64,000 bases of DNA from positions 1 to 64,000 of the forward strand of contig NZ_JARUKV010000019.1 in the NCBI RefSeq assembly GCF_029688865.1, in the 5' to 3' direction. Both the position numbers and the translations under genes were made by a program. Below are positions 1 to 64,000 of the stretch, piece after piece (within the stretch, counting starts at the first letter, position 1; every line of letters begins with the position of its first letter). This DNA comes from Natronococcus sp. A-GB7. GTDB lineage: Archaea; Halobacteriota; Halobacteria; Halobacteriales; Natrialbaceae. The notes under the pieces are model-generated. The model searched no databases. It saw nothing but the letters and a program-made list of their open reading frames with translations, and was not told where the DNA came from.

Positions 1-50
1 GCCCATTACTGCCCGAAGATACTTCCCGACGTACTCGAGAGTGGGCTCCG

Positions 51-212
51 ATGGCCGACGAAGACGTGCTCATCCGGCTGAACCTCATCATCGGACTGTT
101 GGTCGTACTCCTCGGGATTCAGATGGTGCTCGTGTTTCCGCTCAGCGTCCTGGCGATCGTGATCGCGCTGGCCGTGTTGTTCCTCCCGGGGCTTATACTC
201 CTGCTGGACTGA
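51..212 (+). CDS. small two-helix membrane protein, hypothetical
   Basis: An ATG-to-TGA frame of 53 codons encodes MADEDVLIRL followed by an almost uninterrupted hydrophobic stretch (about residues 9-52). It looks like two closely spaced membrane segments with a Pro-Leu turn near residue 30, and it ends in LLLD. The acidic head with a hydrophobic body is typical of small haloarchaeal membrane proteins. I do not recognise a family. It lies just outside the TnpB element and may belong to an operon beyond the left edge. Confidence rests on composition only; the upstream promoter is not visible. Confidence 0.6.
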   Translation: MADEDVLIRLNLIIGLLVVLLGIQMVLVFPLSVLAIVIALAVLFLPGLILLLD

Positions 213-517
213 TGAAAGCGGATTCCTCGTCGTCACGGGTTGGGGGTTCGCTCGAGAAGGCGATTTCGCGTTCGGTCCCAAAGTCGATATGCTTCGACCG
301 GTGCTAACCCCCACGATCGATGTTCGAGCGGGTTCCGGCGTTCTCGAGGGCGGAAGACGAGCTCGAGTCCGTTGCCCGGACTGCTGGCAGGGAGTTTCTG
401 CGGCCTCTTAGTTGAACGCTCACACAGAATTGCCAACACATCCCACGTCGCAATGGAGAAAAGGCACTCCGGTGTACAGTTCTTTCTCTTTTAATCAAGG
501 GGGAGTGAGGATGGGAT
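213..517. other. intergenic, no gene recognised
   Basis: About 300 bp between the small membrane protein and the predicted right end of the TnpB element. Frames in it have no haloarchaeal codon bias and no recognisable motif. If the element end near position 518 is right, the 20 bases immediately to its left (about 498-517) would be the part read as a guide by the omega-RNA. Confidence 0.5.
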
Positions 518-660
518 GTCAACTGCCCCGAGACTGTGTCACGGGGCTTGTCGGTGAACTCGGCCTTTGCCGGCAGTTGATCGGCCGGGCGAACCCGACC
601 GGCGTTCGCGAGAATCGCTCTCGTGTAGTCCATCAGGCTTCTACGGAACCTGAGGAAGGC
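518..660 (-). ncRNA. putative omega-RNA (sense-overlapping transcript) of tnpB
   Basis: TnpB nucleases are guided by an RNA made from the 3' end of tnpB and the right end of the element; in Halobacterium these appear as sense-overlapping transcripts. Here the non-coding stretch downstream of the tnpB stop holds a smaller CGAGA/TCTCG stem (about 609-623) and a 6-bp GCCCCG/CGGGGC stem (525-530 with 542-547). It ends in AGTTGAC (minus strand, 518-524). The guide would continue leftward from 517. The 5' boundary is a guess; the RNA itself is inferred from element architecture and has not been shown. Confidence 0.35.
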
Positions 661-1844
661 ACTGTTCCCGACTTCAGGGCGAGTTGACTGTCGCCCGTCC
701 GCCGCGAGGACTGTAGCCCGCAACGGACGTACTGCCATCCGACGTTTTTCGCTGCCACATAATCTGCATTCCCCGTCGCACCACACGACTCGCACTCGAA
801 CCCTGACTGCGTAACGCGATTCCCTTCACTTGTATATCCGCACTCAGGGCACCGCCGACTCGTGTTCTTTGGGGAGACGAACTCGACATATAGCCCTTCC
901 ACCTCCGCCTTGTACTCCACGAGGTCAACGAGTTGACGGTGCGCCCATTGGTGGAACTCCTTTGCCGGCGGCGCACGTTTTCTGATGTGTGTCAGGTTTT
1001 CGAACGCAATATACTCGCAATCGTGGGAGAGTGCTTCCTCGATGATGTCGTTCGCAACTCGGTGGAGAACGTCACGGACATATCGCTTTTCCCGACCGCC
1101 CATCCCCTGAATCGTACGGTGAGCGGACTGGGTACCAGTCTGTTGGAAGCTTGCACGAATCCGCTCGAATTCCCGGTGCCGATGCCGAAGTTCCCTTCCG
1201 GACGCGAAGTAGGCCGTCGAGGTGGTAGCGATGTTGACGATGCCGAGGTCAACGCCAAGAACTGTCCTGTCCTCGTCGTCATCCTGTGTTTCGACCCGTT
1301 TTTCAGGCTTCGGTTTACGAAACCCGAGGTGGAGGTAATAGTCACCACTACGTCGGGAAACCGTGGATTCGGTAAGCTCCCAGTTCTCGTTGTCGAGATA
1401 CTGGTATTGATAGCCTTCCTTATCGTCCGGCAGGGCGAGATCACACCGTATGCGGTCGTCGGTCGTCGAGAGCGAGACGGTGCTATCATCAAACAGCGTC
1501 ATCGTCCGACTGTCGTATTTGACCGTCTCAGCAGTGAATTCCGGACGAGAGGTCTTGTAGTCCTCTTCTAGTTCCTCGATCTCTTCGGCGCCAGCGAGTG
1601 CGGCTGCGGCTTGGTGGGTGGCGAGGATTACATGTTGGCTTCCAAGATGTGTCTCTTCTAGGACTGTGTCGTAGACAAGATCTTGGAGGGAGGTTTTACG
1701 CGCCTCACCCGTCTTCCATCCAATACGACTGCTAATGTTGCAAGCGCGTTTCCACTCATGGATGGTGGCGTCAAGCAGCTGCTGTTGCTCGTCCGTGAGG
1801 ATAAGGCGAGTGATCGCGGTGCGCCGCAGGTAGTCGTCCGCCAC
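633..1844 (-). CDS. tnpB: TnpB-family RNA-guided endonuclease (transposase OrfB)
   Basis: A 403-residue TnpB with an intact RuvC-like nuclease: Asp199 in GVDLGIVN, Glu282 in AFENL and Asp361 in NADYVAAKN. A zinc ribbon (Cys332, Cys335, Cys351, Cys354) lies between the last two. The N-terminal half is the helical/WED-like region of the family. I chose the GTG at 1844 (VADDYLRR...), not the ATG at 1877: an AT-rich TATA-like box at 1867-1873 lies about 26 bp upstream of the GTG, the normal spacing for a leaderless haloarchaeal mRNA, and the 11 extra residues have no family-like sequence. All key residues are present, so the protein may be active. Its base use is less GC-rich than the neighbours, consistent with mobility. 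Confidence 0.9.
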   Translation of the reverse strand: MADDYLRRTAITRLILTDEQQQLLDATIHEWKRACNISSRIGWKTGEARKTSLQDLVYDTVLEETHLGSQHVILATHQAAAALAGAEEIEELEEDYKTSRPEFTAETVKYDSRTMTLFDDSTVSLSTTDDRIRCDLALPDDKEGYQYQYLDNENWELTESTVSRRSGDYYLHLGFRKPKPEKRVETQDDDEDRTVLGVDLGIVNIATTSTAYFASGRELRHRHREFERIRASFQQTGTQSAHRTIQGMGGREKRYVRDVLHRVANDIIEEALSHDCEYIAFENLTHIRKRAPPAKEFHQWAHRQLVDLVEYKAEVEGLYVEFVSPKNTSRRCPECGYTSEGNRVTQSGFECESCGATGNADYVAAKNVGWQYVRCGLQSSRRTGDSQLALKSGTVPSSGSVEA

Positions 1845-1866
1845 GAGTTTTAATAGATGGGTAATG

Positions 1867-1873
1867 TATTTAA
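1867..1873 (-). promoter_or_regulatory. TATA-like box for tnpB
   Basis: TTAAATA on the minus strand, centred about 26 bp upstream of the GTG chosen as tnpB start; it supports that start over the longer ATG form, which would overlap the box. Confidence 0.45.
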
Positions 1874-2019
1874 TCATTAGTGGCTAGGGCAGCAGGTGTG
1901 GTTTCTCCTCGGCACAATGGATTCCGGAATACCTTATTCAGTTGAAATACTGTCGTTCCGCTCGTGATGCTCGCTTCAGTCTCTGATCATATCCGGCCGC
2001 TTAGCTTCTACTCAAGAGA

Positions 2020-2077
2020 CTCCTCACTCCGTTCATCGTCGTTCTCTCGCAGGAAGCGGTGGGGATAGGATTCGAAC
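2020..2077. repeat. direct repeat copy A: partial duplicate of tRNA-Ser 3' end and flank
   Basis: 58 bp matching 2172-2229 with four mismatches. The last 21 bp copy the 3' end of the tRNA-Ser (acceptor strand and half of the T arm); the first 37 bp copy the sequence just outside the gene. It cannot fold into a tRNA by itself. Confidence 0.85.
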
Positions 2078-2171
2078 TACGCGAATACGGTCCCGCTCGC
2101 TCACTCCGTTCGCTGTGCGGGCTGCGTCTTCTCTCGTTCAAATCCCACCGTTTCGTTTTCCGGCTCACGTG

Positions 2172-2229
2172 CTCCTCACTCCGTTCGTCGTTGTTCTCTC
2201 GCAGAAAGCGGTGGGGATGGGATTCGAAC
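2172..2229. repeat. direct repeat copy B: tRNA-Ser 3' end and flank
   Basis: Partner of the copy at 2020-2077, same length, 54 of 58 bases identical, start-to-start distance 152 bp. Positions 2209-2229 lie inside the functional tRNA-Ser gene. The arrangement resembles the two att sites left by tRNA-targeting integrases, though the space between is too short to be an intact element. Confidence 0.85.
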
Positions 2230-2292
2230 CCATGAGGCTTGACAGCCACCTGCTCTCAAGGCAGGCGCGTTAGGCCGCTCTGCCACCCCACC
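2209..2292 (-). tRNA. tRNA-Ser (anticodon UGA)
   Basis: The minus strand folds as a class II tRNA. The acceptor is GGTGGGG paired with CCCCACC. The anticodon arm is CCTGC-CTTGAGA-GCAGG with anticodon TGA, and the extra arm is about 15 nt with a GGCT/AGCC stem. The T arm is ATGGG-TTCGAAT-CCCAT and the discriminator base is G. The long extra arm and UGA anticodon give serine. CCA is not encoded, as usual in haloarchaea. A T-rich stretch about 25-30 bp upstream (near 2318-2325) could serve as promoter for the tRNA or terminator for the gene before it. Confidence 0.95.
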
Positions 2293-2333
2293 TCGTCCCT
2301 ACGTTCTCCACCCGCTCAAAAAGGGTTATCGGT

Positions 2334-3071
2334 CTACTCGCGGATGAGGGACTCCCCCTCGCCGACGCCCACCCCGATCTCGTCGGCGATCGCCGTCGTC
2401 GTCGCCTCCTGGGAGTGGTCGGCGACCGCTCGAGCCCGGCCGCCCGCGATCGTCGCACAGAGGCCGGATTCGGTCGCGATCGTCGGCAGCATCGGGGCGA
2501 ACCCGACGCCGAGTCCGGCGTCGTCGGCTCGCTCGGCCAGCGTCGCCAGTTCGGGCACCGCGTCGGAATCCGTGAAGTCGATCGGCTCGCCGAATCCGGC
2601 GAAGTACGTTCGGCCGCCCGAGGAGGGGCCGAGGACGACGTCGTGGCGCCGCAGCGACATCGCCGCGCCGTCGATCTCGGTGCGCCCGATCAGCGGCGCC
2701 GTCGGCTCGAGGACGCCGACGCTGGTGGCGTCTTCCTGCTCGAGCAGGTGGGTCACCGTGTTCCCGATCCGGGCGGCCCGCGTCGAGCCGACCTGGCGTT
2801 CGAACCGGACGTCCTCGAGGTCGCCGAGCGCCGCGGTGGCGAGCTCCCGGATCTCGGCCTCGAGATCTCCCGAAACCGAGTCCGGCAGGGTCTCCTCGTC
2901 GCGGTAGTTCACGAGCAGGTCGCCGCCGCTCGCCGCGACCGAGCGGAGGGTGTCGACGACGCTCGCCTCGTAGAGTTCGACGGCCTCTGGCTCGGTCAGA
3001 ACCGTTCGATCGACGAGCGACGATAGCACGAGTCCCTCGCGGGACGGGGAGACGGGAACGACGACGATCAT
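2334..3071 (-). CDS. DUF2064-like (nucleotide-diphospho-sugar transferase-type fold) protein
   Basis: 245 residues beginning MIVVVPVSPSREG. The N-terminal strand-loop, the region around residues 110-130 (VGVLEPTAPLIG) and DVVLGPSSGGRTYFAGF (about 140-160) recall haloarchaeal DUF2064 proteins, which have a glycosyltransferase-A-like fold related to nucleotidyltransferases such as CofC. No clear substrate can be read from the sequence. The ATG start is the only one near the 5' end of the open frame. It is transcribed toward the tRNA-Ser, with a T5 run in the 40-bp gap as likely terminator. Family assignment is from memory of the overall pattern and is moderate. Confidence 0.6.
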   Translation of the reverse strand: MIVVVPVSPSREGLVLSSLVDRTVLTEPEAVELYEASVVDTLRSVAASGGDLLVNYRDEETLPDSVSGDLEAEIRELATAALGDLEDVRFERQVGSTRAARIGNTVTHLLEQEDATSVGVLEPTAPLIGRTEIDGAAMSLRRHDVVLGPSSGGRTYFAGFGEPIDFTDSDAVPELATLAERADDAGLGVGFAPMLPTIATESGLCATIAGGRARAVADHSQEATTTAIADEIGVGVGEGESLIRE

Positions 3072-3168
3072 ACCCGTTCTCGGGCGTGGCGGACCTTGAA
3101 CGCGACGGCTCCCGCTCGAGGCGCTATCGCCGACGTAGAGTTATGTGGGTGGCGACCACTCGTCCGGT

Positions 3169-3387
3169 ATGGACACGCGCTCGAGCGCCGGACTGGTTGG
3201 AACGCTCGCGATCGCACTGCTAGTCGGGATCGGCGTCGGCGGCTTCCTGGCGGGGTACGTCATCGATTCCCCCGGCGAGTGGCTCGCGCCGACGGCCGGC
3301 TCACTGGCCGTCGCCGCGGTCGCCGTCGGCGCGCTGATCGCTCTCGGGTCGGGATCGGCGCGACGGCTGGAGAACCCGTACTGGTAG
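3169..3387 (+). CDS. small two-TM membrane protein
   Basis: 72 residues starting MDTRSSAGLVG. Two hydrophobic segments (about residues 8-31 and 40-61) are separated by a short polar loop (DSPGEW), and the tail SARRLENPYW is basic/polar. The ATG at 3169 is preferred to an upstream in-frame start at 3145, because a hydrophobic segment then follows directly, as in related small membrane proteins. Function unknown. It is convergent with the uracil-DNA glycosylase-like gene, which ends 3 bp beyond it on the other strand, and divergent from the DUF2064-like gene. Confidence 0.7.
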   Translation: MDTRSSAGLVGTLAIALLVGIGVGGFLAGYVIDSPGEWLAPTAGSLAVAAVAVGALIALGSGSARRLENPYW

Positions 3388-3390
3388 GCG

Positions 3391-4041
3391 CTACCGTTCC
3401 TGTCGTCCTTTCGTCTGTCTGTAGTCCGAGGCCATCAGCTCGACGAAGCGCTCGAGCCACGCCTGGGTCTGCTCGTCGGTCTGTTCGCGGGGTTCGATCA
3501 TCGGGACGAGTTCGAACCCTCGACCGCGGACGGTCGTCGCGTGGTCGGCCTCGAGGTCGAGGTCCTCGACGGGCGTCGTGGTGTACTCGACGCCGATCTC
3601 CGAGAGCGCGCGCTCGCCGACGGGGACGATAATCTCGGGGTTGATCATCCGGATCTCCGCGTTGAGGTAGGGTTCGCAGTTGCCGATCTCCTCGTCGGTC
3701 GGCTTCCGATCGGGGTCCCGACACCGGGTGAGGTTCGTCAGGTAGACGTTCTCGAGTTCCGGTCGATCGTCGGGCGAGGTCGAGTCACAGAGCCCCAGTC
3801 GCTCGAGCATTCGGCGCAGGGAGGTTCCCTCGTCCTCGGCGTCCGACCCGCCTTCGGCGAGAAACGGTATGCCGACCTCGTCGGCTCTGGCGGTCGGCCG
3901 CTCGCCGACGAACAGGAAGTCGGCCCCGACGTCGCCGTAGCCGTGGACGACCTGGGTTCGGGTCTCACAGAGCGCCGGGCAGTTCCGGCAGTCCTCGTCC
4001 ATGCCGTACGGGTTCGCGCGGGTTCGCTGGTTCGCGTCCAC
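3391..4041 (-). CDS. uracil-DNA glycosylase superfamily protein, Fe-S type
   Basis: 216 residues. Cys18/Cys21 (and Cys25) near the N-terminus and Cys107/Cys122 fit the 4Fe-4S cluster ligands of family 4/5 uracil-DNA glycosylases; VVHGYGDVGADFLFVGE matches the first core strand. The normal active-site loop GEAPG..ED..G.PF is GERPTARADEVGIPF here, so the motif is altered but recognisable. The expected job is excision of deaminated or damaged bases from DNA; the altered loop leaves substrate and even activity open. The 5' end lies 67 bp from the small gene upstream on the same strand, so read-through from the mrp operon is possible. Confidence 0.8.
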   Translation of the reverse strand: MDANQRTRANPYGMDEDCRNCPALCETRTQVVHGYGDVGADFLFVGERPTARADEVGIPFLAEGGSDAEDEGTSLRRMLERLGLCDSTSPDDRPELENVYLTNLTRCRDPDRKPTDEEIGNCEPYLNAEIRMINPEIIVPVGERALSEIGVEYTTTPVEDLDLEADHATTVRGRGFELVPMIEPREQTDEQTQAWLERFVELMASDYRQTKGRQER

Positions 4042-4108
4042 GGTTGTCTCTCGGTGCAGGGAACCAAAAGCGACGCGCCTGGCGGTCGCGGAGACGGAAA
4101 GCGAACCG

Positions 4109-4339
4109 TCAGCGCTCGAGCCCGCCGCGCTCGGTGACCTCGAGAATGAACTTCACGTTACGGACGATCTCCTCGGGCGAGGTGTCCTCCTCGGCGTCGT
4201 AGAGGTCGCTGGTCCGGTAGAGGATGTTCGCGAGCTGCTTGCGCTCGCTCGAGTCGCCACGGATCTCGTCGGCGGTCTCTCGGAGTGCAGCGACCCGTTC
4301 GGGGTCGGGCTCGAACTCGGGATCGTCGGCGTCGGTCAT
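4109..4339 (-). CDS. conserved haloarchaeal small acidic protein downstream of mrp
   Basis: 76 residues, MTDADDPEFE to RGGLER, highly acidic and predicted mostly helical (ERVAALRETADEIR, KQLANILYRTSDLYD). Its ATG overlaps the stop of the mrp gene (ATGA), so translation is probably coupled and the two proteins may act together. No cofactor-binding motif or cysteine is present. Function unknown; an accessory role beside the Fe-S carrier Mrp is inference from position only. Confidence 0.75.
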   Translation of the reverse strand: MTDADDPEFEPDPERVAALRETADEIRGDSSERKQLANILYRTSDLYDAEEDTSPEEIVRNVKFILEVTERGGLER

Positions 4340-5409
4340 CGCTCCGAGACGCGGGTTCCCGTCCCGCTCGGCTGCGAGGCACCGCGTCGGTGGACGATCC
4401 CCGTGTTGTTCGCGACGTTCTCGGTGATCGTTCGGAACGCGTCCCCGGTCTCGCCGTCGTCGGAGACGACGGTCGGCTCCCCGCCGTCGCCGCCCTCGCG
4501 GACGGTCGGATCGAGCGGGATCGAGCCCAAAAAGGGCATGTTGTGGGTCTCGGCGAACTCCTCGCCCCCGCCCGAGCCGAAGATGTCGTGCTCCCCGCCG
4601 CAGTCGGGACAGGCGAACGTCGACATGTTCTCGGCGATACCGAGCACGACGGTGTCGTGTTTGGCGAACATCTCGAGTCCTTTCCGAGCGTCGTCGAGCG
4701 CGACGTCCTGTGGCGTCGTGACGATCACCGCACCCGTGACGGGCATCGTCTGGAGCATCGTCAGCTGGGTGTCGCCGGTGCCCGGCGGCAGGTCGACGAT
4801 CAGGTAATCCAAGTTCCCCCACTCGACGTCCTCGGTGAGCTGGGTGATGACCTTGTGGACCATCGGTCCCCGCCAGATGACGGGATCGTCCTCGCCGGTG
4901 AGGAAGGCCATGCTCATCAGTTTCACACCGTACTTCTCGGGCGGAACGAGGGTCTCGTCCTCGGTGGCCATCGGCGGCTCGTCGGCGTCGAACATCCGCG
5001 GCACGTTCGGGCCGTAGACGTCGGCGTCGAACAGGCCGACCTGGGCACCCAGTTGCGAGAGTCCGGCCGCGAGGTTCGTCGCGACGGTCGACTTGCCGAC
5101 CCCGCCCTTTCCGGAGGCGACGGCGATGACGTTTTTCACTCCGGGGAGTACCTGTTCGTCGCCCCCGCTATCTCGGTCGGGGATGCTCGCCGAGAGGTTC
5201 GGTTCGAGTCCCTCCTCGAGGAGCAGCTCTCGGATCTCGCCGGCGATATCGGTCTCGGTCGGGGAGTAAGGCGCCCCGAGTGCGAGGTCGATGTCGACCT
5301 CGTTGCCGTCGACCGAGAGCTCGTTGACGAGCCCGAGCGAGACGATGTCCTCGCCCAGTTCCGGATCCTCGACCGTTCGGAGGCGGTCGCGAACGGCGTC
5401 TTCGTCCAT
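4336..5409 (-). CDS. apbC: Mrp/ApbC-type iron-sulfur carrier ATPase
   Basis: 357 residues. An N-terminal MIP18/DUF59 domain (about 1-75, VEDPELGEDIVSLGLV) precedes a SIMIBI-type ATPase with a deviant Walker A SGKGGVGKST at 99-108, DADVYGPN at 128-135 and DLPPGTGD around 206-213. C-terminal Cys267-x-x-Cys270 (CPDC) would bridge a labile 4Fe-4S cluster in the dimer. Known members assemble and transfer Fe-S clusters to apoproteins. The start MDEDAVRDRL at 5409 is preferred over an upstream ATG at 5577, because the domain begins there and the upstream 56 residues look non-coding. It is coupled to the 76-residue gene downstream. Confidence 0.93.
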   Translation of the reverse strand: MDEDAVRDRLRTVEDPELGEDIVSLGLVNELSVDGNEVDIDLALGAPYSPTETDIAGEIRELLLEEGLEPNLSASIPDRDSGGDEQVLPGVKNVIAVASGKGGVGKSTVATNLAAGLSQLGAQVGLFDADVYGPNVPRMFDADEPPMATEDETLVPPEKYGVKLMSMAFLTGEDDPVIWRGPMVHKVITQLTEDVEWGNLDYLIVDLPPGTGDTQLTMLQTMPVTGAVIVTTPQDVALDDARKGLEMFAKHDTVVLGIAENMSTFACPDCGGEHDIFGSGGGEEFAETHNMPFLGSIPLDPTVREGGDGGEPTVVSDDGETGDAFRTITENVANNTGIVHRRGASQPSGTGTRVSER

Positions 5410-5483
5410 GCTCGAAGGGTGTGGCCCGCCGTCGAAAAGGGTTGTGTTCGGATACCGAGGCTCGAAGGAGCGGAGAGACCGAC

Positions 5484-6140
5484 CTACTTCCCGAGCGATT
5501 CCAGCCGCTGTGCCGTCGGGAGGCTCCAGTTGTAGGTCACCGCGACCAGCCGAGTCACGAGCGTCACCCCCGCACACGCCGCGGCAGCGGTTCCTCCGGT
5601 CGCTCCGAGGGTTCCGACCAGCCAGTAGACGCTCCCGCCCAGCACCGCACAGCTCGCGTAGAAGTCCTCGAGGAGGATGAACGGCGACCGATCGAGGAGG
5701 ATATCGGCGACCGCTCCCCCGCCCGCCGCGTTGATCGTCGCGATCGCGACGACGCCGAACGCCGACACGCCGGTCTCCGTCGCGACGATGGCTCCGGTCG
5801 TGGCGAAGGCCGCGAGGCCGATCGCGTCCGAAACGAGCGTAATCGGGTGATCGTCCGGCGAGCGCAGGACGACGCTCAGGCCGATCGCCAGACTCACGCC
5901 GAGCAGTCCGAGCGCGATCTCGATCGGCGACTGCAGCGCTAACGGGACTCGAGCCACGAAAATATCCCGCGTCACGCCACCGGCGAACGCCATCGCCAGT
6001 CCGACGACGGCGATTCCGAACAGATCGAACCGCTCGCGGATGGCCTTGCTCGAGCCGACGAGCGCGAACGCGACCAGCCCGATCGTATTCATGACGGCGA
6101 ACGGGTCGCCGAACAACACCGCGATGAGATCCTGCGTCAC
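5484..6140 (-). CDS. TRIC/UPF0126-family membrane channel protein
   Basis: 218 residues with about seven membrane segments arranged as two repeats of three helices plus one. Hallmarks are GLVAFALVGSSKA (about 21-33), AFAGGVTRDI (52-61), GAIVATETG and the second-repeat INAAGGGAVADILL (about 135-148). The paired GG.xRD/GGG..D motifs are those of the prokaryotic TRIC family, shown in some members to be trimeric potassium-permeable channels. The bacterial UPF0126 name covers the same proteins. ATG start at 6140; a T-poor 74-bp gap separates it from mrp downstream. It stands alone, without an obvious partner. Confidence 0.85.
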   Translation of the reverse strand: MTQDLIAVLFGDPFAVMNTIGLVAFALVGSSKAIRERFDLFGIAVVGLAMAFAGGVTRDIFVARVPLALQSPIEIALGLLGVSLAIGLSVVLRSPDDHPITLVSDAIGLAAFATTGAIVATETGVSAFGVVAIATINAAGGGAVADILLDRSPFILLEDFYASCAVLGGSVYWLVGTLGATGGTAAAACAGVTLVTRLVAVTYNWSLPTAQRLESLGK

Positions 6141-6439
6141 TGCCCGCGGCTACGGGGAACGGTGCCTTGAACGCTACGTATACGAGAACTATTGCGGTCT
6201 CGATCAGGGGCGTTCGGATGCGGTTGCTGGCGACAGGTTCGGCTCTCGAGCGTTACGTAAAGCGTGCCCACGTACCTTTTTCCGCCTCGGGATTCCTCGC
6301 TGCGCTCGGAACCGCTCGGCGCAAAAATCTACGCTAAAAAGGCCGCTCGCTCCCGATGGTCGATCGCGGGTGCTGCGCTTGCACTCCGCCCGCATCGATA
6401 CCGGCTCAGCCTGTACGTAACGGCTCGACTGAATCCTTC
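6141..6439. other. intergenic region with T-tract terminator-like block
   Basis: No gene seen. On the minus strand, downstream of the zinc-binding protein gene, two T5 tracts occur within 25 bp (in CCTTTTTAGC and GATTTTTGCG, about 6330-6355), flanked by GC-rich sequence. The minus strand also has a run of five As near 6277. This fits a haloarchaeal T-tract terminator for the gene ending at 6440. The bases around 6295-6320 (CTCGCTGCGCTCGG) resemble low-complexity spacer sequence common in haloarchaea. Confidence 0.45.
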
Positions 6440-6763
6440 TCACCCGTTGAAATCGAATCGCGGGCCGCCGTAGGTCGGCGGATCGGGCTCGAGTTCGACC
6501 CCGTGTTCGTACCGAACGAAGTTGAGGTAGAACGGCCGACCACAACCCTCGACCGGCTCGCCCTCGAGGTCGGTGACGGAGCCGTCATCGCCGCAGACGA
6601 AGGCGATCCCGTCGGCGTCCTCGCGGTCGGGGTCGTCGGGGTCGGCGTACTCCCAGCCCGGCTGTGCGAGTTTGGTGACCGAACGGTCGGCGAGATCCGG
6701 CGGACGCTCGAGGCTGTGGACCGCATCGCAGTGGGGACAGGTGTAGCGGACGGTGACGGTCAT
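6440..6763 (-). CDS. small zinc-finger-like conserved protein
   Basis: 107 residues. Cys9-x-x-Cys12 (CPHC) near the N-terminus, together with Cys57 and Cys74, could bind one zinc. The rest is acidic with a Trp/Tyr-rich end (PFYLNFVRYEHG). The pattern is that of a haloarchaeal hypothetical family without known function; a nucleic-acid or protein-binding zinc ribbon is possible but not shown. ATG at 6763 follows a short intergenic gap and is divergent from the DUF5783-like gene. Confidence 0.65.
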   Translation of the reverse strand: MTVTVRYTCPHCDAVHSLERPPDLADRSVTKLAQPGWEYADPDDPDREDADGIAFVCGDDGSVTDLEGEPVEGCGRPFYLNFVRYEHGVELEPDPPTYGGPRFDFNG

Positions 6764-6873
6764 CGACGGCTCTAGGGGGTTCGGAGACGTAAGCCTGCGG
6801 GACGAACTCGCGGGGACGCGGTTCGAGGCGTCCGTCCCGAACCGTTTACCGGCTCGCTGCTCGACGAAGGAGT

Positions 6874-7191
6874 ATGACCGAGTTCGATCCCGAGAAGTTC
6901 GACGAAAAGTACGTCCACTACTTCGAGGAGCTCGAGACGGCGTACTCGAACGCGTACAACCAGCTCCACGGCCGGTACGACTCCGAGATCCTCCGCGCGA
7001 TCGATCGCAAGGTCCTGAGCGAGAGCGAGCCCGTCTACCTCGGCGAGGAGGAGTTTCGGATCGACCTCCCCGAGGAGCGTGTCGAGACGGTTCGGGCCGC
7101 AGTCGGCGACCCGGAGCAGTTCGACGCCGTCCTCGAGGAGTTCCGAGAGCGGATCGCTGACGAACTGGTTCGGATCTTCGAGTTCGACTGA
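6874..7191 (+). CDS. DUF5783-like conserved haloarchaeal protein
   Basis: 105 residues, MTEFDPEKFDEKYVHYFEEL..., rich in Glu/Asp and aromatic residues and predicted helical, with a short strand segment EEFRIDLPEE (about 59-68). The start and middle (RYDSEILRAIDRKVL) match the pattern I know as haloarchaeal DUF5783. Function unknown; no metal or nucleotide motif. It is followed after 77 bp by the eIF2B-like gene on the same strand, which has its own AT-poor spacer, so co-transcription is possible but not evident. Confidence 0.7.
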   Translation: MTEFDPEKFDEKYVHYFEELETAYSNAYNQLHGRYDSEILRAIDRKVLSESEPVYLGEEEFRIDLPEERVETVRAAVGDPEQFDAVLEEFRERIADELVRIFEFD

Positions 7192-7268
7192 CGAGCGGCT
7201 ACTCCGTCCCGCCGTCGGCCCGCGAGACACCCGGAACACCTTTTGCGGTTACGGGAATCCGTAGAGGT

Positions 7269-8120
7269 ATGATCGACGAGACGGTCGAGGAGATCAAGGA
7301 CCTGCAGACGCACAGCTCCTCGGTAGTTGCGGTAAACGCGACGCGAGCGCTCGAGGAACTGATCGAGCGAGAGTTCGCCACGCTCGAGGAGTACGAGCGA
7401 GCCCTCGAGCAGAACGGATCGGTGCTACGTCGGGCGAACCCCTCTCACGCCTCGCTGCAAAACGCCGTCCGCGAGGTCGTCGGCGACGTTACCGAGGCCG
7501 ATGTCGACACCGTCGACGAAGCGAAGCGACTCACCCAGAAGCGGATCGACGCGGTCGTCTCCAGGGTCGAGGCAGGGAAGGATCTGGCCGCCGAGAACGC
7601 CGTTTCCCACCTCGAGGACGGCGCGACGCTGCTGACTCACGACTACTCCTCGACGGTGCTCGAGGCCCTGGAACGGGCCGTCGAGGCGGGCAAGGAGTTC
7701 GACGTCTACATCACCGAGGCTCGGCCGCGCTACATCGGCCGGAAGACCGCCAGATCGCTGGCCGATCTCGAGGGCGTCGACGCGACGCTGATCACCGACA
7801 GCGCCCACGGGATCTACCTCGAGGACTGCGACCGGGTGGTCGTCGGGATGGACTGCATCGTCGACGAGACGCTGTACAACCGGGTCGGGACCTTCCCCAT
7901 CGCCGCGACGGCGGCCCAGCTCGAGGTTCCGGTCACCGTCGTCGGCTCGGCCTCGAAGATCGTCGAGGAGGGGTTCGTCTTCGAGAACGAGTACCGACCG
8001 GGAAGCGAGGTCATGTCCGAGCCGGCGGAAGGGTTCGCGGTCGAAAACCCCTCCTACGACGCGACGCCGATCGAGTTGCTCGAGAGCGTAATCACCGACG
8101 AGGGGCGCCAGGAGCTGTAG
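7269..8120 (+). CDS. eIF2B-alpha/beta/delta-like protein, possible ribose-1,5-bisphosphate isomerase
   Basis: 283 residues of the eIF2B/MtnA/R15P-isomerase superfamily. An N-terminal helical domain (1-110) precedes a Rossmann-like C-terminal domain with LLTHDYSSTV (about 117-126), TEARPRYIGRKTA (148-160) and the MDCIVDETLYNRVGT segment (about 198-212). Archaeal relatives either carry the initiation-factor label or are ribose-1,5-bisphosphate isomerases, which convert R15P to ribulose 1,5-bisphosphate in AMP/nucleoside breakdown. The ARPR and DxxxD-like segments suit the isomerase side. Haloarchaea use such an isomerase in a pentose-bisphosphate route. Which activity this copy has cannot be settled from the sequence. 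Confidence 0.8.
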   Translation: MIDETVEEIKDLQTHSSSVVAVNATRALEELIEREFATLEEYERALEQNGSVLRRANPSHASLQNAVREVVGDVTEADVDTVDEAKRLTQKRIDAVVSRVEAGKDLAAENAVSHLEDGATLLTHDYSSTVLEALERAVEAGKEFDVYITEARPRYIGRKTARSLADLEGVDATLITDSAHGIYLEDCDRVVVGMDCIVDETLYNRVGTFPIAATAAQLEVPVTVVGSASKIVEEGFVFENEYRPGSEVMSEPAEGFAVENPSYDATPIELLESVITDEGRQEL

Positions 8121-8153
8121 CGGGGCTCGAGCCGGTTCGGCCCGCTGCCGGTC

Positions 8154-8849
8154 TCAGTCGCGCTCGCCGAACGTCCGCGGTGACCCCTCCGTCGGGCTCG
8201 CCCAGTCGACCGCGTTCCGGAGGACCCGCTGGATCTCTGCGTTCTCGTAGATCGGATACGTCTCGTGGCCCGGACGGAAGTAGAAGATCCGACCGTTCCC
8301 GCGCCGGTAACAGCAGCCGCTGCGGAACACCTCACCGCCCTCGAACCAGCTCGTGAAGACGAGTCGGTCGGGTTCGGGGACGTCGAACGGTTCGCCGTAC
8401 ATCTCCGTCGTCGGGAGCTCGATCGACTCCTCGAGCCCGTCGGCGATGCGGTGGCCGGGGTCGACGACCCACAGTCGCTCCCGACCGCCGTCCTCGCGCC
8501 ACTGGAGGTTACAGGTCGTCCCCATGAGTCGTTTGAAGATCTTCGAGAAGTGGCCGGAGTGAAGGACGATCAGCCCCATTCCCTCGAGCACCCGTTCCTG
8601 AACGCGGTCGACGATCTCGTCGTCGACCTCGTCGTGAGCGATGTGGCCCCACCAGAACAGGACGTCGGTCGACTCGAGGACGTCCTCGGTGAGCCCGTGA
8701 TCGGGCTCGTCGAGGGTGGCCGTCCGCACCTCGTGGTCGTCCTCGAGGACGCCCGCGAGTGCCTCGTGGATCCCGTCAGGGTAGACCGCGGCGGCGTCCT
8801 CGTCCTCCCGTTCGTGTCGGAACTCGTTCCAGATCGTGACTGCGACCAT
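8154..8849 (-). CDS. ThuA-domain protein (trehalose utilisation-like)
   Basis: 231 residues with the ThuA fold, which is related to class I glutamine amidotransferases: [10 protein letters not shown] at the start, [18 protein letters not shown] (about 58-75), [14 protein letters not shown] (92-105) and [15 protein letters not shown] near 197-211. ThuA proteins accompany Gfo/Idh/MocA dehydrogenases in sugar use, for example 3-ketotrehalose metabolism in rhizobia. The divergently transcribed neighbour is such a dehydrogenase, which supports a shared sugar pathway here. The real substrate is unknown. ATG start at 8849. Confidence 0.88.
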
Positions 8850-9170
8850 CGGCGGAAGCTCCCGTCCCGACGTCCTTAGCTGGACCGATCAGCCCCGGTT
8901 CGCGTCCGCGACAACGACTGGTTTCTTCGCGCGGCCGCGACACCGGCGACGGTAATCTCGGCGTTCCTCGCGTATTCCTCGGTGGTCACACGCCCGAATA
9001 CTGTAGCGTAACGTATATGACTCCGTGTCGTACACATTTTCGGGACACAATACTTATCTCGGTCGCTGCCCGCGTTCCGATATGAACCGGGATCGCACGC
9101 AAACGACAGCGAAATTCGTGGTTTTTGAGGAAGAAACGGAATCGACGGGTGAGAAACGGGGGGTTTCCAG
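8850..9170. other. divergent promoter region between thuA-like and dehydrogenase genes
   Basis: A 321-bp non-coding spacer. An AT-richer core around 8990-9060 (including AATACTTAT near 9047) lies inside the otherwise GC-rich sequence and probably holds the plus-strand promoter. No gene with coding character was seen. The shared spacer is a natural place for common control of the two divergent genes, but I found no convincing palindrome. Confidence 0.45.
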
Positions 9171-10304
9171 GTGATCGACGCGGAGATCGGCGTCGGTATC
9201 GTCGGCCTCGGCGGGATGGGCCACCTCCACGCCCGTAACGTCGAGGAGTTCGGGGCCAACGTCGTCGCCGGCGCCGACCTCGTCGAGAACCAGCGCGAGG
9301 CGTTCGCCGCCGAGTTCGGCGCGACGACCTACGAAACCCACGAGGGGCTGGTCGTCGACGAGAACGTCGACGCGGTCATCGTGACGACCCCGAACCGGTT
9401 CCACGAGCCGATCACGGTCGCCGCGCTCGAGGCGGGTAACCACGTTCTCGTCGAGAAGCCCCTCGCCCACACCGTCGAGAGCGCCGAGCGAATCGCCGAC
9501 GCCGCGCTCGAGGCGGAGGGAATCTGCATGGTCGGCTTCCACAACCGCCACGCCGCCTCGATGGCGATGTTCGACGAGCAACGTGACCGCTTCGGCGAGC
9601 TCACCCACGTCGAGGCGAACTACGTTCGACGGCGCGGGGTTCCCGGCCCCGGCTCGTGGTTCACCGATCCCGACCTGGCTGGCGGCGGCTCCCTGCTCGA
9701 CATCGGGGTCCACGCGATCGACCTCGCGCTGTACGCGATGGAGTTTCCCGAGGTCGTCGAGGTCAGCGGCGTCGCCCGCTCGACGTTCGGGATGGACGAC
9801 GACTACGCCGACCCCGACGGCTTCGGCGACAACTGGGACGGAACCGCCGAGAGCTACGAGGTCGACGACTCCGTCAGCGCCTTCATCCGCTGTGAGAACG
9901 GGCGAACGATCTCGCTCGAGGCCGCCTGGGCGACCAACCGCGAGCCAAGTATGGACTTCCGCGTGCGAGGGACCGACGCGGGCGCCCAGTTCGACATCGG
10001 CTCGACCGACATGGAAATCCTGGAGGCCGGCACGGCCGGCTGTGACCACTACACCGACGTCAATCTTACCGGCGACGCCTCACTGACGGGCCATCAGGAA
10101 CAGGACGCCCGGTTCCTCGAGACGATCGCCGCGGGCGTCGAACCCGAGACGAACACGATCGAGGAGGCACTGACTGTCCAGCGCGTGATCGACGCGATCT
10201 ACCGCTCGAGCGAGACCGGGCGCGCACAGCGGATCGAAACCGTCGACCTCGCGGAGCGCGAGGCGGCGGCGGCTGACCTCGAGGCCACTCAGCAAACCGA
10301 CTGA
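9171..10304 (+). CDS. Gfo/Idh/MocA family NAD(P)-dependent sugar dehydrogenase
   Basis: 377 residues. The Rossmann fingerprint VGIVGLGGMGHLHARN is at 8-23. VIVTTPNRFHEP and the family signature EKPLAHT (about 103-109, Lys catalytic) follow. The C-terminal alpha/beta substrate domain contains GGGSLLDIGVHAIDLALY (about 170-187), with Asp and His of the usual catalytic set. The GTG start at 9171 is used because no ATG lies in frame upstream within the promoter and the Rossmann strand starts within ten residues. Likely reaction: NAD(P)-linked oxidation of a sugar or inositol-type ring hydroxyl. The divergent ThuA gene suggests a disaccharide or keto-sugar pathway. Substrate unknown. Confidence 0.9.
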   Translation: MIDAEIGVGIVGLGGMGHLHARNVEEFGANVVAGADLVENQREAFAAEFGATTYETHEGLVVDENVDAVIVTTPNRFHEPITVAALEAGNHVLVEKPLAHTVESAERIADAALEAEGICMVGFHNRHAASMAMFDEQRDRFGELTHVEANYVRRRGVPGPGSWFTDPDLAGGGSLLDIGVHAIDLALYAMEFPEVVEVSGVARSTFGMDDDYADPDGFGDNWDGTAESYEVDDSVSAFIRCENGRTISLEAAWATNREPSMDFRVRGTDAGAQFDIGSTDMEILEAGTAGCDHYTDVNLTGDASLTGHQEQDARFLETIAAGVEPETNTIEEALTVQRVIDAIYRSSETGRAQRIETVDLAEREAAAADLEATQQTD

Positions 10305-10341
10305 GCGCTCCGAACCGTTCGCCGGAGTACGGTCGGTCCTT

Positions 10342-12027
10342 CTACGCGGTTTCGACTTCGTCTGCCCCCTCGGCGGCGTCATCCTGCAGTTCCGTTCGTC
10401 GGATCTTTCCGGTCACCGTCTTCGGAAGCTCCTCGCGGAACTCGATCTCGCGGGGGTACTCGTGGGCCGAGAGCTCCTCGCGGACGTAGGTCTTGATGTC
10501 GTCTTTTACGGTCTCCGAGGGGTCGGTTCCCTCGCTCGGGACGACGTAGGCCTTGACGATCGTTCCGCGCTGGCGGTCGGGCTTCGGGACGACCGCTCCT
10601 TCCGCGACGGCCTCGTGTTCGCCCAGCGAGCTCTCGACCTCGAAGGGGCCGATCCGGTACCCCGAGGAGATGATGAGGTCGTCGGCTCGGCCCTCGAACC
10701 AGAAGTAGCCGTCCTCGTCCTTGTGTGCGAGGTCGCCCGAGAGATACCACTCTCCATCGGGTCCGTCGACGAAGCAATCCCGGGTCTTCTCGGGTTTCCG
10801 CCAGTACTCGGCGAAGAAACAGGGGTAATCCCCCCGCTGGGCGATCTCGCCGGTCTCGCCGGGCTCGAGAACCTCACCGGTCTCGGGGTCGACGATGTCG
10901 GCGGTGATTCCCGGGAGCGGTTTCCCCATGCTGCCCGGCCGCAGCTCCATCGTCGGGTAGTTGTTAATGATCATGTTGCCCGTCTCGGTCTGGCCGTAGG
11001 TGTCGTGGACGGTCACGCCGAGGACGTCCTCGCCCCACTCGACGACCCCCGCTGAGAGCGGTTCGCCGATCGACAGCGCGTGGCGCAGATCGAGATCGCA
11101 GCCCTCGAGGACGGCCTCGTTCTCCCGGAGCATCCGGTAGGCCGTCGGAACGCTGAACAGCACGGTGATCGGATACTCGTCGAGCAGGTCGGCCCAGGTC
11201 TCGGGGTCGAACTCGCCTTCGTACGTAAAGAGTTCGGTCCCCCAGAACCACGCGCCCAGGGTGTTGATCGGCCCGGTGAGCCAGCCCAGATCGCCCGTCG
11301 ACCAGTAGAGATCGTCCTCGCGGAGGTCGGCCGCGAAGCGCTGGGTGGCCGCCACGCCGGTAACCCAGCGGTGTTTGTGGAGCACCCCCTTCGCCGGTCC
11401 CGTCGTTCCGCTCGTGTAGTACAGCAGGGCGTCGTCCTCGCCGCTCGTCCGGGCCGTCTCGTACTCGGGGTCGGCGTCCGCGAGCGCGCGCTCGAGGTCG
11501 ATCCGGTCGCCGACGCCGTCGCCCCGGTCGACGACGAGGACGCGCTCGACCGAGGGGGCGTCCGCGAGGGCGTCCTCGACGGTCTCGAGGTTGTCGCTCG
11601 TCGTCACGACGGCGGCGGCGTCGCAGTCGTCGAGCCGATAGGAGATCCCGTCGGGGCCGAACCGCTCGTTGACGCCGCCGAAGACGGCCCCGCGCTTGAG
11701 CGTTCCCACCAGGGCGACGTAGTGGTCCGGAATGCGAGGCATGTAGGAGAAGACGCGCTCGCCCCGGTCGATGCCGAGTTCCTCGAGAACGTTCGCAAAG
11801 CGGTTCGTTCGCTCGGCCAGCTGCTCGAACGTGAGGGAGTTAGACGCGCCGTCGACGCCGACCTGTCGCAGCGCGATCCGATCACCGCCCGCGGCGTGAC
11901 GGTCGCAGACCTCGTGGGCGACGTTGATCTCGTCGGGAGCGTCCCAGTCGGCTTCGGCGTAGATGTCGTCCCAGTCGAACGATTCGCGGGCGTCCTCGTA
12001 GCTCTCGAGGTTGTATTCTGCCGCCAT
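10342..12027 (-). CDS. AMP-forming acyl-CoA synthetase (medium-chain/acetyl-type)
   Basis: 561 residues of the ANL superfamily. The phosphate-binding motif LLYYTSGTTGPAKGV is near residues 200-214, DTYGQTETGN near 337-346, and the adenine/hinge motif YLSGDLAHKDEDGYFWFEGRADDLI near 429-453. The C-terminal catalytic lysine lies in PKTVTGKIRR (about 535-544). Sequence type is closest to the medium-chain acyl-CoA synthetases annotated in haloarchaea. Reaction: carboxylate + ATP + CoA to acyl-CoA + AMP + PPi. ATG at 12027 lies about 27 bp below a TATA-like AGTTATACC (minus strand), a leaderless arrangement. It is separated from psmB by 115 bp with its own promoter. Confidence 0.92.
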   Translation of the reverse strand: MAAEYNLESYEDARESFDWDDIYAEADWDAPDEINVAHEVCDRHAAGGDRIALRQVGVDGASNSLTFEQLAERTNRFANVLEELGIDRGERVFSYMPRIPDHYVALVGTLKRGAVFGGVNERFGPDGISYRLDDCDAAAVVTTSDNLETVEDALADAPSVERVLVVDRGDGVGDRIDLERALADADPEYETARTSGEDDALLYYTSGTTGPAKGVLHKHRWVTGVAATQRFAADLREDDLYWSTGDLGWLTGPINTLGAWFWGTELFTYEGEFDPETWADLLDEYPITVLFSVPTAYRMLRENEAVLEGCDLDLRHALSIGEPLSAGVVEWGEDVLGVTVHDTYGQTETGNMIINNYPTMELRPGSMGKPLPGITADIVDPETGEVLEPGETGEIAQRGDYPCFFAEYWRKPEKTRDCFVDGPDGEWYLSGDLAHKDEDGYFWFEGRADDLIISSGYRIGPFEVESSLGEHEAVAEGAVVPKPDRQRGTIVKAYVVPSEGTDPSETVKDDIKTYVREELSAHEYPREIEFREELPKTVTGKIRRTELQDDAAEGADEVETA

Positions 12028-12142
12028 ATGATCTCAACCAACAACGTGAGGTATAACTGTTTCCCCGATACCGATTTGGCCGAAGCAGCCGCTGTGGTGC
12101 TCGAACCGGGTCAGAAAGCGGAAGAACGGAAGGGCGGCCGTG

Positions 12143-12874
12143 TTATATGACTTCGTCGAAGTCGTGGTGGCCCTCGATCTCGACGCCCTCGTCGGTGATC
12201 TCACAGAGGAAGACGCCGTTGCCGGAGCCGGTGTCACGCTCCGCGGCGGACTTGATCCCGCGTGCGGCGACCGTCTTGGCCTCCTCGTTGGACATGTCGT
12301 CGTCGTAAGCCTGCTCGAGGTGACCGTAGGCGAGTTGCATCCCGGAGCCGGTGACGGTGTAGTCGTCTCCCATGACGCCGCCGGCGGGGTCGATGCTGTA
12401 GACGTGGCTGCCCTCCTCGTCGACGCCGCCCAGGATCGGGTGGATGGCGAAGAACGGGCCGCCGCGGGCGAAGTTACCCGCGAGCGTCGCGAGTGCGTCG
12501 ATGCTCATGTCCTCGCCGCGACGGGCCTCGTTGAGGTTGACCTCCGCGCGCAGGCTCTTGATGAACGACTGGGCGCCGCCGACGCTGCCGACCATCGTTA
12601 ACGCGGCGGTTGGGTGAATCTGCTCGACCTTCTGGACGTTCTTGTTCGAGACGAACCGGCCGCCGAGGCTGGCGCGCATGTCCGTCGCGATGACGACGCC
12701 GTCGGCGGTCGTGATGCCGATGGTCGTCGTTCCGGTCTTGTTTACGTTGTCGAGGTCGGACGCCGAGATGTCGTTCTGTGGCAGCGAGCCGAGTTCGGGC
12801 TCGTAAGGGTTCATGTCGGCCGACAGCTGACTGCTCGTTCGCGAAAAGTCCGAGTCGTGAGTAGGCGTACGCAT
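12143..12874 (-). CDS. psmB: proteasome beta subunit precursor
   Basis: 243 residues. A 48-residue acidic propeptide ends in NKTG and is followed by the catalytic Thr49 (TTTIGI), giving the Ntn-hydrolase nucleophile after self-cleavage. The conserved ATDMRAS (Asp and Arg near 66-71), the Lys81-region FVSNKNVQKV, and the SGSG..AYG and GIKSAAERDTGSGNG segments fit 20S beta subunits. It forms the inner rings of the 20S core and degrades proteins unfolded by PAN-type ATPases. A clear TATA box 28 bp upstream of the ATG indicates a leaderless mRNA. No alpha subunit is adjacent, as is usual in haloarchaea. Confidence 0.97.
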   Translation of the reverse strand: MRTPTHDSDFSRTSSQLSADMNPYEPELGSLPQNDISASDLDNVNKTGTTTIGITTADGVVIATDMRASLGGRFVSNKNVQKVEQIHPTAALTMVGSVGGAQSFIKSLRAEVNLNEARRGEDMSIDALATLAGNFARGGPFFAIHPILGGVDEEGSHVYSIDPAGGVMGDDYTVTGSGMQLAYGHLEQAYDDDMSNEEAKTVAARGIKSAAERDTGSGNGVFLCEITDEGVEIEGHHDFDEVI

Positions 12875-12896
12875 TGACCGAAGGTTACGGCCGGGA

Positions 12897-12906
12897 CCAT
12901 ATAAAA
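12897..12906 (-). promoter_or_regulatory. TATA box of psmB
   Basis: On the minus strand TTTTATATGG, centred about 28 bp before the psmB ATG at 12874, the standard spacing for leaderless haloarchaeal transcription. Confidence 0.7.
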
Positions 12907-13008
12907 CATCGGCGGTAACAACCCTCGTTTCCGCTACCGACGGTCCGTACGGTGCCGTGGCTCGAGAGCGGGTCGGGTCGTCGCGGACGGGTGGAAAAGC
13001 TCCTTAGT

Positions 13009-13182
13009 TCATTCCTGGCGGACGTCGTCGTACGCCTCGCCGACGCTCTCGATCAGCCGGTGCAGCGGGAGGGTGTAGCCGACCTGTCGGGTCGCCATTG
13101 CGAGCGGCATCGCGAGGATGCCGACGACAATGCAGAGCTGGTACAGTGCGAACAGCGTCGCGTGGTACACGCGGGATTTCAT
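13009..13182 (-). CDS. small single-TM haloarchaeal protein
   Basis: 57 residues: a short basic head MKSRVYHATL, one hydrophobic helix (about 10-31), then an amphipathic acidic tail ending DDVRQE. The ATG lies about 35 bp from a strong TATA box (13213-13218, minus strand), so the gene is probably expressed. I recognise the pattern as a small conserved haloarchaeal membrane protein (DUF7535-like), but the function is unknown. It lies upstream of psmB on the same strand, with a separate psmB promoter in between. Confidence 0.75.
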   Translation of the reverse strand: MKSRVYHATLFALYQLCIVVGILAMPLAMATRQVGYTLPLHRLIESVGEAYDDVRQE

Positions 13183-13210
13183 CGACGTTCACGCGTTGGG
13201 AGAGCGAGGG

Positions 13211-13220
13211 AGTATATAAG
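13211..13220 (-). promoter_or_regulatory. TATA box of the 57-residue membrane protein gene
   Basis: CTTATATACT on the minus strand, about 35 bp before the ATG at 13182. Confidence 0.6.
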
Positions 13221-13465
13221 CGTTCTTGCTCGAGGGAGAGTATAACGATCGGTAGTGTCAAACTGGGTCGACGCCGTCTTGCGATTAAAGCTGGCTTGTG
13301 TATCGAACAACCTCGTCTGTCTCCGACTCGAGATTCGGCTATCCAGGTTCGAATCGATCCGGCCGATTCTCGTAACTTATGTGCATTATCGGCTTCGCGT
13401 GCGCGCCCCGATAGCCGACCGGTCGGAACCGCAAAGCAGGAAACCCCCCGGACCGACCATCCGGT

Positions 13466-13819
13466 ATGGGAAACTACCTCGTCGCGATGGAAGCAGCGTG
13501 GTTGGTTCGTGACGTCGACGAGATCGACGACGCGATCGGCGTCGCGGTCAGCGAAGCCGGGAAGCGCCTCAACAACGAGGGCCTCGAGTACGTCGAAGTC
13601 GAAGTCGGCGCGACGGGCTGTCCCGCCTGTGGCGAACCGTTCGATTCGGCGTTCGTCGCGGCCGACACCGCACTCGTCGGACTGGCCCTCGAGATGGAAG
13701 TGTACAACGCCGACAGCGAGGAGCACGCCTCCCGGATCGCAAAGAGCGAGGTCGGCGGCGCCCTGCGTGACGTTCCGCTGTCGGTCGTCGAAATCGTCGA
13801 GACGGCCGAAGACGAGTAG
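13466..13819 (+). CDS. UPF0212 / DUF555 family protein
   Basis: 117 residues, MGNYLVAMEAAWLVRDV..., the characteristic start of the archaeal UPF0212 (DUF555) family. One Cys52-x-x-Cys55 (CPAC) may bind zinc or be redox-active; the rest predicts alternating strands and helices. No function has been assigned to the family that I know of. The 283-bp divergent gap upstream contains no other coding frame that I can support. Downstream, 50 bp separate it from the HTH-CBS gene, which has its own TATA box. Confidence 0.88.
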   Translation: MGNYLVAMEAAWLVRDVDEIDDAIGVAVSEAGKRLNNEGLEYVEVEVGATGCPACGEPFDSAFVAADTALVGLALEMEVYNADSEEHASRIAKSEVGGALRDVPLSVVEIVETAEDE

Positions 13820-13843
13820 CGAGCCGGCCCACCCAAACACCTT

Positions 13844-13850
13844 TCTATAA
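13844..13850 (+). promoter_or_regulatory. TATA box of the HTH-CBS regulator
   Basis: TCTATAA, about 24 bp before the ATG at 13870. It supports that ATG rather than an in-frame TTG three codons upstream. Confidence 0.55.
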
Positions 13851-13869
13851 CCCGTAGTTATTGGGTCGT

Positions 13870-14409
13870 ATGGAGCTGCCGACGCCTGCGGATCTCCGCC
13901 AGCGCCGCACCGAACTCGGATTGACCCAGAGCGAACTCGCCGAGACCGCCGAGGTCTCCCAGCCGCTGATCGCCCGGATCGAGGGCGGCGACGTCGACCC
14001 CCGTCTCTCGACGCTGCGGCGGATCGTCAACGCCCTCGAGACGGCCGAGAGCGACGTCGTCCGCGCCGAGGACCTGATGAACGAGGCGGTCGTCAGCGTC
14101 GCCCCCGACGAGGCCGTCGCCGAGGCCGCCCGCAAGATGGAGGAGGAGGCCTACTCCCAGCTCGCGGTGATCCAGGACGGGATTCCGGTGGGCTCGATCA
14201 GCCAGAGCGACCTCGTCCACCTCGATTCCGAAGCGCGGGACGAGCCGATCGAACAGCACATGAGCGAGAGCTTCCCGACCGTTTCGAAGGACGCGACGTT
14301 AGACGAGATCAGCAATCTGCTCGAACACTACAAGGCCGTGATGATCACCGAGGCCGGCGAGACGGTCGGGATCATTACCGAAGCCGACGTCGCCGCGCGG
14401 TTCTCCTGA
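13870..14409 (+). CDS. HTH (XRE/Cro) plus twin CBS domain regulator
   Basis: 179 residues. An XRE-type helix-turn-helix occupies about 5-58 (LRQRRTELGLTQSELAE, SQPLIARIEGG). Two CBS motifs follow: the first around 66-118, with an AEAARKMEEEAYSQLAV-like core, the second around 124-179 and ending GIITEADVAARFS. CBS pairs usually bind adenosyl ligands such as AMP/ATP or SAM, so it probably switches DNA binding with the energy or methyl state. Targets are unknown. It converges on urtE with only 30 bp between the stops, but is not arranged as a neighbour-controlling divergent regulator. Confidence 0.92.
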   Translation: MELPTPADLRQRRTELGLTQSELAETAEVSQPLIARIEGGDVDPRLSTLRRIVNALETAESDVVRAEDLMNEAVVSVAPDEAVAEAARKMEEEAYSQLAVIQDGIPVGSISQSDLVHLDSEARDEPIEQHMSESFPTVSKDATLDEISNLLEHYKAVMITEAGETVGIITEADVAARFS

Positions 14410-14439
14410 AGCCGTTCGGTACTCCTCGCTCGAGGCGGG

Positions 14440-15138
14440 CTACACCGCGAGGTACTCCGTCACCGCGTCTCGCGACTCGAGGCGGTCGCCCTCGAGTTCG
14501 TCGACGATCGTCCCCTTGTCGATGGCGTAGCAGCGTTCGGCGAGGTTCTGGACGACGTGGAGGTTCTGCTCGACGAAGAGGATCGTCGTTCCGAGCTCCT
14601 CGTTGACCCGTTGGAGGTCCCGCGTGACGTCCTGGACGATCGAAGGCTGGACGCCCTCGGACGGTTCGTCGAGCAGGAGGAGTTCGGGGTTACCGACGAG
14701 CGCACGGCCGATGGCGAGCAGCTGTCGCTGGCCGCCGCTCATCGTCCCGGCCTCCTGATCGCGGCGCTCCTCGAGGATCGGGAAGTAGTCGTAGACGGCC
14801 TCGTACTGCAGTTGGTCGTCGCCCTCGTTGATCGTCTCGCCGATCCGCAGGTTCTCCTCGACGGTCAACTCGGGAAAGACGTCCCGGCCCTGCGGGATGT
14901 AGCCCATCCCGCTGCGAGCCCGGACGTCGGCCGGCTCGTCGGTGACGTCCGCTCCGTCGAACCGAATCCGTCCGTCGTCGACCTCGAGCAAGCCCATGAC
15001 GGCCTTGACGAGCGTCGTCTTGCCGACGCCGTTTTTCCCCATGATGCCGACGATCTCCCCCTCGTCGACGTCGACGTCGACGCCACGGAGAATCGGTGTC
15101 TTGCCGTACGACGCGTGCAGGTTCGTGAGTTCGAGCAT
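14440..15138 (-). CDS. urtE: urea/amide ABC transporter ATPase UrtE
   Basis: 232 residues, LivF-type ATPase. The Walker A GKNGVGKTT is near 35-43, the Q-loop in YIPQGRDVFP near 87-96, signature MSGGQRQ near 133-139, Walker B LLLLDEPSEGVQPS near 153-166 and the switch His in FVEQNLHV. It is last in the five-gene urtABCDE order, and its ATG overlaps the urtD stop (TGATG), so translation is coupled. The SEGVQPSI sequence after Walker B is typical of UrtE rather than LivF. It powers urea or short-chain amide uptake at the cell membrane. Confidence 0.9.
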   Translation of the reverse strand: MLELTNLHASYGKTPILRGVDVDVDEGEIVGIMGKNGVGKTTLVKAVMGLLEVDDGRIRFDGADVTDEPADVRARSGMGYIPQGRDVFPELTVEENLRIGETINEGDDQLQYEAVYDYFPILEERRDQEAGTMSGGQRQLLAIGRALVGNPELLLLDEPSEGVQPSIVQDVTRDLQRVNEELGTTILFVEQNLHVVQNLAERCYAIDKGTIVDELEGDRLESRDAVTEYLAV

Positions 15139-15917
15139 CAGTGATCCTCCCCCAGGTAGATCCGCTTCACTTCGGGATCGGTCCTGATCTCCTCGATCGA
15201 GCCCTCCCTGAAGATCGAGCCCCCATCGAGGACCGTGACGCGATCCGCGATCGTTTCGACGAAGTCGATGTCGTGTTCGATGACGATCAGGGCGACGCCG
15301 TCGTCGTCGGCGATCTCCCGGAGGAGTTCGGCGATGTCCGCGGTTTCCTCGACCGAGAGCCCGGCGACGGGCTCGTCGAGCAGCATGAGGTTCGGTTCCA
15401 TCGCCATCGCCATCCCGATCTCGAGGCGCTGTTGCTGGCCGTGAGAGAGCGCTCCGGCGACGGTCTCCCACTGGTCGAGCAGGTCGAAGCGCCCGAGGAT
15501 CTCGCGCGTACGGTCCTCGAAGGCGTCGGGCTCGACGATCTGCTGGAGCGGAATCCGCAGGTTTTGTGCCACGGTCAACCCCTCGTAGACGCTGGGAACC
15601 TGGAACTTCATACTGATTCCGCGGTCGACCCGCTCGTGGGACGGCAGCCCCGTGATATCGGTGCCGTCGTAGTATATCTCCCCGGCTGTGGGCTCGAGTT
15701 GGCCCGTGAGCAGGTTGAGGAACGTGCTCTTGCCGGCCCCGTTGGGGCCGATGAGACAGCGCAGCTCTCCTTGCTCGAGGGCGAAGTCGACGTCGTCGAT
15801 CGCGGTGAGCCCGCCGAACTCCTTGCGCAGGCCGCGGGTTTGCAGGATCCGCGAGGAGCCGTCGCCGGTCTCGTCGACCGCCGGCGTGGTCTTGACCGTG
15901 GGGTCGCTCGTCGCCAT
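15138..15917 (-). CDS. urtD: urea/amide ABC transporter ATPase UrtD
   Basis: 259 residues, LivG-type ATPase with an acidic N-terminal tail (about 25 residues). Then come LRKEFGGLTAIDDV, Walker A GPNGAGKST (about 54-62), LSHGQQQRLEIGMAMA (signature, about 156-171), Walker B LMLLDEPVAGLS and the EHD switch in VIEHDIDFVE. LSHGQQQ is the variant signature usual in UrtD. The ATG start at 15917 overlaps the urtC stop. Much longer open frames upstream belong to shadow reading of urtC. It forms the ATPase pair with UrtE. Confidence 0.9.
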   Translation of the reverse strand: MATSDPTVKTTPAVDETGDGSSRILQTRGLRKEFGGLTAIDDVDFALEQGELRCLIGPNGAGKSTFLNLLTGQLEPTAGEIYYDGTDITGLPSHERVDRGISMKFQVPSVYEGLTVAQNLRIPLQQIVEPDAFEDRTREILGRFDLLDQWETVAGALSHGQQQRLEIGMAMAMEPNLMLLDEPVAGLSVEETADIAELLREIADDDGVALIVIEHDIDFVETIADRVTVLDGGSIFREGSIEEIRTDPEVKRIYLGEDH

Positions 15918-17032
15918 CAGTCGCCCACCTCCTCGGTGGCCGCAGGCGGTTCCTGTGGCGCCGGTGACGGATCGGCGTCCTCGCGGTACTCGACGATGTA
16001 CTCGTGAAGCCGCGGAGCGACCCCCTCCGGCATCACGAGGACGACGAACATCAGCAGCGAGCCGATCAACACGAGCGCCCACTCGCTGCCCGAGAGCGCG
16101 AGCCGGTAGTCGACGAACTGGATCGCGAGGGCGGCCCCGACGGTGCCGATCAGCGAGGTCCGGCCGCCGACGCTGGCCCAGACGACCGGCAGCGCCGCGG
16201 CGGTGATCCCGAAGACGCTCGGATCGACGTAGTTGTTCTGCGTGGTAAAGAGCACGCCGCCGAGGCCGGCGATCGCTCCGCCGATCGTGAAGACGACGAG
16301 CTTGATGAACGTCGTGTCGTAGCCGAACATCGCCGTCCGGTCCTCGTCCTCGCGGGTCGCGACCATCGCGTAGCCGAACTGACTGTTGACGAGCGCGCGC
16401 AGCCCGAGGTAGGTCGCCACGAGCGCACCCAGCGTGACGTAGTAGTGACCGAGGAGCCCGATCTCGACCCCGGTCGAGCCGATCCCGACGGCGAGATCGG
16501 GGACGCCGCTCATCCCGTTGAACCCGCCCAACCGAGCGTCGCCGATCGCCCACTCGCCGCCCGCCGTCTGGCCCATGAACGTGTACAGGACCAGTGCGAC
16601 GACCAGCGTGAGGATCGTCACGTAGACGTCACGGACCCCGCCGTAGAACATGAAGTAGCCAAGCGCCGCGGCGAAGGCCGTCGAGACGGCGATCGCCGCG
16701 AGCAGCGCGAGCGTCAGCCCGGTCAACGTCGCGGCGTTGATCGCGACGATCCCGAACGCGTAGCCGGCGACGCCGAAGAAGGCGACCTGCCCGAAGCTGA
16801 GGATGCCGCAGTAGCCCCAGATGAAGGCGAGACTCATCCCCAGCAGGGCGTAGGCGAGAAACACCGCGCCGACCTCCGCGGCGTAGAGCCCGAAGAGAAC
16901 GGGCAGCGCCGCGAGGGCCACGACGGCGACCGCGAAGCCGAGCCAGAACGCCGGTGAGTTCCCCATCGTGTTCGGCCCCTCGAACGGCCGCCGGACGGCG
17001 GCGAGCGGCCCGTCGCTCGAGCCGACGCTCAC
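15917..17032 (-). CDS. urtC: urea/amide ABC transporter permease UrtC
   Basis: 371 residues with about ten membrane segments, LivM-type. AFIWGYCGILSFGQVAFFG (about 68-86) is the conserved early motif, ATREDEDRTAMFGYDTTFIKL (about 222-242) the cytoplasmic coupling loop that contacts the ATPase, and the tail (about 350-371) is Pro/Glu-rich. The GTG at 17032 overlaps the urtB stop (GTGA), which favours it; an in-frame ATG at 16966 (MGNSPAFWLG) is the alternative and would remove 22 residues. It is one half of the Urt membrane channel. Confidence 0.9.
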   Translation of the reverse strand: MSVGSSDGPLAAVRRPFEGPNTMGNSPAFWLGFAVAVVALAALPVLFGLYAAEVGAVFLAYALLGMSLAFIWGYCGILSFGQVAFFGVAGYAFGIVAINAATLTGLTLALLAAIAVSTAFAAALGYFMFYGGVRDVYVTILTLVVALVLYTFMGQTAGGEWAIGDARLGGFNGMSGVPDLAVGIGSTGVEIGLLGHYYVTLGALVATYLGLRALVNSQFGYAMVATREDEDRTAMFGYDTTFIKLVVFTIGGAIAGLGGVLFTTQNNYVDPSVFGITAAALPVVWASVGGRTSLIGTVGAALAIQFVDYRLALSGSEWALVLIGSLLMFVVLVMPEGVAPRLHEYIVEYREDADPSPAPQEPPAATEEVGD

Positions 17033-17910
17033 TGGCTCTCACCCCGGTTCTCGCGCCAGTCGGCGAGCAGTCCCGTGATCCCGTCGGGCATCAGTCGGAT
17101 GGCGATGATCGCGGCGATCAGCATCGCGACCTGTCCCATGAAGGTGCCGGCGACGTTCGTCACGGCGGCGTTGACCGTCCCGAGGAGGCCGCTGGCGAGG
17201 ACGGTTCCGACGAGGACCGAGGCGCCGCCGACGACGACGGCGACGAACGCCTCGATCAGGAAGCCGGTGCCGTACTCGGGCGTGACCGTCAGCACGGGCG
17301 CGTACAGCGCCCCCGCGAGGCCCGCCAATCCGGAGCCGATAGCGAACGTCGACATGTACATTCGGTCGGTGTCGACGCCCATGCTGCGGGCGGTCGACTC
17401 GTCCTGCATCGTCGCGCGGGCGCGGACCCCGAAGTCGGTCCACATGAACAGCGCGTACAGCCCGCCGAGCACCCCGACCGCGACGACCGCGAGGACGAGG
17501 TAGTAGACGGGGCCGTCGACGACCGGGAGCTGCCCGAACGGGATCCCGATCCCCGGAGCGGTGTTGCCGAAGGCGATCCGCGTGAGCTGGATCATCACGA
17601 GGCTGATCCCCCAGGTGACGACCATCGAGTCGAGCAGGCGTCCGTAGAGGTGGCGGATGATCAGCCGCTCGAGGACGAGCCCGTAGACCGCCGTCAGCAC
17701 GACGCCGGAGAGCATCGCCAGCGGGAGCGGGAGCCCCGCAGCGAAGGTGAACGTCGTCGCGTACGCGCCGACGAGGATGAACTCCCCGTGGGCGAGGTTG
17801 ATGATCCCCATCATGCCGAAGATCACCGCCAGCCCGACCGTCGCCAGCACGATGAACGCGAAGATCTCGACGAACTCGAAGCCGAAGTTCAGCAGTCCTG
17901 TCCCCGTCAT
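17029..17910 (-). CDS. urtB: urea/amide ABC transporter permease UrtB
   Basis: 293 residues, LivH-type permease with about eight membrane segments. GMMGIINLAHGEFILVGAY (about 32-50) is the family motif, and RATMQDESTARSMGVDTDRMY (about 163-183) is the coupling helix segment with the conserved acidic/Gly pattern. The ATG lies 1 bp after the urtA stop, so it belongs to the same transcript. With UrtC it forms the channel for urea or amides. Confidence 0.9.
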   Translation of the reverse strand: MTGTGLLNFGFEFVEIFAFIVLATVGLAVIFGMMGIINLAHGEFILVGAYATTFTFAAGLPLPLAMLSGVVLTAVYGLVLERLIIRHLYGRLLDSMVVTWGISLVMIQLTRIAFGNTAPGIGIPFGQLPVVDGPVYYLVLAVVAVGVLGGLYALFMWTDFGVRARATMQDESTARSMGVDTDRMYMSTFAIGSGLAGLAGALYAPVLTVTPEYGTGFLIEAFVAVVVGGASVLVGTVLASGLLGTVNAAVTNVAGTFMGQVAMLIAAIIAIRLMPDGITGLLADWRENRGESQ

Positions 17911-17911
17911 C

Positions 17912-19186
17912 TCAGGCCCCCTCCGAGAGCGCGTCGGGTTCGTACTGGGTCCGTTCCGTCTCGCTCGTCAGATCGCACCCGACCTCCTCGAGGAAGACCG
18001 GCTCGATCGTCCGCGGTTCGTCGAAGGTGATCTCGTGGTTCTCGTCAGCGTGTGCGATACGCATGTTGTGGTTCATATGGTGGGTGGTCGGATCGAGCGA
18101 GACGTCGCCCTCCGGAGCCTCGACCTCGAGTCCGGACTCGAGGGCCTCGATCACGGCCGCCTGGTCGAACGTCCCAGCGCGTTCAACGGCCTCCTTGTAG
18201 AGGTAGACCGAGAAGTAGTTGTTCTGGGCTTCCTGGTTGATGTACTCCGCGTCGTCCCAGCGCTCGTAGTAGCGCTCGACGAACGCCTCGTTGCGGTCGG
18301 TCGGCAGCTCCTCCATGTAGTTGACGCCGGCGTAGACGTCCTCCAGGGCGGGTGGATCGATCCGCAGGTGTTCGCGCTCCTGGGCCATGTTCGTCGAGGT
18401 GCCGATCGGGACGTCGGTGAGCCCGCTGGCCAGGCGCTGCTCGTAGAACGCCGAGTGGTCCTGTCCCACGAGCATCGACATCACGAAGTCCGGCTCCGCC
18501 GACTGGATGTTGTTGATCGTCGACCCGAACTGGGACTCGTCTAACGGGATGTACTCCTCGCCGACGACCTCGGCGCCGTGTTCCTCGGCGATGAGCTTCA
18601 CCCACTCTCCCGAGAGCTGGCCGAAGTTGTAGTCCGCGGCGACCGTGTAGATCTCGTTGCCGTACTCCTCGATCATGTGCGGAACGACGGCGCCGAGCTG
18701 CTGGCGGGCCGTCGCCCCCAGCGGGAAGACGGTCTTGTCGCAGACGCCGCCCTCGTACTGTGTCGTGTAGAAGTACAGCTGGTCGTGTTCGTTGATCAGC
18801 GGCCGGATCGCCTCCCGGGTCGCGCTCGAGTACCCTGCCCACAACACGTCGGCGTCCTCCTGATAGATCGCGTGGCGGGCGAGATCCTGGTAGCGCATGT
18901 TGTCGGACTGCGGGTCGGGAGCGAAGACCTCGAGCTCCTCGCCGAGGATCCCCCCATCGCGATTGATCTCCTCGATCGCGAGCTTCGTCGTCCGGTACTT
19001 CGCCGTCCCCGTCAGCGCGAACGTCCCGGACCGGTCCTCGAGGACGGCGGCCGTCGGGTTCGAGCCGCCGTCCTGCATCCCCAGGATGGCGCCCTCGCCG
19101 ACGCAGCCGGCGGTGGCCGCCAGCGCGCCGGCCGAGCCGGCCGCGAGCACCGAACGGCGGGTGAGCGACCGTTCGGTCACGAACAC
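17912..19186 (-). CDS. urtA: urea/amide-binding lipoprotein UrtA
   Basis: 424 residues. The N-terminus carries a twin-arginine signal (TRRSVLAAG) and a lipobox ending ATAGC (Cys28), so the mature protein is a lipid-anchored binding protein. The type I periplasmic-binding fold of the LivK/UrtA/AmiC group is seen in GTFALTGTAKYRTTKLAIEEIN, VLWAGYSSATREAIRPL and FPLGATARQQLGAVVPHM. The start is one of two GTG codons, 19186 or 19180; an ATG is absent. The 19186 form lies just downstream of an AT-rich box near 19211-19221. It is the first gene of urtABCDE and divergent from the metal-binding lipoprotein and urease genes. Confidence 0.9.
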   Translation of the reverse strand: MFVTERSLTRRSVLAAGSAGALAATAGCVGEGAILGMQDGGSNPTAAVLEDRSGTFALTGTAKYRTTKLAIEEINRDGGILGEELEVFAPDPQSDNMRYQDLARHAIYQEDADVLWAGYSSATREAIRPLINEHDQLYFYTTQYEGGVCDKTVFPLGATARQQLGAVVPHMIEEYGNEIYTVAADYNFGQLSGEWVKLIAEEHGAEVVGEEYIPLDESQFGSTINNIQSAEPDFVMSMLVGQDHSAFYEQRLASGLTDVPIGTSTNMAQEREHLRIDPPALEDVYAGVNYMEELPTDRNEAFVERYYERWDDAEYINQEAQNNYFSVYLYKEAVERAGTFDQAAVIEALESGLEVEAPEGDVSLDPTTHHMNHNMRIAHADENHEITFDEPRTIEPVFLEEVGCDLTSETERTQYEPDALSEGA

Positions 19187-19658
19187 GCCTCCGATCCCCC
19201 AGACCCTTTAGACAAATATGCTAGTCTGTCAACCTTATCTCCGAGATAGGGTGACGTTCGTCCAATTGTCATCTCTGTTCACCGGACTCTATCACTAATA
19301 TAAAAGCGTTTCCTGCCAACAGTACAACGTCACCCCCGATAATCGGTCATCGGTAAGGGCACTAATATACTGAACGAACGTCGTCTCGAGAGGGCTCTAG
19401 TCTATATCCGTCGAGTTTTCCGAGGAGGGTGCGCCAGAACCCTGGACACCGACCGGATCCGCTCGAGCAACGGCGAGAACCCCAGAGGGCCCGAAGCTTC
19501 AAACTGAACGCCGCCAGCGTCCGGGTGATCGGCCCCGGCGAGTTCTGGACGAACGCCGAATACGGAAGCCTCGACGAAACCCGGCCGAGCGACCGTCTAA
19601 AGCAGTATTACCCGAGACGGGGGATATATGTGGGATCGGTGGCGAGCAACGAGTATCG
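19187..19658. other. divergent control region between urtA and the urease side
   Basis: 472 bp without a convincing gene; a 77-codon frame at 19429 lacks coding character. It holds a near-perfect inverted repeat at 19233-19251, TATA-like boxes for urtA near 19211-19221 and 19291-19305 (minus strand), and GGATATATG near 19622 for the plus-strand lipoprotein gene. Several AT-rich islands (19290-19310, 19360-19375) suggest more than one promoter. The size and the AT islands make it the most likely place for nitrogen or urea control. Confidence 0.5.
19233..19251. promoter_or_regulatory. inverted repeat upstream of urtA, possible operator
   Basis: CCTTATCTC and GAGATAGGG, 9-bp arms with one mismatch around a single base. 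It lies about 50 bp upstream of the urtA start and just upstream of the proximal TATA-like box, so a bound protein could activate or block transcription. The binding protein is unknown. Confidence 0.4.
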
Positions 19659-21038
19659 ATGAATCACGGACGACGCGACGTGTTGGGTGCGGCGGGCGGG
19701 TTCTGTGTGGCCGCCCTCGCCGGCTGTCTGGACGAACCGGCGGGTGACGAGGACGCGCCGGACGACGATCTGTACGCGTCGTTCTTTACGCTCGCGGAGT
19801 TCACCGCCGCGGTTGCCGGCGACGGAACGACGGTCGAGAACGCCGTCCCCGACGGCGAACACGGCCACGGCTGGGAGCCGCCGTCGACGCTCGTGCCCGA
19901 AATCTCCGAGGCCGACGCCTTCGTCTACCTCGACGCCGAAGGGTTCCAGCACTGGGTCGACGACGCCGTCCCCGAACTCGAGGACGAGTCCGACCTCGCG
20001 CTGATCGACGCGCTCGCGGGGATCGACCTCCTCGAGTACGACGACGATCACGACCACGGCCACGGTCACGGCGAGGACGACCGCGTCGAGGAGCTCGCCG
20101 TCGGCGAACTCATCCTGCTCGAGGGCAACGAGGCGGTCGCGTACGCACACGGCGATCACTGGCACGACGACCCGCTGTCGATCCCGCTCGAGGACTCACG
20201 TTCGGTGACCGTCGTCGCCGAGACCGACGACGGTGAGGAACTCGAGTTCGGCGAGACGTACGCGCTGGCCGTTCGGACGGCCGACGGCCACGGCGACGAC
20301 GCCCTCGTGTACGAGGTCGAGGGCGACGCGATCGCGTTCGAGGGGTTCGAGGACGAGTTCACCGAACTCGTCGTCCAGGTGCTCGAGGACGACGACGTCG
20401 TCTGGGAGGCGCCCCCGCTCGAGACCGAGGTCGGCGAACACGAGCACGGACATGGGGATCACGACCACGACAACGGACACAACCACAGTCACGGCGAGTA
20501 TGACGCGAAGTTCTTCTCCGATCCCGCGCTCGCCCAGCGGGGAGTAGAGAACGTCCGCGACGGGCTGATCGCGATCGATCCGGACAACGAGGCGACCTAC
20601 GAGGAGAACGCCGCGGGCTACCTCGAGGAGCTGACGGCCCTCCACGAGGAGTACCAGGAGCGCCTTTCCGACCGGACACACGACGCCGTCGTGCTGGCCG
20701 GCCACGACTCCTTCCAGTACCTCGGCGAGCGCTACGGGTTCGAGATCCACACTCCAGTGGGACTCTCGCCCGACGCCGCACCCTCGAGCGAGGAGATCGC
20801 CGACACCGTCGCCTTCCTCGAGGAGCGGGGGATCGAGTACGTGCTCTGGGACTACTTCGACGGCGACCGCCTCGCCGAGACGATCGCGGAGGAGGCCGAC
20901 ACCGTCGAGGACACGCTGATGGTCTCACCCGCCGAGAGCACGATCGACGACTGGCAGGAAGCCGGGTACGGCGACTACCTGGGACAGATGCGCGAGATCA
21001 ACCTCCCCGCGTTCGAGACGGCTCTCGGCGCGGAGTGA
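19659..21038 (+). CDS. ZnuA-like metal-binding lipoprotein with inserted His-rich domain
   Basis: 459 residues. A Tat-type signal (GRRDVLGAAG) with lipobox ALAGC (Cys23) anchors it outside the cell. Cluster A-1 metal-binding lobes flank a long insert: the N-lobe with GHGWEP at 69-74, and the C-lobe with GHDSFQYLGERYGFEIHTPVG (about 348-368). The insert, about residues 130-280, begins and ends in His-rich runs (DHDHGHGHG, then HEHGHGDHDH...) and holds a beta-like domain with HGDHWHDD at 164-171. The usual DPHxWLDP ligand motif is AKFFSDP here, so one normal His ligand is missing. No permease or ATPase is adjacent. Position between urt and ure genes suggests nickel or zinc capture for urease; this is inference. 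Confidence 0.8.
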   Translation: MNHGRRDVLGAAGGFCVAALAGCLDEPAGDEDAPDDDLYASFFTLAEFTAAVAGDGTTVENAVPDGEHGHGWEPPSTLVPEISEADAFVYLDAEGFQHWVDDAVPELEDESDLALIDALAGIDLLEYDDDHDHGHGHGEDDRVEELAVGELILLEGNEAVAYAHGDHWHDDPLSIPLEDSRSVTVVAETDDGEELEFGETYALAVRTADGHGDDALVYEVEGDAIAFEGFEDEFTELVVQVLEDDDVVWEAPPLETEVGEHEHGHGDHDHDNGHNHSHGEYDAKFFSDPALAQRGVENVRDGLIAIDPDNEATYEENAAGYLEELTALHEEYQERLSDRTHDAVVLAGHDSFQYLGERYGFEIHTPVGLSPDAAPSSEEIADTVAFLEERGIEYVLWDYFDGDRLAETIAEEADTVEDTLMVSPAESTIDDWQEAGYGDYLGQMREINLPAFETALGAE

Positions 21039-21238
21039 CCGACGGCGCTCGACCCGTTTGGAACTGTCCAGTTTTCTCTCAATAGTCGGCAGATAGGTGA
21101 CCGAATAGTTTGATATTGGGCGAAATCCCGACCAAACAACTCAATACTGCAAATATTGTTGTAACAGCGTCCATTAGGGTGTCGCCTTTCGAAGGGCGGC
21201 GTGATGAACGAACGCTCGAGCGTCGCGGTGATCGATCG

Positions 21239-21652
21239 ATGAGCGGGATCGTCCCGGGCGAGTTGTTGCCGTCCGACGAGCCGGTTCGAATCAACGAAGG
21301 TCGGGAGACGACGGCCGTCACGGTCGAGAACACCGGCGATCGGCCGGTACAGGTCGGTTCGCACTTCCACTTCTTCGAAATAAATCCCGGTCTTCGTTTC
21401 GACCGGGAGCGGGCGTACGGGTTCCGACTGAACGTGCCAGCGGGAACGGCTGTCCGGTTCGAGCCGGGTCAGGAACGCGAGGTCGAGCTGGTCGCGATCG
21501 GCGGCGACCGGATCGTCCGCGGGATGAGCGGACTGGTCGAGGGACCGCTGGACGACGAAGACGTTCGGGAGCGCGCGCTCGAGCGGGCTCGTGAACGGGG
21601 GTTCCTCGGGGTCGACGCCGAGGAGTCGGCGGCCGGAGGGAACGGGCGATGA
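21239..21652 (+). CDS. ureB: urease beta subunit
   Basis: 137 residues. [22 protein letters not shown], then [26 protein letters not shown], are the standard UreB core; the acidic/Arg-rich C-terminal extension (about 105-137) is longer than in most bacteria. The ATG at 21239 gives the usual N-terminus; the open frame upstream (to 21110) lies in an AT-rich promoter stretch and is not family-like. It is a structural subunit of the nickel enzyme that hydrolyses urea to ammonia and carbamate. The stop overlaps the ureC start (ATGA). Confidence 0.95.
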
Positions 21653-23355
21653 GCCGCGAGCTCTCCCGACGCGAGTACACGGACCTGTTCGGCGCGACCG
21701 AGGGCGATCGGGTCAGGCTCGGCGATACGAACCTGCTGGCGAGGATCGAGACCGACTACGGCACGCCCGGCGAGGAGGCCGTCTTCGGCGGCGGGAAGAC
21801 GATGCGCGACGGGATGGGGATGCAGTCGGGGACGACTCAGGCCGAGGGCGCGCTGGACTGGGCCTTTACCAACGTCGTGATCATCGATCCGGTGCTGGGC
21901 GTCTGTAAGGGCGACATCGGGGTTCGGAACGGGAAAATCGTCGGTGTCGGCAAGGCCGGCAACCCCGACGCGATGGACGGCGTCGACATGGTGATCGGTC
22001 CGAGCACCGACACGATCCCCGCCGACGGCCTGATCGCGACACCCGGGGCGCTCGACATCCACGTCCACTTCAACAGTCCGCAGCTGGTCGACCACGCGCT
22101 CGGTTCGGGGGTTACGACGATGCTCGGAGGCGGGTTCGGCGGCGGGGCGACGACCTGCACGCCGGGCCCGGAGAACGTCAAACGGTTCCTCCAGGCCGCC
22201 GAGGACTGGCCCGTCAACGTCGGCTTCTACGGCAAGGGCAACAGCAGTCGTCCCGAGGGGCTGCGCGAACAGGTCGAGGCCGGCGCCTGCGGCCTCAAGC
22301 TCCACGAGGACTGGGGGTCGACCCCCGCGGCGATCGACACCTGTCTCGACGTCGCCGACGAGGAAGACGTCCAGGTCTGTATCCACACCGACACCCTGAA
22401 CGAGTCGGGGTTCGTCGAGGACACCTTCGCGGCCATCGACGGGCGGGCGATCCACACCTTCCACATCGAGGGTGCCGGCGGCGGCCACGCGCCCGACGTC
22501 CTCGAGCTGATCGGCCACGAACACATGCTCCCCTCGTCGACGAACCCGTCGATGCCCTACACCGAGAACACGTTCGACGAGCACCTGGACATGGTGATGG
22601 TCTGCCACCACCTCAACCCCGACGTCCCCGAGGACGTCGCCTTCGCCGAGTCGCGCATCCGCGCGGAGACGCTTGGCGCCGAGGACGTCCTCCACGATAC
22701 GGGCGCGATCAGCATGATGACCTCCGACTCCCAGGCGATGGGCCGGATGGCGGAGGTCATCAGTCGGACGTGGCAGACCGCCCACAAGATGAAGGCCCAG
22801 CGGGGGCCGCTCGAGGCCGACGAGGGCACCGACGCGGACAACGCCCGAATCGAGCGCTACGTCGCCAAGTACACGATCAACCCGGCGATCACGGCTGGGA
22901 TCGACGACTACGTCGGCTCGCTCGAGCCGGGCAAGCTCGCCGACGTCGCGCTGTGGGATCCCGCCTTCTTCGGCGTGAAGCCGAAGGCCGTGATCAAGGG
23001 GGGGTTCCCGGTCTGGTCCCAGATGGGCGAGGCCAACGGCTCGCTGATGACCTGCGAGCCGATCATCGGGCGGGAACGGGCCGGCGCGCAGGGCCGAGCG
23101 AAACACGGTCTCTCGGTCTCGTTCGTCAGCGACGCCGCCTACGAGAACGGGGTCGGCGACGCCTACGATCTGAAGACACCCGTCCGTCCCGTCAGCGGCA
23201 CGCGCTCCGTCAGAAAGTCGGATATGCTGCACAACGACCACTGTCCCGACGACATCGAGATCGACGCCCAGACGTTCGAAGTCGAGGTGGACGGCGAACA
23301 CGTAACCTGCGAGCCGGCCGACGAGATCCCGCTCGCACAGCGGTACCTACTCTAG
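21649..23355 (+). CDS. ureC: urease alpha (catalytic) subunit
   Basis: 568 residues, full length. All catalytic residues are present: His138 and His140 (DIHVHF), the carbamylated Lys217 (GLKLHEDWG), His246 and His272 (Ni ligands), Cys319-His320 of the mobile flap (VCHHLN) and Asp360. Residue numbers from the Lys onward match the Klebsiella enzyme. The Gly-rich segment [10 protein letters not shown] (about 160-169) is intact. Reaction: urea + H2O to ammonia + carbamate at a di-nickel centre in the cytoplasm. It is coupled to ureB by a 4-bp overlap. A large antisense frame over this gene is a GC artefact. Confidence 0.98.
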
Positions 23356-23356
23356 T

Positions 23357-23452
23357 ATGTACGAACGCGACACGGAGACGACGACGATCGGAACCGAACC
23401 GACCCCGAGAGCGAACGCGGCGGACGACGAACTCGAGGTGAGTCGCGAGTGA
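23357..23452 (+). CDS. 31-codon ORF between ureC and ureA
   Basis: ATG two bases after the ureC stop, [10 protein letters not shown]...ELEVSRE, acidic with a Thr run; the TGA overlaps the GTG start of ureA (GTGA). It could be a coupling ORF that carries ribosomes from ureC to ureA, a short regulatory peptide, or simply the remnant of an N-terminal extension. It has no recognisable motif, so coding status rests only on the tight spacing. Confidence 0.35.
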
Positions 23453-23895
23453 ACCTCTCGCCGAAGGAGATGGAACGGTTGACGGTCTTCATGGCCGCCG
23501 AACTCGCCCGACGGCGCAAGGATCGGGGCGTGAAACTCAACCATCCCGAGACGGTCGCGTACATCTCCGACTGGTGCTGCGAGGCCGCCCGCGAGGGGAA
23601 GTCCGTCTCGCGGATCCGCTCGGAGGCCACGCAGCTGCTCACCCGCGAGGACGTGATGGACGGCGTCCCCGAGCTGGTCGAGATGATCCAGGTCGAACCC
23701 GTCTTTCCCGACGGCACCAAGCTCGTGACCGTTCACGACCCGATCCGAGCCGATAGCCGGGGGCAGCTCGAGACCGTCGATCCCGACCCGGGCGAGGAAC
23801 TCGCGGTCGGAGAGACTGACGAGCCGGGCGAGAGCAAGGGCAGCGAGGCCCACGAGACCGGCGGCGGGCCGGAGCCCACGGAGGGTGACGACTGA
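23449..23895 (+). CDS. ureA: urease gamma subunit with acidic C-terminal tail
   Basis: 148 residues. [34 protein letters not shown], then [18 protein letters not shown] and [18 protein letters not shown], are the standard UreA core (about 1-100). The last 45 residues (from [15 protein letters not shown]) are an acidic, Gly/Glu-rich extension not present in the ~100-residue bacterial subunit. The GTG start is set by the family N-terminus and overlaps the preceding small ORF. Its stop touches the ureG ATG by one base. Structural subunit of urease. Confidence 0.95.
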
Positions 23896-24515
23896 TGGGG
23901 TACCGCGACGTCGCGAAGGTCGGCCTCGGCGGCCCCGTCGGCTCCGGAAAGACCGCGCTGGTCAAACGACTCGTTCCCGAACTCGTCGCGGAGGGGTACG
24001 AGGTCGGCGTCATCGCCAACGACATCATGACCCAGGAGGACGCCGACGTCTTCCGGGAGTCGTTCGCCGATCTGCTCCCCGCGGACCTCGTCGAGGGCGT
24101 CGAAACCGGCGCCTGCCCGCACACGGGGATCCGCGAGGATCCCTCGATGAACCTCGCGGCGATCGACGAGTTCACCGAACGCCACCCCGAGCTCGACGTC
24201 GTCCTCGTCGAGAGCGGCGGCGACAACCTCGCCGCGACGTTCAACCCCGAGCTGGCTGACTACTTCCTGTTCATCATTTCCGTGGCTGAGGGCGAGGACA
24301 TCCCCCGGAAACGGGGCCCTGGAGTCACCCAGGCGGACCTGCTGGTCGTCAACAAGACCGACCTCGCGCCCCACGTCGACGCCGACCTCGAGGTGATCGA
24401 GGCCGACGCGGGCGAGGTTCGCGGCGAGGACCCGTTCGTCTTCACCAACTGCAAGGACGGCACCGGCGTCGACGAGGTGCTCGCGCACGTCGAGCGGGAG
24501 GTGCTGTTCGCGTGA
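23895..24515 (+). CDS. ureG: urease accessory GTPase UreG
   Basis: 206 residues. Walker A GPVGSGKT at 13-20; the nickel-binding CPH at Cys74-His76 ([12 protein letters not shown]); [15 protein letters not shown] (about 101-115); base-recognition NKTD around 152-155. UreG hydrolyses GTP to deliver nickel to apo-urease within a UreD/F/G complex. It overlaps ureA by one base and ureD by four (GTGA), so the accessory genes are translated as a chain with the structural ones. Confidence 0.97.
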
Positions 24516-25510
24516 GCGCGGGCCACACCGCGACCGCGAGGGCGGCCCGGCTGCCGCCCGCCTTCGAGGACTATGCGGGCGAATCCCTCGCCCAGGCGCC
24601 CGCCGCCGGACCGGGCAAGGACGGGCTGCTCGAGGCGACGTTCGCCCGCACGGGTGAGGGACCGACGCGGCTCGTCCGCGACCGGGCCGAGGTTCCCTAC
24701 CACCACACCGGCACCCTCGACACCGATCCCGTGCCCGGGCTGGCGACGCTGGTCGCCCAGGAGCCTACCGGCGGGGTCGCACAGGGCGATCGCCACCGGA
24801 TGCGCCTCGAGGCTCGAGCGAACGCCCGCGCGCACGTAACAACTCAAAGCGCAACGAAGGTTCACAGCATGGACGCCAACTACGCCCACCTCGACGCCTC
24901 GCTGACCGCCGAGGCGGGGAGTTTCCTCGAGTACGTTCCCGGGCCGACGATCGTCAACGAGGACGCGCGCTGTCTGCAGACCGTTTCGGTCGACCTCGCG
25001 GACGGCGCGGTGGCGGTCGTCGCGGACGTGCTCGTCCCGGACGGGTTGAGCGATCACGAGCCGTTTAGCTTCGACCACTACCACGCACGAGTAGAGGCCC
25101 GTCGCGACGGCCGGCTGGTCTGTGCCGACGCGGTCGACCTGCGACCCGAGAAGCGCGACCCGCGGGATCCGGCCAGCGTCGGCGAGTACGGCGTCGTCGG
25201 CTCGCTGTACGTCTTCGCCCCCGACGGTGGCGACGAACGCGCTCGAGGCGCTCGAGGCGACCGCCGCGGCGAGAGCGCGACCGAGACGCTCGTCGAGAGG
25301 ATTCGAGAACGGCTCTCGGCGCTGGAGAGCGAGAGACAGACGGGTCGAGCGGTTCACGCCGGCGTCTCGGCGCTGCCCTGCGAGGCGGGCGCCGTCGTCC
25401 GGCTGCTCGGCCACCGCGAGGCCGACGTCACGGGCGCGCTTCGGGAAGCGTGGGACGAGGCGAGGCGAGAGCTTCTGGGGGTCGGCGCGCCAGCCGACCG
25501 CCGGTACTGA
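24512..25510 (+). CDS. ureD: urease accessory protein UreD
   Basis: 332 residues, UreD/UreH family. The central motifs are [29 protein letters not shown] (about 90-118) and [21 protein letters not shown] (about 137-157), the latter matching the family 'P.P..' metal-path segment, with Cys152 in it. UreD scaffolds the UreF/UreG complex on apo-urease. The GTG start overlaps the ureG stop. Longer than the ~270-residue bacterial protein, with an Arg/Glu-rich C-terminal region (about 230-300). Confidence 0.93.
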
Positions 25511-26139
25511 TGGAGCGAATCGACGGCGTCGTCGGCAACGTCCACGCCGACGACGAGCTCGCGGCGTTGCGGGACGACCATCGGGAGAACGACACGCTCG
25601 AGCGGGTCGTGATCGACGCCGACGACCGTCGGCGGTCGCGGTTCCGGGCGACCACCGACGCGGGAACCGACGTCGGTATCGTCCTCGATCGGCCCGCCGT
25701 CTCGGTCGGGGACGTCCTGCTCGTCGACGACGAGCGCATGGTCCTCGTCGCGTTCGAGCCCCGCGACGCACTGGCGGTCGAGCTGCCGGACCCGACCGCT
25801 GACGTGACGGAGGCCGCGGTCGAACTCGGTCATCGGATCGGCAACCAGCACTGGGATCTGGCGGTCGAGGACGGCGTTGTCTACGTCCCCCTCGAGGCCG
25901 ACCGCCACATCGTCGAGCGGGTGGTCGCGGACGTCGTTCCCGGGACCGAGGTCCAGGAGACGACCGTCGAGGCCGATCTGTTCGTGACGGAGCTCGAGGG
26001 AGGTGTGAACCACGAGCACGACCACACCCACGGCGAGGATTCCGATCACGCTCACGGTACTGATCACGGGCACACCCACGGTGACGACCACGATCACGGC
26101 CACGCGTCCGATCACGCCCACGACCACCATGAGCACTGA
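25510..26139 (+). CDS. ureE: urease nickel metallochaperone UreE, His-rich tail
   Basis: 209 residues. The N-terminal peptide-binding domain includes RPAVSVGDVLL (about 61-71). The metal domain has LGHRIGNQHWDLAVEDGVVYVPLE (about 107-129), with the conserved His at 114, and the long C-terminal tail (about 168-209) holds 17 His in 42 residues. UreE binds nickel and hands it to UreG. MERIDG at 25510 is preferred because it overlaps the ureD stop (TGATG). The tail's 3' end overlaps the ureF start by 11 bp, an unusual packing. Confidence 0.93.
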   Translation: MERIDGVVGNVHADDELAALRDDHRENDTLERVVIDADDRRRSRFRATTDAGTDVGIVLDRPAVSVGDVLLVDDERMVLVAFEPRDALAVELPDPTADVTEAAVELGHRIGNQHWDLAVEDGVVYVPLEADRHIVERVVADVVPGTEVQETTVEADLFVTELEGGVNHEHDHTHGEDSDHAHGTDHGHTHGDDHDHGHASDHAHDHHEH

Positions 26140-26827
26140 CGCCGACGCCTTCCTCTCGGCGCTTCGGCTCTCGGACTCGTTTCTCCCGGTCGGGAGCTAC
26201 ACCGCTTCCTACGGCCTCGAGCAGTACATCAACGAGGACCGCATCGAGGACGGCGAGGACCTCCGGGCGTTGATCGCGGCCTACCTCCGGCGGCTCGTCG
26301 GCCCCTGCGAGACGGTCGCGGTCGCGAACGCCCACGCCGCGAGCGCCGACGGCGATCTCGAGGGACTGCTCGCGGTCGACGAACGGCTCCACGCGGTGAC
26401 GATGCCCGCGGAGTTCCGGGAGAGTTCGACGAAGGCCGGGGCGAAGCTCTGCGAGCTGCTGCTTGCGGAGACGGACGGCGACGAGCACTCGTCGACTCTC
26501 GCCGAGGCGATCGAGGACGGCTCGACTCCCGGTCACTACCCCGTCGTCTTCGGCGTCGTCGCCCAGCATCGCGGCCTCTCGCGACTCGAGGCCTGCCTCG
26601 CTCACGCCTACTCGTTCGTGACGGGACTACTGGGTGCCGCCCAACGTCTCGGGCGGTTCGGCCACACGGAAATCCAGGCCGCACTCGAGGACCTCCAGTC
26701 GGTGATCGAGTCGGTCTGTGAGCGACACCTCGAGGACGATATCGCGGCGATGACCTCGTTCGCGCCGCTGGCCGAGATCATGGGAATGCGCCACGAACGC
26801 GCGGGACGGCGACTGTTTATGAGCTAG
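26129..26827 (+). CDS. ureF: urease accessory protein UreF
   Basis: 232 residues, all-helical UreF. ALRLSDSFLPVGSYTASYGLEQY (about 9-31), LVGPCETVAVANAHAA, FRESSTKAGAKLC and HYPVVFGVVAQHRGL are family motifs, and the C-terminus ends in the ERAGRRLFMS-like segment. UreF links UreD to UreG and gates nickel delivery. ATG at 26129 begins the family N-terminus and lies inside the last codons of ureE. Last gene of the urease operon; a 76-bp gap follows before tenA. Confidence 0.94.
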   Translation: MSTDADAFLSALRLSDSFLPVGSYTASYGLEQYINEDRIEDGEDLRALIAAYLRRLVGPCETVAVANAHAASADGDLEGLLAVDERLHAVTMPAEFRESSTKAGAKLCELLLAETDGDEHSSTLAEAIEDGSTPGHYPVVFGVVAQHRGLSRLEACLAHAYSFVTGLLGAAQRLGRFGHTEIQAALEDLQSVIESVCERHLEDDIAAMTSFAPLAEIMGMRHERAGRRLFMS

Positions 26828-26903
26828 CGCCATCCCGAACGGAACCACCTACCGTTTCCGCGCTACACAACCTAGTTGTACTACCGAATAATAACTTCGG
26901 TCG

Positions 26904-27572
26904 ATGACGTTCAGCGATCACCTCCTCGAGATGGGAGCACCGATCTGGGACGGACAGAAGTCACACCCGTTCGTCCGGGAACTCGCGGCCGGAACGCTCG
27001 ACGACGCGGCGTTCGTCCACTGGGTGCGCCAGGACTACCGCTACCTGCTGGATTACGCCCGCGTGTTCGCGATCGCGGGGACGAAGACCCGCGACGAGGA
27101 GACGATGACCCACCTGCTGGGGGTCGCCCACGAGATCCTCGACTTCGAACTGGACCTCCACCGGGAGTTCGCCGCCGACTACGGTATCGCGGTCGAGGAC
27201 CTCGAGCGCGTCGAGAAGGCGCCGACCTGCGTCGCCTACACGAACTTCCTCGTGCGGACGGCCCACGAGGGGAGCCTCGCCGAGATCGCGGCGGCGATCT
27301 ACCCCTGCGGGCAGGGCTACCTCGATATCGCCGAGCACATGGCCGACCTCGCCGACGACGAGCACCGCTACACGCCGTTCATCGAGAAGTATACCGGCGA
27401 GGAGTTCCACGAGGCCGTCGACTGGATGCGGGCGTTTGTCGATCGCTGCGGCGAGCACTATCCCGGCGAGCAGGAGGCGATGGAACGAGCGTTTCTCACG
27501 AGCGCGAAGCTCGAGCACCGGTTCTGGGAGATGGCCTACACGCAGGAGGAGTGGCAGGTGAGCGAGGCGTAG
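26904..27572 (+). CDS. tenA: TenA family thiaminase II / aminopyrimidine aminohydrolase
   Basis: 222 residues, helical TenA fold. SHPFVRELAAGTLDDAAFVHWVRQDYRYL (about 20-48) contains the substrate Asp44, the nucleophile Cys135 lies in AIYPCGQGYL, and Tyr/Glu residues at the C-terminus (KLEHRFWEMAY) fit the family. TenA releases 4-amino-5-hydroxymethyl-pyrimidine, or deaminates aminomethylpyrimidine with release of ammonia, in thiamine salvage. It lies just after ureF on the same strand, but an AT-rich box (AATAATAAC) 15-20 bp before the ATG suggests its own promoter. A functional link to urease is not required. Confidence 0.9.
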   Translation: MTFSDHLLEMGAPIWDGQKSHPFVRELAAGTLDDAAFVHWVRQDYRYLLDYARVFAIAGTKTRDEETMTHLLGVAHEILDFELDLHREFAADYGIAVEDLERVEKAPTCVAYTNFLVRTAHEGSLAEIAAAIYPCGQGYLDIAEHMADLADDEHRYTPFIEKYTGEEFHEAVDWMRAFVDRCGEHYPGEQEAMERAFLTSAKLEHRFWEMAYTQEEWQVSEA

Positions 27573-27605
27573 CCACGGGACGGCGCGCCGTCCTCGCGCC
27601 CGCGA

Positions 27606-28580
27606 TTAGCTGTGACCCGACACCGGGACCGGCTCGTAGGGCTCCTCGAGGTAGGCGATATCCGACGCCGACAGCGAGATCTCGAGGGCCTCGACGGCCT
27701 GCTCTAAGTGTTCGACGCTCGTGGTTCCGATGATCGGGGCGTCGACCCACTCCTTGTGCAACAACCAGGCGAGTGCGATCTGGGCCATCGTCGTCCCTTC
27801 CTGGGCCGCGATCTCGGCGACGCGCTCGTTTACCTCCTGGCCGCCGCCCTCGCGGTAGGGGTGATCGTACATGTGTTCCTCCGTCTCGCCGCGTGTCGTC
27901 GCGTCGATCTCCTCGTGGGGACGCGTGAGATAGCCCCGCGCGAGCGGCGACCACGGCATCACGCCGACATCCTCCTGCTCACAGAACGGTAGCATCTCGC
28001 GTTCCTCCTCGCGGTAGACGAGGTTGTAGTGGTTCTGCATCGTCGCGAAGCGCTCGAGGCCCTGCCGGTCGCTGGTGTGCAGCGCGTCGGCGAACTGGTG
28101 GGTCCACATCGACGAGGCGCCGACGTAGCGGGCGTGGCCGCGGCGGACGGCGTCGTCGAGCGCCCGCATCGTCGTCTCGATCGGCGTGTCGTCGTCCCAG
28201 CGGTGGATCTGGTAGAGGTCGATCGTGTCCATCCCCAGCCGCTCGCGGCTGGCCGCCAGCTCCTGTTCGATCGCCTTCCGCGAGAGCCCGCCCGAGTTCG
28301 GGTCGTCCTCGCGCATCTGGAAGTAGCCTTTCGTCGCGACGACGGACTCCTCCCGCCGACCCTCGAGTGCGTTCCCGAGGATCCGTTCGGACTCGCCCTT
28401 CGAGTACATGTTGGCCGTATCGAAGAAGTTGATCCCCAGGTCGATGGCGCGGTCGATGATCTCGTGACTCTCCTCTTCCTCTAAAACCCACTCGCGCCAG
28501 TCGCTCGAGCCGAAGCTCATACAGCCCAGACAGAGCCGGCTGACCTCCATGCCGGTCGAACCGAGGGTCGTGTACTCCAT
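27606..28580 (-). CDS. aldo/keto reductase
   Basis: 324 residues. MEYTTLGSTGMEVSRLCLGCMSFG opens the (beta/alpha)8 barrel; Asp and Tyr of the tetrad lie in FFDTANMYSKGESE (about 52-65), the Lys in VVATKGYF (about 80-87) and the His in LYQIHRWDD (about 122-130). The NADPH site at the end (IIGTTSVEHLEQAVEAL, about 278-294) matches the subfamily resembling YakC/Tas. Reduces aldehydes or ketones with NAD(P)H; substrate unknown. MEYTTLG at 28580 is preferred over ATG 28607, which adds nine non-family residues. Convergent with tenA. Confidence 0.9.
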   Translation of the reverse strand: MEYTTLGSTGMEVSRLCLGCMSFGSSDWREWVLEEEESHEIIDRAIDLGINFFDTANMYSKGESERILGNALEGRREESVVATKGYFQMREDDPNSGGLSRKAIEQELAASRERLGMDTIDLYQIHRWDDDTPIETTMRALDDAVRRGHARYVGASSMWTHQFADALHTSDRQGLERFATMQNHYNLVYREEEREMLPFCEQEDVGVMPWSPLARGYLTRPHEEIDATTRGETEEHMYDHPYREGGGQEVNERVAEIAAQEGTTMAQIALAWLLHKEWVDAPIIGTTSVEHLEQAVEALEISLSASDIAYLEEPYEPVPVSGHS

Positions 28581-28855
28581 GGCGGCCCGTACTCGACGGG
28601 ACGGCAAAACAGTACGTGGATCGGCAAGCGACGACGCACCGACCCGCCGTCAGTTTTAGATATCTGTGATGCGCTGCCGGAGCGTATACGCAGTCGCGGT
28701 TCCAGATATCGAAGCCAGTTACTGGAAGCGGTACCGAAAAGGTCGCGAAGAGTGCGGATTTGGGCTGACCTCAGTGGATAGTACAGGCCCGTTTCCGCCT
28801 TTTCTGTAACTATTCGCTACCCATGTTTTTGTGACGAGGGAAAGAACGGATCGGC

Positions 28856-29893
28856 ATGGCAGTCGACCGTCTCTTCTCGCTCTCGACGACCGATCGCCCG
28901 CAATGGGGGTTGGTCCTTCTCGGGTTGTTTCTCCTCGCAGTTCCGGCGATGAGCCTGGTGGGGCTCGCGGTGGTAGGTGCCGTTCGCGAGGCAGAATCCG
29001 TCGTTCTTGGCGGAGTTCTCCTCTTGCTTGCGCTGCTCGCCCTCCGTGGTATTGCGTTCGAACTCCGGATGGTTCGAGCGGTGCCCGAGATCGAGTCGAT
29101 CGACTCAGCCGAGATGATCGGAATCGCAGGTGCGATTATGGTCGGTGGCTTCGTGACCTTCGCGCTCGTCGTTGAGGGACGGCTCACACCCGTGGTCGCC
29201 GCGAGTCTCACCGGCCTCTTGGCGGTCGTCGTGAGTCGTCCGCTCGCCGTTCCGGCCTACTGCGGGGCGTTCGTCGGTATGACCTCGCCGATCGTGTTTC
29301 CGACCTACTGGCAGGGTCTCGTGGCAGCAGTGCTGGCAGTCGTCGTCTACCTCCTGGCCCAGCCGGTCTTTCACGGAGTCGGCGGGAAGCTCGGTACTAC
29401 CGCCTTCGTCGGAGCGGCCCTCACGATCCTCGGAACGCCGACATCGTTTCTCGGCAATCAGCTACCGGCGTTCGATACCGTTGGCCTCGTCGTGGGTTTC
29501 TCGGTCGTTGCTGCAGTGGTCACCTTCACACTGCACCATCGATCGCCACTCGATCCAGTGTCAGCGTCCGGTGTTGTCGGTCTACTCGGCGGAGTCGCGC
29601 TTCCGTGGCTGTATCCGATAGCTGGCGACCTGCTGGCAGCAGCGATATACGCGGCCTCGTTTGCGGGAATGAGCGATTCGACCCGTATTCCGGACGAACG
29701 CTGGATGGCCCTGGCGGGTATCGTCGTCGGACTCGTGGTAGTGTTCACCGAACCGTATTTAGGCGGATCCGGCGGCAAGTTAGGGACGATCGCCTTCGTC
29801 TCCTGTCTCGCCGTCTATGGGTTGCTCGGGACGATCTACCACGTGCTCGTGAAGATGCAGATCGAGCGGTTACCCCGAAGAGACGTTTCCTGA
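28856..29893 (+). CDS. internally duplicated multi-pass membrane protein
   Basis: 345 residues with about ten hydrophobic segments. The C-terminal two thirds is a tandem repeat with an offset of exactly 130 residues: YCGAFVGM at 135 against YAASFAGM at 265; GGKLGTTAFV at 176 against GGKLGTIAFV at 306; and a Pro before each of these at 170 and 300. No known transporter motif or charged catalytic residue is obvious. I do not recognise a named family. The duplicated Gly-rich loops suggest a pseudo-two-fold pore or carrier. It stands alone with a 275-bp upstream gap. Confidence 0.75.
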   Translation: MAVDRLFSLSTTDRPQWGLVLLGLFLLAVPAMSLVGLAVVGAVREAESVVLGGVLLLLALLALRGIAFELRMVRAVPEIESIDSAEMIGIAGAIMVGGFVTFALVVEGRLTPVVAASLTGLLAVVVSRPLAVPAYCGAFVGMTSPIVFPTYWQGLVAAVLAVVVYLLAQPVFHGVGGKLGTTAFVGAALTILGTPTSFLGNQLPAFDTVGLVVGFSVVAAVVTFTLHHRSPLDPVSASGVVGLLGGVALPWLYPIAGDLLAAAIYAASFAGMSDSTRIPDERWMALAGIVVGLVVVFTEPYLGGSGGKLGTIAFVSCLAVYGLLGTIYHVLVKMQIERLPRRDVS

Positions 29894-29936
29894 TCTGCGA
29901 CGCGCGTCCCCGCGCTGGCTCTCTTACTCGCCGAAC

Positions 29937-30317
29937 TCAAACGACACCCCGGAACAGCGCGCCCAGCGCCGGCAGTCCGAGCGCGCTCGCGACCGTGACG
30001 TAGACGGCGGGGGTCATCTCGAGGACGCGCCAAACCGAATCGCCGAGCCCGATCGCGAAGACCGCGAGGACGAGGACGCCGAACCCGAGAGCGCCAGCGA
30101 GTCCGTGCCACACGGTCGGCGAGATGAACCCCACGAGCGCGCCGGCGACGACGAGCCCGAGCCAGTGGAGCCAGGCCAGAATCAGGCCGATCGACACGAC
30201 GACGAGGACGGCCAGCCAGTGGGCCCGCGGTTCGGTCCGGACGCGCTCGAGCGGGGCGCTGATTCCGGGATCGTCGCTCGCGTCCTCGTCCCCGTCGCTT
30301 CGATCGATTTCGGTCAC
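29937..30317 (-). CDS. small membrane protein coupled to the penicillin acylase gene
   Basis: 126 residues. An acidic soluble N-terminus (about 1-32) is followed by four hydrophobic segments, roughly 34-52, 54-68, 72-92 and 104-122. The GTG at 30317 overlaps the stop of the upstream acylase (GTGA), which fixes the start, since the longer frame upstream is in the acylase. Function unknown. Coupling and stoichiometry suggest a role at the membrane with the acylase, perhaps anchoring or export; this is inference. Confidence 0.7.
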   Translation of the reverse strand: MTEIDRSDGDEDASDDPGISAPLERVRTEPRAHWLAVLVVVSIGLILAWLHWLGLVVAGALVGFISPTVWHGLAGALGFGVLVLAVFAIGLGDSVWRVLEMTPAVYVTVASALGLPALGALFRGVV

Positions 30318-32758
30318 GAGGTCCCCTCCTCGAAGACGACGTCGGGCTCGCCCTCGTCGTCGAGCGTTCGGTCCATCGACGTCTGGTCGTTCGCGAGCCA
30401 GTTCTCGAGCTGGTCGGCGTAGTGATCCGAGAAGTAGTCCCCCGAGTTCCCGCCCGGCAAAACTGCCGTCGCCGCACCTCCGGGCTCGACGACCATCCGC
30501 CAGCTCGCGCCGACCGCCGAGTCGACGCGGTAGTTCTTCACCGTCGCCCGCGAGCCGTCGGCTGGGCGTTCGGGATAGTTCAGGAACGGCGCCTCCGCGC
30601 CGAAGGGGTGTTCGATGACCCGAGTCGAGTTCCAGTCGCCGTAGCGCTCCCACCCGGCGTCGTCGATCTCGTCGAGGGCGTCCTCGAGCGCAGCGACCAT
30701 CGTCTCGGCCCGCGAACGGTCCTCGAAGAACTGGCTGTCGGTAGGAAGCGTCGCGACTACCCAGTCGTTAGGGTAGTACGACTCGTCGAGGCCGGCGTCC
30801 TCGAACTCGGGTTCGACGACCAGCCGTCGAAAGTGGTCCATCCAGCGGGCGAAGCGGAGCGCGCCCCGGGAGTCGGCGGCCATCTCGTACTCCCAGTCGA
30901 CGAGGGTCTCGTGGGCGTCCTCGAGGTCGCGATCGTCGTCGGATTCGTCTCCGCCTTCGATTCGGTCCTCGAGAGCCTCGAGCAGCTCCGGCACCAGTTG
31001 TTCGGCCCGGCCGTCGTAGACGTCGTTCTGTAGCTCCCGGTGGAACTCGGGGTCGGTCGGCTCGCCGGACTCGACGGCGTCGTCGAGGCGGTTGTAGATC
31101 CGTGCGCCCCGGTAGGGCGTCGCGTACGCGACGCCGACGTAGTGGTCGGGATCGTCGACGACCCGCTGGTTGGCTGTCGCGAGGACGTCGGGATCGATCG
31201 CGTGGGGTTTCTCTTCGAAGGGGACGAACCCCTCCCAGGAGGACTCCCCGAACGGTTCGAACCCGTCCCACTCGCCCTCGCCGGCGGAGCCGTCGAAGAG
31301 CCGGTTTCCCGAAACCGCCTCGCCGTCGATCTCGCGGATCGGGAGCTTCCCCGTCGCGTAGTACAGCGTCCGGCCGTCGGCGTCGGCGTAGACGAGGTTC
31401 TGGGTCGGTAGGTCGAACTTCCGGGTCGCCTCGAGCAGGTCCTCGAGGCCGTCGCTGCGCTCGAACTCGTAGATCGCCTCGGTCGTCCGCGTGGCGGTGT
31501 GGCCCGTCCAGGCGACGCCGACGGTTCGGCCCTCGCGTTCCAGCACCGGTCCGTGGACGGTTTTCCTGACCTCGACGGTCCGATCGTCGCCGCCCGCGAC
31601 GGCGATCTCTCGCTCCTCGCGATCGAACTCGCGCCACTCGCCGTCGTAGCGGTAGCGCTCGCCGTCGTCGTCGATCTCGTAGGTGTAGCAGTCGAGGACG
31701 TCCGCGCCGACGTTCGTGAACGACCACGTCCCGCGATCGTTCGCGCCAGCAATAACGAAGGGGACGCCCGGAAACGTCGCGCCCCGAACGGAGGTTTCGG
31801 GGGTTTCGACGTGCTGTTCGTACCACAGCGGCGGGGTCATCAGCGTCAGGTGAGGGTCGTAGGCGACGATCGGCCGCCCGCTCTCGGTGTGCTCGCCCGA
31901 GACGACCCAGCTGTTCGAGCCGACACCGGTGGGCGACTCGTACCGCGAGAGCCAGTCGGTCAGGCTCTGATCGAGGACGTCCTTGCTTCCGAGGGGGCCG
32001 CCCTCCTCGCCCTCCTCGAGCGTTTCGGCGTCGACAGACTCCCGCAGGATCGGCACCTCGTGGTCCAGTCGCTCGGGGAACAGCTCCTCGAGGACGTCCT
32101 CGCCGAGTCGGTCGGCGATCAGCGCCCGACGGAGTTCGCCGAAGTTCCCGGTCAGATCCCAGGAGATCTGTTTTTCCATCAGCATCGAGTCGACGGGCGT
32201 CCAGGGCTCGGGCTCGTACCCCAGGAGCTCGAACTCGAGGGGCAACCCCTCGCCGTCGATCGCCGCGTTGACGCCGTCGGCGTAGGCCTCCACGAGCGGT
32301 CCGGCTGGGGTCTCCGAGACGTGTTCCCAGGTCGCCTCGGCCGCGCCGGCGAAGTCCATCGCGACGTGGAACTCGTCGTCCTCGAGTGTTCCCTCCCCGG
32401 CCAGCTCCGACACCTGTCCGCGCATGACCCGTCGCTGCAGGTCGAGCTGGGCGAGTCGGTCGAACGCCTGGACGTAGCCGACGGCGAAGGAGGCCGCTAG
32501 CTCCTCGTCGGCCTCGATGCTGGGGACGCCGTAGTCGTCGTAGCGGACGGTCGCCTCGCCATAGGGGCTCGCGACGCGCTTGGAGAGCGACCTGTTGGCC
32601 GCATCCCAGGCGGTTCCCGAGAGCGGCGCGAACTGGCCGAGCAGCTCTCGCGCACCGGTCAGCGTGAGCCCGCCGACGCCGGCGGCGAGGGCGCCGGCGA
32701 GGAGGCCGCGGCGCGTAGTGGAGGATGGCACTGGCTTACGATTCGGCGCTATCGACAT
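30314..32758 (-). CDS. penicillin acylase family Ntn-hydrolase
   Basis: 814 residues. A twin-arginine-like signal (STTRRGLLAGALAAG) near the N-terminus directs export. The small alpha part (about 60-270) is followed by the self-cleavage site: GVG-Ser281-NSWVVSG, where Ser281 becomes the new N-terminal nucleophile, as in penicillin G and related acylases. Downstream motifs include PHLTL (about 301), GVPFVIAGANDRGTWSFTN (about 330-348) and the C-terminal VEPGG. Family members hydrolyse amide bonds of acylated amines, including N-acyl homoserine lactones; the substrate here is unknown. MSIAPNRKP at 32758 is preferred to an upstream start. Confidence 0.9.
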   Translation of the reverse strand: MSIAPNRKPVPSSTTRRGLLAGALAAGVGGLTLTGARELLGQFAPLSGTAWDAANRSLSKRVASPYGEATVRYDDYGVPSIEADEELAASFAVGYVQAFDRLAQLDLQRRVMRGQVSELAGEGTLEDDEFHVAMDFAGAAEATWEHVSETPAGPLVEAYADGVNAAIDGEGLPLEFELLGYEPEPWTPVDSMLMEKQISWDLTGNFGELRRALIADRLGEDVLEELFPERLDHEVPILRESVDAETLEEGEEGGPLGSKDVLDQSLTDWLSRYESPTGVGSNSWVVSGEHTESGRPIVAYDPHLTLMTPPLWYEQHVETPETSVRGATFPGVPFVIAGANDRGTWSFTNVGADVLDCYTYEIDDDGERYRYDGEWREFDREEREIAVAGGDDRTVEVRKTVHGPVLEREGRTVGVAWTGHTATRTTEAIYEFERSDGLEDLLEATRKFDLPTQNLVYADADGRTLYYATGKLPIREIDGEAVSGNRLFDGSAGEGEWDGFEPFGESSWEGFVPFEEKPHAIDPDVLATANQRVVDDPDHYVGVAYATPYRGARIYNRLDDAVESGEPTDPEFHRELQNDVYDGRAEQLVPELLEALEDRIEGGDESDDDRDLEDAHETLVDWEYEMAADSRGALRFARWMDHFRRLVVEPEFEDAGLDESYYPNDWVVATLPTDSQFFEDRSRAETMVAALEDALDEIDDAGWERYGDWNSTRVIEHPFGAEAPFLNYPERPADGSRATVKNYRVDSAVGASWRMVVEPGGAATAVLPGGNSGDYFSDHYADQLENWLANDQTSMDRTLDDEGEPDVVFEEGTS

Positions 32759-32864
32759 AACTGTCAGCGTCGAAACCCGACGGCACCACCGACGGGTCGC
32801 CGAATCGGACTCCGAACGGTTTCCCGGGCAGAACGTCCTTGTCGCTGGCTCGCGTCGTTCGGGT

Positions 32865-33290
32865 ATGACACGGCTCCAGTTCGCATCGACGCCGGACGGC
32901 CGTCGGATCGAGGCCTCCCACGTCCTCGCGGCCCGGCCAGCCGCGGCCTGGGAACTGCTCGTCGACACCAGGCGGTGGCCGGAGTGGTCGCCACTGATCA
33001 GCGGGGTCGACGCGACCGACGCGCGCGTTCGGGCGGGAACGACGGGGCGGGTGCGAATCCCCGGTACCTGGCTGCCGTTCGAGGTCGTCGACTGTACGGA
33101 CCGGCGGTGGACCTGGCGCGTGGCTCGGATCTCCGCGACCGGCCACCGGGTCGACGAGCTCGCCGCGGACCGCTGTCGGGTCGTCTTCGAACTTCCGCTG
33201 AGCGGGGCGGGTTACGCACCGGTCTGTCTGCGCGCACTCGAGCGTATCGAGTCGTTACTCGAGGCCGACAGATCGGTATCCTCGAGTTAG
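32865..33290 (+). CDS. SRPBCC family (polyketide cyclase/dehydrase-like) protein
   Basis: 141 residues. MTRLQFASTPDGRRIEASHVLAARPAAAWELLVDTRRWPEWSPLISGV has the helix-grip opening with the typical W..WSP motif, and the C-terminal helix (YAPVCLRALERIESLL) closes the cavity. Such proteins bind hydrophobic small molecules; no enzymatic residue can be assigned. It is divergent from the acylase gene (106-bp spacer) and 49 bp before the HxlR regulator on the same strand. Confidence 0.8.
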   Translation: MTRLQFASTPDGRRIEASHVLAARPAAAWELLVDTRRWPEWSPLISGVDATDARVRAGTTGRVRIPGTWLPFEVVDCTDRRWTWRVARISATGHRVDELAADRCRVVFELPLSGAGYAPVCLRALERIESLLEADRSVSSS

Positions 33291-33339
33291 CTGGTTCGGA
33301 TCCGAACTGCTATACGACGGGGCGTCCTACGGTCGGGCA

Positions 33340-33699
33340 ATGGCAACCCCGCAATCTCGCAATCCGAGCGAACAACAGGACGAGGCCTGCCCGGTGGTCG
33401 AATCGATCGAACAGATCGGCTCCCAGTGGCGACTGGCCGTCCTCCACACGCTGCTCGAGGGCGAACACCGCTTCAACGAACTCAAACGCGAAACCGGCGC
33501 CAACGCCCGTACCCTCTCGCGGGTGCTCGACGACCTCGGCGAGATGGGGTTCGTCGAGCGCCGGCTCGAGGAGGACGCACCGATCGCGACCTACTACAGC
33601 CTCACGGAGAAGGGGGAGTCCCTCGAGCCGGTCTTCGAGGAGATCTCCTGCTGGGCCGACAGCTGGCTCGAGGGCGAGGCGCTCGAGATCGACGGATAG
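33340..33699 (+). CDS. HxlR-family winged-helix regulator
   Basis: 119 residues with the HxlR pattern: CPVVESIEQIGSQWRLAVLHTLLEGEHRFNELKRE (about 17-51), ARTLSRVLDDLGEMGFVERR wing region, and YSLTEKGESLEPVF. The Cys17 at the start of the domain is the redox- or thiol-sensing Cys often conserved in this family. It probably represses or activates a nearby gene; the SRPBCC gene directly upstream is the obvious candidate partner. Confidence 0.92.
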   Translation: MATPQSRNPSEQQDEACPVVESIEQIGSQWRLAVLHTLLEGEHRFNELKRETGANARTLSRVLDDLGEMGFVERRLEEDAPIATYYSLTEKGESLEPVFEEISCWADSWLEGEALEIDG

Positions 33700-33725
33700 C
33701 GACGCCGCCAGTTCTCCAGCGGCGA

Positions 33726-34958
33726 TCACTTCGCCACGAGCGCCAGCGTCTCCGGGATCGCGTCGGCGAACACTGCCGCCTCCCGGTAGTACAGCCACGC
33801 CGGTTCGACGGCCGCGTTCCACTCGTCGTCCGATAGCTCGTGCACATCCGCCCGGAGCGTCTCGAGTTCGTCGTCACCCTCCTCGACGATCCTCGACGCG
33901 GTAGCGAGCAACCGCACCCCGAGGGAGTCGTCCCCGTGTTCCTCGAGCACCCGCGAGATCGCGTCGATCGCGGCCTCCTTTCGGTCGACGACTGCACCGG
34001 CGTCGACGGTCCAGCCGGTCTCGTCTCGATCCTCGCGACCGGGAACCTCCTCGAGCGCGTCGAGACTCCGAGCGTGCGTGTGCCGTCGACTCGCTCGACG
34101 AACTGCGAGCGCGGGATAGCCGTCTTCCAGCGTCCGGGTCGTCGATCGGGACATCTCGCGGATTGCATCGACGTCGGACGCCCGCGTCGGCGTCCCGTCT
34201 CGCTCCCACGAGACGGCCGCCAGTAGCTCGTCGGTTGCCTCCCGGAGCCGTTCGTGAGTCGTCTCGAGTTCCGGTTCGTACTCCGTCCCGTCGTCGCGGT
34301 TCGCGAGAAATCGCTCCGCGTCGACCCGGCTGGCCTCGGCGTAGCCGACGAACCGCCAGGCGCGAGGGTACGCTGTCCGACCGTAAAACGGCGGTTCGGG
34401 CGATTCGACTCGCCTCGTCGCGTCGGCGTGTCGTTCGTCGATCGCCGCGGTCCCGACGACGGTTTCCGTGAGCGAGTCTCCGCGATACTCGTACTCGAGA
34501 CTCGCGAGTCGCTCTCGCTCGTCCTCGAGTCGATCCTCGAGCGCCCCCGGATCCCCGCCGGATTCGCGCTCGTAGCGCTCCGACGCCGTGGTGTGGTAGG
34601 CGACGCCGAGCATGTACCGATACGTCTCGAGTGCCGATCGTCGCTCCGCGTGCGTCACGTTCTCGAGGGCGGACGGCGGGAGCTCTCGGTAGTCGGTCCG
34701 GTGGGTTTCGAGGGACTCGCCTCGCACGGCTTCCGCCTCGTCGACCGCATCCTCGACGCGGGCGAAGCGTGCCTCGAGGTGCTCGAGGGAGACGGGAGGT
34801 CCCGGATCGACGGCCGGCGGTTCGGTGTCGAGCGCGCGCTCGATCGGTTCCAGATCGGATCGCCCCCGAAGCCGGCGGCGGTGCCGATAGCCGAGGCTGC
34901 CGGCGCCAGCGAGACCGACGGCACAGCCGAGAAGGACGGTCCGCCTGCTGGGCGACAT
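33726..34958 (-). CDS. Tat-exported helical protein of unknown function
   Basis: 410 residues. MSPSRRTVLLGCAVGLAGAGSLGY is a Tat signal (SRRTVL), with a Cys at 12 that is not in a clear lipobox. The mature part is mainly charged helices (Glu/Arg/Asp rich, with predicted coiled-coil character) without metal or nucleotide motifs. It looks like a scaffold or binding protein on the outside of the cell. ATG at 34958 lies about 26 bp below a TATA box (34981-34987, minus strand: CCTATATT), a leaderless arrangement. No recognised family. Confidence 0.75.
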   Translation of the reverse strand: MSPSRRTVLLGCAVGLAGAGSLGYRHRRRLRGRSDLEPIERALDTEPPAVDPGPPVSLEHLEARFARVEDAVDEAEAVRGESLETHRTDYRELPPSALENVTHAERRSALETYRYMLGVAYHTTASERYERESGGDPGALEDRLEDERERLASLEYEYRGDSLTETVVGTAAIDERHADATRRVESPEPPFYGRTAYPRAWRFVGYAEASRVDAERFLANRDDGTEYEPELETTHERLREATDELLAAVSWERDGTPTRASDVDAIREMSRSTTRTLEDGYPALAVRRASRRHTHARSLDALEEVPGREDRDETGWTVDAGAVVDRKEAAIDAISRVLEEHGDDSLGVRLLATASRIVEEGDDELETLRADVHELSDDEWNAAVEPAWLYYREAAVFADAIPETLALVAK

Positions 34959-34979
34959 ACCGCCTCGCTAGAACCGTTC

Positions 34980-34988
34980 GAATATAGG
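34980..34988 (-). promoter_or_regulatory. TATA box of the Tat-exported helical protein gene
   Basis: CCTATATTC on the minus strand, about 26 bp before the ATG at 34958. Confidence 0.6.
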
Positions 34989-35018
34989 TCTTGTCAGCTA
35001 ATGAATCAGTTCTGCTGC

Positions 35019-35465
35019 TCAGTCGTTCGTTTCGAGTTCGACCAGCTGGAGCGAGCGATCGAGGTGACAGACGTCGTGTGGCGGGTCGCCGACGATTTTC
35101 CGGATGCGGTACTCCTCGTCGAACGCGACGCCGTCGGGTTCGCAGTACTCGTGGCTCGGACACTCGACGTACGGACAGGGACCCTGGAGGCTCGCCTTGC
35201 TGCCGGCGAAAGCACCCTTCGTAGTAATGTTCGCCCGAACGGGGACGGGTTCGACCTCGACCGCGCGGACGCCGCCGTCGTGCATGGCACACTCGAGAGT
35301 CTGGGCGTTCTCGCGGACGGAGGTGACGCGGTACTTCGTGTCGGGCGAGAGGTTGAGACACTGGCTGCGGTACGGACAGCCCGCACAGCCGTCGGCCTCG
35401 CCCTCGTAGACGAACTCGGTTCCCGGCTCGGCCAGGCGGGAGCCGATGAGCGTGACGGTCGACAT
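35019..35465 (-). CDS. UPF0179 family cysteine-rich protein
   Basis: 148 residues. MSTVTLIGSRLAEPGTEFVYEG is the archaeal UPF0179 start. Eight cysteines lie at 27, 30, 36, 59, 97, 102, 108 and 133; the four near the N-terminal region and the Cys97-102-108-133 set suggest two metal sites, likely zinc or Fe-S. Function unknown. MSTVT at 35465 is preferred to an upstream start. It lies downstream of a spacer rich in repeats (35466-35998). Confidence 0.88.
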   Translation of the reverse strand: MSTVTLIGSRLAEPGTEFVYEGEADGCAGCPYRSQCLNLSPDTKYRVTSVRENAQTLECAMHDGGVRAVEVEPVPVRANITTKGAFAGSKASLQGPCPYVECPSHEYCEPDGVAFDEEYRIRKIVGDPPHDVCHLDRSLQLVELETND

Positions 35466-35998
35466 ACGGATCGGTAGTCGCGGACGGCGGTTAAGCCTCA
35501 CGTCCCGCGGTCCGGAAGTGATCGAGACGGGAGAACCGTGTATCAGTCGCCGGACCGAACTCGGGTCGTCGTCTTCCTGCGGCGGCGTGCGCTGTCGACC
35601 GCTCGAGCAGAGCGAGGTGCGAGCCCGCGAGCACCGCGAAAAGCGAGCGGCGACCGGAGGAAGCCGCGAGCACAAGCGAGGGCGGTCGACGACACTGTGC
35701 GAGGTCTTCGTGAACGGCGTGAACGAAGGCCTGTCAGAGCGCGCTCCGACAGTGGACGAGTGAGAGCAACGCGACCGAGCGAATCGGTTGGGGAGGGCGT
35801 GGCGACCCCGTGTGTTCGTGCGAGCGGGACTACTCTCGTCGTCACTACCACGAAAGCCCCTGGCGCGTTGAGCGGACGAAGCGTCCGCTCAACGCGCCAG
35901 CCCCTTCAGTCCCGCCCAGCGGTGGCCAGTCAGGGCTGTAGACTCGAGGCCGAACGTTCCATCCGACCCCGCTGCATACCGATCCGACGAACCCCGAT
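35466..35998. other. intergenic region with low-complexity runs and a long hairpin
   Basis: 533 bp without a supported gene. The 35590-35700 part is Arg/Glu-codon-like GAGCGAGCG-type low-complexity sequence, common in haloarchaeal spacers. A perfect 19-bp inverted repeat lies at 35860-35900. The frames that cross it are short, overlap on both strands and have no known motif. Confidence 0.5.
35860..35900. repeat. perfect 19-bp hairpin with 3-base loop
   Basis: The arm at 35860-35878 (CTGGCGCGTTGAGCGGACG) is matched exactly by its reverse complement at 35882-35900; the loop is AAG. It lies between two convergently read genes' far spacers and has no T-tail on the plus strand. It could be a terminator, a protein site, or the remnant of a small inverted-repeat element. 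Confidence 0.75.
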
Positions 35999-36409
35999 TC
36001 ACGACTCCGGCGGGTCCGAGCCGGTGAGTTCGTCGAGCCGATCGAAGTACCGTTCGCGGGGCACCTGGTACAGCCCCCGGTAGTCGATCTCGCCGTCGTC
36101 GAACTGTCGGGCGAGTTCGATCGCGCGCTCGAGCCCCTCCGCGCGGGTCTCGAAGCGGTTCGTCTCGTTCAGCGAGACGTCGGGCTCGAGGTAGAAGGTG
36201 ACGAACCAGTCCTGCTCGAGCGTTCGGTCGGTGGGGTTGGTCCCGGGTCTGCGCGTTCGTTTCCCGTGAGTCAGGTACAGCGTCGGGAGACAGGCCGCGG
36301 GAAACTCCTCGCCGTCGAAGACGTCCGGTCGGTACGCGAGGACGAGCCGTCCGTCGTCCTCGGCCGACCAGACCTCCCAGGCCCCGGGGAGGGACTCGAG
36401 GTCGCTCAT
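35999..36409 (-). CDS. DUF5820-like conserved haloarchaeal protein
   Basis: 136 residues. MSDLESLPGAWEVWSAEDDGRLVLAYRPDVFDGEEFPAACLPTLYLTHGKR with a C-terminal RGLYQVPRERYFDRLDELTG matches the haloarchaeal DUF5820 pattern. Predicted mixed strand/helix, acidic, no active-site motif. It lies divergent to the PrkA module across a 554-bp spacer. Function unknown. Confidence 0.8.
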   Translation of the reverse strand: MSDLESLPGAWEVWSAEDDGRLVLAYRPDVFDGEEFPAACLPTLYLTHGKRTRRPGTNPTDRTLEQDWFVTFYLEPDVSLNETNRFETRAEGLERAIELARQFDDGEIDYRGLYQVPRERYFDRLDELTGSDPPES

Positions 36410-36963
36410 AGCCGGTCGTAGGCGCGGCCGTCCTAAATGAGCGTCGTCCGTCGATCGTCCGCTTCGGCGACGTATTTAACCGCCCGAACGCCGCGCACCG
36501 ACCGTCCCGTGCGTTGCAAGCAGTCGAGTTATACCGACGAACGGTTATCGTGGTATGTAAACTCTACCCATTCATATATATTTCAGGCCCTGTAGTATGA
36601 AAACATGTACTGGTAAATACCTTTTGGGGCTAACTTTAAGTAGATGGATTACTCACTCATTAAATACTATCGGTATCCGTTCGCCGGACCGATCCACTTT
36701 GCGCCCGTCCCCGGCGCAACCGTCGACCGAGCCCGGTACCCCGGCTCTCGGCGACGGAAGTGGTACTCGATCACACATGGCACGACACGATGCCGCCCGC
36801 GCCGGTTCGCGCGCTCCGCGAGCGGTTCGCGGCGCACGTCGAACGTGGCGTCCGTGTCGAGCCGTCCGAAACGGCGGATCGCGACGGTCCGGCCGCGCGA
36901 CGGGTCAGGCCGGTCGAGCGACGTTCCGATACAACGGGGGAGACCGAAACTGGCAATGATACC
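36410..36963. other. long AT-rich upstream region of the kinase module
   Basis: 554 bp. Between about 36535 and 36675 the sequence is strikingly AT-rich for this genome, with TATA-like CATATATATTT (36574-36583), TAACTTTAAG (36631-36640) and TTAAATACT (36660-36668). From about 36760 to 36963 the frame of prkA is open and GC-rich with moderate third-position bias, which could be a 68-residue N-terminal extension (GTG at 36760) or a long 5' leader. No separate gene is supported. Confidence 0.5.
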
Positions 36964-39036
36964 ATGAACGGTGACATCGAGACGCTCGAGAAACTCAGTA
37001 CGGATTACAAGGAATCGATGCCCGCTGACCTGCGGGAGACCAAGTCCTTCGACTGGTACTTAGAGGAGTGTTACGAGGACCCGAAGATCACCCGCAACGC
37101 CCACCAGCGGGTGGCAGACATGTTCGACTACTACGGCACCAGCTACGACGAGACCGAGGGAGTCGTCGAGTACGAACTCGCCTCCGAGGACCCGCTGGGC
37201 GACGGCGAGAACACTTTCTACGGGAGGGTGATCCACCAGTCGATCCACGAGTTCGTCAACAAGGTGAAATCGGGTGCTCGAAGGCTCGGCCCCGAGCGGC
37301 GGATCAAGCTCCTGCTCGGGCCGGTGGGGTCGGGGAAGTCCCACTTCGACAAGCAGGTCCGGAAGTACTTCGAGGACTACACCCTCCGCGAGGAGGGGCG
37401 GATGTACACGTTCCGCTGGACGAACCTCTGTGACGTCATCCAGGACCAGGATCCGGCCGACGACGTCGTCCGCTCGCCGATGAACCAGGATCCGCTCGTC
37501 CTCCTGCCTCTGGAGCAGCGCCAGCGGGTGATCGACGACCTGAACGAGGTCCTTGATGCACCGTACACCATCCAGAACGAGCAGGCGCTGGACCCCGAGA
37601 GCGAGTTCTACATGGACAGGCTGCTCGCCTACTACGAGGACGACCTCCAGCAGGTCCTCGAGAACCACGTCGAGATCATCCGGTTGGTCGCCGACGAGAA
37701 CAAGCGTCAGTGCCTCGAGACGTTCGAACCCAAGGACAAGAAGAACCAGGACGAGACCGAACTCACGGGTGACGTCAACTACTCGAAGATCGCCATCTAC
37801 GGCGAGAGCGACCCGCGCGCGTTCGACTACTCCGGGGCGTTCTGTAACGCCAATCGCGGGGTGTTCTCCGGCGAGGAGCTGCTGAAGCTCCAGCGGGAGT
37901 TCCTCTACGACTTCCTGCACGCCACCCAGGAACAGACGATCAAACCCAAGAGCAACCCGCGGATCGACATCGACCAGGTGATCGTCGGGCGGACGAACAT
38001 GCCCGAGTACAAGGACAAGAAGGGCGACGAGAAGATGGAGGCGTTCAACGACCGCACCAAGCGGATCGACTTCCCCTACGTTCTCAGCTACGAGGACGAG
38101 TCGCTCATCTACGACAAGATGCTGAACAACGCCGACGTCCCCGACATCAACGTCGAGCCCCACACCCTCGAGATGGCGGGGCTGTTCGGCGTGCTCACCC
38201 GGATCGAGGAGCCCGACACCGAGACCGTCGACCTGCTCTCGAAGGCCAAGGCGTACAACGGCGAGATCGACGAGGGCGACGATATCGACACGAAGAAGCT
38301 CCGCGAAGAGGCCGCCGAGAAGGCCGAGATCGGCGAGGGGATGGTCGGCGTCTCGCCGCGTTTCATCGGCGACGAGATCGCCGAGGCGATCATGGACTCG
38401 AAACACCGCTCCCGTGGGTTCCTCTCGCCGCTGACGGTGTTCAACTTCTTCGAGGAGAACTTAGAGCACCACGGCTCCATCCCGGAGGACAACTTCGAGA
38501 AGTACTACCGCTACCTCGAGACGGTCCGCGAGGAGTACCGCGAGCGGGCCATCGAGGACGTTCGCCACGCGCTGGCGTACGACATCGACGAGATCCAGCG
38601 CCAGGGCGAGAAGTACATGGACCACGTGATGGCCTACATCGACGACGACACGATCGAGGACGAGCTCACGGGCCGCGAGCAAGAGCCCGACGAGACGTTC
38701 CTGCGGTCGGTCGAGGAGAAACTCGACATCCCCGAGGACCGCAAGGAGTCGTTCCGCCAGGAGGTCTCGAACTGGGTCTCCCGCCGGGCCCGCGAGGGCG
38801 AGGCGTTCAACCCCCAGGACAACGAACGGCTGCGCCGCGCCTTAGAGCGAAAGCTCTGGGAGGACAAGAAGCACAACATCAACTTCTCCGCCCTCGTGAG
38901 CGCCAACGAGTTCGACGACGACGAGCGCTCGTCGTGGATCGACGCGCTGATCGAACAGGGGTACTCCGAGGAGGGAGCCAAGGAAGTGCTCGAGTTCGCC
39001 GGCGCGGAGGTCGCCAAAGCAGAGATGGAAGACTAA
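36964..39036 (+). CDS. prkA: PrkA-type serine protein kinase 1
   Basis: 690 residues. An AAA-like domain with Walker A GPVGSGKSH (119-127) is followed by the PrkA C-terminal part: VIVGRTNMPEYKD (about 340-352), RIDFPYVLSYEDE, FIGDEIAEAIMDSKHRSRGFLSPL (about 460-483), and a basic/acidic C-terminal helix set. Bacterial PrkA/YeaG proteins phosphorylate serine and act in starvation and stress. ATG at 36964 fits the family N-terminus (MNGDIETLEKLS); an in-frame GTG at 36760 would add 68 residues. It is followed at once by a second kinase, then YeaH and SpoVR-type genes. Confidence 0.9.
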   Translation: MNGDIETLEKLSTDYKESMPADLRETKSFDWYLEECYEDPKITRNAHQRVADMFDYYGTSYDETEGVVEYELASEDPLGDGENTFYGRVIHQSIHEFVNKVKSGARRLGPERRIKLLLGPVGSGKSHFDKQVRKYFEDYTLREEGRMYTFRWTNLCDVIQDQDPADDVVRSPMNQDPLVLLPLEQRQRVIDDLNEVLDAPYTIQNEQALDPESEFYMDRLLAYYEDDLQQVLENHVEIIRLVADENKRQCLETFEPKDKKNQDETELTGDVNYSKIAIYGESDPRAFDYSGAFCNANRGVFSGEELLKLQREFLYDFLHATQEQTIKPKSNPRIDIDQVIVGRTNMPEYKDKKGDEKMEAFNDRTKRIDFPYVLSYEDESLIYDKMLNNADVPDINVEPHTLEMAGLFGVLTRIEEPDTETVDLLSKAKAYNGEIDEGDDIDTKKLREEAAEKAEIGEGMVGVSPRFIGDEIAEAIMDSKHRSRGFLSPLTVFNFFEENLEHHGSIPEDNFEKYYRYLETVREEYRERAIEDVRHALAYDIDEIQRQGEKYMDHVMAYIDDDTIEDELTGREQEPDETFLRSVEEKLDIPEDRKESFRQEVSNWVSRRAREGEAFNPQDNERLRRALERKLWEDKKHNINFSALVSANEFDDDERSSWIDALIEQGYSEEGAKEVLEFAGAEVAKAEMED

Positions 39037-39037
39037 C

Positions 39038-41323
39038 ATGACCGAACGCGACTACGTCAGCGAGGCCGACCGCACCTTAGAGGAGACGTACGAAGAGCCG
39101 ATGAGCCTCGCGAACTACGTCGACCGGGTGTTCGAGAACCCGACGATCGCCTCCCACGCCTCGAAGTACCTGCTCGAGGCGATCGAAGCGGCCGGCACCC
39201 GCACCGTCGTCGAGGAGGGCGAGGAGAAGGAGCGCTACCGCTTCTTCGACGATCCGCACAACGACGGCGAGCACGCGATCCTGGGCAACACCGAGGTGCT
39301 CAACCGGTTCGTCGACGACCTCAGGTCGATCGCCGCGGGCCGGGCGAAAGACGAGAAGATCATCTGGTTCGAGGGGCCCACGGCGACGGGCAAGTCCGAA
39401 CTCAAGCGCTGTCTGGTCAACGGGCTGCGCGAGTACTCGAAGACGCCCGAGGGACGCCGGTACACCGTCGAGTGGAACATCACGACGGCCGACGTCGAGG
39501 AACGAGGGCTGAGCTACGGTGCCGATCCGACGACCGTCGACGACGCCCACTGGTACCAGAGTCCGGTGCAGGCCCACCCACTGTCGGTGTTCCCCGACGC
39601 GGTTCGGGAGGAGCTACTCGAGGAGGTAAACGACGACCTCGAGGACCACGTTCCGGTTCGGGTCGACGCCGCGCTGGACCCCTTCTCCCGGGAGGCGTAC
39701 GGCTATCTCGAGGAACACTACCGCCGCGAGGGGAAGGAGGCGCTGTTCTCGGCGATCGCCGACGACCAGCACCTCCGCGTAAAGAACTACGTGGTCGACA
39801 TCGGCCAGGGCGTCGGTGTCCTGCACAGCGAGGACGACGGCCGACCCAAGGAACGGCTCGTCGGCTCGTGGATGCACGGAATGCTCCAGGAGCTGGACTC
39901 GCGGGGCCGAAAGAACCCGCAGGCGTTTAGCTACGACGGCGTCCTCTCGCAGGGCAACGGCGTCCTCTCGATCGTCGAGGACGCGGCCCAGCACGCCGAC
40001 CTGCTCCAGAAGCTGTTGAACGTTCCCGACGAGCAGTCGGTGAAACTCGACCAGGGGATCGGGATGGATATCGATACGCAGATGCTGATCATCTCGAACC
40101 CCGACCTCGAGGCACAGCTGAATCAGCACTCCGACCGCAACGGGATGGACCCGTTGAAGGCGCTCAAGCGCCGCCTCGACCGCCACCAGTTCGGCTACCT
40201 GACGAACCTGAGCCTCGAGACCGAACTCATCCGCCGGGAGCTGACGAACGAGACGTCGGTCTGGGAGGCCGACCACTACCTCGATCTGGCCGATCGGATC
40301 CGCGAGCCAGTGACGGTGACGGTCAAGGATCGGGACGGCGAGCCGAGCCGCCAGGAGTTCGCCCCCCACGCGCTCGAGGCCGCGGCGCTGTACGCTGTCG
40401 TCACCCGCCTCGATCAGGAGGACCTGCCCAACGGACTGGATCTCGTCGACAAGGCGATGATCTACGATCAGGGCTACCTCCAGGAGGGCGACAACCGCCG
40501 CGAAAAGGACGAGTTCGACTTCGACGGCGACGGCCGAGACGGCGACGGCGGGATCCCCGTTACCTACACCAGGGATACCCTCGCCGAGTTGCTCCAGACC
40601 GATCGGGATCGCCACCACTCGGAGCTGGCGGTCGAGAACGTCGTCATGCCACGGGACGTGCTGAACGCGATGGCCGAAGGGCTCTCGGACGCACCCGTGT
40701 TCTCGACGGGCGAGCGCTCCGAGTTCGAGAACCGGGTCGTCCCCGTGAAGAACTACGTCTTCGACCAGCAGGAAAGCGACGTCATCGAGGCGATCATGCA
40801 CGAGAAACGCGTCGACGAGGAGACCGTCGCCGAGTACGTCGAACACGTCTACGCCTGGGAGACCGACGAGCCGCTGTACAACGACCGCGGCGAGCGCGCC
40901 GAGCCCGACCCGCTGAAGATGAAGCTGTTCGAGGTCGAACACCTCGGACGCTTCTCGGAGGCCGAGTACGAGGGCAACCTCCCCAGGGAGAGCGTTCGGA
41001 ACTTCCGCCGCGAGAAGGTCATCACGTCGTTGAACCGCCACGCGTGGGAACACCGCGACGAGGACTTCTCGGTCCAGGACGTCGACCTCACTGCGATCCC
41101 GGTTATCAAGTCCGTTCTCGAGAGCCACGACTGGGACGACGTCGAGCGAACCTTCGAGGACTTCGACCCTCGCCAGTGGGACGACCCGCCCGGCGGCACG
41201 GAGACCGAGACCGTCAAGGAACGGACGATCGGGACGATGGTCGAGCAGTTCGACTACTCTCCCGCGTCGGCCGAACTGACCAGCAGACACGTCATGGGAC
41301 AGGTGTGTTACAGATGGGACTGA
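39038..41323 (+). CDS. PrkA-type serine protein kinase 2
   Basis: 761 residues, related to but diverged from the first kinase. Walker A is a variant GPTATGKSE (113-121). [38 protein letters not shown] (about 276-299), [22 protein letters not shown] and the [18 protein letters not shown] segment follow. The N-terminal [31 protein letters not shown] is typical of haloarchaeal second PrkA copies. It starts one base after the prkA stop and overlaps the next gene by 10 bp, so the module is one transcript. Two PrkAs together suggest a heteromeric kinase. Confidence 0.88.
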
Positions 41324-42648
41324 GAGACGACCTCGAGCGATTCCGCGAGGTGGGCGAACAGCGCCGCGAGGATCTGGCCGACTTCATCAAGTACGGCGAC
41401 CTCGGCGGGGGCCGGCCCGATCAGATCCAGATCCCCGTCAAGATCGTCTCCTTGCCGGAGTTCGAGTACGACCAGCGCGACCAGGGCGGCGTCGGCCAGG
41501 GTGACGGCGACACCCCGGACGTCGGCCAGCCCGTCGGTCAGCCCCAGCCCCAGCCGGGCGACGGCGACGACGACGGCGACGGCGACGAACCCGGCGAGGA
41601 GGGCGGCGACCACGAGTACTACGAGATGGACCCCGAGGAGTTCGCCCAGGAACTCGACGAGGAGCTGGGACTCGACCTCGAGCCGAAGGGCAAGAAGGTC
41701 GTCGAGGAGAAAGAGGGTCCCTTCACCGACCTGACTCGAACCGGGCCGGACAGCACGCTCGACTTCGAGCGGATGTTCAAGGAGGGGCTCAAGCGCAAGC
41801 TCGCGATGGACTTCGACGAGGAGTTCCTGCGGGAGGTCTGCAAGGTCGAGGGCTTCGGCCCGCGAGACGTCTTCGAGTGGGCCCGCGGCGAGAGCATTCC
41901 GGTGTCGATGGCCTGGATCGAGGACGCCTACGACGACGTTCCGCCCGAGGAACGCGGTGCGTGGGCCTCGATCGAGGAGCTCGAGGACAACGTCGAACGC
42001 CAGAGCGTCCAGCAGAAGATTCGCCGCGAGGGGATCAAACACGTCCCGTTCCGCCGGGAGGACGAGCGCTACCGCCACCCCGAGATCATCGAGGAGAAAG
42101 AGAAGAACGTCGTCGTGGTCAACATCCGGGACGTCTCGGGCTCGATGCGCGAGAAGAAACGCGAGCTCGTCGAGCGCACGTTCACGCCGCTGGACTGGTA
42201 TCTGACCGGGAAGTACGACAACGCCGAGTTCGTCTACATCGCCCACGACGCCGAGGCCTGGGCGGTCGAGCGCGAGGAGTTCTTCGGCATTCGTAGCGGC
42301 GGCGGGACGAAGATCTCGAGCGCCTACGAGCTCGCCGACGAGTTGCTCGAGGAGTACCCCTGGAGCGACTGGAACCGCTACGTGTTCGCCGCGGGCGACT
42401 CGGAGAACTCCTCGAACGACACCGAGGAGCGGGTGATCCCGCTGATGGAGTCGATTCCGGCGAACCTCCACGCCTACGTGGAGACCCAGCCCAGCGGCAA
42501 CGCGATCAACGCCACCCACGCCGAGGAGCTCGAGCGCCACTTCGGGCGCGACGCCGAGGACGTCGCGGTGGCCTACGTCAACGGTGCCGACGACGTGACC
42601 GACGCGATCTACGACATCCTCAGCACGGAAGGTGATACCGATGAGTAA
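41314..42648 (+). CDS. YeaH/YhbH (DUF444) family VWA-domain protein
   Basis: 444 residues. An acidic Gln/Pro/Asp/Gly-rich low-complexity linker (about 53-100) is followed by the DUF444 core with a von Willebrand A MIDAS motif (DVSGS at 273-277, [15 protein letters not shown]), [20 protein letters not shown] (about 325-344) and a long C-terminal acidic region. YeaH/YhbH is the constant partner of PrkA/YeaG and SpoVR in bacteria and archaea. The ATG overlaps the second kinase by 10 bp and the SpoVR start by 8 bp. Probably a metal-dependent protein-protein adaptor. Confidence 0.9.
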
Positions 42649-44668
42649 CTCGAACTCCAACGCCGACAGGTTCCGCAAACAGGCGATCGCGACCGATCTC
42701 GAGGAACCGGTCCGGGAGGCGCGCAACCTCGCCCGGAAGCTGGGCCTCGATCCGTACCCGGTCAAGTACTGGATCGTCGACTACGACGAGATGAACGAGC
42801 TCATCGCCTACGGGGGCTTCCAGTCGCGGTACCCCCACTGGCGGTGGGGAATGCAGTACGACCGCCAGCAGAAACAGGGCCAGTACGGCGGCGGGAAGGC
42901 CTTCGAGATCGTCAACAACGACAACCCGGCCCACGCGTTCCTCCAGGAGTCGAACACGCTGGCCGACCAGAAGGCCGTCATCACCCACGTCGAGGCCCAC
43001 TCCGACTTCTTCGCGAAAAACGAGTGGTTCGGCCTGTTCACCAGCGGCCAGTCCGACGAGGGGCAGGTCAACGCCGCCGCGATGCTCGAGCGCCACGCCC
43101 GCGCGATCGACGAGTACATGTCCGACCCCGAGATCGACCGCGCGGAGGTCGAGAAGTGGATCGACCACTGTCTCAGCCTCGAGGACAATATCGATCAACA
43201 CCAGGTGTTCAGCCGGCGCCTGGAGATCGACGGTCCCGCCGAGGAGATCGACGAGGACCTGGCGGCGAAACTCGACGAGCTGGGGCTCTCCGAGGAGATC
43301 AAGGGCGAGGTGTTCGACGACGAGTGGCTCGAGAAACTCGAGGGCGAGGACGGTCCGGTCAACTTCCCCGAGGAACCCCAGAAGGACGTGCTGTCGTTCG
43401 TCCGCGAACACGGCAAACAGTACGACGACGACGCGGGTCGAGCCGTCGAGATGGAGCCCTGGCAGCGCGACGTCCTCGACATGATGCGTGCGGAGGCGTA
43501 CTACTTCGCCGCCCAGAAGATGACGAAGGTGATGAACGAGGGGTGGGCCGCCTACTGGGAGTCGACGATGATGACCGACGAGCGTTTCGCCGGCGACGAC
43601 GAGTTCCTCAACTACGCCGATCACATGGCGAAGGTCCTGGCGTCGGGCGGTCTCAACCCCTACAGTCTCGGGATGGAACTGTGGGAGTACGTCGAGAACA
43701 CCACCAACCGCCGCGAGGTTCTCGAACGGCTGCTGCGCGTCGAGGGCATCTCCTGGCGCAACCTGACCGACGTCGTCGACTTCGACGCGGTGCTCGAGAC
43801 CCTCGAGCCCCCGGACGCGCTCGCGAGCGTCGACGTCGCCGGGCTCGACGAACTCGCCGAGCTGCCCGACGAGTGGGTCGACCGCGAGGCCCTCGAGTGT
43901 GCCCGTGACGGCGAGATCGATCTCGAGCGCTACCCCTGGAAGGTCCTCACCTACGAGGGGCTGGCCCGCCGACACTACTCGCTCGTCAAACGCCAGCACC
44001 GCGGCTTCCTCTCCCGCGTGAACCAGAACGAGCTCGAGCGGATCGGCCGGTACCTCTTCGACGACGAGCGCTACGCCTCGGTCGAGGAGGCCCTCGCCGA
44101 CGTCGAGTTCGCCGCGGGCTGGGATCGGATGTACGACGTCCGGGAGAGCCACAACGACGTCACCTTCCTCGACGAGTTTCTCACCCAGGAGTTCATCACG
44201 GAGAACAACTACTTCACCTACGAACACTCCCAGGCGACGGGGCAGTTCCACGTCGCCAGCGACGCCGCCGAGGACGTCAAGAAGAAGCTCCTGTTGCAGT
44301 TCACCAACTTCGGGAAGCCCACGATCGCGGTGTACGACGGCAACTACAACAACGCCAACGAGCTCCTGTTGGGCCACCAGTACAACGGCGTCATGCTCGA
44401 TCTGGGCCAGGCCCGCGAGACGCTGAAACGGATCTTCGAGCTCTGGGGGCGGCCGGTGAACCTGCTGACGATCGTCAAGGAGGTCGACGAACACGACATC
44501 GAGGTCGCAAAGCGGCGCAACCGCGAGCCAGAGCCCGAGGAGCGGGGTAAGCTCATCCGCTACGACGGCACCGAGGTGACGACCGAGAGCGTTTCCTGGG
44601 AGGAGGTCGACCACCTCGCGGCCGACGACGTCGACTACGATACCAAGCCCGAGGAGTGGCTTGCCTAG
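42641..44668 (+). CDS. SpoVR family protein
   Basis: 675 residues. [45 protein letters not shown] (about 26-70) is the SpoVR signature; [25 protein letters not shown] (about 285-309) follows, and the C-terminal part includes [52 protein letters not shown]-like segments. Function is known only through co-occurrence with PrkA and YeaH (sporulation or stress module). The ATG at 42641 overlaps the previous stop. Final gene of the module, followed by a 65-bp gap. Confidence 0.92.
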
Positions 44669-44701
44669 CTGGCTCTCTCGAGTAGCGGACAGTCGTAACG
44701 C

Positions 44702-44708
44702 TTTTATT
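44702..44708 (+). promoter_or_regulatory. TATA box of the HEAT-repeat protein gene
   Basis: TTTTATT about 29 bp before the ATG at 44734, fixing that ATG against an in-frame start nine codons upstream, which would overlap the box. Confidence 0.55.
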
Positions 44709-44733
44709 GATTTTCAGACATAGGGTAGACGAG

Positions 44734-45747
44734 ATGGACTGGGATGGGGGCCAAACGGTCGAGCAGCAACAGCGATCCGAGTCGGTAGAGCTACCGGTAG
44801 TACTCGCCGAACTCGACGCGACTGATTCGACGACCAGGCAGGAGGCCGTCCGGACCGTCCGCGACGGGGTCGAGAGCGAGCCCGGAACGTACGTGCCGAC
44901 GGTTCCGAAGCTCCGCGAACTCCTTCAGAAACCGGCGTTCGAACTCCGGGAGGCGGTCGCCTACTCCCTGGCGGAGCTTGCGGTCGAAGCCCCCTCCGAC
45001 GTCGCCCCGTCGGCCGACACGCTCGTCGCGGTCGCGGCTGAGAACCCGGACACGGCAGCGACGGGAGAGCTGCTCCGGTGTCTCGCCGCGGTGGCTGCCG
45101 AACGTCCGACCGCGCTCGCGGATCACGTCCCTACGATCGTCGACGTCACCGAGGGTCGGGACGGCGACGAGTGGGGAATCCGGACGCTGGCACACGTCTC
45201 CCGGGCACGGCCGGAAGCCCTCGAGCCCGCCCTCGGGCTGCTGACCGAGACGCTGGCGTCGGCACCGGGCGACGACGCCGTCCCGGCGCTGTCCGTGCTC
45301 GGTCGGCTCGCCCGCTCGGAGACGGAGCTCTCCTCGCTCGCGTTCGTCGAGCACGCCATCGACCTCCTCGACTGTGACGACGGGGAGCTCCGGCGCAACG
45401 CGATCGGCTGTCTGGCCGACGTCGCCCACCGCCGACCCGAGGCCGTCGAGCCGGCCCGTTCGCAGGTCCGAGCAGCCCTCGAGAGCGACGATCCCAAAAC
45501 GCGGGCCAACGCCGCGGTGACGATCGGACGCGTCGCCGCCGCCGACCCGTCCGTCGTCGAGCCGGTACGCTCGCGGCTGGTCGAGTTGCTCGAGGACGAC
45601 CACCAGTACGTTCGGGCCAACGCCTGCATCGCGCTCGGCCACGGGAACGTCACCGAGGCCCGCGACCGACTCTCGACGCTCGCGACCGGGGACCCGGAAC
45701 CGTCGGTCCGCGACCGAGCGGCGTGGGCCTGCGGAGAGCTCTCCTAG
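44734..45747 (+). CDS. HEAT-repeat protein
   Basis: 337 residues made of helical repeats with recurring Ala/Leu/Arg patterns: LAELDATDSTTRQEAVRTVRDGV, LRELLQKPAFELREAVAYSLAELA, LLDCDDGELRRNAIGCLADVAHRRPEAV, VRAALESDDPKTRANAAVTIGRVAA and LVELLEDDHQYVRANACIALG. These are HEAT/PBS-lyase-like pairs used as binding platforms; no catalytic site is present. The partner is unknown. It converges with the phosphodiesterase gene, and both stops use the same CTAG. Confidence 0.85.
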   Translation: MDWDGGQTVEQQQRSESVELPVVLAELDATDSTTRQEAVRTVRDGVESEPGTYVPTVPKLRELLQKPAFELREAVAYSLAELAVEAPSDVAPSADTLVAVAAENPDTAATGELLRCLAAVAAERPTALADHVPTIVDVTEGRDGDEWGIRTLAHVSRARPEALEPALGLLTETLASAPGDDAVPALSVLGRLARSETELSSLAFVEHAIDLLDCDDGELRRNAIGCLADVAHRRPEAVEPARSQVRAALESDDPKTRANAAVTIGRVAAADPSVVEPVRSRLVELLEDDHQYVRANACIALGHGNVTEARDRLSTLATGDPEPSVRDRAAWACGELS

Positions 45748-46412
45748 TACCCTTCGAGCTGAATCGGTCGATCCGCCGAGATACAGTCGACTCCACACAG
45801 TCCGAGTAGCCGCGCCGTCGTCCACCGCTCGATCGCCCAGGCGTGGATCTCGAGGTCGACCCGCTTGGCCCGTTCGACGAGTCGCGTCGTCAGACACCGC
45901 CAGTAGTTCGCGCCGATGACGTCGCAGTCGAGTTCGACCGCCGTCGTCACCGGGGTCTCGAGCCGGCGACTGACGAGCAGTCCGGTCGGCTGCTCGCGAT
46001 CGAGTTCCCGTATCGCGCGTAGCTCGGGCAGCAGGAAGGAGGTGACGACGACCCGGTTCTCGACCCCCTCGAGGGCATCGAGGACGTCCGCGGCGATCCC
46101 CTCGGCTTTCATCTCGAGGTTGATCTCGAGGTGGTCGGGGACGGCCGCGAGCATCTCCTCGAGGGTCGGGATCCGTTCCCCGGAGTCGAGCACCGACAGC
46201 GAGCGCAGTTCCTCGAGCGGGGTATCGACGACTGCTCCCTCGACACCCGTGACGCGGTCGGTCGTCTCGTCGTGGACGACGACGAGTTCACCCGACCCGC
46301 AGCGCCGAACGTCGAACTCGACCGCGTCGGCGTGTGCCGCCGCGGACTGGACCGCAGCGATCGTGTTCTCCGGTGCCGTCGCGGCGAAACCCCGGTGGGC
46401 GATCAGACGCAT
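45744..46412 (-). CDS. glycerophosphodiester phosphodiesterase
   Basis: 222 residues. MRLIAHRGFAATAPENT carries His6 and Glu15. Glu32 and Asp34 in AVEFDVRR and His47 in VVVHDETTDR complete the GDPD metal and catalytic set; the TIM-barrel end includes IHAWAI and ISADRP. It hydrolyses glycerophosphodiesters from lipid turnover to glycerol phosphate plus alcohol. MRLIAHRG at 46412 is right because a TATA-like box (GATAAATAG, about 46437-46445) lies 25-30 bp upstream; the longer open frame reads through it. Confidence 0.92.
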   Translation of the reverse strand: MRLIAHRGFAATAPENTIAAVQSAAAHADAVEFDVRRCGSGELVVVHDETTDRVTGVEGAVVDTPLEELRSLSVLDSGERIPTLEEMLAAVPDHLEINLEMKAEGIAADVLDALEGVENRVVVTSFLLPELRAIRELDREQPTGLLVSRRLETPVTTAVELDCDVIGANYWRCLTTRLVERAKRVDLEIHAWAIERWTTARLLGLCGVDCISADRPIQLEGY

Positions 46413-46436
46413 TCGAGTGAGGGGTCGGCCGCGGAT

Positions 46437-46445
46437 GATAAATAG
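46437..46445 (-). promoter_or_regulatory. TATA box of the GDPD gene
   Basis: CTATTTATC on the minus strand, centred about 29 bp before the ATG at 46412. Confidence 0.6.
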
Positions 46446-46573
46446 ACGGCGGATGCCCGCGTCCAAGGACATGGTCCGGACGCCGATCGATTCACGGAAC
46501 CGAACCACAGTTCGAACGATAATATTCCTGCGTCCCGTATTATTAAATTCACCAAGTACTATCGGCAAACAAG

Positions 46574-46599
46574 CTTATATAGGATCGGAATACATATAA
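46574..46599 (+). promoter_or_regulatory. TATA boxes of the receiver-domain gene
   Basis: CTTATATAGG near 46574-46583 and TACATATAA near 46591-46599, about 20-40 bp before the ATG at 46618, in an AT-rich spacer shared with the divergent GDPD gene. Confidence 0.45.
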
Positions 46600-46617
46600 T
46601 TATCAGAGACAGAAACT

Positions 46618-47118
46618 ATGGAAAGCAAGCAGTTCTCGACCCCGGACGCTTCGGCGCTGGGGCGATCGCAGTACGAGGCCGGGTCCGAAGACCGCGCCCG
46701 GGTGTTGCTGATCGAGAACGACCCGGAGGACGCGCGACGAGCCCGGGAGGCGTTCGAGACGGTCGCGACGGAGACCGAAATCGAGGTGGCGCCCGACGGC
46801 TCGGCCGCGCTCGAACTCCTGGGCGAGCGGGTCGAGGAGGCCGAGCGGATCCCGGATCTCGTCTTGCTGGCACTGGATCTGCCGGAGGTCGACGGGTTCG
46901 AGTTCCTCGAGACCGTTCGGGGTGACGAGAACCTCGTTCAGTTGCCGGTGTTGGTGCTGACGGACTCGAGTGCCTCCAGTGACGTCAACGACAGCTACGA
47001 GCGGGCCGCGAACGCCTACCTCGCGAAGCCGTCCGATCCCGACGAGTTCGAGACGGTCGCGGGTGCCATCGAGCGATTCTGGTTCCAGCGGGTTTCGCTT
47101 CCGCCACACGGATTCTGA
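46618..47118 (+). CDS. degenerate receiver (response-regulator-like) protein lacking the phospho-acceptor Asp
   Basis: 166 residues with one receiver domain, about 27-155. The strand 1 motif VLLIENDPED (acidic residues Glu33, Asp35), strand 3 PDLVLLALDLPEVDG, Thr115 and Lys137 (AYLAKPSD) are typical of the Rcp1-like haloarchaeal receivers. The usual DLVLLDLNLP phospho-Asp, however, is Ala85 here, with Asp at 87. It should not take phosphate in the normal way and is probably a pseudo-receiver. The short N-terminal extension (about 1-26) is unstructured. No kinase gene is adjacent. Confidence 0.85.
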   Translation: MESKQFSTPDASALGRSQYEAGSEDRARVLLIENDPEDARRAREAFETVATETEIEVAPDGSAALELLGERVEEAERIPDLVLLALDLPEVDGFEFLETVRGDENLVQLPVLVLTDSSASSDVNDSYERAANAYLAKPSDPDEFETVAGAIERFWFQRVSLPPHGF

Positions 47119-47189
47119 TCGCCGAGTCAGCGTTCGGCGGCGGTCGCTTCGCCCTGAGATTGATCTACGTGGCCCTCGAGGGGGATGGT

Positions 47190-47912
47190 ATGAGCCCGCA
47201 AACGACGTTCGACGTGGAGTTTACCGATACCGTCGCGGTCGTCACCGGCGCGAGCGGCGCGCTCGGCAGCGCGGTCGTCGACCGCTTCCGAACCGCCGGC
47301 GCGACCGTCTGTGCCGTCGACGTCGTCGAACCCGACGACGAGGACAGCCTGCTCGAGCCAGACGATCGAACCGAGTTCTACGAGGCCGATCTCACCGATG
47401 AGAGCGAGGTTTCGGCCCTCGTCGAGGAGGTCGTCGACGATCACGGCCGGATCGATCACCTCTGTAACGTCGCCGGCACCTGGCGCGGCGGTCAGCCGAT
47501 CGAGGAGACCGACCTCGAGGAGTTCGACCTCCTGATGGACGTCAACCTGAAGACGGCGTTTCTCGCCTCGAAGCACGCCCTCCCACACCTCCAGGAGACG
47601 GAGGGATCGATCGTCAACATTAGCGCCCGCTCGTCGCTCGAGGGTGGCGAGGGCGACGGCCCCTATCGGATCACGAAGGCCGGTATCCGACTGCTGACCG
47701 AAACGCTTGCCGCGGAGAACTCGGGCGTCGTCCGGGCGAACTGCGTGATGCCGAGCGTGATCGACACGCCGATGAACCGCGAGATGATGTCGGACGCCGA
47801 CCACGACAAATGGGTCGATCCCGGGGAGATCGCGAACGTAATGGCGTTTCTCTGTAGCGACGGGGCCGCGGTGACCAGCGGCGCGGCCGTCCCGGTGTAC
47901 GGCGAGGCGTAG
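47190..47912 (+). CDS. short-chain dehydrogenase/reductase
   Basis: 240 residues. Cofactor motif TGASGALG (about 19-26), NVAGTWRGG (about 93-101), Ser in NISARSS (about 146-152) and the YRITK catalytic Tyr/Lys (YxxxK, about 161-165). These are the classical SDR features, NAD(H)-leaning from the acidic residue after strand 2 (VDVVEPDD). Substrate unknown. ATG at 47190 is preferred; the open frame extends ten codons upstream without family character. No clear partner gene. Confidence 0.9.
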   Translation: MSPQTTFDVEFTDTVAVVTGASGALGSAVVDRFRTAGATVCAVDVVEPDDEDSLLEPDDRTEFYEADLTDESEVSALVEEVVDDHGRIDHLCNVAGTWRGGQPIEETDLEEFDLLMDVNLKTAFLASKHALPHLQETEGSIVNISARSSLEGGEGDGPYRITKAGIRLLTETLAAENSGVVRANCVMPSVIDTPMNREMMSDADHDKWVDPGEIANVMAFLCSDGAAVTSGAAVPVYGEA

Positions 47913-47987
47913 CGGGGGTCGGCGGCGAGGGTCGGCGGGGTCGATTCGCTCGAGGGGCCGTGTTCATCGGTGACGAGTAGCGTGAAC

Positions 47988-47995
47988 TATATACT
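47988..47995 (+). promoter_or_regulatory. TATA box of livH
   Basis: CTATATAC, about 29 bp before the ATG at 48021; it supports that start over one 17 codons upstream. Confidence 0.6.
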
Positions 47996-48020
47996 CCGGG
48001 ACGTAATCACTCAACGTGAT

Positions 48021-49166
48021 ATGGGTGTTGGTAACACAGGCAAGGGGGTTTCGGAGCTCGCCGACGAGGTGAGAGAGCGGCTCTCGTCGCCGTCCGGCCA
48101 GGAACTGTTCGCGTTGCTCATCGTCCTCGGTATCGTCGTTCTCGCACTCGATCTCGTCAGGCGACTCGCGACGGGCGAGATGGCGTTCGGACGGCTGTGG
48201 CGCTACACCTGGAACGGACTGGTCGACTCGCTGTACATCGCGCTGGCGGCGATCGGACTCTCGATGACCTACAGCATTCTCCGGTTCGCCAACTTCTCGC
48301 ACGGCGACCTGGTGACGACGGGTGCGTTCTCGGGGTGGGCGGTGGCGTGGCTGATCGGCGGCTGGGGGGTCTACGGCGTCGGCGAACTCGTCCTGTTCAG
48401 TCCGACGGCTGCGGGACCGACGGGCGGTGAACTAGGGATGAGCGTGCTGGCCTCGCCGGTCGCGATCCTGGTCGGCCTCGTGGCGGCCGCGCTGTTGACC
48501 ATCGGCGTCGCCTTAGCCATCGATCGGCTCGTCTACAGACGGATGCGCGACGCGAGCGGGATCTCGCTGCTCATCGCGAGCGTCGGCGTCGCCCTCGCGC
48601 TCCGGTACATCATCGGGGTGTTCTGGACCGTCGAGTCCCACTCGGCTACGGCGAGCGCGCCGATCCTCGAGGAAATCCCCGCGTGGTTGCCCTTCGAGCG
48701 ACTCAACCTCCACGAGCTCACGCTCGTCGCGACGGCGGTCGGACTGATCGTCGGACTCCACCTCCTCCTCCAGTACACGAAACTGGGGAAGGCGATGCGC
48801 GCGATGGCCGACAACAAGGATCTCGCGTTGATCACCGGCATTCCGACCGAACGGGTGATCTTCGCGACCTGGTCGATCGGCGCCGGGTTGGCCGGTGTCG
48901 CGGGGTATCTCATCGTCCTCGACCGGGGCCAGTTCTCGATCAACATCGGCTGGTTCCTGCTACTGTTGATCTTCGCGGCGGTGATTCTGGGCGGGATCGG
49001 CTCGATCTACGGCGCGCTGGTCGGCTCGCTCGTGATCGGGCTGACGATCAACGTCTCGCTGGTGTGGATCCCGGCCGACCTGAACGAGATCGCGGCGTTT
49101 ACGCTGATGATACTGATACTGATCGTCAAACCCGACGGACTGCTCGGAGGTGTTGAGACGGCATGA
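48021..49166 (+). CDS. livH: branched-chain amino acid/amide ABC transporter permease (LivH-type)
   Basis: 381 residues with about nine membrane segments and an unusual ~60-residue N-terminal cytosolic/first-helix extension before the LivH core. SMTYSILRFANFSHGDLVTTGAF is the family motif, MRAMADNKDLALITGIPTERVIFATW the ATPase-coupling loop and IFAAVILGGIGSIYGALVGS the final signature. First gene of livHMGF; its stop overlaps livM by 4 bp. Transports branched-chain amino acids or related amides together with the binding protein encoded nearby on the other strand. Confidence 0.88.
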   Translation: MGVGNTGKGVSELADEVRERLSSPSGQELFALLIVLGIVVLALDLVRRLATGEMAFGRLWRYTWNGLVDSLYIALAAIGLSMTYSILRFANFSHGDLVTTGAFSGWAVAWLIGGWGVYGVGELVLFSPTAAGPTGGELGMSVLASPVAILVGLVAAALLTIGVALAIDRLVYRRMRDASGISLLIASVGVALALRYIIGVFWTVESHSATASAPILEEIPAWLPFERLNLHELTLVATAVGLIVGLHLLLQYTKLGKAMRAMADNKDLALITGIPTERVIFATWSIGAGLAGVAGYLIVLDRGQFSINIGWFLLLLIFAAVILGGIGSIYGALVGSLVIGLTINVSLVWIPADLNEIAAFTLMILILIVKPDGLLGGVETA

Positions 49167-50596
49167 GCGGAGCCGATCCCGACGGCGACCCCGAAACCGA
49201 GACCGCGGAGGTACCCGGAGACGAGGAGCCGGACGACTCGGAGGAGCCGTCCGCCGTGATCCGTCCGGAGTGGCGTTCCGATCTCCTGTTGGTCGCGAAG
49301 GTCGTGCTCGCGACGTACGTCGGCTTCTTCGTCGTCGGCGTGCTCTCCGGTGCGGGCGTCAACGCGACGGTCGGCACGATCCAGTCGATCACCTTCTTCG
49401 GGGCGATCTTCGCGCTGGGCGCGCTGGCGCTGAACCTCCACTGGGGGTACACCGGGATGTTCAACATCGGCATCGCCGGCTTCATGGCCATCGGCGCCTA
49501 CACGCTGTCGATCGCCGTCGCCTCGCCGGACGGCTCTCCGGCCGGCTTCGGGCTCCCGATCCCGGTCGGCATCGTGCTGGGAACGATCGCGGCCGGCCTC
49601 GCCGGACTCGTACTGGTGATCCCGACGCTGCGGGTTCGGGCGGACTACTTCGCGATCGTCACGCTCGGCTTCTCGGAGATCGTCCGACTCTCCGTGCAGT
49701 CACGGAGCCTCCGGGAGATCGGCGACACGGCGTACGGCACCGGCGGCGGGCAGGGGATCCGGGCGACGCCGGTCGACAGCGTCGTCGGCTGGCTGTTCGA
49801 CCAGCCGATCGTCGGCGACGTCGGCGGCGTTCTCATCGTGCTCGGCGAGACCGTCGGCATCGCGTCGTCGGTTCTGGAGCGAGGGATCTACACGCTCGTC
49901 CTGATCCTGTTCGTGGTCGCGTTCTACGTCCTGTTGACCCGGATTGCCCACTCTCCGTTCGGCCGAGTGCTGAAGGCGATCCGCGAGGACGAACTCGCGG
50001 CAAAATCGCTGGGCAAGCGCACGGATCGTGCCAAGATCGCGGCGTTCGCCCTCGGCTGTGCGCTGATGGGCCTCGTCGGAACTCTGTGGATGGGCAGCCG
50101 GACCCACATCAGCCCGGACAACTTCATGCCGCTGATCACGTTCTACGTCTTCGTCGCGCTGATCGTCGGCGGCGCGGGTTCGAACACCGGCAGCGTCATC
50201 GGCGGGTTCGCCTTCGCCGCGTTCATCTTCGAGGGACCGCGGTTCGTTCGCACGATGGTCCGGGCGAACCTCGGAACCGATTTCCCGCGGACCGCCCACG
50301 GCGCGTTCGCCGAACTCGGTGCCGGCGATCCGTCGGCGCTGATCGGCTACGTGCTCTACCAGCAGGCCGACGAAGTCCGATACATCGTGCTCGGCGTCGT
50401 GCTCATCGTCCTGATGATCAAGCGCCCCGACGGACTGCTGGGCCACCGCAAGGAGATCGCCGCCGGCGTCGACCTGAGCCGGCGCGGTCCGGTGGCCGAC
50501 GGCGGACGACCTGCCGTCGGAAGCGACGACCGTGCGGGTACGGAAAGCGAGACGGACGATCCGGCCGCGACGAACGGAGGTGACCGCGATGAGTGA
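49163..50596 (+). CDS. livM: branched-chain amino acid/amide ABC transporter permease (LivM-type)
   Basis: 477 residues; acidic cytosolic tails lie at both ends (about 1-35 and 435-477). The membrane core has LNLHWGYTGMFNIGIAGFMAIGAY (about 91-114), the coupling helix region AIREDELAAKSLGKRTDRAKI (about 272-292), and DGLLGHRKE near the C-terminus. Longer than the ~320-420 residue bacterial LivM because of these tails and an extra loop around 180-230. Second gene of the operon, overlapping both neighbours. Confidence 0.88.
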   Translation: MSGADPDGDPETETAEVPGDEEPDDSEEPSAVIRPEWRSDLLLVAKVVLATYVGFFVVGVLSGAGVNATVGTIQSITFFGAIFALGALALNLHWGYTGMFNIGIAGFMAIGAYTLSIAVASPDGSPAGFGLPIPVGIVLGTIAAGLAGLVLVIPTLRVRADYFAIVTLGFSEIVRLSVQSRSLREIGDTAYGTGGGQGIRATPVDSVVGWLFDQPIVGDVGGVLIVLGETVGIASSVLERGIYTLVLILFVVAFYVLLTRIAHSPFGRVLKAIREDELAAKSLGKRTDRAKIAAFALGCALMGLVGTLWMGSRTHISPDNFMPLITFYVFVALIVGGAGSNTGSVIGGFAFAAFIFEGPRFVRTMVRANLGTDFPRTAHGAFAELGAGDPSALIGYVLYQQADEVRYIVLGVVLIVLMIKRPDGLLGHRKEIAAGVDLSRRGPVADGGRPAVGSDDRAGTESETDDPAATNGGDRDE

Positions 50597-51440
50597 CCTC
50601 GAGCGAGGCCCCGACGCGGGAGCGGGCCGCAGCGAGGGCGACGCTGACGACCGGGCGGATCGCGCCGTCGAGGACGCGGTGCTGGAAGTCGAGGCCCTCG
50701 AGAAGCGCTTCGGCGGGATCGTCGCGGTCGATGGCGCGAGCTTCGCGGTCGAGCGGGGGTCGATCACCGGGCTGATCGGACCGAACGGGGCCGGTAAGTC
50801 GACGACGTTCAACTGTATCGCCGGCGTCCACCGACCCAACGGCGGACGAGTCGTGTTCGACGGCGAGGAGATCACCGGCGAGGAGCCCCACCAGGTCGCG
50901 AACCGCGGGCTGGTTCGAACGTTCCAGATCGCCCGCGAACTGCCGGAGATGACCGTCCTCGAGAACATGATGCTCGCGCCGAAGGGCCAGCGCGGCGAGT
51001 CGCTGTGGCGGTCCGTGTTGCCGTACTTCCGCGAGGAGGTGCTCGATCAGGAACGCGAGCTTCGCGAGCGGGCCTGGGAGACCCTCGAGTTCTTCGAGAT
51101 CGACCACCTGGCCGAGGAGTACGCGAAGAACCTCTCGGGGGGTCAGCGGAAGCTGCTCGAGCTCGCGCGGGCCCTGCAGACGGATCCGGAGATGCTCATG
51201 CTCGACGAGCCGATGGCCGGGGTCAACCCGACCCTCGAGAAGAAGCTCCTCGAGCACGTTCACCAGCTTCGTGAGCAGGGGTACAGCTTCCTCATCGTCG
51301 AACACGACATGGACGTCATTATGAACAACTGCGAGCGCGTGATCGTCATGCACCAGGGTGCCGTCCTCGACGAGGGGGCGCCGGCGGAGATCAAATCGAA
51401 CGAGCAGGTTATCGAGGCGTACCTCGGAGGTGAAGTCTGA
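50589..51440 (+). CDS. livG: branched-chain amino acid/amide ABC transporter ATPase (LivG-type)
   Basis: 283 residues with an acidic N-terminal tail of about 35 residues. VEALEKRFGGIVAVDGASF, Walker A GPNGAGKST (about 65-73), RTFQIARELPEMTVLENM, signature LSGGQRKLLELARAL (about 181-195) and Walker B LMLDEPMAGVNP (about 202-213) with the EHD switch. MSDLERG at 50589 is chosen because it overlaps the livM stop. Works with LivF as the ATPase pair. Confidence 0.9.
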   Translation: MSDLERGPDAGAGRSEGDADDRADRAVEDAVLEVEALEKRFGGIVAVDGASFAVERGSITGLIGPNGAGKSTTFNCIAGVHRPNGGRVVFDGEEITGEEPHQVANRGLVRTFQIARELPEMTVLENMMLAPKGQRGESLWRSVLPYFREEVLDQERELRERAWETLEFFEIDHLAEEYAKNLSGGQRKLLELARALQTDPEMLMLDEPMAGVNPTLEKKLLEHVHQLREQGYSFLIVEHDMDVIMNNCERVIVMHQGAVLDEGAPAEIKSNEQVIEAYLGGEV

Positions 51441-52144
51441 TGGCCATGCTCGACGTCACCGGGCTGGACGCCGGCTACGGCGACCTCCAGATCATCGACG
51501 ACGTCGACCTCGCCGTCGGCGAGGGCGAGTACGTCACCATCGTCGGTCCCAACGGCGCCGGCAAGTCGACGGTGATGAAGTCCGTCTTCGGGCTGACGGT
51601 CCACATGGGCGGCTCGATCGAGTTCGCCGGCGAGGAGATCAGTGGCTACCGGCCCGAGGAGATCATCACGACCGGAATCGGCTACGTTCCCCAGAACGAC
51701 AACGTCTTCCCGTCGCTGTCGGTGATCGAAAACCTCGAGATGGGCGCCTACATCCTCGACGAGGTCCCGCAGGATCGCCTCGAGCGGATCTTCGATCGGT
51801 TCCCGATCCTCGAGGAGCGACGGAGTCAGGCAGCCGGCGATCTAAGCGGGGGCCAGCGCCAGATGCTGGCGATGGGGCGAGCGCTGATGCTCGACCCCGA
51901 CCTCCTGTTGCTCGACGAACCGAGCGCGGGGCTCGCGCCCGACCTCGTCGGCGAGATGTTCGATCGGATCGATCAGATCAACGCGGACGGCACCGGCGTC
52001 CTGCTGGTCGAACAGAACGCCAAGGAGGCGCTCAGGCGGTGCGATCGGGGGTACGTCCTGGTCCAGGGGCAAAACCGGTACGTCGACAGCGGCGAGGCGC
52101 TGCTTGCGAACGAACAGGTTCGTCAGGACTTCCTGGGCGGCTGA
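51440..52144 (+). CDS. livF: branched-chain amino acid/amide ABC transporter ATPase (LivF-type)
   Basis: 234 residues. Walker A GPNGAGKST (about 36-44), YVPQNDNVFPSLSVIENLEMG (about 82-102), signature LSGGQRQMLAMGRALM (about 135-150), Walker B LLLLDEPSAGLAPD (about 154-167), and switch EQNAKEAL. Its ATG overlaps the livG stop (TGATG). It is the last gene on this strand; the binding-protein gene lies convergent 80 bp downstream. Confidence 0.9.
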   Translation: MAMLDVTGLDAGYGDLQIIDDVDLAVGEGEYVTIVGPNGAGKSTVMKSVFGLTVHMGGSIEFAGEEISGYRPEEIITTGIGYVPQNDNVFPSLSVIENLEMGAYILDEVPQDRLERIFDRFPILEERRSQAAGDLSGGQRQMLAMGRALMLDPDLLLLDEPSAGLAPDLVGEMFDRIDQINADGTGVLLVEQNAKEALRRCDRGYVLVQGQNRYVDSGEALLANEQVRQDFLGG

Positions 52145-52224
52145 TTCGGTTTCGGAACCGACTCGACCGACGGCCAGCTTACTCGAGTCGCATCCGCGGG
52201 ACTCAAAAGAGATCGCCGTCCCGA

Positions 52225-53481
52225 CTAGGCCTCGTACTCGACGGTCTCCTCGACGTCGTAGCCGTCCTCGTGGTAGCGACCGATCTCGTAGGTGACCGCC
52301 ACTTGGTCGCCGTTGTCGTCGAACTCGACGGGTCCGGACGCGCCGCGGTACTGGATCTCGTCGCCGTTAGCCGCCATCTCGAGACCCTCGCCCAGGTTCT
52401 CGGGCGTGACCTCCTCGCCGTCGGGGTTGGCGACCTCGCGGACGTGTTCGGCGATGGCGGCGCCGTCGATCTCGCCCGCGGCGAGGGTCGCGAGGATGAG
52501 CACCGCCGTCGCGTCGTAGGCCTGGGCGTTGAACACGCTGGGCGAACTGTCGTACTCCTCCTCGTAGAGGTCGGTGAAGTGGTCCGCCCCGTCGCCGCCG
52601 GCGCCGGGTGCGGTGCCCATCACGTTCTCCATCGGGTTGTCGACCTGGCCGGGCAGGGACGAGTCGATGAGGCCGTCCGGCACGAGGATCGTCGTCCCGT
52701 CGTCGAAGTCGCTGTAGAAGTCCCGGAAGATGACCTGACCGCTCTCCGGGTAGCCGACGACCATCAGCAGGTCGGGCTCCTCCCCGACCGTGCTCTCGAG
52801 TTCGGAGTCGTAGGAGGCCTGCTCGGGCTCGAATGGCACCTCCTCGAGGACCTCGGCGCCGCGGTCCTCACAGCCCGCGACGAACACGTCGTTGAGCCCC
52901 TGGCCGTAGTCGTTGTTCAGGTACATCGTCGCGATCGACTCGGCGCCCTCCTGCTCGACGGCGATCTCGGCCATCGCGTCGCCCTGCCACTCGTCGCTGG
53001 GCGCGGTCCGTAGCAGGTAGTCGCCGGGCATGTCCGTGATGTCGGGCGAGGTGCTCGCCGGCGAGATCGCCACGACCTCGTTGTCGTACCAGACGTCCTC
53101 CGCGCAGGTGATCGTCACGTCCGAGGCGGCCGCACCCGTCACTGCCGGATACCCCGCGTCGAGCAGCGCCTCGGCGCGGCTGACCCCGACGTCGGGTGTC
53201 GTCTCCGTGTCCTCGCGCCGGATATCGATCTCGAAGTCGACGCCCTCGTCCGCGAGCTGGATCGCCGGCAGCTCGGCCGCGTCGGCGATCGGCGTCCCCA
53301 GATCGCCGAGGTCTCCGGACTCCGGCTGGAGGACGCCGACCATCGCGTCGGCGTCACCGTTGTCGTCGCCGTTCCCGTTGCCGTCTCCCGCGTCCAAGGC
53401 GTCCAGACAGCCCGCGAGCGAGAACGTTCCAGTTACACCGATCCCCCCCAGTACTTGCCGCCGGTTAGGTTCCCCTACCAT
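52225..53481 (-). CDS. livK: branched-chain amino acid/amide-binding lipoprotein (LivK-type)
   Basis: 418 residues. Tat signal (NRRQVLGG) and lipobox SLAGC (Cys25), then a Gly/Asp/Asn linker, then the type I binding fold: GVLQPESGDLGDLGTPIADAAELP, VTGAAASDVTI, VVAISPASTSPDITD, TMYLNNDYGQGLNDVFV and VNAQAYDAT-like segments. The ATG at 53481 is preferred to a GTG at 53496, because a TATA box lies 25 bp upstream. It is convergent with livF rather than in the same transcript, so binding protein and channel are made from separate promoters. Confidence 0.9.
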   Translation of the reverse strand: MVGEPNRRQVLGGIGVTGTFSLAGCLDALDAGDGNGNGDDNGDADAMVGVLQPESGDLGDLGTPIADAAELPAIQLADEGVDFEIDIRREDTETTPDVGVSRAEALLDAGYPAVTGAAASDVTITCAEDVWYDNEVVAISPASTSPDITDMPGDYLLRTAPSDEWQGDAMAEIAVEQEGAESIATMYLNNDYGQGLNDVFVAGCEDRGAEVLEEVPFEPEQASYDSELESTVGEEPDLLMVVGYPESGQVIFRDFYSDFDDGTTILVPDGLIDSSLPGQVDNPMENVMGTAPGAGGDGADHFTDLYEEEYDSSPSVFNAQAYDATAVLILATLAAGEIDGAAIAEHVREVANPDGEEVTPENLGEGLEMAANGDEIQYRGASGPVEFDDNGDQVAVTYEIGRYHEDGYDVEETVEYEA

Positions 53482-53501
53482 GTGGTAAGTTGCCACGTTC
53501 C

Positions 53502-53511
53502 AATATAAAGA
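53502..53511 (-). promoter_or_regulatory. TATA box of livK
   Basis: TCTTTATATT on the minus strand, about 25 bp before the ATG at 53481, indicating a leaderless mRNA. Confidence 0.6.
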
Positions 53512-53675
53512 GTTTCTGTGAACGATAACACGTATTTTCTCGAGAAAGAAAGTCCACCGTCACTGATCGACAGGCGAGATGTCGAGGTGTCGACGCTCCG
53601 GCGGTCGTTCCGTCCGTACCGTGACCGGAACACCGACTCGAGGTCCGCGCCGTCAAAAAGTCCGACGACGACCGG

Positions 53676-55049
53676 TTAGAGGTTCGCGTCGATCCACTCG
53701 GCGAACGGCCCGGTGAGGAACTCGACGTAGTCGACGACGCCGAGGTACAGCGAGACGACGAGCACGAGGATGATCGGGACGCGGATCGCCCAGATCCACG
53801 CCTGACCGAGTCCGTCGAGCGGACCGATCCCCTTCTCGAGTTCGTCGATCGCCGCCTTCGGCGCGATCCAGCCGACGAGGATCGTCAGCATCAACGCGCC
53901 GAAGACCAGGAGGATGGCGTCGGCGAACAGGTCGAGCAGGTCGAGGAAGATCAGGTCGTACGTGACCGGCACCCCGAGCAGGTAGATGACCCCGCCCATG
54001 CCGAGGGCCGCCTGCCATCGTTCGATACCCTTCTCGTCGATTACGTAGGAGGTGACGACCTCGAGCAGCGAGATCGCACTCGAGAGCGCGGCGAGCGAGA
54101 CCGTCGCGAAGAACAGCAGGCCGAGGAACTGTCCACCCGTAACCTCGGCGAACGCCTGGGTCAGCGCGACGAAGATCTCGCCGGCGCCGCCCTCTCCGGG
54201 GTCGGTCATGTCGCCGGCCCACATGATCGGGAAGACGACGAGTCCGGTGAGGAACGCGATTCCGGTGTCGAAACCGATGATCGTCACGCCGTCAGTCGCG
54301 AGGTTGCGGTCCTCGCCCAGGTAGGAGGCGTAGGTGATCATCACCCCCATCCCCAGCGAGAGCGTAAAGAAGGCCTGCCCGGCCGCGGCCGGCAGGAGTT
54401 CCGCCCAGTTGTCGGCGATGACGCCGAACTCGGGCGAGAGGTAGTAGGCGTAGCCGCCGCCGGATTCGGGCAGGGTAAACGCCCACGCCGCGAGCCCGAG
54501 CAACAGGAGGATGATCGCCGGAACCATCACCTTCACCGCGAGTTCGATCCCCTGCCGAATGCCGAGTGCGACGATGCCGACGGTCAGCGCCATGAACACC
54601 GTGTGGAGGACGAACGCGTCGAGCCCCGTCGAGAGTGCCCCGAACATGATCTCGGGGTCGCCCTCGTAGGCGGCGATACGACTGGCGTAGCTTCCTCGAA
54701 AGCCCTCGAGGGTGTAGCGAATGAACCAGCCGGCGACGACGCTGTAGTACGAGAGAATAACGAACCCGGTGACGATGAAGATCCCGCCGATATACGTCCA
54801 TATCCCGCCGCCGTACTCCTTTAGCGCCCCGACGGGGTTGCGCTTGGTCTTCCGACCGACGACGAACTCGGCCAGAATTGCCGGAAAGCCGACCAGTGCA
54901 ATAAACAGGAGGTAAACCAGCAAGAATGCCGCACCACCACCTTCACCCGTGACGAACGGAAATCGCCAGATATTGCCCAATCCTACCGCGCTCCCAACTG
55001 CGGCGAGGATGAACCCTGTCCTCGTGGCCCATGTTTCACGTTGAACCAT
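53676..55049 (-). CDS. sodium-dependent transporter, NSS/SNF family
   Basis: 457 residues with about twelve membrane segments. The N-terminal WATRTGFILAAVGSAVGLGNIWRFPFVTGEGGGAAF is the unmistakable NSS motif, with the unwound TM1 GSAVGLGN sodium/substrate site; TM6-region FFTLSLGMGVMITYASYL and TM8 SLAALSSAISLLEV (sodium-ligand Ser residues) are present. Such prokaryotic NSS proteins import amino acids, often aromatic or neutral, with Na+; in haloarchaea Na+ is abundant. Substrate not determined. ATG at 55049 lies about 27 bp below a TATATATA box. Confidence 0.93.
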   Translation of the reverse strand: MVQRETWATRTGFILAAVGSAVGLGNIWRFPFVTGEGGGAAFLLVYLLFIALVGFPAILAEFVVGRKTKRNPVGALKEYGGGIWTYIGGIFIVTGFVILSYYSVVAGWFIRYTLEGFRGSYASRIAAYEGDPEIMFGALSTGLDAFVLHTVFMALTVGIVALGIRQGIELAVKVMVPAIILLLLGLAAWAFTLPESGGGYAYYLSPEFGVIADNWAELLPAAAGQAFFTLSLGMGVMITYASYLGEDRNLATDGVTIIGFDTGIAFLTGLVVFPIMWAGDMTDPGEGGAGEIFVALTQAFAEVTGGQFLGLLFFATVSLAALSSAISLLEVVTSYVIDEKGIERWQAALGMGGVIYLLGVPVTYDLIFLDLLDLFADAILLVFGALMLTILVGWIAPKAAIDELEKGIGPLDGLGQAWIWAIRVPIILVLVVSLYLGVVDYVEFLTGPFAEWIDANL

Positions 55050-55070
55050 ATCTCCGTGTTTAAAAGGCGG

Positions 55071-55080
55071 CTATATATAA
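55071..55080 (-). promoter_or_regulatory. TATA box of the NSS transporter gene
   Basis: TTATATATAG on the minus strand, centred about 27 bp before the ATG at 55049; leaderless spacing. Confidence 0.65.
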
Positions 55081-55199
55081 CTTTTTGTGGGCGTCCTCGC
55101 GGCGGGGTTGACGTTCCCGATAATTGTGGCAGGTTACGGAATTCTTTTCCTGTTGGTCATCACACATCGCCGTATGAGTCCCACGGCGGTGATCTCGGC

Positions 55200-56750
55200 A
55201 TGACGATGGAGGATCGCATCGAGGAGCTCGAGGAATTCCGGGAAGAAGCACGAATGGGCGGCGGTGAGGACCGAATCGAGAAACAACACGACAAGGGGAA
55301 GATGACCGCCCGCGAGCGGATCGACTACTTCCTCGACGAGGGCACCTTCACGGAGTTCGACCAGCTTCGGACCCACCAGACCAGCCAGTTCGGGATGGAA
55401 GAGAAGAAGATCCCGGGCGACGGCGTCGTCACGGGCTACGGCGAGGTCAACGGTCGGACTGTCTTCGTCTTCGCTCACGACTTCACCGTCTTCGGCGGCT
55501 CGCTGGGCGAGGTCTTCGCCGAGAAGATCTGCAAGGTGATGGACATGGCGATGGAGGTCGGCGCACCCATCGTCGGGCTCAACGACTCCGCCGGCGCGCG
55601 CATCCAGGAGGGTGTCAAGAGCCTCGCGGGCTTTACCGAGATCTTCCGGCGCAACCAGCGTGCGAGCGGCGTCGTTCCCCAGATCTCGGGGATCATGGGC
55701 CCCTGCGCGGGCGGCGCGGTCTACTCCCCGTCCATCACCGACTTCATCTTCATGGTGAAGGACACGAGCCACATGTACATCACCGGGCCCGGCGTCACCA
55801 AGACCGTCACCGGCGAGGACGTCACCCACGAGGAGCTCGGCGGGGCGATGACCCACGCCGACAAGACCGGGGTCGCCGAGTTCGCCTGCGAGAACGAGGA
55901 GCAGGCCCTGGACGACATCAAGCGCCTGCTCTCCTATCTTCCCCAGAACAACGTCGAGGATCCGCCGCGGGTCGACCCCTGGGACGACCCGGATCGGCGT
56001 GATGACGCCCTCACCTCGATCGTTCCCGACAGTCCACAGAAGCCCTACGACATGACCAGCGTCATCGACTCGGTGGTCGACGAGGGCTCGTTCTTCGAGG
56101 TCGCCGAGAACTTCGCGAAGAACATCGTCGTCGGCTTCGGTCGCCTCGACGGTCGCTCCGTCGGCCTCGTGGCGAACCAGCCACGGGTCAACGCTGGCAC
56201 CCTGACCGTCGACGCCTCGATGAAGGGATCGCGGTTCGTCCGCTTCTGTGACGCGTTCAACATCCCGATCGTCACCTTCGTCGACGTCCCCGGCTACATG
56301 CCCGGCACCGACCAGGAACACCGCGGAATCATCCGCCACGGCGCGAAGCTACTCTACGCCTACTCCGAGGCGTCGGTGCCGCTGCTGACGGTCATTACCC
56401 GCAAGGCCTACGGTGGGGCCTACTGCGTCATGGCTTCCAAAAATCTCGGCGCCGACGTCAACTACGCCTGGCCGACCGCCGAGATCGCCGTCATGGGCCC
56501 CCAGGGCGCGGTCAACATCCTCTACCGCAAGGAGCTCGCCGAGGCCGAGAACCCCGACGAGCTCCGGGACGAGCTCATCGAGGAGTACCGCGAGGAGTTC
56601 GCCAACCCCTACACGGCGACGGACAAGGGCTTCCTCGACGACGTCATCCTCCCGACCGAGACGCGCCCGCGGCTGATCGACGACCTCGAGATGCTCGAGA
56701 CGAAACGCGAGGACAACCCCGACAAGAAACACGGCAACATCCCGCTCTGA
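55200..56750 (+). CDS. pccB: acyl-CoA (propionyl/acetyl-CoA) carboxylase carboxyltransferase subunit
   Basis: 516 residues. [22 protein letters not shown] (about 33-54) opens the N-half. The crotonase-like halves carry [20 protein letters not shown] (N-half) and GLVANQPRV...[25 protein letters not shown] (C-half, about 324-364), and the final motif [17 protein letters not shown] contains the oxyanion-hole Gly residues. The C-half DVPGYMPG and AYGGAYCVM are classical PccB. It transfers CO2 from biotin to propionyl- or acetyl-CoA. ATG at 55200 is used; a second Met two codons on is also possible. First gene of a pccB-pccX-(lipoprotein)-bccA region. Confidence 0.93.
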
Positions 56751-56751
56751 G

Positions 56752-57075
56752 ATGACCGCACAGCACCAGTCGAACGCCGGCTCCGACACCGACGCCGTCG
56801 ATCCGCTCGGCGGGCTCCCGGAGGGCGTCGACATTGAGCTCCCCGACGACGCCGACAGCGAGGAGGCCGCGGCCATCGTCGCCGCTATCGGCGCCCACCT
56901 CCACGACCAGGCGCTCGCCGCGGCGGCCGCCGCTGCCGACGAGGAGGCAACCTGGCAGGACCGTCGCTGGGCGTTCGCCGGTCGCGTGCGCGCTCAGCAG
57001 CAACGTGACGTCCGCGTGCCGCTCGACGCGCCGACCGATCCCTGGTCTGCCGCCGGGCGAACCGACCGGTTCTGA
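56752..57075 (+). CDS. pccX: small third subunit of haloarchaeal acyl-CoA carboxylase (PccX-like)
   Basis: 107 residues, acidic and Ala-rich. [43 protein letters not shown] is followed by the conserved [29 protein letters not shown] end, resembling the short epsilon-like subunit described as PccX in the Haloferax mediterranei propionyl-CoA carboxylase. It starts two bases after pccB, so it is coupled. It probably joins carboxyltransferase and biotin subunits. Name transfer is from context and pattern. Confidence 0.82.
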
Positions 57076-57281
57076 ACGGGGCTCGAGTCGACGATCACTC
57101 GCTTTCCGCACGCTTGTTCCAAAGCGACGCAACCGGGTCCCCGCGGAGCCCACTTCTTGCCGATAGGAATATATTCCCAACCCGAGACATATCTCATTAT
57201 ATTGATGTCTGTCGTTCGAACCCGACTCTCAGGGCACACCGGATCGGTGCAGCGAGACGAGGCGAACCGAACCGGCATCGA

Positions 57282-58031
57282 ATGAGGCGACGATCCGTAC
57301 TGCTCGGGATCGCGCTCATCGCGTCGACCGCGGGCTGTGGCAGGCTCGTCGGCGACGCCGAGGAGGACGACGGCGACCGCGAGCTGGCACCCGGCCTCAC
57401 CGAGTCGGGCGTGACGGATTCGAACCTGCTACTCAACGAACACCACAGCCAGCTCGAGGATCGGTCCTACCGGGCGGAACTCGAGCGAACGGCCGTCGAC
57501 GACGGGACGGTCGTCGGATCGGAAGACGTCTCGCAGGTCGTCGCGCCCGGTGGCTCGCCGGCCCGCGAGCGCACGGTTCTGGAGGACGAAACCGGGACAG
57601 TCGAGTACGACCAGTGGATCGAGCCAGAGACGCCGCTCGTCCGACACGACGAGTCCGGCACCGTCAACTACGATATCGGCGGCCGCCATTCGGTCGATCC
57701 GTCGCCGCCGATCCCGCTGGACGACGCCTACGACGCCGTCGACTCGGTCGCGGTCGAGGAGCGCTCGAGCGAGCGGTACGTCCTCGAGGGCGTTGCCGAC
57801 TCCCTCGGAAGCTACGAGTCGGTGTCGTTCACGCTTGTTCTCGCCGAAGACGGCTATCTCGAGGCGTACGCGCTCGAGGGTATCCTGCCGGACGACGAGG
57901 AATCGGTCCTCGCGACGGATCGGACGACCGTCGAGGAAGCGTTCTCTCTGGAGCCGACCGATACCGGACCCGAGGAGCCGCCGTGGCTCGAGGAGACTCA
58001 CGAGGAGATTGCCGCCGAACACGACGACTGA
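57282..58031 (+). CDS. Tat-type lipoprotein of unknown function
   Basis: 249 residues. MRRRSVLLGIALIASTAGC has an arginine-rich signal and lipobox STAGC (Cys19). The mature part is acidic (EEDDGDRE...), with repeated strand-like segments (DRSYRAELERTAVDDGT, TVEYDQWIEPETPLVRHDESGTVNYDIGG) that look like a lipid-anchored beta-rich binding protein. No family recognised. It sits between pccX and bccA, breaking the carboxylase gene group, but in the same direction. The ATG at 57282 starts the signal. Confidence 0.75.
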   Translation: MRRRSVLLGIALIASTAGCGRLVGDAEEDDGDRELAPGLTESGVTDSNLLLNEHHSQLEDRSYRAELERTAVDDGTVVGSEDVSQVVAPGGSPARERTVLEDETGTVEYDQWIEPETPLVRHDESGTVNYDIGGRHSVDPSPPIPLDDAYDAVDSVAVEERSSERYVLEGVADSLGSYESVSFTLVLAEDGYLEAYALEGILPDDEESVLATDRTTVEEAFSLEPTDTGPEEPPWLEETHEEIAAEHDD

Positions 58032-58140
58032 CGGCGCGTACGGCTGCTTCGGTCGAAAGCTGTCAACCGAAAGGAGTTCTCAGGTTGACCGATTCGTTGC
58101 GAAAAAGTAAGGTAGGCGCCCCGTGACGGTTCTGACAGAA

Positions 58141-59970
58141 ATGTTCAGGAAGGTTCTCGTCGCGAACCGTGGGGAGATCGCCGTTCGGGTGATGCGGGCC
58201 TGCGAGGAGTTGAACGTCGGAACCGTCGCCGTCTACTCGGAGGCCGATAAGGACTCGGGACACGTCCGCTACGCCGACGAGGCGTACAACGTCGGCCCGG
58301 CCCGCGCGGCCGACTCCTATCTCGATCACGAGGCCGTCATCGAGGCCGCGCGCAAGGCCGACGCCGACGCGATCCACCCCGGCTACGGCTTCCTCGCCGA
58401 GAACGCCGAGTTCGCCGCGAAGGTCGAGGAAGCCGAGGGGATCACCTGGGTCGGCCCCTCGAGTTCGGCGATGGAGTCGCTGGGCGAGAAGACCAAGGCC
58501 CGGAAGATCATGAGCGAGGCCGACGTCCCGATCGTTCCCGGGACGACCGACCCCGTCACCGACCCCGAGGAGGTCGAGGCGTTCGGCGAGGAACACGGCT
58601 ACCCGATCGCCATCAAGGCCGAGGGTGGCGGCGGCGGCCGCGGGATGAAGGTCGTCTGGGACGAAAGCGAGGTCGAGGACCAACTCGAGAGCGCAAAGCG
58701 GGAGGGCGAGGCGTACTTCGACAACGACTCGGTCTACCTCGAGCGCTACCTCGAGAACCCGCGTCACATCGAGGTCCAGATCCTCGCCGACGGCGAGGGT
58801 AACGTCCGCCACCTCGGCGAGCGGGACTGCTCGCTCCAGCGCCGCCACCAGAAGGTCATCGAGGAAGGACCGTCCGCGGCGCTGACCGACGAACTCCGCG
58901 AGAAGATCGGCGAGGCCGCCCGCCGCGGCGTCTCCGCCGCCGACTACACCAACGCCGGCACCGTCGAGTTCCTCGTCGAGGAGGACCTCGGCCGGGACGG
59001 CCTGCTGGGGCCGGACGCGAACTTCTACTTCCTCGAGGTCAACACCCGGATCCAGGTCGAACACACCGTCACCGAGGAGATCACGGGGATCGACATCGTC
59101 AAGCGCCAGATCAGGATCGCGGCGGGCCAGACGGTCGACTTCGACCAGGACGACGTCGAGATCGACGGTCACGCCATCGAGTTCCGCATCAACGCCGAGA
59201 ACGCGGCCAACGACTTCGCGCCCGCGACGGGCGGCGAACTGACGACCTACGACCCGCCGGGCGGGATCGGCGTTCGGATGGACGACGCGCTCAAGCAGGG
59301 CGACAAGCTCGTCACCGACTACGACTCGATGATCGCGAAGCTGGTCGTCTGGGGCGCCGACCGCGAGGAGTGTCTCGAGCGCTCGCTGCGGGCCCTGCGG
59401 GAGTACGAGATCGAGGGGATCCCGACGATCATCCCGTTCCACCGGCTGATGCTCTCCGACGAGCGCTTCGTCGAGAGCACTCACACGACGAAATACCTCG
59501 ACGAGGAACTCGACGAGAGCCGGATCGAGGAGGCCCAGGCCCAGTGGGGCTCCGAGAGCGCCGCCGCGGGCGACGACGAGGAGGCCGTCGAACGGGAGTT
59601 CACCGTCGAGGTCAACGGGAAACGCTTCCAGGTCAACCTCGAGGAACACGGCGCGCCGGCGATTCCGGCGGGTAACGGCGGCGGCCAGACCCAGGCCGGC
59701 GGGCCGCCCGAGCCGGCCGGCGGCGCCAGCGAGGCCGAGACCGAGATCGACGCCGACGGCGAGACCGTCGACGCCGAGATGCAGGGGACGATCCTCGGCG
59801 TCGAGGTCGAGGTCGGTGACGAGGTCGAGGCCGGCGACGTGCTGGTCGTCCTCGAGGCGATGAAGATGGAAAACGACATCGTCGCCTCTCGGGGCGGCAC
59901 CGTCTCCCAGATCGCCGTCGAAGAGGGCGAGAGCGTCGACATGGGCGACACGTTGGTCGTCCTCGAGTAG
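58141..59970 (+). CDS. bccA: acyl-CoA carboxylase biotin carboxylase / biotin carrier subunit
   Basis: 609 residues. The ATP-grasp biotin carboxylase part (about 1-450) includes [30 protein letters not shown], the Gly-rich [12 protein letters not shown] (about 161-172), [16 protein letters not shown] and the Glu/Asn metal site in [14 protein letters not shown]. The C-terminal biotinyl domain has EAMKMEN with Lys575 as biotin attachment, preceded by a Gly/Pro/Glu linker (about 505-545). It carboxylates biotin using ATP and bicarbonate for PccB. ATG at 58141 is preferred to an upstream GTG (58123). Confidence 0.95.
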
Positions 59971-60011
59971 GCGTCCTCGTTCGGTCGTTCGGCACCCGTC
60001 ACCGGAACCAC

Positions 60012-60030
60012 CGCGATATATACTATCGCG
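60012..60030. promoter_or_regulatory. 7-bp inverted repeat overlapping the TATA box of the amidotransferase gene
   Basis: CGCGATA and TATCGCG, perfect 7-bp arms around TATAC, with the TATA box itself (GATATATAC) inside. It lies about 27-45 bp before the ATG at 60057. Protein binding here would block TBP, so it looks like a repressor operator. The protein is unknown. Confidence 0.45.
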
Positions 60031-60056
60031 ACCGAATAGCGGAGTAGGAAACACGA

Positions 60057-60725
60057 ATGACCGCGCTCCGCTCGAGTTCTCCGACGCTGTACGTAGTTCG
60101 TAACGAGGTCGATTCCGGCTGCGAGTACCACTGTGACGCCGTCGCCGCCCGCGTTCCCGACGCCGTCGAGATCGATTTCGTCGCGGGCGAACGACCACCG
60201 CTCGAGGACGCCGACGGCGTCGTGCTGACGGGAAGCACCGCGGCCGTCTACGAGGCCGACCGCCGGCCGTGGATCGCCGACCAGGAGGCGCTGGTCCGCG
60301 ACCTCGTCGATCGAGAGATCCCGACGCTCGGAGTCTGTTTTGGCCACCAGGTAGCCAACGCGGCGCTCGGCGGCACCGTCGAGAACGTCGGCACGACCGC
60401 GACGCTCGTCGAGACCGACCTCGCGGACGACCCGCTGCTCGAGGGCGTCGACCCCGTCGTCCCTGCGGTCCACGGCGACGCCGTCACCGAGCCGGGCGAG
60501 GGGATGGACGTGATCGCCGCGGCCGACCACGCCCCAGTGTTCGGCACGCGCCACCGGTCGGCCCCGCTGTGGACCGTCCAGTTCCACCCCGAGATCACCG
60601 CCGCCGTCCGCGACCGCCTCGTCGCGGACTTCGACTGGGAGGCCGGGCAGTTCTCCTTCGAGGACGTCTCGGCCGACCACGTTTTCGAGAACTTCCGGGC
60701 GCTCGTCGACGAGCGGACGGGGTGA
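60057..60725 (+). CDS. class I glutamine amidotransferase (GuaA/TrpG-like)
   Basis: 222 residues. The triad is present: nucleophile Cys94 (GVCFGHQ), His177 and Glu179 (QFHPEI). The oxyanion/substrate Gly segment is VVLTGSTAAVYE (about 56-67). The fold is that of type I GATases. It is a stand-alone amidotransferase, not obviously tied to a partner synthase; the neighbouring genes give no pathway. The TATA box carries a palindrome, so it may be tightly regulated. Confidence 0.88.
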   Translation: MTALRSSSPTLYVVRNEVDSGCEYHCDAVAARVPDAVEIDFVAGERPPLEDADGVVLTGSTAAVYEADRRPWIADQEALVRDLVDREIPTLGVCFGHQVANAALGGTVENVGTTATLVETDLADDPLLEGVDPVVPAVHGDAVTEPGEGMDVIAAADHAPVFGTRHRSAPLWTVQFHPEITAAVRDRLVADFDWEAGQFSFEDVSADHVFENFRALVDERTG

Positions 60726-60738
60726 TCGAGAGGCTGCG

Positions 60739-61677
60739 TCAGGAATCGCGATCCAGCAGCGAACCGACGGCGTCTGCCACGTCGTCCATGGCGGCGTCGG
60801 CGCGGTCGACCTCGTCGGTGAGACTCAGGTATCCGTGAGCGAGCGACGGGCAGTGGCGGTGGCGCGTTTCGACGCCGGCGGCTCGCAGCCGGTCAGCGTA
60901 GGCGACGCCCTCCGACCGGAGCACGTCGTGGCCGGCGGTCGCGATCACCGCGGGCGAACAGCCCGCGAGCGAGTCGGCCCGCAGCGGGGCCGCGAGCGGG
61001 TTCTCGGCGTCGGCTGGCTCCGCAAGGTACTGCTCCCAGAACCACGCTACGTCCGCCCGGGAGAGCAACGGCGCCTCCGCGTGGTCGCGGTACGAGGACC
61101 TGTCGAAGTCGCGATCGAGCATCGGATAACAGAGCAGCTGCACGGCGAGGGAGAGGTCCCGATCGCGAGCCCGGAGCGCGAGCGCGGCGGTGAGCCCGCC
61201 CCCGGCGCTGGTTCCGGCGACGCCCAGGCGGTCGGGGTCGACGCCGATCCGATCGGCCTCGTCCCGGATCCACTCGAGGGCGGCCGGGAACGGGTGTTCG
61301 GGCGCCAGTCGGTAGTCGACCGAGACCACGACCGCGCCGATCCGCGCCGCGAACTCCCGACAGAGATCGTCGGCCGAGTCGAGCGTGCCGAGGACCCAGC
61401 CGCCGCCGTGACAGAAGACCAGCGCCGGGGGTGGGCTCCGCTCGGCCCGCGAACCGGGCCGGTAGATCCGTACCGGAACGTCGCCGTCGGGTCCGTCGAG
61501 ACGTCGGTCTCGGACCCGCTCGAGCGTCGGGCCACTGCCTGCGGCGAAGACCTCGTCCTCGAGGCGTCGCGCCTCGGAGACGGACAGCTCGTGCCACGCG
61601 GGAAGATCGGCCACCCGGCCGTTCCGGAGCAGGTCGGCAAGCTGGGGGTCGAGCTCCGCGGTCGCCTCGTCGTCCAT
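60739..61677 (-). CDS. alpha/beta hydrolase (hormone-sensitive lipase-type esterase)
   Basis: 312 residues. The oxyanion-hole motif HGGGW is at 90-94, the nucleophile Ser157 in GTSAGG, with Asp251 (AGHDVLRSEG) and His281 (LAHGYL) completing the triad. This is the HSL (family IV) esterase pattern, hydrolysing short-chain esters. The start is ATG at 61677. It is convergent with the amidotransferase and divergent from kynureninase with 114 bp between, which suggests shared regulation with the tryptophan-degradation gene. Confidence 0.9.
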   Translation of the reverse strand: MDDEATAELDPQLADLLRNGRVADLPAWHELSVSEARRLEDEVFAAGSGPTLERVRDRRLDGPDGDVPVRIYRPGSRAERSPPPALVFCHGGGWVLGTLDSADDLCREFAARIGAVVVSVDYRLAPEHPFPAALEWIRDEADRIGVDPDRLGVAGTSAGGGLTAALALRARDRDLSLAVQLLCYPMLDRDFDRSSYRDHAEAPLLSRADVAWFWEQYLAEPADAENPLAAPLRADSLAGCSPAVIATAGHDVLRSEGVAYADRLRAAGVETRHRHCPSLAHGYLSLTDEVDRADAAMDDVADAVGSLLDRDS

Positions 61678-61791
61678 ACGCCGCCTGGATCCCGGAGGAC
61701 ATTAGCGGTACCGTCGCACCGTCGGTTCGTGCGGGCACGACCGCGACCGCGGCGCCGAAACCTTCCAGTGGGCACTCCCCAACTATCCGGC

Positions 61792-63090
61792 ATGGACCCC
61801 GGCTTCGACCCGGATCGACCCGATGGCGACGCGGCCGACCCCCGCGAACGGGACGCAAACGACCCTCTCGCCGAGTTCCGGGAGCGGTTCGACGTTCCCG
61901 GCGAGCTCTACCTGGACGGCAACTCGCTGGGCCCGGTCTCGGACGCCGCCGAGCGATCCCTCCAGCGCGCCCTCGAGGAGTGGCGCGAGCTCGGCATCGA
62001 GGCGTGGACCGAGGCCGACCGTCCCTGGTTCCGGTACGGCGAGTCCCTCGGCGACGACCTCGCGTCGCTGGTCGGCGCCGACGGCGACGAGGTCGTCGTC
62101 GCCAACTCGACGACGGTCAACATCCACACGCTCGTCGGCACCTTCCTGGACGCCCGGGACGGCCGTCCGCCCGGAATCCTGGTCAACGAGCTCGACTTCC
62201 CGACCGACCACTACGCGATCCGATCCCAGCTGCGCCAGCGCGGGTACGACCCGGATGAGCACCTCCACGTCGTGGAGAGCCGCGACGGCCGAACGATCGC
62301 GGAGGACGACGTCGTCGCCGCCCTGGAGGACCGCGAGGTCGGCATCGTGTTCATGCCCTCGGTGCTCTACCGGAGCGGGCAGCTGCTCGATATCGAACGC
62401 ATCACCGACGCGGCCCACGAACACGGCGCCCTCGCCGGCTTCGACCTCGCACACTCGGTCGGCGTCGTTCCTCACGAGCTCTCCGCACACGGCGTCGACT
62501 TCGCCGTCTGGTGTAGCTACAAGTATCTCAACGCCGGCCCGGGGGCGATCGCCGGGCTCTACGTCAGCGAGCGACACTTCGGCGAGAGGCCGGCGCTCGC
62601 GGGCTGGTGGGGCCACGAGAAGGAGACGCAGTTCGAGCTCCGCGAGCGGTTCACCCCGGCCGACTCCGCCGGCGCGTGGCAGATCGGGACGGTTCCGGTG
62701 CTCTCTGCAGCGCCGCTGGCCGGCTCCCTCGAACTCGTCCGCGAGGCCGGCATCGATCGGATCCGGGAGAAGTCCCTCGCGCTGACGGCAACGCTCATCC
62801 GACTCGTCGACGAGACCCTCGAGGCGTACGGCTGTACGGTCGGGACACCGCGGGCACCAGACGCCCGGGGCGGTCACGTGGCGATCGAACACCCCGAAGC
62901 CGAACGGGTCAGCGAAGCGCTGCGCGAGCGCGGCGTCGTCGTCGACTTCCGCCCGCCGAACGTGGTCCGTGTCTGTCCGGCCCCGCTGTACACCGGGTTC
63001 GTCGACGTCCACGAGTTCGCGGCCCGGCTCCGGGACGTCCTCGAGACGGGCGCCCACGAGGACGTCGATCCCGACGGCAGCGTGAGCTAG
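61792..63090 (+). CDS. kynU: kynureninase
   Basis: 432 residues. ELYLDGNSLGPVSDAAERSL (about 38-57) is the kynureninase start; NELDFPTDHYAIRSQ (about 132-146), MPSVLYRSGQLLD (about 188-200), Asp218 and His221 (GFDLAHSVG), and PLP Lys244 (WCSYKYLNAGPGA) match the family. It cleaves kynurenine (or 3-hydroxykynurenine) to anthranilate (or 3-hydroxyanthranilate) plus alanine in tryptophan breakdown. No tryptophan dioxygenase is visible nearby. MDPGFDP at 61792 is preferred over the far longer upstream frame. Convergent with glpA, sharing the CTAG stop. Confidence 0.93.
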   Translation: MDPGFDPDRPDGDAADPRERDANDPLAEFRERFDVPGELYLDGNSLGPVSDAAERSLQRALEEWRELGIEAWTEADRPWFRYGESLGDDLASLVGADGDEVVVANSTTVNIHTLVGTFLDARDGRPPGILVNELDFPTDHYAIRSQLRQRGYDPDEHLHVVESRDGRTIAEDDVVAALEDREVGIVFMPSVLYRSGQLLDIERITDAAHEHGALAGFDLAHSVGVVPHELSAHGVDFAVWCSYKYLNAGPGAIAGLYVSERHFGERPALAGWWGHEKETQFELRERFTPADSAGAWQIGTVPVLSAAPLAGSLELVREAGIDRIREKSLALTATLIRLVDETLEAYGCTVGTPRAPDARGGHVAIEHPEAERVSEALRERGVVVDFRPPNVVRVCPAPLYTGFVDVHEFAARLRDVLETGAHEDVDPDGSVS

Positions 63091-64000
63091 GTGCCGACGA
63101 CGTCCTCGTCGGTCGGCCCCTGCCCGTCGAACTCGTCGACGAGCGCGTCGAGGCGCTCGGGATCGTCCGCGCCGGTGAGCCGTCGGGTCGCGGTCTCACA
63201 GTCGGCGTCGACGCCGAGGTCCGCACAGACCAGATCGGCCGTCGCCTCGGCCATCTTCCGGTAGGTCGTCAGCTTCCCGCCGACGATCGTCGCGAAGTTG
63301 GCGACGTCCTCGTCGGCGTGGTCGAGCAGGTGAAAGCCCCTCGAGATGCCCCGCGCGTCGAGGGCCGCCTCCTCGGGTTCGTAGAGCGGACGGACTCCCC
63401 ACCACGTCCGCAGGTGGGCGGCGTCGGCGACCGCGGGCAGCATCTTCGCACACTCCTCGACGGAGCGCTCGACCTCCCAGTCGGCTCGCTCGTACTCCTC
63501 GGGGTCGTCGACGGGGACGCTGGTCGTTCCGAGGACGACCTCGTCGTCGTGGGGGACGACGATGTCGCCGTCGTCGGGATCCCGACAGCGGTTGAGCACC
63601 GGCCCGAGCCGATCGTAGTCGACCGAGACCATCACACCCCGCGTCGGGCGGAGCTCGACGGTCGCGTCGACCAGGTCGGCGATCGACGACGCGTAGGGTC
63701 CCGCAGCGTTGACGACGTACGTCGGTTCGATCGTCCCGTCGACCTCGCCGCCGAGCTCGATCTCGGTAATGCGGCCGTCCTCGCGGCGCATGTCCGTCAC
63801 CGGGGCGTGGGTCAGGATCTCCGCGCCGTGTTCGCGGGCGTCGGCCGCGTTCGCCGCGACCAGCCGCGAGGGGAAGACGACACCGTCGGGGACTCGCATC
63901 GCCCGCTCGATATCGTCGCTGAGATCCGGGATCTCGGCGCGGGCCGTCTCGCCGTCGACGACCTCGGTCTCGATCCCGACCTCGGCGCAGGCCTCGCGTT
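63087..64000 (-). CDS. glpA: anaerobic-type glycerol-3-phosphate dehydrogenase subunit A, 5' end outside window
   Basis: The C-terminal part of GlpA, partial at the right edge. RVPDGVVFPSRLVAANAADAREHGAEI, YVVNAAGPYASSIADLV, RPTRGVMVSVDY, VVPHDDEVVLGTTSVPVDDPEEY, WWGVRPLY and IVGGKLTTYRKMAEATADLVC are characteristic. It oxidises glycerol 3-phosphate to dihydroxyacetone phosphate in the membrane GlpABC complex. After the final KLTTY-Cys segment only about 45 residues remain, with no BFD-type [2Fe-2S] Cys cluster, unlike the ~540-residue E. coli GlpA. The frame stays open to the window edge, so the N-terminus lies beyond 64000. Confidence 0.92.
   Translation of the reverse strand, partial: REACAEVGIETEVVDGETARAEIPDLSDDIERAMRVPDGVVFPSRLVAANAADAREHGAEILTHAPVTDMRREDGRITEIELGGEVDGTIEPTYVVNAAGPYASSIADLVDATVELRPTRGVMVSVDYDRLGPVLNRCRDPDDGDIVVPHDDEVVLGTTSVPVDDPEEYERADWEVERSVEECAKMLPAVADAAHLRTWWGVRPLYEPEEAALDARGISRGFHLLDHADEDVANFATIVGGKLTTYRKMAEATADLVCADLGVDADCETATRRLTGADDPERLDALVDEFDGQGPTDEDVVGT

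Follow-up and report, generated by a model that had tools for sequence, protein, structure and literature searches.

A ZnuA-family lipoprotein with an altered ligand set, encoded between urea transport and urease genes in Natronococcus

Between the urea transporter and urease genes of Natronococcus sp. A-GB7 lies a gene whose product, judged from its sequence, is a cell-surface metal-capture lipoprotein of the zinc-uptake (ZnuA) family. What distinguishes it in the comparison with its relatives is not the His-rich insert that it carries but its membership of a clade with an altered ligand set, here called K-type, as opposed to the zinc-type paralogues (H-type). We propose, with modest confidence, that it acts as the substrate-binding protein (SBP) of a ZnuABC-like importer re-purposed, most likely to nickel, and thereby metallates the adjacent urease. 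Comparison across genomes gives good support for a nickel/urease role of the K-type variant and suggests that its metal is probably nickel. The window is the whole stretch that was analysed, the first 64,000 nucleotides of contig NZ_JARUKV010000019.1.

The encoded protein and its metal site

The open reading frame at 19659-21038 on the forward strand starts with ATG and comprises 459 codons and a stop. Its features are the following.

19659..21038, + strand: K-type ZnuA-like substrate-binding lipoprotein, 459 aa (Pfam ZnuA, 181 bits)
19659..19730, + strand: twin-arginine lipoprotein signal with R5-R6, lipobox AGC and Cys23 (read directly from the sequence)
19860..19883, + strand: HGHGWEPP, with ligand 1 (H70) and the K-type-specific H68 (conservation counts)
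20049..20069, + strand: first His run, residues 131-137
20076..20432, + strand: inserted Ig-like beta-sandwich domain, residues 140-258, about 119 residues (AlphaFold2 model; stand-alone homologues)
20148..20165, + strand: HGDHWH, residues 164-169, candidate three-His metal site (conservation)
20439..20492, + strand: second His run, residues 261-278
20490..20525, + strand: HGEYDAKFFSDP, residues 278-289, in place of DPHxWxDP, with K284 for the ligand His and the K-type-specific H278 (conservation counts)
20697..20714, + strand: AGHDSF, ligand 3 (H349), invariant in 37/37
20844..20867, + strand: LWDYFDGD, ligand 4 region (D398, 36/37), aligned to FEE of AdcA

The Pfam ZnuA profile (PF01297) matched with 181.4 bits against a curated cut-off of 29, split over two stretches, and together with the reading frame and the signal this confirmed the ZnuA-like Tat lipoprotein with a large His-bearing insert that an earlier sequence-only reading had described. 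Of its 24 histidines, 16 are located within residues 130-281. The NCBIfam models for AztC, ZnuA, AdcA and MntC all scored far under their curated cut-offs (AdcA, for example, 112 versus 700), and a scan of the genome contigs gave only two close named relatives.

In order to compare the ligands we aligned 20 H-type with 17 K-type sequences, the latter including G165 from another haloarchaeal family and leaving out G035, whose gene is present in two fragments. H70 is found in all 37 sequences. Residue 284, the second ligand, is Lys in 17/17 K-type versus His in 20/20 H-type sequences, and residue 286 is Phe in the K-type versus Trp in all 20 of the H-type. Two further histidines appear to be specific for the clade, namely H68 (16/17 versus 1/20) and H278 (17/17 versus 1/20), and K284, F285, F286, H278 and G279 are each present in all 17 K-type sequences. 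The loss of the DPHxWLDP ligand motif noticed earlier is thus real, with AKFFSDP standing in its place and K284 fixed in the clade; the form D[AV]KFF[SA]DP is common to the 17 sequences from nine genera. A match to the motif in G282 was discarded, being a chance occurrence in a peroxiredoxin-like protein. Instead of the four-ligand ZnuA site including the His of DPHxWxDP, only ligands 1, 3 and 4 are retained. From the Pfam match and the lost second ligand His it follows that the protein, though a member of the ZnuA family, cannot be called a canonical zinc SBP, and as one ligand was lost while two possible ligands were gained the site looks rebuilt rather than decayed. A full-length structure model from three sequences was poor (pLDDT 48.8), and the geometry of the altered site is not derivable from it. 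In the phylogenetic tree 16 K-type sequences cluster with a support of 0.90, which falls to 0.37 when the divergent G165 is included.

The inserted domain and its relatives

Both His runs and the HGDHWH motif that had been reported for the insert were found again, the runs at residues 131-137 and 261-278 flanking a domain at 140-258. From five sequences AlphaFold2 predicts an Ig-like beta sandwich for this domain with high confidence (pLDDT 89.3, pTM 0.82), and H164, H167, W168 and H169 are conserved in 17/17 K-type and 18/20 H-type sequences. The insert had been assigned to a position between the two lobes, but alignment to AdcA and YcdH locates it after ligand 1 and before ligand 2, in the His-rich loop native to the family. 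In the ZnuA fold the long lobe-joining helix comes after this loop, and since the insert precedes the helix it lies inside the N-terminal lobe.

The same insert is present in the conventional ZnuA of the same genome (L012 7042-8430), which possesses all four ligands and is encoded in an operon of two small insert-domain lipoproteins, the insert-bearing ZnuA, znuC and znuB. As this zinc-type paralogue encoded with znuBC is H-type, we rejected the idea that the insert marks a nickel role. Stand-alone lipoproteins consisting of the domain are encoded at L012 6100-6849, L014 and L045; a copy is located on contig C8, and in Natrialba swarupiae a single lipoprotein contains the domain twice. One stand-alone lipoprotein (L012 5382-5918), adjoining its His-rich sister gene, is devoid of any motif His (TVDGDGWEV), and a ZnuA of genus g15 (L065 7450-10171) carries another long His-rich insert at the same position without HxxHWH.

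A Pfam/NCBIfam search with three of the stand-alone copies matched no relevant family. The fold search returned Ig-like matches of a generic kind (best Foldseek E 3.1e-3, best Z 9.2). No known metal-binding relative stood out above these, a negative that does not prove absence, and CrdA of Helicobacter appeared with Z 7.0 amid many unrelated folds. The domain, inserted or stand-alone, can be regarded as an uncatalogued candidate metal-binding module. In the zinc SBP AdcA a ZinT-like domain is fused on as a second metal-binding unit, and the window protein resembles it in that a ZnuA core is joined to an additional, here candidate, metal-binding domain. It differs from AdcA in that this extra domain is an Ig-like sandwich within the His loop whose stand-alone copies match no catalogued domain. 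The cyanobacterial zinc exoprotein ZepA also has an Ig-like beta sandwich, with an H-X2-9-H-[FY]-H motif, and is a secreted PEP-CTERM protein reported to be absent from archaea (PMC10957091). With H-X2-H-W-H in the insert domain, the two share a likeness only.

Linkage to urease, permeases and nikR

The gene is flanked by urea transport and urease genes as follows.

14440..19186, - strand: urea ABC transporter genes, divergent (TIGR03669, TIGR03622, TIGR03727), with UrtA at 17912-19186, UrtB at 17029-17910, UrtC at 15917-17032, then ATPases
21239..23355, + strand: ureB and ureC, downstream of the SBP gene on the same strand (PF00699, TIGR01792)
23449..26827, + strand: ureA, ureG, ureD, ureE and ureF (profile matches)

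After the urease genes follows a TenA/THI-4 family gene (26904-27572; PF03070, 164 bits), which is also found in some relatives.

Among the 125 genomes of the family a true urease is encoded in 16 of the 17 with a K-type gene (G035 being counted from its two fragments) versus 33 of the 108 others, with Fisher p = 6.5e-7 and p = 0.0016 in a within-genus permutation, both to be read as guides only since genomes cluster by ancestry. The sole K-type genome of the family showing no urease, G124, is 53% complete. The 33 urease-bearing genomes without the gene show that it is not required. A survey of the homologues, suggested earlier as a check, revealed that the K-type gene adjoins urease in 11 genomes, which belong to five genera; in G041 it is located about 15 kb from urease on the same contig, and in G095 and G096 a different contig carries urease while the K-type locus shares its outer neighbours with the window. 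An arrangement mostly beside znuBC without urease, which would have spoken against a nickel role, is thus what the sister H-type shows, whereas the K-type clade does not. A divergent orphan K-type gene is present in G165 (L117 8805-10202; 99% complete), which has neither urease nor permease genes beside it and no true urease anywhere in the genome. Three genomes possess tandem urease alpha genes (L058 12307-15788; L095 8438-11850; L096 9558-12970), the copies sharing about 90% and 68% identity with the UreC of the window; the second copy of L058 retains HVHFNSAQ, LKIHEDWG and one further 12-residue segment. In G092 about 5 kb, possibly an inserted element, separate the SBP gene from ureB (L051 4130-9238), which are adjacent in sister genomes.

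The earlier statement that the gene has no permease or ATPase partner holds for the window's genus, where no genome encodes a cognate permease, but not for most relatives. Nine of these have an ABC-3 permease directly behind the K-type gene, 68-100% identical to that of G034, and three of the nine show the order K-type gene, permease, ureB. An ATPase is also adjacent in one of them (L056), giving an SBP-ZnuC-ZnuB set beside urease; in G036 SBP, ATPase and permease follow in that order, flanked by ure and urt genes. In G036 a divergently oriented nikR separates ureB from the SBP gene (NikR_C 83.7 bits; 84.5 in the genome search), and a 51% identical homologue occupies the same position in G086 (92.2 bits in the genome search). 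As every genome of the family has NikR_C matches, the presence of nikR means little and its position is the evidence. No NikR-like palindromic operator shared upstream of the K-type genes was found.

These data have to be weighed against an SBP variant for zinc, or for divalent metals in general, whose urease linkage would reflect an inherited gene block and not a common metal. SBP family and permease are indeed zinc-type by profile, the paralogue with the same insert belongs to a znuABC operon, and G165 lacks urease. Nevertheless, we consider this rather unlikely, as the K-type gene tracks urease within genera, including G095 and G096 with urease on another contig, nikR is adjacent to it, and the ligand change is fixed throughout the clade.

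Cobalt, alone or together with nickel, would make the urease link a partial one. In G096 the SBP-permease pair adjoins a gene for a corrinoid adenosyltransferase (BtuR/CobO, 150 bits); at the syntenic position in G095 there are in addition an ABC ATPase and a CobB/CobQ-type amidotransferase. Cobalt is therefore possible. Cobalamin genes of these types are located behind the K-type SBP-permease pair in genus g20 (L053 11686-16942; L055 7014-7772). CbiM is missing from the window's genus, and nickel and cobalt sites are alike. However, cobalamin neighbours occur in one genus only, compared with ure genes in five others, and nikR is found at the K-type locus in two genera, so that we regard cobalt as unlikely.

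In the window's genus, where a dedicated permease is missing, the core evolves with a dN/dS of 0.15-0.25, compared with 0.5-0.9 for the inserted domain; the H-type insert shows 0.17-0.51. By these ratios the orphan gene is maintained by purifying selection despite the absent permease, and the inserted domain evolves fast outside its motif. Since the motif is kept in 17 K-type sequences and the core is constrained, the feature is not due to chance. The orphan might have given up transport and now serve at the surface as a metal buffer or sensor, binding metal but supplying no permease; the missing cognate permease, the additional His runs and the fast-evolving insert would speak for this. With the core under purifying selection, H70, H349 and D398 intact and two related ABC-3 permeases at hand, this is in our view slightly less probable even than the cobalt reading.

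The nickel scavenger serving urease, as suggested in the sequence-only reading, therefore stands in part: urease linkage in five genera, the co-occurrence and nikR in two genera argue for it, while G165 without urease and the cobalamin neighbours in one genus argue against it.

Proposed route of the metal and known systems

According to our favoured model the His runs and the HxxHWH domain would act as collectors through which the membrane-anchored K-type SBP captures nickel, and the metal would be handed from these to the core site, an altered Lys/His cleft built from H68, H70, H278, H349 and D398. The loaded SBP would then deliver to a ZnuBC-type permease, which relatives encode as their own. 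In the window's genus it might dock on ZnuB/ZnuC encoded elsewhere, probably shared; the genus has only two related ABC-3 permeases, both located elsewhere, with 57% and 50% identity. Such docking is proposed by analogy to Streptococcus, where two SBPs share AdcCB (PMC8416893). UreD, UreE, UreF and UreG would finally load urease with the imported nickel. It might even be that haloarchaea possess a nickel-selective ZnuA branch with a rebuilt Lys/His site and an HxxHWH Ig-like collector, one genus of which shares the zinc permease; a single ABC importer would then handle two metals via two SBPs. This broader picture is doubtful.

K-type proteins share with the cluster A-I SBPs ZnuA, AdcA and YcdH the Pfam ZnuA match, the core, the position of the His-rich loop and ligands 1, 3 and 4. 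They differ in the Lys for the ligand-2 His, two extra (nearly) invariant His, the folded domain in the His loop and the urease linkage. With NikABCDE, CbiMNQO/NikMNQO and the NicO importers they have in common the proposed role of providing nickel for a nickel enzyme, and in some genomes a neighbouring NikR, but they belong to unrelated protein families. A nickel importer is expected to be linked in the genome with a nickel enzyme or regulator, and the K-type genes show such links to urease and nikR. In the open-access literature we found neither a previous description of a ZnuA-like nickel SBP next to urease in haloarchaea nor one of haloarchaeal nickel import for urease. What is new here, at the level of sequence comparison, is a ZnuA-family variant together with an uncatalogued domain occurring inserted and alone. 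The ZnuA-type family is known for Zn, Mn and Fe, and if the K-type SBP has changed its metal it would represent a case of specificity change in this family. With H68, H278, K284 and F286 the comparison names candidate specificity residues, which are open to mutation.

The only other candidate nickel mover found in the window's genus is a NicO-like protein, encoded elsewhere in the window's genome (G000:C4:40434-41255), which may carry nickel in or out. We also considered NicO as a mutually exclusive importer of genomes without the K-type gene, but the early weak pattern was lost with a stronger query, which detected NicO-like proteins in 92/125 genomes, K-type included. In G019 and G093 NicO-like genes with an adjoining nikR (L099 near 7175-8534; L100 near 6582-7896) possibly encode a NikR-controlled nickel transporter.

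Follow-up and report, generated by a model that had tools for sequence, protein, structure and literature searches.

A Natronococcus receiver protein without its phospho-acceptor aspartate is retained throughout its genus and may act by binding

The open reading frame at positions 46618 to 47118 (+) of the window, that is, of the whole stretch of 64,000 nucleotides from Natronococcus sp. A-GB7 analysed here, encodes a single-domain, Rcp1-type response regulator in which the phospho-acceptor aspartate is replaced by alanine, and the aspartate is missing from this protein throughout the genus. We see about an even chance that it is a once-phosphorylated regulator which has been retained as a pseudo-receiver and acts as a constitutive binding module, with its level set by transcription. 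The protein adds an archaeal case to a class that is itself known, the aspartate-less receivers.

Gene, protein and active site

The gene and the codons of its active site are:

46618 to 47118 (+): pseudo-receiver gene, 166 aa, with a single Response_reg domain and a C-terminal tail FWFxRVSLPP as in Rcp1-like regulators
46714 to 46722 (+): codons 33 to 35, Glu-Asn-Asp; Glu33 is kept (DD1), Asn34 stands in place of the metal-ligand Asp (DD2)
46870 to 46872 (+): codon 85, GCA, Ala, at the phospho-acceptor position
46876 to 46878 (+): codon 87, GAT, Asp, at position D+2, which is Asn in most canonical same-locus copies
46960 to 46962 (+): codon 115, Thr, kept here; Ala in 2/9 genus members
47026 to 47028 (+): codon 137, Lys, kept in 9/9 genus members

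The protein matches the receiver profile (PF00072, Response_reg) over residues 29 to 145 with E = 1.9e-16 and 60.6 bits against a curated cut-off of 30.2, and its one REC domain, its C-terminal tail and the type of its nearest solved structures make it a regulator of the Rcp1/DrRR type. By sequence, these nearest solved relatives are the phytochrome regulator of D. radiodurans (DrRR, 6xvu; E = 2.7e-26) and other Rcp1-like proteins; among the PDB matches listed by Foldseek for the predicted model, 6xvu is also the best (Z 22.5, rmsd 1.6, 135 residues). This model, which has a mean pLDDT of 75.9 with values below 50 for residues 1-23 and 159-166, contains a complete alternating receiver fold with strand 3 at residues 81-85. 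In the alignment, Ala85 falls on the acceptor Asp of canonical relatives, and since residue 85 is the last of strand 3 in the model, Ala85 is predicted to occupy the acceptor place and Asp87 to lie two residues further on, in the loop.

Set against a canonical regulator, the protein thus has no acceptor aspartate at the end of strand 3 (Ala85; Ala, Asn or Thr across the genus) and only one of the two acidic metal-site residues (Glu33, next to Asn34), and it retains both switch residues, Thr115 and Lys137. As a receiver-profile match without the acceptor, it is by definition an aspartate-less receiver. The preliminary description of this DNA, a receiver with Ala85 at the phospho-acceptor site and with Thr115 and Lys137 still in place, is therefore right in coordinates, strand and sequence, and alignment and model agree with it. 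It had further described the acidic pair as shifted ('ENDPED'); the segment is better read as canonical E-D-N turned into E-N-D, with Glu33 kept and Asn34 at the DD2 site.

Conservation within the genus

The protein is present in all nine genomes of the genus, the other eight copies being 60-92% identical to that of the window, and named records at 89-92% identity come from Natronococcus sp. A-GB1, N. amylolyticus and a Natrialbaceae MAG. Site 85 is Ala in five, Asn in three and Thr in one of the nine, and Asp in none, and the DD2 site is likewise non-acidic throughout (Asn in seven, Ser in two). Glu33 and Lys137 are kept in 9/9 members and Thr115 in 7/9; position 87 is Asp or Glu in all nine (Glu in three), and position 35 is invariably Asp. 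The absence of the aspartate from nine genomes rules out a single-strain change or an assembly error.

Conservation of Ala85 among orthologues had been proposed as a check on the preliminary description, and it holds for the lack of aspartate in 9/9 genomes, though for alanine itself in five only. Aspartate-keeping orthologues, combined with an alanine confined to a single strain, had been named there as grounds against it; such orthologues do exist in other genera (see below), but the change is not that of a single strain, the loss being genus-wide. With both the acceptor and the DD2 metal ligand missing, normal uptake of phosphate would not be expected from the sequence, and the earlier suggestion that a receiver so impaired probably works by binding is supported.

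Genomic neighbourhood and promoter

The gene is flanked by the following features:

46568 to 46583 (+): candidate promoter AACAAGCTTATATAGG, a sequence match, with a TATA-like core TTATATA at 46575-46581
45744 to 46412 (-): glycerophosphodiester phosphodiesterase (GDPD) gene, divergent neighbour, probable ATG start at 46412; adjoins the regulator in 18/20 loci
47190 to 47912 (+): short-chain dehydrogenase (SDR) gene, downstream neighbour, probable ATG start at 47190; used as synteny anchor

Upstream of the start codon, TTATATR preceded by ACA(A/G) is kept in 9/9 genus genomes, and the DNA farther upstream has diverged. The SDR was found in 120/125 genomes of the family at E 1e-80, and the regulator lies 5' of it in each of the 20 loci that were fetched. 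Genes for DUF444, SpoVR and HEAT-repeat proteins are grouped on one side, 5' of the regulator (41044-45747 of the window), all three of them in 17/20 loci, and the HEAT protein is the least conserved of the three; in many loci, branched-chain amino-acid transport genes are located on the other side.

Regulators at the same locus across the family

We read 119 other family regions 5' of the SDR gene, counting any receiver encoded on the same strand at a distance of up to 1200 bases. Such a receiver was found in 74 regions, which together with the window gives 75 locus copies; within the same limits no regulator was found in the remaining 45, which shows that the locus can do without one. When 392 genomes of the order were searched, with nine candidates at most scored per genome, the only match from beyond the family at E 1e-38 was G202.

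In a quick tree of the 75 locus copies, 34 non-locus copies and five paralogues of the same genome, one branch (SH-aLRT 86) separates the locus copies, and genus g8 is placed beside the genus of the window (SH-aLRT 80), both supports being moderate. It is therefore unlikely that the locus copies are unrelated insertions, since paralogues and second copies stand apart from them, though by that one branch of a short alignment. An earlier, midpoint-rooted quick tree had placed six paralogues of the genome beside g8 and the genus. The g8 regulators have the same neighbours as the window gene (divergent GDPD, downstream SDR) and share 47-50% identity with its product over all aligned columns, or 52-53% in BLAST alignments. 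In contrast to the window regulator, the same-locus regulators of g8 and of most other genera keep the aspartate.

The acceptor site of the 75 locus copies is Asp in 63, Ala in five, Asn in four, and Thr, Tyr and Gly in one each. On a tree built from few columns, with the trait columns excluded, the fewest changes between Asp and non-Asp that account for these 75 copies are four, three of which lie outside the genus and concern single genomes (G064, Asn; G101, Tyr; G088, Gly). Although this count is blind to direction, we infer loss rather than gain, since Asp is what the wider family normally has, and it is found in 34/34 non-locus copies that were read. The acidic pair, Asp, Thr and Lys are all kept in g8 (3/3), throughout g4, g5, g6, g10, g12, g13, g21 and g25, and in 9/10 copies of g23 and 4/5 of g17. 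Altogether, 27/75 locus copies differ from this set of five active-site residues; G081, extracted without its N-terminal part, would be the 28th. In g14 and g16, the metal-site or Thr residues are altered in many locus copies. Four g16 genomes (G070, G073, G074 and G084) have a locus copy in which Asp is kept and both the first acidic residue and Thr are Ala, and each has a canonical second copy elsewhere in the genome.

One way to accept the loss of Ala85's predecessor without loss of phosphorylation would be an altered but working acceptor, with Asp87 (or Asp35) taking the phosphate with the help of Lys137 and Thr115, and Asp87 had indeed been put forward as a substitute in the preliminary description. 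The genus keeps an acid at position 87, Asp at position 35 and Lys137 in 9/9 members, and 11 of the 12 Asp-less locus copies have an acid at position 87. However, position 87 is Glu in 3/9 genus members, and an acid is already present there in 24 of the 63 Asp-keeping copies, so that Asp87 is no replacement that arrived with the loss; moreover, the DD2 site is non-acidic in all nine members, Thr115 is Ala in two, and Asp87 lies beyond the end of strand 3 (residue 85) in the predicted model. We thus consider a substitute acceptor highly improbable.

The variability of the locus bears on a further alternative, relaxed constraint, according to which the regulator is becoming dispensable here and is drifting to loss, its task having passed to canonical paralogues. 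This is consistent with the 45/119 regions without a receiver 5' of the SDR, and with the 27/75 locus copies with a changed active site against 0/34 non-locus copies, a biased contrast since resemblance to a canonical query had been the criterion for choosing the 34. It is also consistent with g14 and g16, where many locus copies are decayed and canonical second copies occur in 1 and 14 genomes, respectively. Yet in g10 the genomes G031 and G036 have canonical second copies as well as intact locus copies, and the 14 further copies read in the genus itself are placed, in the quick tree, outside the clade formed by the family's second copies; a spare copy is thus insufficient as the sole cause of loss. 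Considering also the evidence for selection given below, we regard relaxed constraint as rather unlikely.

We tentatively suggest, as something possible rather than probable, that at one conserved chromosomal slot of this haloarchaeal family regulators controlled by phosphorylation have repeatedly given rise to phosphate-free ones, and that in the genus selection maintains the outcome as a constitutive binding protein. This suggestion is based on the four acceptor changes on the tree and on Asp-keeping relatives in which the metal site or position D+2 has already changed. If it is true, the locus represents a natural series for how archaeal pseudo-receivers arise and act.

Selection and distribution of changes

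The reading frame is intact in 9/9 genus genomes. Within the genus the median dN/dS of the regulator is 0.27 over 36 pairs (0.16 for the SDR neighbour), with 0.15-0.24 among the four closest members; for comparison, it is 0.06 in g10 and 0.30 in g8, which keeps Asp and is represented by 3 pairs. The regulator evolves faster than the SDR, with a median dN ratio of 2.40 in the genus compared with 2.15 in g8 (3 pairs). Selection is therefore still acting, and neither the dN ratio nor dN/dS shows a clearly stronger relaxation in the genus than in g8. Intact frames, dN/dS values well below 1 and the conserved promoter-like box indicate that the gene is kept and probably expressed. The frames, the low dN/dS among the four closest members and the box argue against a drift to loss, as does the concentration of change in the pocket.

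This concentration becomes apparent at conserved sites, taken as those with an identity of 85% or more among 35 canonical locus copies. Of the 20 such sites that lie in the four pocket loops, 8 differ in all nine members (34, 35, 37, 85, 87, 90, 116 and 139), compared with 1/46 elsewhere. If sites 34 and 85 are set aside, since the finding itself is defined by them, the figures become 6/18 and 1/46 (Fisher p 0.0014). The pocket loops had been chosen with the alignment already in view, and the nine genomes are related by descent, so this p is no more than a guide. As a control, the pocket sites that at least one member fails to keep come to 12/20 in the genus, 0/19 in g8, 1/20 in g10, 1/19 in g23, 3/20 in g12, 5/20 in g13 and 6/20 in g17; the genus thus stands out, and g13 and g17 show part of the same drift.

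That sites 34, 35, 37, 87, 90, 116 and 139 changed together with site 85 might also mean that the rearranged, acid-rich pocket receives an input other than phosphate, sensing a ligand, a metal or salt, and pockets re-organised for other inputs have been proposed in Maule 2015 (PMC4395418). The acceptor residue, however, varies between Ala, Asn and Thr within one genus, unlike what would be expected of a fixed binding pocket, and we consider such an input very unlikely.

Along alpha4, beta5, alpha5 and the tail (residues 119-135 and 140-163), 15/19 conserved sites are kept in all nine members and none is changed in all nine. As this face is also conserved in Asp-keeping relatives, and as retention is about as high at conserved sites that belong to neither pocket nor face (20/27), its conservation does not prove a binding role.

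Proposed mode of action and other receivers of the genome

Under the reading that we prefer, a retained pseudo-receiver acting by constitutive binding, a single-domain Rcp1-type regulator formerly switched by phosphorylation of Asp would have become a pseudo-receiver in the ancestor of the genus. It would bind constitutively through the conserved alpha4-beta5-alpha5 face and the C-terminal tail, and its partner could be a second copy of itself (homodimer) or one of the canonical paralogues of the same cell (heterodimer); canonical paralogues are present in the genome. Control by phosphorylation would be replaced by control of the protein level, set by transcription. A constitutive dimer face is proposed by analogy with DrRR, the nearest solved relative, which crystallised as inverted 4-5-5 dimers via its alpha4-beta5-alpha5 face (PMC8292422).

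The genome contains 25 receiver stretches above the Pfam cut-off, of which 24 were readable (C1:265790 was excluded). Automatic alignment classifies six of these 24 as Asp-less, namely the window protein (Ala) and those on contigs C27, C47, C33 and C22 (Glu) and C45 (Ala), with C27 taken from a separate alignment; Asp-less receivers are thus not rare in this genome. Three of them (C27:46759, C47:3395 and C33:16955; L009, L011 and L010) are single-domain receivers with VEPN(Q/P)GD and LLEP(Q/K)LP motifs, in which Glu occupies the acceptor site and Pro the metal site, and they constitute a second, separate Asp-less family of three copies. A receiver fragment with an in-frame TAG stop at C32:4422-4733 (L014, L302) is perhaps a pseudogene.

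Instead of binding to itself or a paralogue, the protein could, as the preliminary description had also put forward, be a decoy, binding to a histidine kinase but accepting no phosphate from it and thereby competing with a canonical regulator. The receiver fold is kept in the predicted model, the genome encodes canonical regulators of the same type along with 31 HATPase_c matches, and binding competitors are named as a possibility in Bourret 2025 (PMC12632262). Against this, none of the 31 HATPase_c matches is located on the contig of the window. The equivalents of four kinase-contact residues of RR468, taken from a PDB title, were located by applying throughout the offset of 24 found where the structure alignment begins; site 37 is changed in 9/9 genus members, and site 41, which is Leu in 35/35 canonical copies, is Arg in 6/9, while sites 38 and 45 are unchanged. 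No positive sign of a decoy emerged, the indirect signs speak against it, and we consider it unlikely.

Significance and comparison with known systems

The value of this protein lies in the genus-wide fixation of the loss together with same-locus orthologues in different states, which make it a traceable archaeal case. Intact, intermediate and Asp-less orthologues occur at one locus among related haloarchaea, at least one of them in a cultured type strain (N. amylolyticus DSM 10524), and with this series one can ask what a regulator still does once its phosphate switch is gone. In the literature searched (open-licence papers), no title or abstract on the protein was found.

Aspartate-less receivers (ALR) were defined in Maule 2015 (PMC4395418), where Ala and Asn account for 9% and 16% of the replacements, respectively; up to 10% of archaeal receivers are Asp-less according to the same source, with the highest numbers in Halobacteria and Methanomicrobia. 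Bourret 2025 (PMC12632262) gives approximately 10-15% for archaea, its authors stating that no functional work on an archaeal example has, to their knowledge, been published. DD1 is kept more often than DD2 in ALRs (PMC4395418, PMC12632262), and the window protein, which keeps DD1 and Lys and has lost DD2, follows this commoner pattern. It resembles ALRs or pseudo-receivers such as FrzS, which has Ala at the acceptor site (PMC4395418), in combining a receiver fold with a missing acceptor, and differs from them in being archaeal and single-domain, with no attached effector; FrzS is absent among the 50 PDB structure matches listed for the predicted model.

Its best matches in sequence and structure are the phytochrome regulators of the Rcp1/DrRR type (6xvu, 1i3c, 1k68), which are similar in length and C-terminal tail. 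DrRR, however, possesses the residues conserved for receiver function and has a phytochrome kinase as its partner (PMC8292422), whereas the window protein lacks the aspartate and has no kinase (HATPase_c match) on its own contig. Stand-alone REC proteins make up about 40% of archaeal regulators, and, as described in Galperin 2018 (PMC5847659), most of them keep the aspartate and have no conserved neighbourhood. The window protein is a REC-only protein like the CheY-like archaeal set described there, and with its missing aspartate and its conserved neighbourhood it breaks both of these rules.
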